Source of the DNA: Alphaproteobacteria bacterium
GTDB taxonomy: Bacteria > Pseudomonadota > Alphaproteobacteria > UBA9219 > RFNS01
Assembly: GCA_009927055.1 (NCBI GenBank)
Contig: RFNS01000292.1
Span: 1 to 32,350 of the forward strand
Reading direction: 5' to 3'
DNA: 32,350 bases
Below the pieces are notes generated by a model that was given only the letters and a program-made list of their open reading frames with translations, was not told the DNA's origin and searched no databases. The translations under genes and the position numbers were made by a program. Below, one piece after another: positions 1 through 32,350 of the stretch. Every line of letters begins with the position of its first letter. Within the stretch, counting starts at the first letter, position 1.

Positions 1-645
1 GGCGGCGCCCATCTCTGTCACTGATGATTGTTGAACACCTTGTGCCTGTTCAGATTGTGCGTCATGCGGTTGTGTCGGCACAGGTTGCACGGTGTTGGTT
101 TTTTCTGGTGTGGCGGCGGGTTGATCTGCTGTCTTTTTTTCTGGGGGTGTTTTTTCTGTTGCTGTTTTTTCTTGGGGGCTGGCCTCAGGGGCCGCCGCCA
201 TGGACGCCGATGGGGCGCGCATCACACCCGCCTGCTGCGTGATGCGGGCGCCGGCCACATCCACCACCACGGCCCCTTTGTTTTCAAATATTTTTGGTCG
301 GGCCCCTGCGCCCATGGTCATGACAAAAGTGGTGGTATCGCCTTCCAACACGCCATAACTGCCCACGCGAGAAAGACGCGCCGCCAGAAGCGGCGCAAGG
401 TTGAGACGCACCGATTTCTGAAATGTCAGGCGCATTTCCTGGCCCTGCTGCGCGACCTGATAAGGAATTTTTTGGGGCAGATCGAAGACAAGACGATCAT
501 ACGCCGCGTGCGCGCCCCCACGCACGGTGAGCGAGAGTGTTTCAGCCCACAGCGGGTTGGCCAACAACAAACATGCCAGAAAAACATAGGCCGCGCCGCA
601 TCTTCCGCGGCATGGAGCGTGTGCCATGCCCCGCCGAAAAATCAT
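1..645 (-). CDS. Exported AMIN-like protein, 3' end missing (partial)
   Basis: The reading frame is open for 215 codons and runs off the left edge of the window. It starts at an ATG that overlaps the cheZ stop (ATGA), so it is probably translationally coupled. The N terminus has Arg residues, then a hydrophobic stretch (about residues 19-32) ending in LWA, a likely signal peptidase I site. Residues about 36-137 resemble the beta-rich AMIN-type domains of envelope proteins. After that comes a low-complexity linker rich in Pro, Glu, Lys, Thr and Gln, typical of a periplasmic spacer before a further domain. Position at the end of a chemotaxis/flagellar operon suggests a cell-envelope role linked to motility. 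Related operons often have a large repeat protein here, but the rest of this gene cannot be seen. The AMIN assignment is from general appearance only. Confidence 0.7.
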   Translation of the reverse strand, partial: MIFRRGMAHAPCRGRCGAAYVFLACLLLANPLWAETLSLTVRGGAHAAYDRLVFDLPQKIPYQVAQQGQEMRLTFQKSVRLNLAPLLAARLSRVGSYGVLEGDTTTFVMTMGAGARPKIFENKGAVVVDVAGARITQQAGVMRAPSASMAAAPEASPQEKTATEKTPPEKKTADQPAATPEKTNTVQPVPTQPHDAQSEQAQGVQQSSVTEMGAA

Positions 646-1337
646 GAATTGAGAAGACGATCGATATCGTCTTGCGAAATGCCCTGGCCTTTTTGTTGCG
701 GCCCTTCCAGCGGCGAGCCATCCACATCCTTGCGGGCCATCGGCGCATCGGCGGGCGCGTCGGCTTCGCTCACCTTCAAAGCACTGCGCATGCTGCCAAT
801 TTTTTCTTCAATGTGCTGCAGCGCCTGCACAACTTTTTTAATGCGCTGTGATGTTAAGTCTTGAAAGTTGCAAGCTTCATACACGCGCGTGGCGCAATCA
901 ATCAACTTGGCGCCCACGTCGGTGTCGCCCATCTCGCCCGCCAAGCCCATAATTTTGTCGCACTCATCCATAATCTTATTCGTGGCCTCGGCCGTGTCGC
1001 CAATAATCGCATCCAGCTCAACCGTCGCCATAGGAATGTGCGTGCGGCCAATATCGCCGGGGCGGATGGACGCAATATCGGTCTTAGCTTTGTGGATGAA
1101 ATCCGATAATTCTTGCAGCTGGGGCTTGATAAACGAAATCTCGGCCTTCGTGCTTTCTACATAACTGGCCAGAAAATGCAGCTCTTGCATCAGTTTCTGA
1201 TCGGGCGATGTTTTGGCCAGAAAATTTTTCATCACCTCGGCCACAATGCGTTCCACATCACTGCTGGTCACGCTGTCAGCGGTCACAGGCGTGGTGGACC
1301 CTTTGGGTTTATGCGGAACATGGCTGGCGCGAAACAT
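642..1337 (-). CDS. cheZ: Protein phosphatase CheZ
   Basis: CheZ removes the phosphate from CheY-P and ends the tumble/switch signal in the cytoplasm. The protein is 231 residues and mostly long helices (about 50-180). The catalytic segment NFQDLTSQRIKK (about 157-168) matches the E. coli block containing Asp143 and Gln147; here these are Asp160 and Gln164. The C-terminal tail (about 218-231) carries ISQDDIDRLL, a CheY-binding peptide resembling the FliM EIDxLL motif. A Pro/Ala/Asp-rich linker separates the helical body from this tail. The start has an AGGGTG ribosome site about 8 bases upstream, just after the cheY stop. It lies directly downstream of cheY, the expected partner. The family call is secure from the catalytic block plus the tail. 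Confidence 0.93.
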   Translation of the reverse strand: MFRASHVPHKPKGSTTPVTADSVTSSDVERIVAEVMKNFLAKTSPDQKLMQELHFLASYVESTKAEISFIKPQLQELSDFIHKAKTDIASIRPGDIGRTHIPMATVELDAIIGDTAEATNKIMDECDKIMGLAGEMGDTDVGAKLIDCATRVYEACNFQDLTSQRIKKVVQALQHIEEKIGSMRSALKVSEADAPADAPMARKDVDGSPLEGPQQKGQGISQDDIDRLLNS

Positions 1338-1348
1338 GATGCATCACC

Positions 1349-1741
1349 CTAAAACTGGCCAATGACAGAGGTAATTTTTTGCTTCAGTGTTTCAGCGCTG
1401 AAGGGTTTGACAATATAATTGTTCACGCCGGCCTGCTTGGCGGCCACCACGTTTTCGGTTTTGCTTTCGGCCGTCACCATAATAAAGGGCAGGTCTTTTA
1501 ACTTCGCATCGGTGCGCACTTCTTTCAGAAACTGCATGCCGCTCATCGGCTCCATATTCCAATCAGAGATGACCAGCATAAAATTTTGGGCACTTTCGCG
1601 CAGCGTTTTCAGCGCCGCACCGCCATCGGCCGCCTGCACAATGGTTTTGAACCCCAGCTGCTTCAGCAGGTTTTCAATAATGCGGCGCATGGTTTGCTGG
1701 TCATCCACCACCAGCACGGGTGCCGAAAGATCGACCGACAT
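1349..1741 (-). CDS. cheY: Chemotaxis response regulator CheY
   Basis: This is a single-domain receiver of 130 residues. It shuttles the chemotaxis phosphoryl signal to the flagellar switch protein FliM. All receiver residues are present: the acidic pair Asp13-Asp14, the phosphoacceptor Asp60 (ISDWNM), the switch Thr90 (MVTAES) and Lys112 (VKPF). There is no output domain. The frame extends 16 codons further upstream to another ATG at 1789. The ATG at 1741 is preferred because it gives the usual CheY length and has a G-rich ribosome site (TTGGGGG) before it. The gene sits between motE and cheZ, about 80 bases after motE, so it could have its own promoter, though none is clear. It could in principle be a CheY paralogue, but the cheZ neighbour favours the flagellar CheY. 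Confidence 0.95.
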   Translation of the reverse strand: MSVDLSAPVLVVDDQQTMRRIIENLLKQLGFKTIVQAADGGAALKTLRESAQNFMLVISDWNMEPMSGMQFLKEVRTDAKLKDLPFIMVTAESKTENVVAAKQAGVNNYIVKPFSAETLKQKITSVIGQF

Positions 1742-1824
1742 AAAGACCCCCAAAGAGAGAAAGAGATAAAAACGCTGATTGTTAACCATAACGCCTGTTG
1801 GCTAAGAAAAGGTTACCCTTTCAC

Positions 1825-2727
1825 TTACGGCTGTGGGGTATCTGGCAGGTCTGATTTTTCGGTCAGGGCGGTCGATATTTCCTTGGCGCGCGCGGGGTCC
1901 ATGGCGGCCAGAATGGGGCCCGCCTGGGTGGGCTTCATGCGGCTGATGACCTGCAGCAGAGACGGCAATTCCATCTGGCTGAAAATGCGCGCAGCCTCGG
2001 CCGGTTTCATGGCGGCATAAATTTTCACCAGATTTTCTAAATCGGCCGCCTTTTGTTCGCTCACCTGGCCCAGCATGGCCGACAGGGTTTGCCGCAACTC
2101 CTCCATTTCCTTGAACTTGTCGGCCAGGCGTTTTTCGGTGGCCTTTAGCAGCGCCTCCTTCTGCCCGATTTTTTTCTCGCGTTCATCTAACATGGTGCGG
2201 CGTTTGCCCAGCTGTTCCAGCGTATCGCGCTCGCCTTCTGACAACTCGCGCTCACTGTTGCTGGCGCGAACCTTTTCGGCGGCTTCGGCCGCTTCCATGG
2301 CTTCTTTGGTCTTGATATCTTCCTGGTTTTCGGTTTTTTGGCTGGCCTCTGGTGCTGATGCGTCGTCTTTCCCTTTTGCCTGATCAGGTTTTTTGTCGTC
2401 CTGTTTGTCTGTGACCTTGGCCTGTGGATCATCAGGTTTTACTGCTGCGGCGGCGGTTGGTTTTTTTTCACCCTCTTTTGTGTCATCGGCTTTTTTGTCG
2501 TGGGCCTGAGATTCAGATGCCAGCGGTTTCGCTTTGTCGTCGGCCAGTTCGGCCTGCACCTGCGTCACCAACGGCTTATCGGCGCCGCTGAATAAATTGA
2601 TGATACGTTCGCCCATCACCAGCACAGCCAGAAAAATCAGGCCATATAAAAAATGCCGCGCCTTGATAACCGGCCGCATATCGGGGCTGGGTTTTTTCAG
2701 CAGGCGGTGCAAAAGTTTTGGGGCCAT
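1825..2727 (-). CDS. motE: MotE-like flagellar motor chaperone
   Basis: This inner-membrane protein of about 300 residues has one transmembrane segment near residues 25-43. A long charged linker rich in Lys, Asp, Ala and Gln follows, then a coiled coil (about 150-225). The C-terminal domain (about 228-285) resembles the MgtE intracellular N-domain, with the repeated phrases MKPAEAARIF and MKPTQAGPIL. This architecture is that of MotE, a periplasmic chaperone that stabilises MotC for stator function in alphaproteobacteria. The start is ambiguous: GTG at 2730 and ATG at 2727 are adjacent, and the ATG overlaps the upstream stop (TGATG). The role is inferred from architecture and from flagellar neighbours on both sides. 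No motC is visible in this window. Confidence 0.8.
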   Translation of the reverse strand: MAPKLLHRLLKKPSPDMRPVIKARHFLYGLIFLAVLVMGERIINLFSGADKPLVTQVQAELADDKAKPLASESQAHDKKADDTKEGEKKPTAAAAVKPDDPQAKVTDKQDDKKPDQAKGKDDASAPEASQKTENQEDIKTKEAMEAAEAAEKVRASNSERELSEGERDTLEQLGKRRTMLDEREKKIGQKEALLKATEKRLADKFKEMEELRQTLSAMLGQVSEQKAADLENLVKIYAAMKPAEAARIFSQMELPSLLQVISRMKPTQAGPILAAMDPARAKEISTALTEKSDLPDTPQP

Positions 2728-3266
2728 CACTTCAGTTTCTCAATCACTCGTAAAAGTTCCATTTCTGCGCGGCTGCGGGCCACGGTTTCGGTGTTTTTTT
2801 TCTCGCCAGCCTGGTTACGTGATGCCTCGGCCACTAAGTCTTGCTGTTTTTCGGTTTTGGTGGGTGATGGCGGCGCGGTTGCGCCCATATTTCCCGCCAT
2901 ATTCCCCATGCCACTGGCCACACCGCCGGTCGATGATTGCCGCAGCAGCGTGATGCCGTGGGTGATGCGTTCGGCCATGCTGTCGGCCTGTTCGTAAACA
3001 AATTTTAAGTCATCGCGCATCAGGGCCGCGCGTTCGGTCAGTTTTTCTAAATCATCGCCCGCATCGCGCGCCACGTTTTTAAGATTACGAATGCCCGCCT
3101 CGGCCCGCACCACGGTGGCGTTAAAATCGTGCACAAAACGTTCCATGTCGGCGCGGCTGTTGCGAATGGCCACCAGCTGTTTTTCAACCCGCAGGGCATA
3201 GCGGATGGCAAAAATAATGCCCACCAGCAGGGCCACATCCAACACAAGGCGAAGAATAAATTCCAT
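2727..3266 (-). CDS. DUF6468-type flagellar-operon membrane protein
   Basis: This protein of about 179 residues has one N-terminal transmembrane helix (about 4-22), a helical coiled-coil body (about 27-100) and a low-complexity Gly/Met/Ala/Pro stretch before a short charged C terminus. I recognise it as the uncharacterised protein family (DUF6468) that sits between fliM and motE in several alphaproteobacterial flagellar operons. The family label is from memory and unchecked. Its start ATG overlaps the fliM stop in the same TGATG arrangement used by the next gene, so translation is probably coupled. The function is unknown. A single-pass membrane anchor with a cytoplasmic or periplasmic coiled coil, encoded between switch and stator genes, suggests a basal-body or stator accessory role. 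Confidence 0.75.
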   Translation of the reverse strand: MEFILRLVLDVALLVGIIFAIRYALRVEKQLVAIRNSRADMERFVHDFNATVVRAEAGIRNLKNVARDAGDDLEKLTERAALMRDDLKFVYEQADSMAERITHGITLLRQSSTGGVASGMGNMAGNMGATAPPSPTKTEKQQDLVAEASRNQAGEKKNTETVARSRAEMELLRVIEKLK

Positions 3267-4396
3267 CACATATCCTGCAGCTTTTCGATAAGGGATTTTT
3301 CAAGACGCACCGAGATATGGCCGTTGCGCTGCCCCATTTTACCGCGGAACAGCGGCTGTTCGCCCGCGCGCACATCAATGGTGTCTTCGGGCTTCACGTT
3401 TAGCAACACGCGGCTGCCCGGTTGCCAGTTCATCACATCGCCTAGCGTGGCCGTCACTTCATCCAGCACGGCTTGCACGGTCATGTTGGTTTGCAGCAGT
3501 TCGTTGCCAAGGTGGGTTTCCCAAATACTGTCGCGGCCAAATTTTTCGCCCATGAACATTTGCAGCAGCAGCTCACGAATGGGCTCCAGCGTGGCATAGG
3601 GCACCAAAATATCTATTTTCCCGCCTCTGTCGTCCATATCGACCCGCAGGCGGCACAGCATGGCGGCGTTGGCGGGCCGCGCAATGGTGGCAAAACGCGG
3701 GTTGGTTTCCAGCCTGTCTAAACGAAAGGTGACGGGCGAGAGTGGATCGAACGCCGCGCTCATATCGGTCAGCACCAGGCGGATCAGGCGCTCGACCAAT
3801 TTGCGTTCGATGGTGGTATAGGCCCGCCCTTCAATACGCATGCTGGTGTTGCCGCGCCGCCCGCCCAGCAGCACATCGACAATCGAATAAATCAGCGCGC
3901 TATCGACCGTCATCAGGCCCGAATTATCCCACTCCTCGGCCTTGAACACCGCCAGCATGGCCGGCAGCGGAATGCCGTTGATAAAATCGCCAAAGCGCAC
4001 CGAGGTCATTTGATCGAGGCTGACTTCAACGTTTTCTGAGGTAAAGTTGCGCAGGCTGGTGGTCAGCACGCGCACCAGCCGATCGAACACCACTTCCAGC
4101 ATGGGCAGGCGTTCATAATTCACCAACGCGCTGTTGATCAGCGCCATGATGCCCGAATTTTCTTCCTTATTGGTGCCGCCGCCAAAGCCCAGTAAACTGT
4201 CAATTTCTTCCTGGCTTAACACGCGTTTAGAATCGCCGCCTTCGCCCTCGCCACTGGTGGCCGCGGCCCAGGCGGCGGCTTCGGCATCGGCTCCGTCACC
4301 ACCGGCGGCATCAGCGGCTGGTTTTTCGCCCCCCTCCGACATGGCGGCCCACTCTGCCGCCAGTTTGTCATCGTCGGTTTGCTCGCCATCGGCCAT
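3266..4396 (-). CDS. fliM: Flagellar motor switch protein FliM
   Basis: FliM forms the C-ring with FliG and FliN and binds CheY-P to reverse rotation. The protein is 376 residues. The CheY-binding motif LSQEEIDSLLGFGGG lies at about residues 60-74, preceded by an acidic, Ala/Gly-rich extension with a DKLAAEWAAM phrase near the N terminus. The CheC-like middle domain (about 85-280) includes the conserved IxGxxLPAMLAVF-type region. The C-terminal SpoA/FliN-like domain covers about 300-376. The start ATG overlaps the fliL stop (TAATG), so coupling is likely. The displaced EIDxLL motif, not at the extreme N terminus as in E. coli, is the only oddity and seems common in alphaproteobacteria. Confidence 0.96.
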   Translation of the reverse strand: MADGEQTDDDKLAAEWAAMSEGGEKPAADAAGGDGADAEAAAWAAATSGEGEGGDSKRVLSQEEIDSLLGFGGGTNKEENSGIMALINSALVNYERLPMLEVVFDRLVRVLTTSLRNFTSENVEVSLDQMTSVRFGDFINGIPLPAMLAVFKAEEWDNSGLMTVDSALIYSIVDVLLGGRRGNTSMRIEGRAYTTIERKLVERLIRLVLTDMSAAFDPLSPVTFRLDRLETNPRFATIARPANAAMLCRLRVDMDDRGGKIDILVPYATLEPIRELLLQMFMGEKFGRDSIWETHLGNELLQTNMTVQAVLDEVTATLGDVMNWQPGSRVLLNVKPEDTIDVRAGEQPLFRGKMGQRNGHISVRLEKSLIEKLQDM

Positions 4397-5004
4397 TATT
4401 GCACCAGCATTTCCAAGAAAAGCACGTCATACACCTTGGCGGGATAAGCGGCTTCAGCCACACGCGCCAGCAATTCTTCGCGCAGGCGATAAATGCCGGC
4501 CGATCCGCGCAAATCCTCCACCCGCAATTCGCGCAAATAAACCTGGAAATTATCCAGCACGCGGGGTTTGGCTTTATCGAACTTGGCTTTGTCTTCTTCA
4601 CTGGCCAGCTCGACCGACACACGTATTTTCAAATAATTCACGCGCCGACCATCGCCCTGAAGGTTGACCAGCAGCTCGCCCAAATCAACGAACACACTGC
4701 CCTCTGCCTTGCGCTTTTCTTCTTCCTCTTTTTTATTCTGCTCGGCTGCGGCTTCGGCATGTTCGGCATCGGCCGCTTTGTCTTTGCCGCCCATCACACC
4801 TGAAAAAAACAACCCCGCCACAATGGCGCCGATCAGAACAACCGCGCCGCCGCCGAACAGTGCAATTTTTTTAATGGGCAGGCCTTTTTTGGCCGCAGCC
4901 TCGCCTTCGGCCCCGGCATCACCCTCGGCGCCCTCGTCGCCTTCTTTTTTGTCGGCGTCGTCGTCTTTTTCTTTATCTTTGGCTTTTTTGTCTTTCTCAG
5001 CCAT
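4396..5004 (-). CDS. fliL: Flagellar basal-body-associated protein FliL
   Basis: FliL is a single-pass inner-membrane protein around the stator that supports torque under load. The protein is 202 residues: a highly charged Lys/Asp/Glu cytoplasmic tail (1-45), a transmembrane helix (about 46-70), an Ala/Glu/Lys linker and a periplasmic FliL domain (about 100-202). The domain shows the usual DLGELLVNL and LKIRVSVEL strands and ends in LFLEMLVQ, the typical FliL C terminus. The start has a GGGGAG ribosome site about 9 bases upstream. It is the first gene of the minus-strand operon continuing into fliM, so the operon promoter should lie in 5005-5105. I could not identify convincing promoter boxes there. 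Confidence 0.94.
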   Translation of the reverse strand: MAEKDKKAKDKEKDDDADKKEGDEGAEGDAGAEGEAAAKKGLPIKKIALFGGGAVVLIGAIVAGLFFSGVMGGKDKAADAEHAEAAAEQNKKEEEEKRKAEGSVFVDLGELLVNLQGDGRRVNYLKIRVSVELASEEDKAKFDKAKPRVLDNFQVYLRELRVEDLRGSAGIYRLREELLARVAEAAYPAKVYDVLFLEMLVQ

Positions 5005-5105
5005 ACCCAGTCTCCCCCACCCTATTCTTGGGGCCAGTATGGTTAAGAAAGTGTAGAGAGGGGGAAAGTCTGAGAATAAGTGACTGAAACACTTCGCCGT
5101 AAAGC

Positions 5106-5483
5106 CTAGGCGGCTTTGGGAACGAAATAGGGCAGGTGTTTAGTGCCTGCCCGCCAAAACAATGGGTGGCCCACAAAAAAGCCCAGCGGCGTTTGGGGCA
5201 GCACCACTGTTTTGAACGCGGGGTGATCACATGGCCTAGAGTGCTCCGTGCACAATTGCGCCATGGTATGTGCCCATTGCTGGCGGGTGCCATGTTCCAA
5301 AAAAGCCGCCGGCACCATATCAACCGCAGCGGCATCTGGCACAACCTCTACCCCCTCGACAGGGCAATCATTCCCAAAATGTCTGACACACACAGGCACA
5401 TGGTGTGGAAATTTTTCAGATAGCTCAGCAAAAATTTTTTTCACCTGATCGTGTGGGTGCGCGGGCAAAATCTGCGCTGTCAT
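5106..5483 (-). CDS. Hypothetical protein, 125 residues
   Basis: I do not recognise this protein. It is soluble-looking, with no signal peptide or transmembrane helix. It is rich in His, Pro and Cys-containing turns (HVPVCVRHF, NDCPVEGVEV) and ends in a hydrophobic, aromatic segment (FFVGHPLFWRAG). The ATG at 5483 is chosen because AAAGGA lies 7 bases upstream; the frame continues five codons further to a TTG with no better site. It stands between the fliL operon (same strand, about 100 bases downstream) and the divergent flgF operon. It may share the fliL transcript. No function can be assigned. Confidence 0.65.
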   Translation of the reverse strand: MTAQILPAHPHDQVKKIFAELSEKFPHHVPVCVRHFGNDCPVEGVEVVPDAAAVDMVPAAFLEHGTRQQWAHTMAQLCTEHSRPCDHPAFKTVVLPQTPLGFFVGHPLFWRAGTKHLPYFVPKAA

Positions 5484-5610
5484 GTGGGTTCCTTTCAAAT
5501 TCTTTCCTCGTTACACCAAACATCGCGCCGCCCGTCAACAGGCTGATTTTGTTTTTATTTCCAAGCCCCTAAGGTTTTTGGCCCCGCGCCCGCACCCCCC
5601 AGAGCCGATG

Positions 5611-5627
5611 TTGGCATGGTTTCTGCA
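5611..5627 (+). promoter_or_regulatory. Probable sigma-54 promoter for the flgFGAH operon
   Basis: The sequence TTGGCATGGTTTCTGCA matches the sigma-54 consensus TGGCAC-N5-TTGC closely. The invariant GG (5613-5614) and GC (5625-5626) are separated by 10 bases, as required. The mismatches are T for C in the -24 box and C for T in the -12 box. Transcription would begin near 5637, before the TTG start of flgF at 5691. In Caulobacter, class III rod and ring genes use sigma-54, so the position fits. No enhancer site was identified. Confidence 0.6.
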
Positions 5628-5690
5628 TTTCAACCCTTGTTGGGCGTCATGGGGGCGCTCTGTCACCAGAGGGGCAACCGGGGGGTTCGT

Positions 5691-6416
5691 TTGGATATTT
5701 CTGCGCTTGTTCTTGTCAGCCGGCAGGATGCCCTGCAGCGCCAGATGGATGTGGCGGCGAATAACATCGCCAACGCCACCACCGTGGGCTTCAAGCAGCA
5801 GCAAAATATCTTTCAAACCTATCTGGCCAAATCGTTTGGCGGCGACCCTGTGCATTATGTGATTGATAAAGGCACGGCCATTGATTTTCGCAACGGCCCC
5901 CTCACTCAAACCGGCAACGCGCTGGATGTGGCGGTCGATGGCGAAGGGCTGATGCCTGTGCAAACGCCCCAGGGTGTCGCCTATACCCGCGCGGGCAGTT
6001 TTACCCTCGATGATCAGGGACACATCATCACCTCGGCCGGCTATCCCGTGCTCAGCAACGGCGGCGCGCCCATTATTGTGCCCACCGAAGCCCGCCACAT
6101 TACCATTACCGGTAACGGATCTATTCGCACCGAAGCCGGCGAAATTGGCCGCCTTGGCGTGGTCACCTTTGCCCGCCCGCAAGAAGTGACGCTGAGCGGT
6201 GAAGGACTTTATCGCACCACACAGGCCGGCGTAGCCAACGAAAACGCCCGCTTTGTGCAGGGTGCGCTTGAACAATCGAACGTGCAGCCCGTGGTGGAGC
6301 TGACACGCGTGATGGAGGTTTCGCGCGCCTATCAGCAAACGGCGCGCTTGATCGACCAAGATTTTGAACGCCAGCGCAACGCCATCCGCGCGCTTGGCCG
6401 AACAACAGCGGCATAA
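5691..6416 (+). CDS. flgF: Flagellar basal-body rod protein FlgF
   Basis: FlgF is a proximal rod subunit exported by the flagellar type III system. The protein is 241 residues. The N-terminal rod motif (about 16-30) reads QMDVAANNIANATTVGF, the C-terminal helix (about 195-225) has the VELTRVMEVSRAYQQTARL pattern, and the middle has YTRAGSFTLDDQG. I chose TTG at 5691 for three reasons. It lines up the SRQ-x4-RQMD segment with known alphaproteobacterial FlgF N termini, a G-run ribosome site lies just before it, and the upstream ATG at 5616 lies inside the predicted sigma-54 promoter. It is the first gene of flgF-flgG-flgA-flgH and is followed after 10 bases by flgG. Confidence 0.93.
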   Translation: MDISALVLVSRQDALQRQMDVAANNIANATTVGFKQQQNIFQTYLAKSFGGDPVHYVIDKGTAIDFRNGPLTQTGNALDVAVDGEGLMPVQTPQGVAYTRAGSFTLDDQGHIITSAGYPVLSNGGAPIIVPTEARHITITGNGSIRTEAGEIGRLGVVTFARPQEVTLSGEGLYRTTQAGVANENARFVQGALEQSNVQPVVELTRVMEVSRAYQQTARLIDQDFERQRNAIRALGRTTAA

Positions 6417-6426
6417 GGAGACACCC

Positions 6427-7212
6427 ATGAGAGCCATGGCCATTGGAGCGACAGGAATGCTGGCCCAGCAGCTGAATGTCGAAGTCATCTCGAACAACAT
6501 TGCCAACATCGGCACCAGCGGCTTTAAGCGCCAGCGCGCCGAATTTCAAGATTTGCTGTATCAAAACGTGCGCCAGGTCGGCGCCCAAAGCTCGGATACC
6601 GGGTCGATTGTGCCCACAGGCATTCAGGTGGGCCTTGGGGTGAAAACCGCCGCGGTGTACCGCATCAGCGAGCAAGGCAACATCAACGTCACCAACAATC
6701 AGCTCGATCTGGCCATCAACGGCAAAGGTTATTTCCAAATCACCATGCCCGATGGCACCACCGCCTATACCCGCGCAGGATCATTGCAGCTCGACCCCTC
6801 AGGCCAGATTGTGACCGCCGATGGTTATGTGGTGAACCCCGCGCTGACCATTCCTGCCGACACGCTGGAAATTACAGTCAACCCCAGCGGCGAAGTGCTG
6901 GCGAAGCAAGATGGACAAACCGCGCTGACCAACATTGGACAAATCCAGCTGGCCACCTTCCCCAACGAAGCGGGCCTGGAAGCGATTGGTGATAACCTGT
7001 TGCGTGAAACAGCGGCCAGCGGCAGCGCCACCACCGGCAACCCGCAAAGCGCCGGCTTTGGAAAAATTATTCAGGGCAGTCTTGAAAATTCTAACGTCAA
7101 CATTGTGTCTGAAATCTCGAACCTGATTACGGCGCAGCGGGCGTATGAAATGAACTCGCGTGTTATTCGGGCGGCCGATGACATGCTCAGCACCCTTAAT
7201 CAAATCCGGTAG
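6427..7212 (+). CDS. flgG: Flagellar distal rod protein FlgG
   Basis: FlgG builds the distal rod that spans the periplasm. The protein is 261 residues, the standard length. The N terminus (MRAMAIGATGMLAQQ) and the rod motif (SNNIANIGTSGFKRQ, about 23-37) are typical. The core shows YTRAGSLQLDPSG, and the C terminus carries the NSNVNIVSEISNLITAQRAY block. The ATG at 6427 has a strong AAGGAG ribosome site 7 bases upstream, so the longer frame from 6364 is rejected. It lies in the operon between flgF and flgA and follows flgF closely. Confidence 0.97.
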   Translation: MRAMAIGATGMLAQQLNVEVISNNIANIGTSGFKRQRAEFQDLLYQNVRQVGAQSSDTGSIVPTGIQVGLGVKTAAVYRISEQGNINVTNNQLDLAINGKGYFQITMPDGTTAYTRAGSLQLDPSGQIVTADGYVVNPALTIPADTLEITVNPSGEVLAKQDGQTALTNIGQIQLATFPNEAGLEAIGDNLLRETAASGSATTGNPQSAGFGKIIQGSLENSNVNIVSEISNLITAQRAYEMNSRVIRAADDMLSTLNQIR

Positions 7213-7218
7213 GGCGTG

Positions 7219-8328
7219 ATGGTGAGGTTCTTGAAAAACATCCTCCAGCCAAAAAGCCGTCATTCCGGCCAAGCGAGCGTCGCGAGCGCGAGGCGGAATC
7301 TATGGCCCAGCAATCGGATGGCTGGGGGATGGATCCCCGCCTTCGCGGGGATGACGATCACGATAGTGTTAGCCATCACTCTATTCGCCTTTTCCACGCA
7401 AGCCGCAACACCCACCGACGAAAAACCCATCATCACGCTGCAGCCCGTGGCCGAGATTGAGGGCGATACGGTGATGCTGTCAGATTTATTTTTGGGCCTT
7501 GCGCCCGAACAAGATAAGCCGCTGGCTGCCGCCCCCGAACCTGGCAAGCAACGTGTTTATCATGTCCTTACCCTCGCGCGTCTTGCGAAAGCCAACCGCC
7601 TTGCCTGGCGCGCCGCCACCATGAGTGATCAGGTGCTGGTCAAGCGCCGCGCGCAATCGCTGGATGCCAGAACCGTTGAGACGATCTTGATGAACGCGCT
7701 GAAGGAAAAAGACGCGGGCGATGATATCACCCTGCATATGGATCAGCGCGTGGCCGATGTGCTGCTGCCCGCGGGCGATGCGCCGCAGCTGACCCTGAAC
7801 AGCCTGAATTATGATGCCGCGCTGCGCCGCTTCACGGCCGATATGACCGCCACCACGGGCAAGGTTTCGCGCAAACTGCTTTATTCGGGCCGCGTCACAC
7901 CCATGCAAGAGATTCCGGTGCTGGCACGCAGCATGACACTCGGCACCATCATCACCGCGTCCGATCTGACATGGATCAAAACCACCGCCGATCGCGCCGC
8001 CGGCCTGATGACCGATGCCACCCAGCTGGTGGGGCAAGAGTTGCGCCGCAATCTGGCCGAAGGTCAGGCCCTGCGCTTGCGCGATGTGGCCATGCCACGC
8101 CTGGTTAAACGCGGACAAATGGTGACCATGCGCATCGCCTCGCCCATCATGTCGATGACGGCGCGCGGCGTGGCCCAAAGCGATGGCAGCGCCGGCGATC
8201 TTCTGCGCCTGCAAAACACCCAAAGCAAACGCGTGGTGCAAGGCGTGGTGCAGCCCGATGGCACGGTGGTGGTCGATATGCCCATGCCCGCACTGGCGCA
8301 GCAACGCCCATCAACTGTGATCCGATAG
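7219..8328 (+). CDS. flgA: Flagellar P-ring assembly chaperone FlgA, with repeat-encoded leader
   Basis: FlgA is a periplasmic chaperone for P-ring (FlgI) assembly. The protein is about 369 residues. Its C-terminal SAF-type region (about 215-345) has the usual IPVLARSMTLGTIITASDL, QLVGQELRRNLAEGQALRLRD and VKRGQMVTM signatures. The signal peptide core (TIVLAITLFAFSTQAA) is not at the N terminus: codons 14-46 before it are encoded by a 99-bp palindromic repeat (7258-7356) including the phrase WIPAFAGMT. GTG (7216) and ATG (7219) are adjacent, just after the flgG stop. An ATG at 7351, inside the repeat end, would give a signal peptide without a basic n-region. The true start is therefore uncertain. 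Confidence 0.92.
   Translation: MVRFLKNILQPKSRHSGQASVASARRNLWPSNRMAGGWIPAFAGMTITIVLAITLFAFSTQAATPTDEKPIITLQPVAEIEGDTVMLSDLFLGLAPEQDKPLAAAPEPGKQRVYHVLTLARLAKANRLAWRAATMSDQVLVKRRAQSLDARTVETILMNALKEKDAGDDITLHMDQRVADVLLPAGDAPQLTLNSLNYDAALRRFTADMTATTGKVSRKLLYSGRVTPMQEIPVLARSMTLGTIITASDLTWIKTTADRAAGLMTDATQLVGQELRRNLAEGQALRLRDVAMPRLVKRGQMVTMRIASPIMSMTARGVAQSDGSAGDLLRLQNTQSKRVVQGVVQPDGTVVVDMPMPALAQQRPSTVIR
7258..7356. repeat. 99-bp palindromic repeat (family A) inside flgA
   Basis: The element begins with CGTCATTCC and ends with GGGATGACG, so its ends form an inverted repeat. An internal hairpin (ATCCCCGCC ttcg GGGGAT type) lies near its right end. The length is a multiple of three, and it keeps the flgA frame open. 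The left part, GTCATTCC...GGAATCTATG, recurs at 12522-12573 and, shortened, at 22401-22429. Its translation includes WIPAFAGMT, a peptide commonly produced by this class of genomic repeat in proteobacteria. Confidence 0.75.
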
Positions 8329-8337
8329 GGGGAGAAC

Positions 8338-9120
8338 GTGAAAGACAATCAACCGCAAAAAATTTCTGTGCCACAGAAATTTACCCGTGTGGGAAAAATC
8401 CTGTGCTGTGCGACCTTGGCCACCCTGCTGTCGGGGTGCAACGCCATGACACGCATTTCTGAACTGGGCAGCACGCCCAGCCTGGCCCCCATCGAAAATC
8501 CGCACGAAAAACTGCCGCCCGTGCAGATGCCCATGCCGGCGGCCCTGGTGGCCGAACGTCAGCCCAATTCGCTGTGGCAGCCAGGTGCACGCGCCTTTTT
8601 CCGCGATCAACGCGCCTCACGCGTGGGCGATATTCTCACCGTCAACATCAACATCAACGATAAAGCCGAGCTGGAGAATGAATCAAAGCGCACGCGCACC
8701 AACAGCGAAGGAGCGAAGCTGCCCAAAATTATGGGTTATGAAACCGCGCTGAAAGATTATTTATCGAACGAGATTGACCCGACCAACACCACCGACATTG
8801 AAACCGACAGCTCATCCAACGGCAAGGGCCAAGTGGATAGGAGCGAAAAAATCAACCTCAAAGTGGCCGCCACCATCACGCAGGTGCTGCCCAACGGCAA
8901 TCTGGTCATTTATGGCAAGCAGCAGGTGGCCGTGAATTATGACCTGCGCGAGTTGCAAATTAATGGCGTCATCCGCCCCGAAGATATTTCGAGCGAGAAC
9001 ACCATCAATTACGAACAAATCGCCGAAGCGCGCGTCGCCTATGGCGGCCGCGGACAGATGATGGATGTGCAGCAGGCGCGTTATGGCCAACAGCTGTACG
9101 ATATCATCTTTCCGTTTTGA
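8338..9120 (+). CDS. flgH: Flagellar L-ring protein FlgH
   Basis: FlgH is an outer-membrane lipoprotein that forms the L-ring bushing around the rod. The protein is 260 residues. The N terminus has a basic region and hydrophobic core ending in the lipobox LSGC (Cys at about residue 34). The FlgH signatures NSLWQPGARAFFRDQRA, RVGDILTV and VLPNGNLVIYGKQQ are present, and the C terminus reads QYGQQLYD-type with IIFPF. The start is GTG at 8338 with GGGGGAG upstream; no closer ATG fits. It is the last flagellar gene of this block, and flgI is not in the window. Confidence 0.96.
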   Translation: MKDNQPQKISVPQKFTRVGKILCCATLATLLSGCNAMTRISELGSTPSLAPIENPHEKLPPVQMPMPAALVAERQPNSLWQPGARAFFRDQRASRVGDILTVNININDKAELENESKRTRTNSEGAKLPKIMGYETALKDYLSNEIDPTNTTDIETDSSSNGKGQVDRSEKINLKVAATITQVLPNGNLVIYGKQQVAVNYDLRELQINGVIRPEDISSENTINYEQIAEARVAYGGRGQMMDVQQARYGQQLYDIIFPF

Positions 9121-9541
9121 GGTGTCATCATGCTGATGCATTTATTTCATGGCGATCATCCCCACGCAGACAAGAACCTTGGCCCAACCCCCATGACAAC
9201 AGAGAAGGCACAACACTGCCGTGCCTGCGACGGCAGGCACCCATCACCCGCACTCAACTCTAGAAGTCACGGATGGATGATGGGCTCCTGCTTTCGCAGG
9301 AGCTTCAGTTTTTTTTCTCTCCCTGTTCTCATCACGCCTGAGGTCGACGCCGTCAGAACAGTGATGGGTTTTGTTGCCAGCGTCGGGGAGAACGGGTTGG
9401 AAAGAATGCTTGTTTGAGACGCGATGAATGATAGGGTTTCGGTTTGCAACTCTCCCCCCACGCAAACCGGAAAACGCGGGCCGGGTGGCCTCTATTCCCT
9501 CCCCACGATGCCACCCCCCGCGGTGAATTAACCAAAATTTT
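9121..9541. other. Repeat-rich spacer after flgH
   Basis: No convincing gene lies here. A 95-codon frame at 9130-9417 (plus) has a fair ribosome site (GAGGTG) but its middle third is translated repeat, so I do not call it. The spacer contains one copy of the two-hairpin repeat (about 9209-9319). It also holds two stable inverted repeats at 9440-9469 and 9475-9522, followed by a T-rich stretch (9536-9543) that could act as a terminator or form a small RNA. Confidence 0.5.
9209..9319 (-). repeat. Two-hairpin repeat (family B), copy 1
   Basis: Read on the minus strand, the element has an A-rich lead, CTGAAG, a hairpin CTCCTGCGAAAGCAGGAG, CCATCA, a variable middle, then GATGGGTGCCTGCC and a second hairpin ending GGCAGGCAC or GCAGGCAC, then GGCAGTG. 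The same order of modules occurs at 12597-12704 and 28217-28342. This looks like a REP/BIME-type mobile or structural repeat and not a coding feature. Confidence 0.75.
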
Positions 9542-9570
9542 TTGACACCCAAAACTATTCTGCGTATTTT
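9542..9570 (+). promoter_or_regulatory. Sigma-70-type promoter
   Basis: A perfect -35 box TTGACA (9542-9547) is followed by a 17-base spacer and a -10 box TATTTT (9565-9570). Transcription would start near 9577, just ahead of the GAAGGAG ribosome site (9583-9589) and the ATG at 9595. This is the clearest sigma-70 promoter seen in the window and belongs to the orphan gene downstream. Confidence 0.65.
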
Positions 9571-9594
9571 TTGTATATTCCCGAAGGAGACATC

Positions 9595-10071
9595 ATGCCA
9601 CGCCAAAACTTACTTTTTGATCCTGCTAAAGCCATTGTTGAACGCAAGGGTTACCCACGTCACCGTCAAAACTTTCGCCGTGGCATCTGCGCGGTCACTG
9701 GGCGCGTTTTTTGTTACCAGGCCACTGAAAACATTCACCAAACGAAAGATGGTTCTTCCTACTTTCCCCTGGCATGCAGGACGACAAAGAAACCTGTCAT
9801 TTTGCGCGATATAGATGTTGCAAAGTTCATAGTGTGTGAAGACATGGGGGGTATACGCAATCTTGATCGCATCCAGACTTCGGGCGTTTTCAAAAGATTA
9901 TCAGAACAGGAGCGGACGATGGTGTTGGCGGTTTATGATGCTCTCTATTACAGCAACGACACTCGTTATAAAACATGGCATCGCCGCCCAGGCCTTGCTG
10001 CCAGCAACCAAGATATGCGCCTGATGGGTTGGCGCCTGTGTCGTTACACAGCCCCCATCATTCATTTTTAA
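9595..10071 (+). CDS. Hypothetical protein, 158 residues
   Basis: I do not recognise this protein. It is basic and soluble-looking, with no signal peptide or transmembrane segment. Five Cys are present; GICAVTGRVFCYQ near residues 30-42 could be a metal or structural pair, but no complete zinc-ribbon pattern is visible. The ATG at 9595 has GAAGGAG 5 bases upstream and lies behind a good promoter, so it appears to be expressed on its own. A TTG start at 9571 is excluded because it precedes the predicted transcription start. It converges with the SRP RNA gene, whose 3' end is about 4 bases past its stop. Confidence 0.65.
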   Translation: MPRQNLLFDPAKAIVERKGYPRHRQNFRRGICAVTGRVFCYQATENIHQTKDGSSYFPLACRTTKKPVILRDIDVAKFIVCEDMGGIRNLDRIQTSGVFKRLSEQERTMVLAVYDALYYSNDTRYKTWHRRPGLAASNQDMRLMGWRLCRYTAPIIHF

Positions 10072-10074
10072 CAA

Positions 10075-10173
10075 GGTGGAAGCCCGCCCCAGACCCGGTA
10101 AAACACGTTACGGTTGCTGCCTTTCGGCCCTGGCCGGGTTGGCGCGCGCGCCGTCCTGTTGCGGACTTCCACC
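10075..10173 (-). ncRNA. ffs: Signal recognition particle RNA (4.5S)
   Basis: Read on the minus strand, the region has the bacterial small SRP RNA core: CCAGG-GCC-GAAA-GGC-AGCAACCG, which matches the domain IV loop CAGG...GGAA...AGCAGCC with a GAAA tetraloop. The outer ends pair perfectly (GGTGGAAG with CTTCCACC, 8 base pairs), and the inner AACCCGG/CCGGGT helix is also present. The length of about 99 bases fits the 4.5S class. It partners with Ffh to target membrane proteins. A good promoter lies immediately upstream (10177-10205). Confidence 0.9.
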
Positions 10174-10176
10174 ACC

Positions 10177-10205
10177 TTTCTACCGCCATTGTGTGCGCGC
10201 ATCAA
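10177..10205 (-). promoter_or_regulatory. Promoter for SRP RNA
   Basis: On the minus strand, TTGATG (10205-10200) and TAGAAA (10182-10177) are separated by exactly 17 bases. The expected start, a few bases downstream, coincides with the first base of the SRP RNA terminal stem near 10173. The promoter lies immediately upstream of the divergent lipoprotein gene at 10224. Confidence 0.5.
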
Positions 10206-10223
10206 CTTGCGCTACAAAACAGC

Positions 10224-10604
10224 ATGCCTCGCGTTGTTGTTGTGTCGCTCCTGCTTCTGCTCACCGCGTGTGCGGGGCCGTCTCCGCGCGATTATGAATT
10301 TGCGCCACCCATCACCACGGGTGGTCGCCTGTGCCTTATTCAATGCCAGCAGGCGCGCGAATTTTGCCGCGAGCAGTGCGGCCTGCAATCAAGCCCCTGC
10401 TATCGCCATGCCGAACAGCGCGCCGTGCAGGCCTATGACCAGTATCTGATCGACATGGCCAAGATCAGACAAACGCCCGAGAAAAAACTGCACGATTTTA
10501 TGGACGCGTCATCGTGTCAGAGCGTGACATGCCGTGATGATTGTGATGGTGCCTATCGCACCTGCTATAGCGGCTGCGGCGGCGAGGTTATTCCGGCGTA
10601 TTAG
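10224..10604 (+). CDS. Small Cys-rich lipoprotein with duplicated C-X3-C-X6-C-X3-C motif
   Basis: I do not recognise the family. The protein has 126 residues with a clear lipoprotein signal: a hydrophobic core and lipobox LTAC (Cys16). The mature part has ten further Cys in two groups. Cys37, 41, 48, 52 and Cys103, 107, 114, 118 share exactly the same C-X3-C-X6-C-X3-C spacing; Cys59 and Cys98 flank the link between them. The spacing puts the four Cys on one face of a helix, so two disulfide-stapled helices or a metal site are possible. It is presumably anchored in the envelope. The ATG at 10224 starts directly at the signal peptide; its ribosome site is weak. It converges with the unknown gene at 10588, with a 17-base overlap. 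Confidence 0.75.
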   Translation: MPRVVVVSLLLLLTACAGPSPRDYEFAPPITTGGRLCLIQCQQAREFCREQCGLQSSPCYRHAEQRAVQAYDQYLIDMAKIRQTPEKKLHDFMDASSCQSVTCRDDCDGAYRTCYSGCGGEVIPAY

Positions 10605-11208
10605 ATTTTAGAAAAACGCCTTTCAGCCGCTCATACTGCGCCACCAACACCGGTCGTTCATATGTTAAGACTGTGGCCGCATGGACAATATCGCTCGGCA
10701 ACAGTTTTTGTGGCACATGCCACCACAGGGCCTTTGGCGAGTTTGCCCCCAGAATATCGGCGGCCAGCACATGATTGACAAAGAAAAACCCACCCATCAG
10801 CTGTGAAAATTCTCTCACGGCCTTGGGGTTTTTATGGGCAGCGCGGCTGAGGACCCACGGCAAATAAAAAATAACATCATGCATGTGGGCGGGGTCATCA
10901 AGGTTGAAGCCGCCTTTTATCCCTAAGTCTGCTGATAATTCTTCGAACTGATGTCTAAAAATTCCGCCATGATGTTGGTCGATGAATACAAGCTGAGGAA
11001 TAATATCGCTTATTGATAACATGCCTTGCCCCGCCGTTTCCTTCGCCACCACATGCCATGCGGCTGAAAGAAAACTCATCACATCTAAATCTTGGTCGAT
11101 GTTGGGGATCCTGACACCCCCTTCATCCACCACGCCAGCAACAGGGCTGGGCACAGCATGGGTGTTGATCAGCGACGGGGGAAATTGGGGCCGACGACGG
11201 CGATTCAT
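10588..11208 (-). CDS. Hypothetical protein coupled to secB
   Basis: I do not recognise this 206-residue protein. The N terminus is basic (MNRRRRPQF) and the body is helical, with phrases such as DLDVMSFLSAAWHVVAKE, HDVIFYLPWVLSRAAHKNPK and ALWWHVPQKLLPSD. No signal peptide or secure transmembrane helix is seen. Its start ATG overlaps the secB stop (ATGA), so it is very likely translated from the secB mRNA. The longer frame from 11352 lies wholly over secB and is rejected. Coupling to an export chaperone hints at a link to protein export, but the sequence alone gives no function. Its 3' end overlaps the convergent lipoprotein gene by 17 bases. Confidence 0.75.
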   Translation of the reverse strand: MNRRRRPQFPPSLINTHAVPSPVAGVVDEGGVRIPNIDQDLDVMSFLSAAWHVVAKETAGQGMLSISDIIPQLVFIDQHHGGIFRHQFEELSADLGIKGGFNLDDPAHMHDVIFYLPWVLSRAAHKNPKAVREFSQLMGGFFFVNHVLAADILGANSPKALWWHVPQKLLPSDIVHAATVLTYERPVLVAQYERLKGVFLKSNTPE

Positions 11209-11645
11209 GTTTTCTTCGCGGCCTCGGTCGCTTCGTTTTGCTTCAGCATGTCTGAAAAATTGATGGGCGCCATCAGAAGGGGGGGGAAGCCGCCATCTTG
11301 CGTGGTGGCCGCCACAATGCTGCGCGCAAACGGAAACAGCAGCGCCGGACAATCCACCATCAGCAGCGCCTTCACCTGCGCTTCGGGCAATTTGGGCAGT
11401 GTAAACACGCCGGCATAAGCCAGCTCACAAATAAACACGGTGCGATCGGCCACTTTGTTTTCAGCCTTCAGGCGCAGGGTCACTTCATACACGCCCTGAT
11501 CGTTCAAGGGAATGCTTTGCACATTCACCGCCACATCCACGCGCGGCTCGGCCTTGGGTGGCTCGGCAAACAAATGCGGCACCAAGGGGCTTTCAAACGA
11601 TAAATCTTTCACATATTGGGCATTGACGGTGATGGGCTGGGTCAT
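11205..11645 (-). CDS. secB: Protein-export chaperone SecB
   Basis: SecB is a tetrameric cytoplasmic chaperone that holds preproteins unfolded and passes them to SecA. The protein is 146 residues. It has the conserved YVKDLSFESP N-terminal strand, the EVTLRLKAENK strand, FICELAYAGVFTL and the FPFARSIVAATTQDGGFPPLLMAP block. The ATG at 11645 has AGAGGA upstream; the longer frame reaching 11888 crosses the divergent gene and is rejected. It is divergent from the Tim44-domain gene with about 100 bases between them. This pairing is familiar in alphaproteobacteria. Confidence 0.96.
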   Translation of the reverse strand: MTQPITVNAQYVKDLSFESPLVPHLFAEPPKAEPRVDVAVNVQSIPLNDQGVYEVTLRLKAENKVADRTVFICELAYAGVFTLPKLPEAQVKALLMVDCPALLFPFARSIVAATTQDGGFPPLLMAPINFSDMLKQNEATEAAKKT

Positions 11646-11747
11646 GGTTCCTCTGGGCCATGCCTTATCATGCAGCTTTATTTGCGGCAAGCGGGTTGTG
11701 GCTTCTTGCACACGGCGCGGCAATGCCGCATATATAGGGGCATGGGC
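11646..11747. promoter_or_regulatory. Divergent secB / tim44 intergenic region
   Basis: This 102-base spacer separates two divergent starts and must hold promoters for both. A TATATA stretch near 11730-11736 lies very close to the plus-strand ribosome site (AGGGG, 11736-11740), so its role as a -10 box is doubtful. No clear -35 pair was found on either strand. Confidence 0.35.
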
Positions 11748-12458
11748 ATGTTCGACATCATTCTGTTTGCCGCGGCCGCGGCTTTTTTGGCGTACCGCGT
11801 GTACATGGTGCTGGGCCAAAAGCGCCACGATGAAACCCAACGCCCCAACCCCTTTCAGCGGCGCGAGGAACAAGCCAAGCCCCCCCACAAGCGCGATGAC
11901 GCGGCCGAAGACAGCCCCGATCTCAGCCCGCTGGCCCTGCCTGGCAACCTCGATCTAGATGGCGAGGCGCCCCCCAAACCCTTTGCAAAACTTGATGCCG
12001 CGCCCGGATCGCTGGCGGGCACGCTGGCGCAAATTAAAAACATCGATCGCACCTTTGATGAGAAAGAATTTGTGGGCGGCGCCAAAGAAGCCTTCAAAAT
12101 AATTGTGGGCGCCTTTGCCCGTGGCGATAAAGGCATGCTGCGCACGTTGTTGTCTGAGCGTGTTTATCAACAATTCGCCACAGCTATTGAGGCGCGCGAG
12201 AAACAACATTTGACCCAAACCACCGATGTGGTGTCGATTGCCGAAGCGGGCGTCACCACCGCGCGGCTGGAAGGCGGCAAGGCTTATATCACCGTGGCGT
12301 TCACCAGCCAGCAGCGCAACCACGTGAAAAATGCCGCCGGCGAAACGGTCGAAGGCGATGCCCGCCGTGCGGAAGATATTGCCGACACATGGACCTTCAT
12401 GCGCGATCTGCACGACACCGACCCTAATTGGATTTTGGTTGAAACCCGCGCGGCCTAA
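11748..12458 (+). CDS. Tim44/TimA-domain membrane protein
   Basis: The protein has 236 residues with one N-terminal transmembrane helix (about 2-20, MFDIILFAAAAAFLAYRVY), a charged Pro/Asp/Glu linker and a C-terminal Tim44-like domain (about 100-230). The domain shows FVGGAKEAFKIIVGAFARGDKGMLRTLLSERVYQQF and ends with DLHDTDPNWILVETR, typical of the family. In mitochondria Tim44 tethers Hsp70 to the import channel; the bacterial homologues are membrane-associated with an unclear role. The ATG at 11748 fits best, 7 bases after AGGGG; ATG 11742 is an alternative. It is divergent from secB and followed by mltA. Confidence 0.9.
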   Translation: MFDIILFAAAAAFLAYRVYMVLGQKRHDETQRPNPFQRREEQAKPPHKRDDAAEDSPDLSPLALPGNLDLDGEAPPKPFAKLDAAPGSLAGTLAQIKNIDRTFDEKEFVGGAKEAFKIIVGAFARGDKGMLRTLLSERVYQQFATAIEAREKQHLTQTTDVVSIAEAGVTTARLEGGKAYITVAFTSQQRNHVKNAAGETVEGDARRAEDIADTWTFMRDLHDTDPNWILVETRAA

Positions 12459-12521
12459 AACGATGATCCAAGCCTTTAGTCCCCAACCAAGCTTGTGGGA
12501 TTATTTAACTCTAAAATTATT

Positions 12522-12573
12522 GTCATTCCCGCCCCGTGTGGTAGCGCCGGGTAAACTTCGGTCGGAATCTATG
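12522..12573 (+). repeat. Family A repeat, left module, upstream of mltA
   Basis: The sequence runs GTCATTCCCGCC ... GGTCGGAATCTATG, the same left-hand module as the repeat in flgA (7258-7303). It is followed after about 23 bases by a family B two-hairpin repeat, making a compound repeat of about 180 bases between tim44 and the mltA signal peptide. Confidence 0.6.
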
Positions 12574-12596
12574 TTCAAAATTCGTGAAACAGCCAC

Positions 12597-12704
12597 AGAA
12601 AAAAGACTGAATCTCCTGCGAAAGCAGGGGGCCATCACGCCTCGGTTGTCTTTGATGTTTCATGCGAGTGTTGGGTGCCTGCCTTCGCAGGCACAGCAGT
12701 ATTG
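12597..12704 (+). repeat. Two-hairpin repeat (family B), copy 2
   Basis: Modules in order are AGAAAAAAGACTGAA, hairpin CTCCTGCGAAAGCAGG, GCCATCAC, a variable middle, GTTGGGTGCCTGCC ttc GCAGGCAC, and AGCAGTATTG. It matches copies at 9209-9319 (reverse) and 28217-28342. The last third (12655-12704) is in frame with mltA and contains its likely start codon. Confidence 0.75.
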
Positions 12705-13860
12705 TTTTTTAATCGTCAAAATCTTTCCCTTCGCCGCCCTGCTGCTGCTCTCGGCGTGCGAGACAGCGCCCACAAAACCCTCGGCCGATATGACCACCCC
12801 CACTTATACGCCCGTGGCCTTTGATGACATGCCAGGTTTTGCGGCCGAGACGTGGGATGAAAGCCTGCACACCGCCTTCACCAAAAACTGCGCGCGCTGG
12901 CAAAAGAAAACGGGCGATGACGCCCTGCCGTGGCAGACCGTGTGCGCCACGCTGCCCGCCACGCACAATGCCGCCGCACTGCAACAGTGGGTTGTGCAAA
13001 ATTTTGCGCCTTTTGCCGTCACGGCGGGCAGCAATCCCTTCGGTCTTTTCACCGGCTATTATGAACCCCAAATTGCGGCCGCCCCCGCGCCTGTGGGAAA
13101 TTTCCAACACCCCATCTATGCCCGCCCCACCGATTTGGTTCAGGTTGATTTGGGCGCCTTTCGGCCCGAATGGCAGGGCGAAAAAATTTGGGGTCAGCTG
13201 ATGGGCGCGCCCACATCGCTGACGCTTGCCCCCTACCCCGATCGCGCCGCCATTGCCACGCGTTTTATGCCCGCCAGCATTTTGGGCTTTACCGATGATC
13301 CCATCGGCCTTTTTGTGCTGCACATTCAGGGGTCGGGCCAACTGCGCTTTGCCGATGGCACCATCACACGCATTGGCTATGATGGCGTGAACGGCCGCCC
13401 CTATGTGGCGCTGGGCAAGGTGTTGCGCGAGCGTGGGTTGCTGGAAGCGCCCATCAACATGCCCAAAATCCGCGCGTTTTTGGCCACCCAGCCGCCAGCG
13501 CAACTTCAGGCATGGCTGAATGAAAACCCTTCCTATGTTTTTTTCAAAACCAACGCGGGCGAAGGGCCGGTGGGCAGTTTTCAGGCCCCCCTCACACCAG
13601 GGCGCGCGCTGGCGGTTGATCCGAAAAGCATTCCGCTGGGCAGCCTGGTGTGGCTGGATGCCGCGCACCCCGACGAAGGCCAGCCGCGTCTTCAGCGCCT
13701 GATGCTGGCGCAAGATACCGGCGGCGCCATTAAAGGCATGGTGCGGGGCGATGTGTTTTGGGGCGCGGGCGAGGCCGCCGCCCACAACGCCGGCCTGATG
13801 CAAAGCCAAGGGCGCTATTTTGTGCTGCGGCCCCAAGTCACGTCGGTCGCGCCTCATTAA
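12655..13860 (+). CDS. mltA: Membrane-bound lytic murein transglycosylase A (MltA)
   Basis: MltA cleaves peptidoglycan glycan strands, forming 1,6-anhydro ends, from an outer-membrane lipoprotein position. A hydrophobic core ends in the lipobox LSAC. The MltA domain is clear: FTGYYEPQI, FVLHIQGSGQLRF, GYDGVNGRPY and PSYVFFK. The C-terminal 3D domain has LAQDTGGAIKGMVRGDVFWG, with the expected catalytic Asp. The start is unusual. The nearest in-frame ATG (12655) lies inside a family B repeat, so residues before about Phe-Leu-Ile-Val-Lys come from repeat DNA. ATG 12571 and 12463 are longer options; the latter is 4 bases after the tim44 stop. None has a strong ribosome site. Confidence 0.92.
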   Translation: MFHASVGCLPSQAQQYCFLIVKIFPFAALLLLSACETAPTKPSADMTTPTYTPVAFDDMPGFAAETWDESLHTAFTKNCARWQKKTGDDALPWQTVCATLPATHNAAALQQWVVQNFAPFAVTAGSNPFGLFTGYYEPQIAAAPAPVGNFQHPIYARPTDLVQVDLGAFRPEWQGEKIWGQLMGAPTSLTLAPYPDRAAIATRFMPASILGFTDDPIGLFVLHIQGSGQLRFADGTITRIGYDGVNGRPYVALGKVLRERGLLEAPINMPKIRAFLATQPPAQLQAWLNENPSYVFFKTNAGEGPVGSFQAPLTPGRALAVDPKSIPLGSLVWLDAAHPDEGQPRLQRLMLAQDTGGAIKGMVRGDVFWGAGEAAAHNAGLMQSQGRYFVLRPQVTSVAPH

Positions 13861-14001
13861 ATTTCACAGTTTCATCATGGCGCCTATGGCGCCGGCCCCC
13901 ACCTTGGCGAGGATCAACGCCAGCAAAAACATCAGTCTTTTTTCTATCTCTGTTTCGTCAACCTTAGGGCGGATGATAAGCCGCGCGTGAGAACCATCAG
14001 C
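13861..14001. other. Short spacer after mltA
   Basis: No gene is called. On the minus strand the frame of the gene at 14002 stays open for about 45 codons beyond its TAG stop and would encode a charged segment followed by a hydrophobic tail (MFLLALILAKVGAG). It has no good start of its own, so it may be a remnant of a longer original C terminus. Confidence 0.4.
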
Positions 14002-14690
14002 CTAACCGCTGGGACCATTCGGGGCGGGGCCATCCTGGCCTGTCAGGGCGCCCAGAAATCTTCCAACCTTTGGTTGTGCCGCCACTTGTTTATTGTACTC
14101 ATCTTTCAATTTTGTCGGCACGTTTTCTTCTTTCAGTTGGTGCAGCTGGCCCGTAGCCGCCAGCGCATCGCACAGCATCAAGAAATGGCCTGGGTGTTTG
14201 AAGCTTTGGGGGCCAAGCGTGCCAACATCCACAAAATCAGCGCCGTTGATATCATCGGCCGGTGTCAAACCATCCTTGGTTAAGCCGTGGCCTTTATCGA
14301 TGACGTAAACAAGGCCGCGCGTTGACATGGCCATCAAGTCACCCTTTTGTATGGGGCCGCGTGGCGTATCGCTGTCATACATGCGCACATCACCACTCAC
14401 CAAGCGTGGGGGAAGCTGAACGACCTTGGCTTTGCCTTGTTCCACCAGTGCCTTGAGTTTTTTGGCAAACGTTTTGCCCAGTTCCTCGTCCATTTCACGC
14501 CAGCATGACGGAAAACTTTATGGGCACGATCGCCTGATAACTGGAAGTCTGATAACCTGACATGACCCAAAAAACACACAGGGGTGACGGGATCAAAGCC
14601 AACAGGGGGACGATCTTCGGCTGCGAACGCTACATAAAGATCAACGATTTGTTGTCTATTTTTTATGACATCGTCGGGAGTATGGGTCAT
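14002..14690 (-). pseudogene. Hypothetical gene interrupted by a -1 frameshift
   Basis: I do not recognise the product. The 5' part starts at ATG 14690 with a strong GGAGG ribosome site and encodes a normal-looking N terminus (MTHTPDDVIKNRQQIVDLYV...). After about residue 63 that frame turns into Trp/Arg-rich nonsense and stops at 14397. The alternative frame, one base earlier, carries a good-quality charged sequence (EMDEELGKTFAKKLKALVEQG...) down to the TAG at 14002. Joining both near 14500-14515 gives a protein of about 225 residues. The downstream ATG at 14493 has no ribosome site. This could be a real pseudogene, a sequencing indel or a recoding site. No signal peptide is visible. Confidence 0.6.
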
Positions 14691-14770
14691 CGTTATGCCT
14701 CCAGTTTTCTCACCCTAGCACATCAAGCGCGCGGCCAGAAATTTAATAGTTTCAGCAGAAAAAAGCGGGG

Positions 14771-15874
14771 CTAAACATTAAACTTGAAGTGCAGAACGTC
14801 GCCATCGCGCACAATATATTCCTTGCCTTCCTGGCGCAGTTTACCGCCATCACGCGCGCCAGCCTCGCCGCCCAGGGCCACATAATCATCATACGCAATG
14901 GTCTCGGCCCGAATAAATCCGCGCTCAAAATCGGTATGAATGACACCTGCCGCCTGGGGTGCTGTGGCGCCTTTGTGCACTGTCCAGGCGCGCGCTTCTT
15001 TAGGGCCCACCGTGAAGAAGGTGAGAAGCTGCAGCAGCCCATAACCCGCGCGGATGATTTTGTTCAACCCCGGCTCGGCAAGACCCAGCGATGATAAAAA
15101 TTCCTGCTGCTCGTCGGGCGAGAGTTGCGCCACCTCGGCTTCGATGGCGGCGGCCACACGCACCACGGGCGCCCCCTCGGCCCGCGCTTTTTCCTCCACC
15201 CGCTTAGATAAATCATTGCCCGCCGCAACCTCGCCATCATTCATGTTGGCCACATACAGCACAGGCTTGGCGGTGATCAGCTGCTGGGTGGCAAAAATCT
15301 TTTTCTCCTCATCATTCAGCGTGGGCCACACGGTGCGCGCGGGTTGGCCCGCCGCCAGCGCGGCCTGAACCTTTTCCAGCACAGGGGCCAGGGCCTTGGC
15401 GTCGGCATCATTTTGCTTGGCGCGCTTTTGCAAATTGGGCAGGCGTTTTTCAACACTGTCGAGATCGGCCAGCATCAGCTCGGTCTCCACCGTGTCGGCA
15501 TCGCGCACGGGGTCAACACTGCCTTCCACGTGCGTGACATCGCCGCCGGCAAAGCAGCGCAGCACATGAATAATGGCATCGACACTGCGAATGTGGCCCA
15601 AAAATTGGTTGCCCAAGCCTTCGCCCTTGCTGGCGCCGCGCACCAACCCCGCGATATCGACAAACTCTAACTGAGTGGGGATGATTTTGGCCGAGCCGGC
15701 CAGCGCGGCCAGTTGATCCAGCCGAGGATCGGGCACCGAGACGCGGCCCACATTGGGTTCGATGGTGCAGAAGGGATAATTGGCCGCCTGCGCCGCGGCC
15801 GTGGCCGTCAGCGCGTTGAACAGCGTCGATTTACCCACATTCGGAAGCCCGACAATGCCGCAGTTAAAGCCCAT
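14771..15874 (-). CDS. ychF: Ribosome-binding ATPase YchF
   Basis: YchF is an Obg-related P-loop protein that prefers ATP, binds the ribosome and acts in translation and stress control. The protein is 367 residues. It has the G1 motif GLPNVGKST (residues 8-16), G3 DIAGLV, the NMND-type G4 variant typical of YchF (VANMND) and the C-terminal TGS domain ending in DGDVLHFKFNV. The phrase RAWTVHKGATAPQAAGVIHTDFERGFIRAE is diagnostic. The ATG at 15874 has AGGAG upstream. Often pth lies next to ychF, but here a 199-base spacer without a called gene precedes it. Confidence 0.97.
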   Translation of the reverse strand: MGFNCGIVGLPNVGKSTLFNALTATAAAQAANYPFCTIEPNVGRVSVPDPRLDQLAALAGSAKIIPTQLEFVDIAGLVRGASKGEGLGNQFLGHIRSVDAIIHVLRCFAGGDVTHVEGSVDPVRDADTVETELMLADLDSVEKRLPNLQKRAKQNDADAKALAPVLEKVQAALAAGQPARTVWPTLNDEEKKIFATQQLITAKPVLYVANMNDGEVAAGNDLSKRVEEKARAEGAPVVRVAAAIEAEVAQLSPDEQQEFLSSLGLAEPGLNKIIRAGYGLLQLLTFFTVGPKEARAWTVHKGATAPQAAGVIHTDFERGFIRAETIAYDDYVALGGEAGARDGGKLRQEGKEYIVRDGDVLHFKFNV

Positions 15875-16073
15875 GATTTTTTCTCCTGCGGCAACTTACG
15901 GCAATTTGGAATTTCGGCAAGCCCGCCGAAAATCAGGCCAAGTCTCCGGTGCGCCTCACATGCACCTTACAACAAAACATCACCAATAAAACGGCGTTTG
16001 CTGGCATCCATCAGCGCCCCATTATTTCCCATCATTGGGCGGCTGAGCAGTCGTACTTGATGAGGTTGAAACC

Positions 16074-17360
16074 CTAAAACCCGCCTGCATCCTTCACTTT
16101 ATGAAAACCGCTTGGGGTGATTTCATAGATGGACAATCGGCGTTCGGCCAGGCCGCCGGCGGTTAAGCGAAACAGACCATCGACCCCGTCAAAGCCGCCG
16201 GCGGTTTGAAACTGCGCGGCCTCCAGCGGGCGGCCCATGCGCGACAGCGCCCCCAGCATGGCCACCGCATCGTACGCCAAGCTGGCCAGGCGCGGCGGTG
16301 CGGCCCCAAAGGTGTTTTGATACTGCCCCACAAAACGGCGACGCATGCCATCGTCGGGGGCGGCATACCACGCGCGCGTTCCTGCGGCCAATTTTTCGGG
16401 CGCCACATCTTCCCACTGACCGCTACCCAACACGGTGATGCGCGAAAAATCAAACCCCTGTGCGGTCAGCTGGGCCATGAGGCTGGTTGAAAAATTGCCG
16501 CTTTCGGGCAGCACAAGCGTATCGATCGCATCTTTTTTGGCCACCAGTGCCACCAGCGCTTTGGCAAGGCCCGCCGCCCCCGCGCCATAGCGCACCACGC
16601 CCGCATCGTTCATGCCAAACTGTTTGATGGCGCGCATATAGGCCACTTCGACCAAGCCCCCATAACTGTTGGCGGGCAGAAGCGCTGAAACATTTTTGGC
16701 ACCGCGGCTGGCGGCATAATCCATCACGGCCATGATTTGCTCACCCGGATTAAACCCCAGCGCATACATGCCGTTGCCGGCCACCGCAGGATCGTTTGAG
16801 AAAGACAGCACAGGCATTTGCGCCGCAGCGGCTGTGGCCCGAATGGCGCGCGCTTGCGCCCCATACAGCGGCCCCACCACCAGCTGCGCGCCTTCGGCCA
16901 TCACGCTGCGCAGGGCGGTTTCGGCGCTGGCGGCGGTCTCGCCACTATCGCGCGGCAGTAAATTCAGATCAGCACCGCTTTCCATAACAGCCAGCTGCGC
17001 GGCGTTCTGCATGGCCTGCCCCAGTGCGGCCGATTTTCCTGAGAGTGGCACCAGCAAACCCACCTTCAGGCCCGCGGGCGCGGCGTTGCCCGTGGGGGCG
17101 TGAGGGGCAGCATCATAATCGGCAGAGGGGTGGCTGCGCCAACCATAAGGCTGGGGCGTGCTGAAAGTGGCGGGCGATGCCCCAGGCGATGACAGGGGCG
17201 ATGATGATGATAAGGGCGACGGCCCGCGCTGATAATAGGCAGGACCAGGCACCAAGGGCACGGTTTGTCTCGCCACCGTATCTTGCGGTAGTTTCTTCGG
17301 CGTGGCGGCGCAGGCCCCCAACACAGAAACACAAAGCAGTGCAAGAAACAGTCGCCTCAT
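16074..17360 (-). CDS. LpoA-like penicillin-binding protein activator lipoprotein
   Basis: The protein has 428 residues. An N-terminal lipoprotein signal ends at the lipobox LGAC (Cys17). A Pro/Ser-rich spacer (about 35-90) follows, then a type I periplasmic-binding fold (about 97-420) starting KVGLLVPLSGKSAALGQAMQ, with VVGPLYGAQARAIRAT and PVLSFSNDP. This is the penicillin-binding protein activator family, related to the C-terminal domain of E. coli LpoA; no TPR-like N-terminal domain is present. The divergent rsmI and following yraN repeat the E. coli lpoA-yraN-rsmI neighbourhood, supporting the call. A branched-chain amino acid binding protein is less likely because it is a lipoprotein with no transporter genes nearby. 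Confidence 0.85.
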   Translation of the reverse strand: MRRLFLALLCVSVLGACAATPKKLPQDTVARQTVPLVPGPAYYQRGPSPLSSSSPLSSPGASPATFSTPQPYGWRSHPSADYDAAPHAPTGNAAPAGLKVGLLVPLSGKSAALGQAMQNAAQLAVMESGADLNLLPRDSGETAASAETALRSVMAEGAQLVVGPLYGAQARAIRATAAAAQMPVLSFSNDPAVAGNGMYALGFNPGEQIMAVMDYAASRGAKNVSALLPANSYGGLVEVAYMRAIKQFGMNDAGVVRYGAGAAGLAKALVALVAKKDAIDTLVLPESGNFSTSLMAQLTAQGFDFSRITVLGSGQWEDVAPEKLAAGTRAWYAAPDDGMRRRFVGQYQNTFGAAPPRLASLAYDAVAMLGALSRMGRPLEAAQFQTAGGFDGVDGLFRLTAGGLAERRLSIYEITPSGFHKVKDAGGF

Positions 17361-17419
17361 CGTGGTATCCTCAGCTGGCCAGATCGCTGCAGCTTAGTGC
17401 AGAGCATGCACGCGCGCAA

Positions 17420-18262
17420 TTGCAGGCCGGGCTTTATGTAGTGGCCACGCCGCTGGGCCATTTGGGCGATATCACGCTGCGCGCCCTGGTGGTGCTGGCG
17501 GGGGCCGATGTGGTGGCCTGCGAAGATACGCGTCACAGCGGGCAGCTGCTGCATCATTATGGGTTGAAGAAAAAACTTCTGCCGTTTCATGAACATAATA
17601 CGCGCGCCCAGGTGCCAAAAATTTTATCGCTGATGGCGGCCGGCCAGGCCGTGGCGCTGATCAGCGATGCCGGAAGCCCCCTTATTGCCGACCCGGGGCG
17701 AGAACTGCTGCTGGCGTGTCGTGAAAAAAACATGTTTGTCACAGTGGTGCCGGGGGCCGTGGCCAGCATGGTGGCGTGGCAGCACAGCGGCCTGACCAAC
17801 GGGCCCATGATGTTTTTGGGTTTTCTGCCGCCCAAAACGAAAGCGCGTAAAGATTTTTTGGTGAGTGTTGAGACAGTGCAGGCGGCTTTGGTGTGTTATG
17901 AAGCGCCGCATCGATTGCTGGAAACACTACAAACGCTGCACGCGCTGTGGCCCGAAAGGCCGGTGACAGTGGCGCGCGAGCTGACCAAAAAATTTGAACA
18001 CATCAAAACAGGCCCGCCGCACGAATTGTTTAATTATTACACACAGCACGCCGATGAATGTAGGGGCGAGGTGGTGCTGGTGCTGGCACCGCCTGTGACA
18101 ACACCCACCATTATCACCGAGGCGGATCTGAAACAATCGCTGACAAAAAATATGTCGGCCAAGGCGCTGGCCGAAGAATGGGCCGCCACCACAGGGGTCA
18201 GCAAGCGCGATATTTATAACCGGCTGATGGCATTGAAAAATGGCAAACATCGCCAAAATTAA
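17420..18262 (+). CDS. rsmI: 16S rRNA (cytidine-1402-2'-O)-methyltransferase RsmI
   Basis: RsmI methylates C1402 of 16S rRNA using S-adenosylmethionine. Conserved segments are present in order: GLYVVATPLGHLGDITLRAL, ACEDTRHSGQLL, LISDAGSPLIADPG, VVPGAVASMVA, FLGFLPPK and ARELTKKFE. The C-terminal helix-turn-helix-like end contains TTGVSKRDIYNRLMALK. The start is uncertain: no in-frame ATG lies near the conserved N terminus. TTG 17420 leaves only two residues before GLYVV. GTG 17339 would overlap the divergent lipoprotein by 22 bases and add a 27-residue extension. The gene overlaps yraN by 23 bases at its 3' end. Confidence 0.92.
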   Translation: MQAGLYVVATPLGHLGDITLRALVVLAGADVVACEDTRHSGQLLHHYGLKKKLLPFHEHNTRAQVPKILSLMAAGQAVALISDAGSPLIADPGRELLLACREKNMFVTVVPGAVASMVAWQHSGLTNGPMMFLGFLPPKTKARKDFLVSVETVQAALVCYEAPHRLLETLQTLHALWPERPVTVARELTKKFEHIKTGPPHELFNYYTQHADECRGEVVLVLAPPVTTPTIITEADLKQSLTKNMSAKALAEEWAATTGVSKRDIYNRLMALKNGKHRQN

Positions 18263-18614
18263 ACGCGGCGCGCGGGCGTGGCGTACAGGACATGTGGCCG
18301 AACTGTGCGCGCGCCTGTGGCTGCAGATGAAGGGATACACCATTTTGCGCCGCAACTGGCGCACGCCGGTGGGCGAGGTTGATATTCTGGCGGCACGGCG
18401 TGATGTTTTGGTGATCGTCGAAGTTAAATATCGCCCGCGTATCGCGGATGGGGCCGAAGCCATCAGCCCCCGGCAACAACAGCGATTGCAGCGCGCCATG
18501 GCCTATGCGGCGGCCGCCTACCCGCCTTATTCAACCCTGCGGATCGATGTGATGTTGCTGGCGCCTTGGCGCTGGCCACACCATATTCACCATGCATGGG
18601 AAGGTACGGCATGA
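18240..18614 (+). CDS. yraN: YraN family protein (UPF0102)
   Basis: A 124-residue member of the YraN/UPF0102 family with a restriction-endonuclease-like fold. The motif GHVAELCARLWLQMKGY, then NWRTPVGEVDILA and LVIVEVKYR, provides the acidic and Lys residues expected (Glu20, Asp, Glu-x-Lys). The family function is unsettled; a nuclease role is inferred from the fold. Its ATG overlaps the end of rsmI, so the two are co-transcribed, matching the usual rsmI-yraN neighbourhood. The gene ends 13 bases before the convergent coq7. Confidence 0.9.
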   Translation: MANIAKIKRGARAWRTGHVAELCARLWLQMKGYTILRRNWRTPVGEVDILAARRDVLVIVEVKYRPRIADGAEAISPRQQQRLQRAMAYAAAAYPPYSTLRIDVMLLAPWRWPHHIHHAWEGTA

Positions 18615-18627
18615 CCAAAACACAGGC

Positions 18628-19188
18628 CTAAACCCTCTCACTCAGCCAAATGGCCAGCCGGCAGCCGCGGCGAATGGCCCCGCGCAACAAGGGGTAATAA
18701 GGTAACGTTGTGGCATCGTGGTCGCAGCCTGTGGCGCGATGATCGTCCTCATCATCGCGGAATTTTTTCAAGCATCGCACCAACTCAACCTCATCATCGC
18801 CCAAATATTCAATCTGTTTCTGATAATGGTCGATAATCACTTCCTCGACCGCCACGGTGCAGGCCATGGCCGCGCGCGGGCCCAGCATGGCCGTGCCAGC
18901 CCCCAGCGCAAAACCCGCCACGCGCCAAAACGGCATCAAGGCTGTGGGGCGCACGCGCCGCTGCCGCAACATTTTTTCAAACGCTTGCCAATGTTCTTCT
19001 TCCTGCGCGGCCATGTGTTGAATGGTTTTGCCCACCGGCTTTTTGCCCAGCACGGCCAGCTGGCCCGCATAAATCTGCTTCGCGCCAAATTCGCCCGCAT
19101 GATCAACCCGAAGGGCGCGCGCCACATAGTGTTTGTGGGAAATATCCCCCGGCAGGCGTTGGCGCGTTTTTTTCCTAGCGGTTGTCAT
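18628..19188 (-). CDS. coq7: COQ7-type demethoxyubiquinone hydroxylase
   Basis: This di-iron enzyme hydroxylates demethoxyubiquinone in ubiquinone synthesis. The protein is 186 residues, of the alphaproteobacterial/mitochondrial COQ7 size. The iron-ligand motifs are visible: RVDHAGEFGAKQIY, QEEEHWQAFEK, AVEEVIIDHY and DDEDDHRATG. The ATG at 19188 has GTGGGGGC upstream; a second ATG at 19212 is possible. It overlaps dsbB by 14 bases, so it is probably co-transcribed with it. It is convergent with yraN. Confidence 0.93.
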   Translation of the reverse strand: MTTARKKTRQRLPGDISHKHYVARALRVDHAGEFGAKQIYAGQLAVLGKKPVGKTIQHMAAQEEEHWQAFEKMLRQRRVRPTALMPFWRVAGFALGAGTAMLGPRAAMACTVAVEEVIIDHYQKQIEYLGDDEVELVRCLKKFRDDEDDHRATGCDHDATTLPYYPLLRGAIRRGCRLAIWLSERV

Positions 19189-19669
19189 AGCGCCCCCACG
19201 ATGCAAGCGCATAAAGGCAAAGCACCACAGAAAGCGCTGTGTTCCACACCGTCATCGAGATGCCGGCAAAGGCCCAGTTCACCTCATCGCACCGAATAAT
19301 GTTCATCTGCCCCATAATTTCATTCAACAACTGTGTGGCGTTTTCGGCTGCGCTGATGTTTCCCACACAACCGGCCAGCCCTTGCCACCAATGCTGCTCC
19401 ACGCCCACATGAAAAAACGCAAGGCCAGCGCCCGCAGCAAAGGCCAGCGCCAGCAGCAGCAACAGCGCGCGCCGATAAGCCAGCATGACAAAAAAACCTG
19501 CGAGAGAGAGCAGAAGCGCCGCCGCATAGGGCCAGCGCTGCCACACACACAATTCGCACGGCTGGATGTTGTAAAAATATTGCGCGCCCAGCGCCACCAC
19601 CAATGCGGTGGCCGAGATCAACGCGGCGTTGAGAAACACAAACCGCGCCTGAAAAAGTTCAAACAACAT
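19175..19669 (-). CDS. dsbB: Disulfide bond formation protein DsbB
   Basis: DsbB is an inner-membrane protein that reoxidises DsbA using quinone. The protein is 164 residues with four predicted transmembrane helices. The two Cys pairs are in place: Cys38-x-x-Cys41 (QPCELCVWQRWPY) after the first helix and Cys101/Cys127 in the second periplasmic loop. The start ATG (19669) comes 2 bases after the previous stop (TGAGATG), so it is coupled to the acetoacetyl-CoA synthetase gene. The longer frame to 19717 is rejected. No dsbA is nearby. Confidence 0.92.
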   Translation of the reverse strand: MLFELFQARFVFLNAALISATALVVALGAQYFYNIQPCELCVWQRWPYAAALLLSLAGFFVMLAYRRALLLLLALAFAAGAGLAFFHVGVEQHWWQGLAGCVGNISAAENATQLLNEIMGQMNIIRCDEVNWAFAGISMTVWNTALSVVLCLYALASWGRYDNR

Positions 19670-19670
19670 C

Positions 19671-21653
19671 TCAGCCCGCCTTGCGCACAACCAGGTGCGT
19701 ACGCGCAAAATCTTCATAAAAACTCAGGCTTTCGGGGTTGGCCAGCGCCGTGATGTTGGTCACAGGCTTGCCATGAAAAATGTTCAACACCGCCATTTCG
19801 GCTTTTTTGGCGTTGCGCGTCACAGGAATATCGGGCGCGGCCACAATATCATCGGGCACGTGGCGCGGGCTGCCCTGATGGCGCAGCGCGGTGTTGATTT
19901 TTGTTTTCAAATCGTCATCCAGCGCATAACCCTGGGCCAGTTTCACAAACACAAAAATTTTATCGTGGTCGGCGGTTTGATAGCCCACCACCAGGCTGTT
20001 ATCCACCTCGGGCAATGGTTCAATAATATTATAAAATTCAGCCGTGCCAATGCGAATGCCCTGGCGTTTTGTGGTGGCATCCGATCGGCCATGAATAATA
20101 TAACCACCGCTTTCGGTTTTCTCGATCCAATCGCCATGACACCAAACGCCCGGAAATTTTTCAAAATAGGCGGCACGATATTTTTTGGCGCCGTCATCAT
20201 TCCAAAAACGCACGGGCATGTTAGGAAATGGTTTTTTGCACACCAGCTCGCCCGCGCCATGGCCCGCCGCCAGCGGTTGGCCGTGTTCGTTCATCACATC
20301 CAAATCGAACCCAAGGCCGGGGCCCTGAATTTCGCCGCGCACCACGGGCGAGAGGCGGTTGCCCAGCACAAAACACGCGCAAATATCGCTGCCGCCAGAG
20401 ATCGAGGCGACCGGAATATCGGTCACCACATTGTCATACAAATAATCAAAATGTTCGTGCAGCAGGGGCGCGCCGGTCGAGGTGAGCAGGCGCACACTGG
20501 CCAAACTGTGTGTTTTCTTCGGGTTCAAGCCAAGGTTGCGAATGGCCTGCACATAAGGGGCCGAGGTGCCAAACAGAGTAAAGGCCACCGCATCGGCATA
20601 ATCGAACAACACATGCCCGGCACGCGCCACGGGGCTGCCATCAAACAGGGCCAAGGTGGCGCCCGATGCGAGCGCCGATATTTGCCAGTTCCACATCATC
20701 CACCCGCAGGTGGTGAAATAAAACACAATATCTTTTTTGCGCACATCGCAGTGCAACTGATGTTCCACCATATGGCGCAGCAGCATGCCGCCCTGCGAAT
20801 GCACAAAACATTTGGGCAGACCCGTGGTGCCCGATGAATAAAGAATAAACAGCGGATGATCGAACGGAAGTTGTTCAAACGCCAGTGTGGCGGCGCTGTG
20901 TTTGTCCAGCATCTCTGGCCAGCTGATTTGGGGCACGTTTGTTTGCGGCACCGGCGCATAATCAAGATAGGTGGCCGTCAGCACATGCTGCACGCTGGGC
21001 AGCTCGGCCACAATTTGGCTGATCTTGGCGCGATCATCAATTTTTTTGCCTTTGTAAAGATAGGCGGTGGTGGCGATCAGCACTTTGGGTTCAATCTGCT
21101 TAAAGCGATCGAGCACCAGTTGCGTGCCAAAATCGGGCGAGCAGGATGAGAAAATGGCCCCGACCGCGCTGGCGGCCATGGCCGCAATCACCGCGTCGGG
21201 CGTGTTGGCCACCAGCGCCGCCACCCGATCTCCGGGCCTTACACCACAGGCGCGCAGCCACGCGGCCAGCGCCGCCACCTGATTGTTCACCTGCCGCCAT
21301 GTCAGCTGTTGCTTCACCACATCTTCGGCCCAGAAATGAATGGCCACCTCATCGGCCAGCTCATCGGCACATTTCAGCAAATTTTCGGCATAGTTAAACC
21401 GCGCCTCAGGAAACCACTGCGCGCCCGGAAATTTTTCGCCATCGTTCAAAAACACCAGCCCCTTGTGCCCCTTGATGCCGCAATAATCCCACGCATCAGA
21501 CCAAAACTGCGCGGGTTCGGTCACGCTCCAGCGATGAAGCGCCGCATAATCGGGCAGCACAATATCATTCTGCGCTTCCACCATATGTTTGAAACGCGCC
21601 AGCACGCTGGTGGTCAGGTCATCGGGGCTGGGTTGCCAGTAAATCTGCTGCAT
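19671..21653 (-). CDS. Acetoacetyl-CoA synthetase
   Basis: This enzyme of about 660 residues activates acetoacetate with ATP and CoA, linking ketone-body or polyhydroxybutyrate degradation to central metabolism. It is an ANL-superfamily adenylating enzyme. The AMP-binding motif FILYSSGTTGLPK is at about residues 258-270. The C-terminal part has IIHGRSDATTKRQGIRIGTAEFY, and the catalytic Lys region TRNAKKAEMAVLN is near the end. Length and the opening QFWSDAWDYCGI region favour acetoacetyl-CoA over acetyl-CoA synthetase; the substrate is inferred. The ATG at 21653 has a GGGTG site; the frame continues to 21839 but that part is non-coding in style. It follows rsmD by 101 bases and is coupled to dsbB. 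Confidence 0.9.
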   Translation of the reverse strand: MQQIYWQPSPDDLTTSVLARFKHMVEAQNDIVLPDYAALHRWSVTEPAQFWSDAWDYCGIKGHKGLVFLNDGEKFPGAQWFPEARFNYAENLLKCADELADEVAIHFWAEDVVKQQLTWRQVNNQVAALAAWLRACGVRPGDRVAALVANTPDAVIAAMAASAVGAIFSSCSPDFGTQLVLDRFKQIEPKVLIATTAYLYKGKKIDDRAKISQIVAELPSVQHVLTATYLDYAPVPQTNVPQISWPEMLDKHSAATLAFEQLPFDHPLFILYSSGTTGLPKCFVHSQGGMLLRHMVEHQLHCDVRKKDIVFYFTTCGWMMWNWQISALASGATLALFDGSPVARAGHVLFDYADAVAFTLFGTSAPYVQAIRNLGLNPKKTHSLASVRLLTSTGAPLLHEHFDYLYDNVVTDIPVASISGGSDICACFVLGNRLSPVVRGEIQGPGLGFDLDVMNEHGQPLAAGHGAGELVCKKPFPNMPVRFWNDDGAKKYRAAYFEKFPGVWCHGDWIEKTESGGYIIHGRSDATTKRQGIRIGTAEFYNIIEPLPEVDNSLVVGYQTADHDKIFVFVKLAQGYALDDDLKTKINTALRHQGSPRHVPDDIVAAPDIPVTRNAKKAEMAVLNIFHGKPVTNITALANPESLSFYEDFARTHLVVRKAG

Positions 21654-21754
21654 CACCCAAGTTTGGTTTAACCAAAGATTCCTGGCAAGTGGCTTTGTGC
21701 TGGCCTGCCCCCTTTGTGGGCGGCAACAACATTCAACATTAACGCATCCTGACC

Positions 21755-22321
21755 CTAACCCCGATGCATCCAGAACGCGGCCGCCGTCTGCCCCCATGCG
21801 CGGGTGGCAAGGGGGGCCAGCGGCCAATGCGGCAAACAATCGGGCACGGCCGCCTTGCGCGATGTTTCCAGCACCAAAACGCCCCCCTTGGCCAGCCAGT
21901 TTTTTTGCAGCAGGCGATCGATCACAGGGGTGGGATCAGCCGCATAGGGGGGATCACACAGCACCAAATCACACGGCGTCGGCGCGTCATCCAACGCCAG
22001 CACATCGGCCGCAATCACGGTGCTGGCCCCCTCGGCCTTCAGATACGCCATGTTGGCGCGCACGGTTTGAAGCGCCGCCGGCGCATGATCGATAAAAAAA
22101 CAGCGCCGCGCCCCGCGCGACAACGCCTCAAGCCCCAGGGCGCCCGTGCCGCAGCACACATCGGCCACCACGGCCCCTTGCAACTGCCAGTGGGGCAGCC
22201 AGGTTTGATGGGCCAGAATGTTAAACAGCGCCTGCCGCACTTTATCGGATGTGGGGCGTGTTGTGTCGGTTGATGGCGCCGCAAGGGTTCGCCCCCGCCA
22301 CTGCCCTGCCACAATACGCAT
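21755..22321 (-). CDS. rsmD: 16S rRNA (guanine-966-N2)-methyltransferase RsmD
   Basis: RsmD methylates G966 of 16S rRNA late in 30S assembly. The protein is 188 residues. It begins MRIVAGQWRGRTL, as the family does, and has TRPTSDKVRQALFNIL, the SAM-binding loop DVCCGTGALGLEALSRGA and the catalytic LCDPPYA motif. The ATG at 22321 is the family start. rsmD and coaD are neighbours in many bacteria; here a tRNA gene and repeats lie between them. Confidence 0.95.
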   Translation of the reverse strand: MRIVAGQWRGRTLAAPSTDTTRPTSDKVRQALFNILAHQTWLPHWQLQGAVVADVCCGTGALGLEALSRGARRCFFIDHAPAALQTVRANMAYLKAEGASTVIAADVLALDDAPTPCDLVLCDPPYAADPTPVIDRLLQKNWLAKGGVLVLETSRKAAVPDCLPHWPLAPLATRAWGQTAAAFWMHRG

Positions 22322-22400
22322 GAAACCCCGCAGAATGGTGAACTGCCGATCAGTCTAAGCTGTATCAACAATCACGTTAAGTGCATCAAGAAGAAAAATT

Positions 22401-22429
22401 GTCATTCCGGCGCATGCCGAAATCTATGG
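22401..22429. repeat. Family A repeat fragment
   Basis: GTCATTCCGGCGCATGCCGAAATCTATGG is a short version of the left-hand module of the repeat in flgA: inverted GGC-GCAT-GCC core between GTCATTCC and ATCTATGG. It sits upstream of the duplicated tRNA-end segment. Confidence 0.5.
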
Positions 22430-22441
22430 ACAGATGATGGC

Positions 22442-22506
22442 GCGAAGGCGGGAACCTGCCACAAAACCACACCCGACAATATGGTGATCCCGGATGGGCT
22501 TGAACT
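22442..22506. repeat. Direct repeat with tRNA-Lys 3' end, distal copy
   Basis: This 65-base segment matches 22555-22618 with a few differences. It contains CGCGAAGGCGGGAACCTGCC, a CACACCCGA stretch and the last 25 or so bases of tRNA-Lys including the CCA end. The rest of the tRNA is missing, so it cannot encode a tRNA. It could be an attachment-site remnant or a local duplication. Confidence 0.8.
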
Positions 22507-22554
22507 GAATGGCTTTGCTGGCAAGCATCGCGCGCCTGCAAAACATTCATTCCC

Positions 22555-22618
22555 GCGAAGGCGGGAACCTGCCACAACCACACACCCGAAAATATGGTGA
22601 TCCCGGATGGGCTTGAAC
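22555..22618. repeat. Direct repeat with tRNA-Lys 3' end, proximal copy
   Basis: The proximal copy includes the actual 3' end of the functional tRNA-Lys gene (22595-22618). It is separated from the distal copy by 48 unrelated bases. The left half carries the inverted CCCGCGAAGGCGGG hairpin typical of REP-like repeats. Confidence 0.8.
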
Positions 22619-22669
22619 CATCGGCCCTCTGATTAAAAGTCAGATGCTCTACCACTGAGCTACGGGATC
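22595..22669 (-). tRNA. tRNA-Lys (anticodon TTT)
   Basis: Read on the minus strand, a full cloverleaf can be drawn: acceptor GATCCCG/CGGGATC, D arm GCTC-AGTGGTA-GAGC, anticodon arm TCTGA-CTTTTAA-TCAGA, variable GGGCC, T arm GATGG-TTCAAGC-CCATC, discriminator A and an encoded CCA. The anticodon is TTT (plus strand 22635-22637). It reads AAA and AAG as lysine. Confidence 0.95.
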
Positions 22670-22722
22670 ACAGAGGTGTACGAGCGTTTTAGAGGGCTGG
22701 CGCGGCACAGTCAATTGCCACG

Positions 22723-23214
22723 TTATTTTCTTGGCAAATGGGCCAAAGCCGCGGCCACATGCGGGCTGACAAACTGCGAAATATCGCCCCCCAGCGCCGA
22801 GACTTCCTTCACAAAGCGCGAGGCGATGAAGTGGTGCGTCTCTGACGCCATGAGGAAAACTGTTTCAATATGCGGGTTCAGATGATGGTTCATGCCCGCC
22901 ATCTGAAATTCATACTCAAAATCAGACACGGCGCGCAGCCCCCGAATAATCATGCGGGCGTTCAGCTGCTGGGCAAAATTCATCAGCAGGGTGTTGAAGG
23001 GCAGCACACGAATAGTGTGGCCGGCCGCCTGAAGCGGCGCCACCTCGGCCACCACCAGATCAACCCGTTGTTGCAGCGACAGCAGGGGGTTTTTGCCCGC
23101 ATTCTCGGCCACGCCCACCACCAACTCATCAACCAGGCGGGCGGCGCGGGCAATAATATCGGCATGCCCCAGCGTGATGGGGTCAAACGTGCCGGGGTAA
23201 AGGGCTATGCGCAT
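22723..23214 (-). CDS. coaD: Phosphopantetheine adenylyltransferase CoaD
   Basis: CoaD transfers AMP from ATP to 4'-phosphopantetheine, the penultimate step of coenzyme A synthesis. The protein is 163 residues starting MRIALYPGTFDPITLGH, with the nucleotidyltransferase T-x-GH motif. It also has IIRGLRAVSDFEYEFQMAGMN and the SSRFVKE-like block SRFVKEVSALGGDIS. ATG 23214 matches the family start. A longer form from ATG 23262 overlaps the gyrA stop as ATGA and would add 16 residues; coupling makes it possible. Confidence 0.94.
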   Translation of the reverse strand: MRIALYPGTFDPITLGHADIIARAARLVDELVVGVAENAGKNPLLSLQQRVDLVVAEVAPLQAAGHTIRVLPFNTLLMNFAQQLNARMIIRGLRAVSDFEYEFQMAGMNHHLNPHIETVFLMASETHHFIASRFVKEVSALGGDISQFVSPHVAAALAHLPRK

Positions 23215-23258
23215 GCGCTTCTCAAAAACATTTGCAGACACCATCGGTGTGTTCTGTG

Positions 23259-24698
23259 TCACTCATGGTTGTCGCCTTCTGTTAAATGATCCTCGTCTAG
23301 TACCGCTACTGAAACGACTTTTTCCGCCTCATCAAGCCTGAACAACGTCACCCCCATGGTGGTGCGGCCGGCCACCCGAATATCGCGCGCGTTCATGCGG
23401 ATAATCTGGCCGCCGTCGGTCACCAGCATAATTTCCTGCGTGGGGGTGATGCGGAAGGTGGCGACCACCGCCCCGTTCCGTTCGGCCATTTTGATGTTGA
23501 AAATGCCGCTGCCGCCGCGCGCGGTGCGCCGATATTCATAGGCCGATGATATTTTGCCAAAGCCGCGCTGGGTGGCGGTTAAAATAAATTCTTCCTGCGC
23601 GGCCAGCTGGGCCATGCGTTTGTCATCCAGCGTGATGGCGGCCACCTGTTCATCATCGCTGTCGCCCGCCTCATCATCGTGGCGCTTGGTTTTCAGATAA
23701 GCGGCGCGTTCTTCGGCGGTCGCATCCACGCCTTTCAAAATGGTCAGCGAAATAACCTTATCACCCTCGGCCAACTTGATGCCGCGCACACCCACCGACG
23801 TGCGCCCCGCAAACACCCGCACATCATCAAGCGGGAAGCGAATGGCCTTGCCTTGCGCTGTGGCCAGCAAAATATCATCGCCTTCGGTGCAGGTGCGCAC
23901 GCCAATCAGCTTATCGCCTTCTTCCAGTTTCATGGCGATAAGGCCGCTGGCGCGAATACTGTCAAAATCGGTCAGCTTATTCCGGCGAACAGTGCCCGCT
24001 TCGGTGGCAAAGACAATATCCAGCTGCGGCCACAGCGCGGCATCTTCGGGCACGGCCAGCACGGCCGTGATATTCTCGCCCTGCTCCAGCGGCAAAAGGT
24101 TGACCAGCGCCTTGCCCCGCGCCTGCGGGTTGCCGAGGGGAAGTTTATACACCTTCAGCTGATAAACCTTGCCAAGGCTGCTGAAGAACAGCATGGGCGT
24201 GTGCGTGCTGGCCACAAAAAGTTCTGAGACAAAATCTTCTTCTTTCGTGGTCATGCCGGCGCGGCCCTTGCCGCCGCGTTTTTGCGCCCGATAGGTGGAC
24301 AGCGGCACGCGCTTCACATAGCCACCATGACTGACCGTCACCACCATTTCTTCACGCTGGATCAGCTCCTCAATATCAATCTCGCCTTCCTGATCCTCGA
24401 TGGCGGTGCGGCGCGGCGTGGCGAATTTTTCTCTGATCTCGGCCAATTCTTCCTTGATAATTTCCATCACGCGGTCGCGGCGCGCCAGAATATCCAGCAA
24501 ATCTTTGATCAGGGCCACCGTCTCGTTCAGCTCGGCGCCGATTTTATCGCGCTCTAACCCTGTCAGGCGGTGCAAGCGCAAATCGAGGATCGCTTTCGCC
24601 TGCGCTTCCGATAAACGATAAGTGTTGCCGGCGGCGGCGGCTTCACTCACCAACTCCAGCAGCGGCACAATGCTATCGGCTGGCCAGGCGCGCGCCAT
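23259..24698 (-). CDS. gyrA: DNA gyrase subunit A, C-terminal part (after frameshift)
   Basis: This frame encodes the rest of GyrA: the end of the coiled-coil/C-gate region (TYRLSEAQAKAILDLRLHRLTGLERDKI), then the C-terminal beta-pinwheel that wraps DNA. The GyrA box QKRGGKG is at about residues 139-145 of this piece and repeats of the pinwheel follow (GGQIIRMNARDI, GRTTMGV). It starts at an ATG overlapping the stop of the upstream piece (TGATG). The frame stays open upstream of that ATG and encodes PETARAEL, the expected continuation, so a single gene was interrupted. Whether two polypeptides, a recoded one, or a sequence error is involved is discussed in the findings. Confidence 0.93.
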   Translation of the reverse strand: MARAWPADSIVPLLELVSEAAAAGNTYRLSEAQAKAILDLRLHRLTGLERDKIGAELNETVALIKDLLDILARRDRVMEIIKEELAEIREKFATPRRTAIEDQEGEIDIEELIQREEMVVTVSHGGYVKRVPLSTYRAQKRGGKGRAGMTTKEEDFVSELFVASTHTPMLFFSSLGKVYQLKVYKLPLGNPQARGKALVNLLPLEQGENITAVLAVPEDAALWPQLDIVFATEAGTVRRNKLTDFDSIRASGLIAMKLEEGDKLIGVRTCTEGDDILLATAQGKAIRFPLDDVRVFAGRTSVGVRGIKLAEGDKVISLTILKGVDATAEERAAYLKTKRHDDEAGDSDDEQVAAITLDDKRMAQLAAQEEFILTATQRGFGKISSAYEYRRTARGGSGIFNIKMAERNGAVVATFRITPTQEIMLVTDGGQIIRMNARDIRVAGRTTMGVTLFRLDEAEKVVSVAVLDEDHLTEGDNHE

Positions 24699-25921
24699 CA
24701 GTTCGGCGCGTGCGGTCTCAGGGTTTGGGCCTTGCGTATCAGCGCAATCACCGCATCAATGTTCGCCACCGCCACCGCAAGTCCGATGAGAATATGGGCG
24801 CGCGCGCGCGCGGCTTTCAAATCAAACTCGGTGCGGCGAATAATCACTTCCTGCCTGAAATCGAGAAAGGCTTTCAGAAAATCGATCAAGGTCATCTGCT
24901 GCGGGCGGCCACCCTGCAGCGCCAGCGCATTCACCCCAAAGCTGGTTTGCAGCGGTGTGTGCTTATACAGCTGGTTCAGCACAATATCAGCCATCGCATC
25001 GCGCTTCAGTTCAACCACAATGCGCACGCCCTCGCGGTCGCTTTCATCGCGCAGCTCTGAGATTCCTTCGATGATTTTTTCATTCACGCATTCTGAAATG
25101 CGTTCAATCAGGCGCAGCTTGTTCACCTGATACGGAATATCGGTGATGATAATGGCCTGCCTGTCTTTCCTAATTTCCTCCACCTCGGTGCGGCCGCGCA
25201 TCACCACGCTGCCGCGCCCGGTGTGAAAGGCGCTGCGAATGCCCGCGCGACCCAAAATAATGCCGCCGGTGGGGAAATCGGGCCCAGGCATCACCTCCAT
25301 CAGCGTATCAATCGACACATCGGGGTTATCGATATAGGCGATGGCGGCCGTGCACACTTCGCCCAAATTGTGGGTGGGAATGTTGGTGGCCATGCCCACC
25401 GCAATGCCGTTGGCCCCGTTCACCAAAAGGTTGGGGAATTTGGCGGGCAGCACCGTGGGTTCTTCGGTGCTTTCGTCATAGTTGGGTTGAAAATTGACCG
25501 TGTCTCTGTCAATATCGGCCAGCAATTCTTCGGCGGCTTTGTGCAAACGCGCTTCGGTATAACGCATAGCGGCGGGCGGATCGCCATCCATGCTGCCAAA
25601 ATTGCCCTGACCATCAATAAGCGGCAGGCGCATGGAAAAATCTTGCGCCATGCGCACCAGCGCATCATAAATGGCGGCATCACCGTGCGGGTGGAATTGA
25701 CCCATCACATCGCCCACAATGCGGGCCGATTTCTTAAACGGTTTGCTGCTGCTGTAGCCGCCCATGTGCATGGCATAAAGAATGCGGCGGTGCACCGGTT
25801 TCAGGCCATCGCGCGCATCGGGCAGGGCGCGGCTGACAATCACACTCATGGCGTAGTCAAGATAACTACGCTGCATTTCATCTTCGATGGTAATGGGGGT
25901 GATGGCGTTCAGTTCGGTCAC
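24698..25921 (-). CDS. gyrA: DNA gyrase subunit A, N-terminal part (before frameshift)
   Basis: This piece has the breakage-reunion domain of GyrA, which cuts and rejoins DNA during ATP-driven negative supercoiling. It includes [31 protein letters not shown], the winged-helix [17 protein letters not shown] and the active-site [10 protein letters not shown], whose Tyr is residue 121 from the GTG start (E. coli Tyr122). GTG 25921 is chosen because AAAAAAAGG lies about 9 bases before it; TTG 25948 would add nine residues. The frame goes wrong at about 24721-24723 and ends QTLRPHAPN in place of [10 protein letters not shown]. The quinolone-region residue equivalent to Ser83 is Ala; the Asp87 equivalent is kept. 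Confidence 0.93.
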
Positions 25922-25948
25922 GGTTTTGGGCCTTTTTTTGTTGTCCAA

Positions 25949-26001
25949 AACCTAGCAAGAAGGCCTGAAAAACACAAACGAGCCTGGCCCAAAATCAGGC
26001 C
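25949..26001. promoter_or_regulatory. Inverted repeat between lolD and gyrA
   Basis: The short spacer before gyrA carries GGCCTGA (25962-25968) and TCAGGCC (25995-26001), a perfect 7-base inverted repeat with a 26-base centre that reaches into the end of lolD. It could form an mRNA hairpin or a binding site in the gyrA leader. No clear -35/-10 pair was found. Confidence 0.3.
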
Positions 26002-26672
26002 ACCAATTGACCACCCGACAGCGTGACCGCACGCGGCATTTTTTGGGCCAAGATGTGGTTATGCGTGGCCATAAGAACGGCCAGGCCGCTTTCTGCCACC
26101 AGTTGTGTCAGCACCTCAAACACATGGTCGGCGGTGGCGGGGTCCAGGTTGCCGGTGGGTTCATCCGCAATCAACAATTTGGGGCTGTTCGCCAGCGCGC
26201 GCGCAATGGCCACGCGCTGCTGCTCGCCCCCTGAAAGCTGGCCGGGGCGATGATCGGCCCTCTCGGCCAACCCCACGGCGCGCAATAATTCACGCGCACG
26301 CACGCGCGCCACACGGGGGGAAATTTTCACCATCAGCTGCGGCAGCATGATATTTTCAAGCGCCGAAAATTCGGGCAACAAATGATGATACTGATACACA
26401 AACCCAATCATGTCGCGGCGCAGGCGCGTGCGCGTGGTATCATCATCATGCGCGATGCGCGCGCTGTTCAGCCACACCTCGCCGCCCGATGGTTTTTCAA
26501 GCAAGCCTGCGATTTGCAGCAGCGTCGATTTTCCACTGCCTGAAGGCCCTAGCAAGGCCACCATCTGGCCCGCTTCTATGGTCAGGTTCGCGCCTTGCAG
26601 CACAGGCAGCTGACGCCCGCCTTGCGAAAAAATTTTGGTGATTTTTTTCAGTTCAAGGACAGGGTTATTCAT
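25995..26672 (-). CDS. lolD: Lipoprotein-releasing system ATPase LolD
   Basis: LolD is the ATPase of the LolCDE ABC transporter that releases outer-membrane lipoproteins from the inner membrane. The protein is 225 residues. The ABC motifs are complete: Walker [11 protein letters not shown]-loop [16 protein letters not shown], signature [15 protein letters not shown], Walker [13 protein letters not shown] and H-loop MATHN. The ATG at 26672 overlaps the lolC end by 8 bases, so they are coupled. The longer frame to 26876 lies over lolC and is rejected. Confidence 0.95.
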
Positions 26673-27906
26673 AACGCAACGCCTCAACCGGATCGAGCCG
26701 CGCCGCGCGCCACGCCGGATACACCGTGGCCAGCAGCGACAACGACAGCGCCATGAGAATAACCTGAATAACCTCGGACCATTCGATGCGCGCGGGTAGC
26801 TGCGAGAGGAAATAAATCTCGGCCGAAAATAAATCGGTGCCCAAGAGCGCCTGAAAAAACTGCCGCACCGCTTCAATGTTCATGGCAAACACAAGGCCCA
26901 AAACCGAACCCAGCACGGTGCCCACCACGCCAATGGTGGCGCCGCTTAGCATAAAAATGCGCAAAATCTGCCCGCGCTCGGCCCCCATGGTGCGCAAAAT
27001 GGCAATATCGCGCGTTTTATCCTTCACCAGCATCATCAGGCCCGAAATAATATTAAACGCCGCCACCAAAATAATGAGTGTAAGGATCAGAAACATCACA
27101 TTGCGTTCCACCTGAAGGGCATTCACAAAACTGGCGTGCATGTGCTGCCAGTTCATCACGCGACGCTCAGCCCCCAGTTGTGCCGAAATTTTTTCCATCA
27201 CCGCGGTCATACGGTGCGGGTTGTTTGTAAAAATCTCTAAACTCGTCACGCTCTCGCCCATGTTGAAAAAACCCTGCGCGGCCGCAAGCGGCATAAACAC
27301 AAAACCGTTATCATATTCATACATGCCCACATCATAAATGGCGCCGATGCGATAGGCGCGCAGGCGCGGCATGGTGCCAAACGCCGTGGCCTTGCCGGTG
27401 GGCGAGACAAGCGTGATCTCATCGCCCACGCGCACGCCCAGGCGCTGCGCCAGGCGTTGGCCAATGGCCACATTCTCATCCACAAAATTTTCCACACGGC
27501 CCGAAACGATTTTGTCGGCAATGGTTTTTTTGGCGGCAAAATCTTGTGGGCGCAGGGCGCGCACCAGCACGCCTGTGGCCTGCCCCCGCTGACTGATCAG
27601 GGCCTGCCCTTCAATGCTGGGGTTAATGGCCACCACGCCATCGATGTCTTTCAGTTGCGCCAGCACAAGGGGCCAATCGGTGAAGGTGGCAGTTTCAGAA
27701 AACACGTTCAGGTGGCCATTCAGGCCCAAAATGCGGTTAAAAAGCTCGGCCCTGAAACCGTTCATGACCGCCATCACAATAATCAGCGTGGCCACGCCCA
27801 GCGCAATGCCCAGCAGAGAAAACCAGCTGATGACGCTGATAAACCCCTCGGCCCGACGCGCGCGCAAGTAGCGAAACGCCACGATTCTTTCGAACAACCC
27901 AAGCAT
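26665..27906 (-). CDS. lolC: Lipoprotein-releasing system permease LolC/LolE
   Basis: This is the membrane subunit of the Lol ABC transporter. The protein has 413 residues with one N-terminal transmembrane helix (about 22-48), a large periplasmic domain (about 49-265) and three C-terminal helices (about 268-400). Typical phrases are RYLRARRAEGFISVISWFSLLGIALGVA, the cytoplasmic loop KDKTRDIAILRTMGAERGQI and the ending [20 protein letters not shown] single permease gene next to lolD suggests a homodimer, as in many alphaproteobacteria with a LolF-like subunit. The N-terminal ATG (27906) is a normal family start. Confidence 0.94.
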   Translation of the reverse strand: MLGLFERIVAFRYLRARRAEGFISVISWFSLLGIALGVATLIIVMAVMNGFRAELFNRILGLNGHLNVFSETATFTDWPLVLAQLKDIDGVVAINPSIEGQALISQRGQATGVLVRALRPQDFAAKKTIADKIVSGRVENFVDENVAIGQRLAQRLGVRVGDEITLVSPTGKATAFGTMPRLRAYRIGAIYDVGMYEYDNGFVFMPLAAAQGFFNMGESVTSLEIFTNNPHRMTAVMEKISAQLGAERRVMNWQHMHASFVNALQVERNVMFLILTLIILVAAFNIISGLMMLVKDKTRDIAILRTMGAERGQILRIFMLSGATIGVVGTVLGSVLGLVFAMNIEAVRQFFQALLGTDLFSAEIYFLSQLPARIEWSEVIQVILMALSLSLLATVYPAWRAARLDPVEALRYE

Positions 27907-27967
27907 GTGTCATGGTTAAGGCCATTTTCCTGTTGCTGCAAGTATTGGCGTGTGAGAAGGTGCGGGG

Positions 27968-28171
27968 ATGAGTGATGCAAAATATTTTGGAAAACGCATA
28001 AGCCCTGATGGCGGTCGAAGTGATGGTCTGCCCGCCGCCGCCGTGGCCGAAGGCATCGCGCGCGCCAAACCATACCCTGCGCCACGCCAAGTTTATCCAC
28101 CTGATGGTCTTTCAGCCAAAGCCACAAGAGATGGCGATCCTCGCACAGCTACGAATTTTCAACCCTCATAA
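27968..28171 (+). CDS. Possible small hypothetical protein, 67 residues
   Basis: The frame starts at an ATG preceded by GAAGGTGCGGGG, a plausible ribosome site. The product (MSDAKYFGKRISPDGGRSDG...) is Pro-, Ala- and Arg-rich, with no signal peptide or recognised domain. An overlapping frame (28008-28214) is about as long, so coding is not established. It could be a remnant of a degraded gene. Confidence 0.25.
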   Translation: MSDAKYFGKRISPDGGRSDGLPAAAVAEGIARAKPYPAPRQVYPPDGLSAKATRDGDPRTATNFQPS

Positions 28172-28216
28172 AACAATCCCGGCTGATATTGGGGTCAGTG
28201 TTTATCAATCATGACT

Positions 28217-28342
28217 AGAAAAACTGAAGCCCCTGCGAAAGCAGGGGCCCATCACACATCCGCTGTTCTTGAGCTTTATTTGGGTGATGGGTGCCTGCCG
28301 GAGTTTACCCTCGCGCAGGCGGGGGCAGGCACAGCAGTGCTT
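28217..28342 (+). repeat. Two-hairpin repeat (family B), copy 3
   Basis: Modules are AGAAAAACTGAAG, hairpin CCCCTGCGAAAGCAGGGG, CCCATCA, a variable middle, GATGGGTGCCTGCC ... GGCAGGCAC and AGCAGTGC. The second hairpin carries about 24 extra bases in its loop, including GGAGTTTACCC, which resembles the reverse complement of a piece of the repeat at 12548-12562. Repeat modules may therefore have been nested. Confidence 0.75.
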
Positions 28343-28486
28343 TTCTATTATCACGAAGCTTCCGCCGGAATGACGCTGGCACAAGACATTTTGTGCGTTC
28401 TCTTAACCTCAAGGCCAAATCGCCAAGTTCACTTCCAACTTTTTTCGTTGCTGCGCTGTGAACGCGCTGCGCACGGGGTGCACGGG

Positions 28487-29719
28487 CTACCCCTTCTCCA
28501 TCCCATACGCCGCATGCAGGGCGCGGACGGCCAGCTCGGCATATTCTTGCGCGATGAGCACGCTGATTTTAATTTCTGACGTGCTGATGGCCTGAATATT
28601 GATGCCACGCGCCGCCAGCGTGCGGAACATGGTGGTGGCCACGCCTGCATGGCTGCGCATGCCCACGCCAATCACACTCACCTTCGCCACTTCGGTGTCG
28701 GTCAGCACGTTTTGGTAACCCAACTTATCTTTGTGCGTTTTCAACGTCTCAATCACGCGCGAGACATCGCCGCGCGGCACGGTAAAGGTGATATCGGCCA
28801 AACCTGCGGGGTCGGCCACGTTCATCACAATCATATCGACATTAATGTTGGCATCCGACAGCGGCCCAAACAAATCGGCCTCCACCCCTGGCGTATCTTT
28901 CAGCCCAATAACGCTGATTTTCGCTTCATCACGCGCATAGGTGATGCCCGTGACCAGATTTTCTTCCATGTTGACCTCGTCTGTCAGAAGTGTTCCCGGA
29001 TAATCGCTACCAATGCCGTTTTCAAAGGTGGAGAGCACCTGCACCTTAATTTTGTGCTTCATGGCCATTTCAACCGAGCGTGTTTGCAAAACCTTGGCGC
29101 CCATGCTGGCCATTTCCAGCATTTCTTCATACGTGATGCGCGAAAGTTTGCGCGCCTGAGAAACAAGCCGCGGATCGGTGGTGTAAACGCCATCAACATC
29201 GGTATAAATATCGCACCTATCGGCATTAAGGGCCGCCGCCAGCGCCACGGCCGATGTATCGCTGCCCCCCCGGCCCAGGGTGCTGATGCGCCCATCCTCG
29301 GTCACGCCCTGAAAACCCGCCAGCACGGCCACTTCGCCATCCTCCAGCCGCGCGCGCAGTTTATCGGCCTCAATGCGCAAGAGGCGCGCCTTGCTGTGCG
29401 CCGTATCGCTGACCATAGGAATTTGCCAACCCTGCCAGCTGCGCGCGCGCAGGCCACGCTGCTGCAAGGCAATGGCCATCAGGCCGCTGGTAATTTGCTC
29501 GCCTGTGGCCACCACGGCGTCATATTCGCGCAAATCATAAAGCGGGGTGACGCTGCGACACAGGCTGATCAGCCGATCGGTTTCGCCCGACATGGCCGAG
29601 ACGACGACCACCAGCTTATGGCCGCGCTTGGCTTCGGCGGCCACTTTGCCCGCCGCCTGCTTGATCCGCTCGATATCGGCCACCGACGTGCCGCCAAATT
29701 TGATCACCAACAGAGACAT
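28487..29719 (-). CDS. lysC: Aspartate kinase
   Basis: Aspartokinase phosphorylates aspartate, the first step toward lysine, threonine, methionine and diaminopimelate. The protein is 410 residues, the usual single-function length. It has KFGGTSVAD at the N terminus, the kinase motifs VVSAMSGETDRLI, GRGGSDTSAVALAAAL and YTDVDGVYTTDPR, and two C-terminal ACT domains (about 265-410) with SVIGLKDTPG and SVIGVGMRSHAGVA. The ACT domains make feedback control by lysine and/or threonine likely. The ATG at 29719 is the family start. It stands alone on the minus strand. Confidence 0.96.
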   Translation of the reverse strand: MSLLVIKFGGTSVADIERIKQAAGKVAAEAKRGHKLVVVVSAMSGETDRLISLCRSVTPLYDLREYDAVVATGEQITSGLMAIALQQRGLRARSWQGWQIPMVSDTAHSKARLLRIEADKLRARLEDGEVAVLAGFQGVTEDGRISTLGRGGSDTSAVALAAALNADRCDIYTDVDGVYTTDPRLVSQARKLSRITYEEMLEMASMGAKVLQTRSVEMAMKHKIKVQVLSTFENGIGSDYPGTLLTDEVNMEENLVTGITYARDEAKISVIGLKDTPGVEADLFGPLSDANINVDMIVMNVADPAGLADITFTVPRGDVSRVIETLKTHKDKLGYQNVLTDTEVAKVSVIGVGMRSHAGVATTMFRTLAARGINIQAISTSEIKISVLIAQEYAELAVRALHAAYGMEKG

Positions 29720-29817
29720 GCCGCCATTGAAATAGAAAAATTGATGAAAGACAAGCGGTTACTTGGGCCTGTGCATTATTTTTTGGCTGTCAACGTTGGT
29801 TGTGATAGGGTTGGCTT

Positions 29818-30084
29818 ATGGATATCGCTCTGCCCCCTCAGGTTGCCCAGATGGTTCGCGCCCACGTGGCCTCTGGAAAATATCACTCGGCCGAAGAAGT
29901 GATTCATATGGCCGTGCGCCTTCTGGCCGATCATGAAGCGATACAATCGCAGCAGTTAAAGGCCTTGCGCACCGATATCGACAAGGGCTTGAAAAGTGGC
30001 AAGCCTGTGCATGTGTCTGAGAAGGATTTTGTTCAAACCCTCTCCTCTGCGCCCCGATCATCAGGAAAACGCCGCCGTTCATGA
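29818..30084 (+). CDS. parD: ParD-type antitoxin
   Basis: This 88-residue protein has a ribbon-helix-helix N terminus (about 1-45; DIALPPQVAQMVRAHVASGKYHSAEEVIHMAVRLL), as in the ParD/CC2985 antitoxin family. A charged, probably flexible tail that would wrap the toxin follows. It is expected to bind its own promoter and repress the operon. Its stop overlaps the toxin start (ATGA). The ATG at 29818 is the only reasonable start. The upstream 98 bases hold repeated GTTGG words that may be operator sites, but this is not firm. Confidence 0.88.
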   Translation: MDIALPPQVAQMVRAHVASGKYHSAEEVIHMAVRLLADHEAIQSQQLKALRTDIDKGLKSGKPVHVSEKDFVQTLSSAPRSSGKRRRS

Positions 30085-30374
30085 CCTATCGGCTTTACCC
30101 CCAAGCGCAGGACGACATGCGCGATGTGTGGTTTTTTCTGGGCACCCGCAACCCGCGCGCGGCCACCACCATGATGCGGAAATTTTTCAAAACATTTCAG
30201 TTGCTGGCGGCACACCCCCAATTGGGCCGGGAACGCTATGATATCAGGGCAAAAATACGCTCTGTCACTTGCTTTCCTTATGTGGTTTTTTATCAAATTT
30301 CTGGCAAACATGTTGATATTGTGCGCATTCTGCACGGCGCACGCGATATGACAGGCCTGTTTGATCAGGGGTGA
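30081..30374 (+). CDS. parE: ParE/RelE-superfamily toxin
   Basis: The protein has 97 residues with the ParE/RelE fold pattern: YRLYPQAQDDMRDVWFFLGTRNPRAATTMMRKF, then LAAHPQLGRERYDIRAKIRSVTCFPYVVFYQISGKHVDIVRILHGARD. ParE toxins poison DNA gyrase, whereas RelE relatives cut mRNA; the pairing with a ParD-type antitoxin favours ParE, but the target cannot be read from sequence. It overlaps the antitoxin by 4 bases, so it is translated with it. The frame is intact and likely functional. Confidence 0.88.
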   Translation: MTYRLYPQAQDDMRDVWFFLGTRNPRAATTMMRKFFKTFQLLAAHPQLGRERYDIRAKIRSVTCFPYVVFYQISGKHVDIVRILHGARDMTGLFDQG

Positions 30375-30438
30375 TGACGCAAAATCTTAACATAAATTTG
30401 ACAGGATCATGGGTTAGATTTTCCTTCAAGGTGGCCCC

Positions 30439-31143
30439 ATGACAAAAACACTTTTTCTAACGTGCCTTCTGGCCTTTGTTTTAAGCGCGGCCCATGCCAT
30501 GGCCCAGCAGCCGCGGCCACCGATGAATAATTTCCATGGCACCCTGCGGCCCGAGGCGGGCGGGGCACCGGCGCAAGGCATTATGCCCGAAGGGTATCAG
30601 CACGCACAGACACATCAGGGCGCCATGCCCCAAACCTCTATGCCTCAGGCCGCCGCCCCTCAAGCCTCGGTGGTGGTGGTGCCCCCAGGCCCCGCGCCCG
30701 AATATGTGCTGGGCGTGGGCGACCGTATAAGAATTGTGGTGTATAACGAACCCGATATGTCGGGCGAGTTTGAGGTGGACAGCACCGGCCGCGTGGCCAT
30801 GCCCCTGATTGGCGTTTTGCCCGCTGCCGGCGGCACCAACCGCCAGCTAGAGCAAAATATTCGCGCCCTGCTTTCACAGGGATATTTGAAAGACCCGCGC
30901 GTGAACGTAGAGGTGTTGAACTATCGCCCCTTCTTTATTCTGGGCGAGGTGATGAAGCCCAACAGCTATCCTTATGTGAACGGCATGTCGGTGATGAGCG
31001 CGGTGGCCATTGCGGGCGGTTACACCTATCGCGGCGATAAAGATAAAATTTCCATCAAACGGGGCAATAACAAATTCCGCGCCTCTGAAACCGACAGCGT
31101 GCTGCCCGGCGATATTATTGAAATCGAGGAACGGTTTTTCTAA
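30439..31143 (+). CDS. Polysaccharide export (OPX) protein
   Basis: The protein has 234 residues. An N-terminal signal peptide is followed by AMA and Gln, a signal peptidase I site, and no lipobox is present. A Pro/Gln/Ala/Met-rich spacer (about 24-85) leads to a Poly_export domain (about 88-165; YVLGVGDRIRIVVYNEPDMSGEFEVDSTG, MPLIGVLPAAG) and an SLBB domain (about 170-230; FILGEVMKPNSYPYVNGMSVMSAVAIAGGY). OPX proteins form or gate the outer-membrane exit for polysaccharide. It has a GGTGG ribosome site. No glycosyltransferase or Wzc-like gene is nearby, so its partner is elsewhere or absent. Its stop overlaps the convergent phosphate transporter gene. Confidence 0.9.
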   Translation: MTKTLFLTCLLAFVLSAAHAMAQQPRPPMNNFHGTLRPEAGGAPAQGIMPEGYQHAQTHQGAMPQTSMPQAAAPQASVVVVPPGPAPEYVLGVGDRIRIVVYNEPDMSGEFEVDSTGRVAMPLIGVLPAAGGTNRQLEQNIRALLSQGYLKDPRVNVEVLNYRPFFILGEVMKPNSYPYVNGMSVMSAVAIAGGYTYRGDKDKISIKRGNNKFRASETDSVLPGDIIEIEERFF

Positions 31144-32174
31144 ACCATCCGGCCCACAAGCACAGAGGCGATGATCAAGACCAACCCCATGGCAAAGCTG
31201 GTGGGCAGGGTCACGGCCCACACCAGCATCACGCGGCGGAACACGCTCCACGTCACACGGTCTTGGCCGCGCGCAGCCCCCACCCCCACAATGGCCCCGG
31301 TGGTGGTCAGTGTGGTGGAAATGGGCAAATGCAACCCTGTCGCCAGCGCGATAGAGCCGGCCGCGCCCATTTCGGCGCTAAAGCCGTGCACAGGGCGTAG
31401 TTTAGTCAGTTTATAGCCCAACGTTTTCACAATGCGCCATCCGCCCATCAGCGTGCCCAGCGCAATGGCCACATAGGCGCTGAACAAAGCCCAATCGGGC
31501 ACATGGAAATTATCCTGGCTCATATAACCGCCCGCCACCATGGCCGTAGCAATAACGCCCGCTGTTTTTTGCGCGTCGTTGCCGCCATGATTGAAACTGA
31601 GCAGCGCGCACGATGCCAGCTGCGCGCCCTTATAGAACTTGTTCCACGGTCTGCGGCGATATTTATATTGCAGCCACCGCGTGCCGCGCATAATGATAAA
31701 GCCCAGAAAAAAACCCACGGCCGGCGCAATAAAAATAAAGGCCAGCAATTTTCCCCAGGCCGCGCCATAATAAATGCCAATGGGGTTTACATCGGTGGTC
31801 ATCAGCACATGGCCGCAGGCGGCCCCGGCCAAGGCCCCCACCAGCGTGTGCGACGAGCTGGCCGGCATGCCCCACCACCAGGTGATTAAATTCCACGCAA
31901 TGCCGGCCACCAGGCCCGCGGCGATCACTTCGGTGGTGACGAACGATAAATCGATCAGGCCGCTGCCCACCGTTTTGGCCACACCGGTTGAGATAAAAAA
32001 GAAAGCGATAAAATTAAAAAAAGCCGACCAGCACACGGCCTGCCAGGGCTTAAGCACCTTGGTGGCCACAATGGTGGAGATGGCGTTGGCGGCATCATGA
32101 AAGCCGTTGATAAAATCAAAAATCAACGCCAGCGCAATGACCACCATGGTGAACGACAACAAATCAGGCAGCAT
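31140..32174 (-). CDS. pit: Low-affinity inorganic phosphate transporter (Pit family)
   Basis: This inner-membrane transporter of about 344 residues imports phosphate with protons, or possibly metal-phosphate. The two Pit signature repeats are present: FDFINGFHDAANAISTIV near the N terminus and SFNHGGNDAQKTAGVIA in the second half, with many hydrophobic helices around them. MPASSSHTLVGAL and LPISTTLTTTGAIVG are also typical. ATG 32174 with CGGGGGC upstream is preferred over GTG 32186. It is convergent with the OPX gene and overlaps its stop by 3 bases. No PhoU-like (DUF47) partner is visible; it could lie beyond the right edge. Confidence 0.94.
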   Translation of the reverse strand: MLPDLLSFTMVVIALALIFDFINGFHDAANAISTIVATKVLKPWQAVCWSAFFNFIAFFFISTGVAKTVGSGLIDLSFVTTEVIAAGLVAGIAWNLITWWWGMPASSSHTLVGALAGAACGHVLMTTDVNPIGIYYGAAWGKLLAFIFIAPAVGFFLGFIIMRGTRWLQYKYRRRPWNKFYKGAQLASCALLSFNHGGNDAQKTAGVIATAMVAGGYMSQDNFHVPDWALFSAYVAIALGTLMGGWRIVKTLGYKLTKLRPVHGFSAEMGAAGSIALATGLHLPISTTLTTTGAIVGVGAARGQDRVTWSVFRRVMLVWAVTLPTSFAMGLVLIIASVLVGRMV

Positions 32175-32350
32175 GGGCCCCCGCACAGAATGACAAGAAC
32201 ATGCCTGTCTTAAGCTAATTCAGCAAAAAATCAAACCGCAGAGAGAGAATGTATCATGGATCAGCGTCAAATCATTCCCCTCGCCTTGAAGGAGGGGTTG
32301 AGGGTGGGATAAAATGAAATAGAAACGCTTGTGATGCTGAAGAAATATCC
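32175..32350. other. Right-end spacer
   Basis: No gene is called in these last 176 bases. A repeat-like stretch CATTCCCCTCGCCTTGAAGG...GGTTGAGGGTGGG lies at about 32273-32309, common in intergenic regions of this sort, and a frame of only 18 codons crosses it. A gene on either strand could begin beyond the edge. Confidence 0.4.

Follow-up and report, generated by a model that had tools for sequence, protein, structure and literature searches.

The leader of flgA, the gene of the flagellar P-ring chaperone, is interrupted here by a palindromic element that keeps the reading frame open between the basic and the hydrophobic parts of the signal peptide. The locus therefore raises the questions of what this element is, whether it was inserted into an ordinary leader, and from which start codon FlgA is now made.

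The flgA locus

The window, i.e. the whole stretch of DNA analysed (32,350 nucleotides), belongs to a 2.09-Mb draft genome (315 contigs, 97% complete). An initial sequence-only reading had described an element of exactly 99 bases with inverted ends in the flgA leader, and the relevant features are as follows.

7210..7212, + strand: flgG stop codon, 3 nt 5' of GTG 7216 and 6 nt 5' of ATG 7219
7216..8328, + strand: flgA (flagellar P-ring chaperone; Pfam, ORF, relatives), 370 aa from GTG 7216 or 369 aa from ATG 7219
7219..7257, + strand: basic n-region MVRFLKNILQPKS of the flgA leader, original and 5' of the proposed insertion (translation, comparison of 99 leaders)
7258..7356, no strand: CGTC-REP head-to-head dimer in flgA, 99 bp, encoding RHSGQASVASARRNLWPSNRMAGGWIPAFAGMT, with ends exactly CGTC.../...GACG
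7258..7302, + strand: left REP arm (CGTCATTCC-GCC stem, enlarged loop AAGCGAGCGTCGCGAGCGCGA, GGC-GGAAT, tail CTA)
7303..7328, no strand: spacer between the REP arms, 26 nt, a variable block in the alignment
7329..7356, - strand: right REP arm, canonical, reverse complement CGTCATCCCCGCGAAGGCGGGGATCCAT, common to more than 20 genome copies
7357..7407, + strand: hydrophobic core and c-region ITIVLAITLFAFSTQAA of the flgA leader, 3' of the proposed insertion (hydropathy, 12-residue peak of 2.76)

The gene assignment was borne out by Pfam, with matches of the ORF to ChapFlgA (PF13144, 2.3e-26) and SAF (1.4e-9). The ORF contains no stop codon across the element, which separates the basic segment from the hydrophobic core in both translation and hydropathy, as first described. 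Given the position of the flgG stop codon, translational coupling between flgG and flgA is likely.

Structure and family of the element

The element runs from CGTCATTCC to GGGATGACG, is exactly 99 nt long and contributes 33 stop-free codons to flgA. The CGTC tag is present at both outer ends. The right arm (ATCCCCGC-CTTC-GCGGGGAT) has an 8-bp stem, a 4-nt loop and the tail CCAT, and its translation in flgA is WIPAFAGMT. In the variant left arm the stem is bulged, the loop enlarged and the tail CTAT, so that CCA-like tails are found on both arms. The sequence of this left loop is unique in the genome (pattern search, 1 mismatch allowed); enlarged left loops of different sequence are found by alignment in several other copies. 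The head-to-head arrangement around a 26-nt spacer is shared with 17 other aligned copies of the genome. A covariance model matches the flgA dimer with an E-value of 3.1e-16, and the RNA fold of the element has a z-score of -2.36.

These features match family CGTC-1 of the CGTC-tagged REPs (Di Nocera et al. 2013, PMC3733652), and by sequence the flgA element is a CGTC-1-type head-to-head dimer. CGTC families are present in all alphaproteobacterial orders, with CGTC-1 represented in Micavibrio aeruginosavorus; RPE-6 of Rickettsia and dRS3 of Neisseria were assigned to CGTC-1, and RPE-4 to CGTC-4 (PMC3733652). The likeness to CGTC-1 extends from the terminal CGTC, the 8-bp stem starting with AT, the 4-nt loop and the CCA-like tail to the genomic habit of the family: head-to-head dimers with a spacer of 20 nt or more (about 20–100 bp), mostly intergenic, with no dedicated transposase, and with some copies in frame in genes, where they encode 20–30 residues. 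The flgA copy differs in its left arm, with the enlarged loop of genome-unique sequence. PMC3733652 makes no mention of signal peptides.

The parallel with the Rickettsia palindromic elements drawn in the sequence-only reading is closer than it had claimed, since RPE-6 belongs to the family whose features the element shows (PMC3733652). As with RPE-1, RPE-4 and RPE-6, the insertion is in frame in a protein gene, with a stop-free insert and an intact gene; unlike in Rickettsia, in-gene copies are rare here (1 of about 70) and the insertion lies in a signal peptide. The Neisseria dRS3 element is likewise a CGTC-1 member, but occurs mostly in large clusters (PMC3733652), whereas the copies here are dispersed dimers. 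REPINs, which consist of GTAG REPs mobilised by RAYT transposases, resemble the present elements as inverted REP pairs scattered over the genome. A RAYT as mobiliser is ruled out by the CGTC rather than GTAG tag and by the absence of a Y1_Tnp gene: no match to PF01797 was obtained in this genome, nor in several CGTC-rich relatives such as G006, G012, G017, G020 and G021. The number of dimer matches ranges from 0 to more than 130 per genome among relatives G000–G028 and does not track the presence of Y1_Tnp.

Copies in the genome

A BLAST search with the right arm (28–31 nt) returned 22 other places in the 2.09 Mb, with identities of up to 100% over 31 nt, most of them paired with an inverted partner about 20–30 nt away. 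Eighteen copies can be aligned end to end, with conserved ends (CGTCATYCC.../...GGRATGACG) and a variable spacer. The dimer covariance model gave 134 strand-wise matches, corresponding to about 70 places and at least 62 full-length dimers, a lower bound because 150 of 1162 candidates were scored. Similar modules had been described in intergenic DNA close by; genuine copies do occur elsewhere in the genome, whereas within the window only degenerate pieces near 22400–22618 were found.

The flgA copy is the only one of the roughly 70 that lies within a Pfam-supported gene, the others being mainly intergenic, and a search for further in-gene copies in the genome thus returned none with such support. 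Nine other long ORFs that cross copies have no Pfam support, and a tenth (WD40-like, C148) has its start codon 3' of the element.

The 99 bp might instead have belonged to FlgA ancestrally and only look like a repeat, a reading to which the lack of a known congeneric empty flgA site lends some room. The copies elsewhere in the genome refute it, almost the same right arm recurring at more than 20 places alongside at least 62 dimers, and the leaders of homologues are without the element; its probability is negligible. The element is absent from the flgA 5' ends of the homologues examined, the nearest FlgA being 42% identical, and a model scan of 95 loci found none in a flgA leader. A same-genus empty site was not found by genome scan with FlgA, and a scan with FlgG returned 80 relatives, all of them more distant. 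Because the nearest FlgA is this distant and a congeneric empty site was not found, we infer the empty site from the flanks, with ...CCAAAAAGC joined to ATCACGATA... as the probable pre-insertion junction.

Proposed insertion site and start codon

When the flanks MVRFLKNILQPKS and ITIVLAITLFAFSTQAA are joined, the hydrophobic core begins at residue 12 and is preceded by three Lys/Arg residues, as in an ordinary signal peptide. With the element in place, the core begins at residue 42 and is preceded by seven Lys/Arg and no acidic residue. In 99 leaders of FlgA homologues, the core begins at residues 2–28 (median 5), with Lys or Arg ahead of it in 98. The sole in-frame ATG, GTG or TTG 3' of the n-region in the joined flanks is GTG 7366, within the core. 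The joined flanks thus offer no start that would leave a basic leader 3' of the site, and the start used before the insertion must have been upstream, in the MVRFLKN segment.

The best explanation, to which we assign a probability of roughly three in four, is that a CGTC-1-type REP dimer was inserted in frame at the junction of basic n-region and hydrophobic core, and that FlgA is still made from its original start at 7216/7219, coupled to the flgG stop codon, with a signal peptide whose n-region is 33 residues longer and is tolerated. The added peptide is basic, lacks acidic residues and ends in WIPAFAGMT; positive charges are therefore kept before the core and Sec export should still be possible. 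The leader from 7219 would have seven Lys/Arg, a core of 12–15 residues and, as read from the sequence, a candidate cleavage site at TQA/A.

The sequence-only reading had left two alternatives, a long leader or a start within the repeat, and the long leader from 7216/7219 is the better supported of the two. Initiation at ATG 7351 (GATGACG) inside the element would make the repeat a 5' untranslated leader whose hairpin affects only expression. This codon is in frame and the hydrophobic core comes directly after it; furthermore, REPs annotated as N-terminal may in many cases lie outside the gene, with the true start further downstream (PMC3733652). The resulting product MTITIVLAITLFAFSTQAA, however, carries no basic residue ahead of the core, in contrast to 98 of the 99 homologues, and ATG 7351 sits in the stem of the right arm with poor Shine-Dalgarno pairing (-3.1 kcal/mol, compared with -6.2 kcal/mol for 7219/7222). 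The upstream start is preferred on account of these two properties, the missing Lys/Arg and the weaker pairing. The predicted pairing of the start codon itself (0.99 at 7219 versus 0.74 at 7351) does not speak for the upstream start. Initiation at 7351 would also place the start 138 nt past flgG, whereas the distance from flgG to the flgA start exceeds 79 nt in just one of 100 homologues. Finally, an in-frame, stop-free outcome is expected for 12% of the insertions of this family over all combinations of copy, orientation and phase, so that with a start at 7351 the open frame upstream would be due to chance. Initiation within the repeat is accordingly unlikely, and translation through it is favoured by the starts in the joined flanks, the predicted Shine-Dalgarno pairing, the 12% figure and the charges of the leader.

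The insertion may alternatively have damaged flgA, so that FlgA is tethered or exported poorly, or the gene is an early pseudogene; drift would have fixed such a state, or it was sampled in a single lineage. None of the homologues examined has so long a leader, and the continuous hydrophobic stretch is extended, with a 19-residue hydropathy mean of 2.13 compared with 1.62 for the joined flanks; this longer stretch (IPAFAGMTITIVLAITLFAF) could allow the leader to act as an uncleaved anchor. Against damage, the flgA ORF outside the insert is intact (323 codons, with the ChapFlgA and SAF domains), the frame is conserved, and the adjoining flgG and flgH are both intact (Pfam). We regard a damaged flgA as improbable, more so than a start at 7351, and a FlgA with an extended leader that would still be exported and cleaved as the probable outcome.

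In-frame dimers in a relative

A dimer adjacent to flgA of G021, a genome of the same order and another family, sits in frame in the leader of flgH, which reads MGKVSNRLDHVPT, RHPRACGDPSWPQKRSPVRWIPAFAGMT and AIFVALLSLTAC (the third part also given as AIFVALLSLTACNAF). The insert is absent from nine same-genus FlgH leaders. Among the 59 G021 dimers examined, Pfam-supported cases lie in frame directly 5' of the signal or first membrane segment of FlgH, LptE, SBP_bac_5, AhpC/TSA, SH3_4 and PAP2 proteins; congeneric LptE and SBP_bac_5 leaders are without the dimer, and the LptE and SH3 genes have a possible GTG/TTG start just 3' of the element. The G021 genes for which positions were recorded are listed below.

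L018 2391-3236: flgH, its lipoprotein signal peptide interrupted in frame by a CGTC dimer
L202 C87:5937-6016 and L212 C206:11302-11387: in-frame dimers in two paralogous large membrane proteins, one in each, at about the same loop position
L211 C49:11581-11664: in-frame dimer in an L-aspartate-oxidase-like flavoprotein, between the FAD and C-terminal domains

In all nine of these in-frame cases of G021, six in leaders or before first membrane segments and three in mid-gene, the right arm is read in the frame ending in GMT (WIPAFAGMT or WIPACAGMT); the other open frame is used by a single ORF, lipoprotein-like and with no Pfam match. Copies 5' of the rpoC, biotinyl-domain, rsmG, trpF, GST and TetR genes leave these genes their own start codon downstream. 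Contingency tables for G021 gave p = 0.0014 for loss of the start against exported or membrane location and p = 0.02 for the frame; both were made by hand and post hoc, with classes set after inspection, and both associations are suggestive only. When 33 genomes of the order were searched for element ends with a hydrophobic run behind them, the pattern gained no clear support outside G021: the matches spread over all three frames (15/12/7), and several of those in frame A are conserved genes unrelated to the element.

Implications

The flgA case is an intragenic CGTC-REP dimer of a kind already reported for Rickettsia and other genera. The less expected feature is its location at the border between n-region and core of a signal peptide. 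This border tolerates added length and is little harmed by an insert that is first basic and then neutral; survival there can be explained by selection on random insertions, with no need for targeting. The in-frame copies at like spots in G021, few in number and in predicted proteins, hint at a tolerated niche for such repeats. It is conceivable, if rather doubtful, that within this alphaproteobacterial order CGTC-REP dimers land recurrently at the n/h boundary of signal peptides and of first membrane segments; survivors in this niche would use the WIPAFAGMT frame (no charged residues, an n-to-h transition), the charged MDPRLRGDD frame would be selected against, and the leaders of exported proteins would be diversified. 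No description of such recurrence, and no mention of signal peptides in relation to these repeats, was found in the literature searched, of which subscription papers were mostly not part.

A widespread repeat class can thus lengthen an export signal while sparing the gene, and the flgA case points to where selection admits such repeats into coding DNA. Start-site annotation is touched as well, because the repeats translate as WIPAFAGMT-like peptides at annotated N-termini. If general, the signal-peptide niche would allow a simple comparative test of what lets some repeats persist inside genes.

Other repeats in the window

Degenerate CGTC-REP pieces at 22400–22439 and 22547–22565 adjoin a 65-bp direct repeat (94%) at 22441–22505 and 22554–22618, the two units being 113 bp apart. 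A second dispersed repeat of about 120–130 bp, 77–91% alike in parts, is present at 9210–9327 (- strand), 12588–12705 (+ strand) and 28219–28352 (+ strand); its CCTGCGAAAGCAGG core is palindromic and its GGTGCCTGCC part conserved, and it stands outside the CGTC family.
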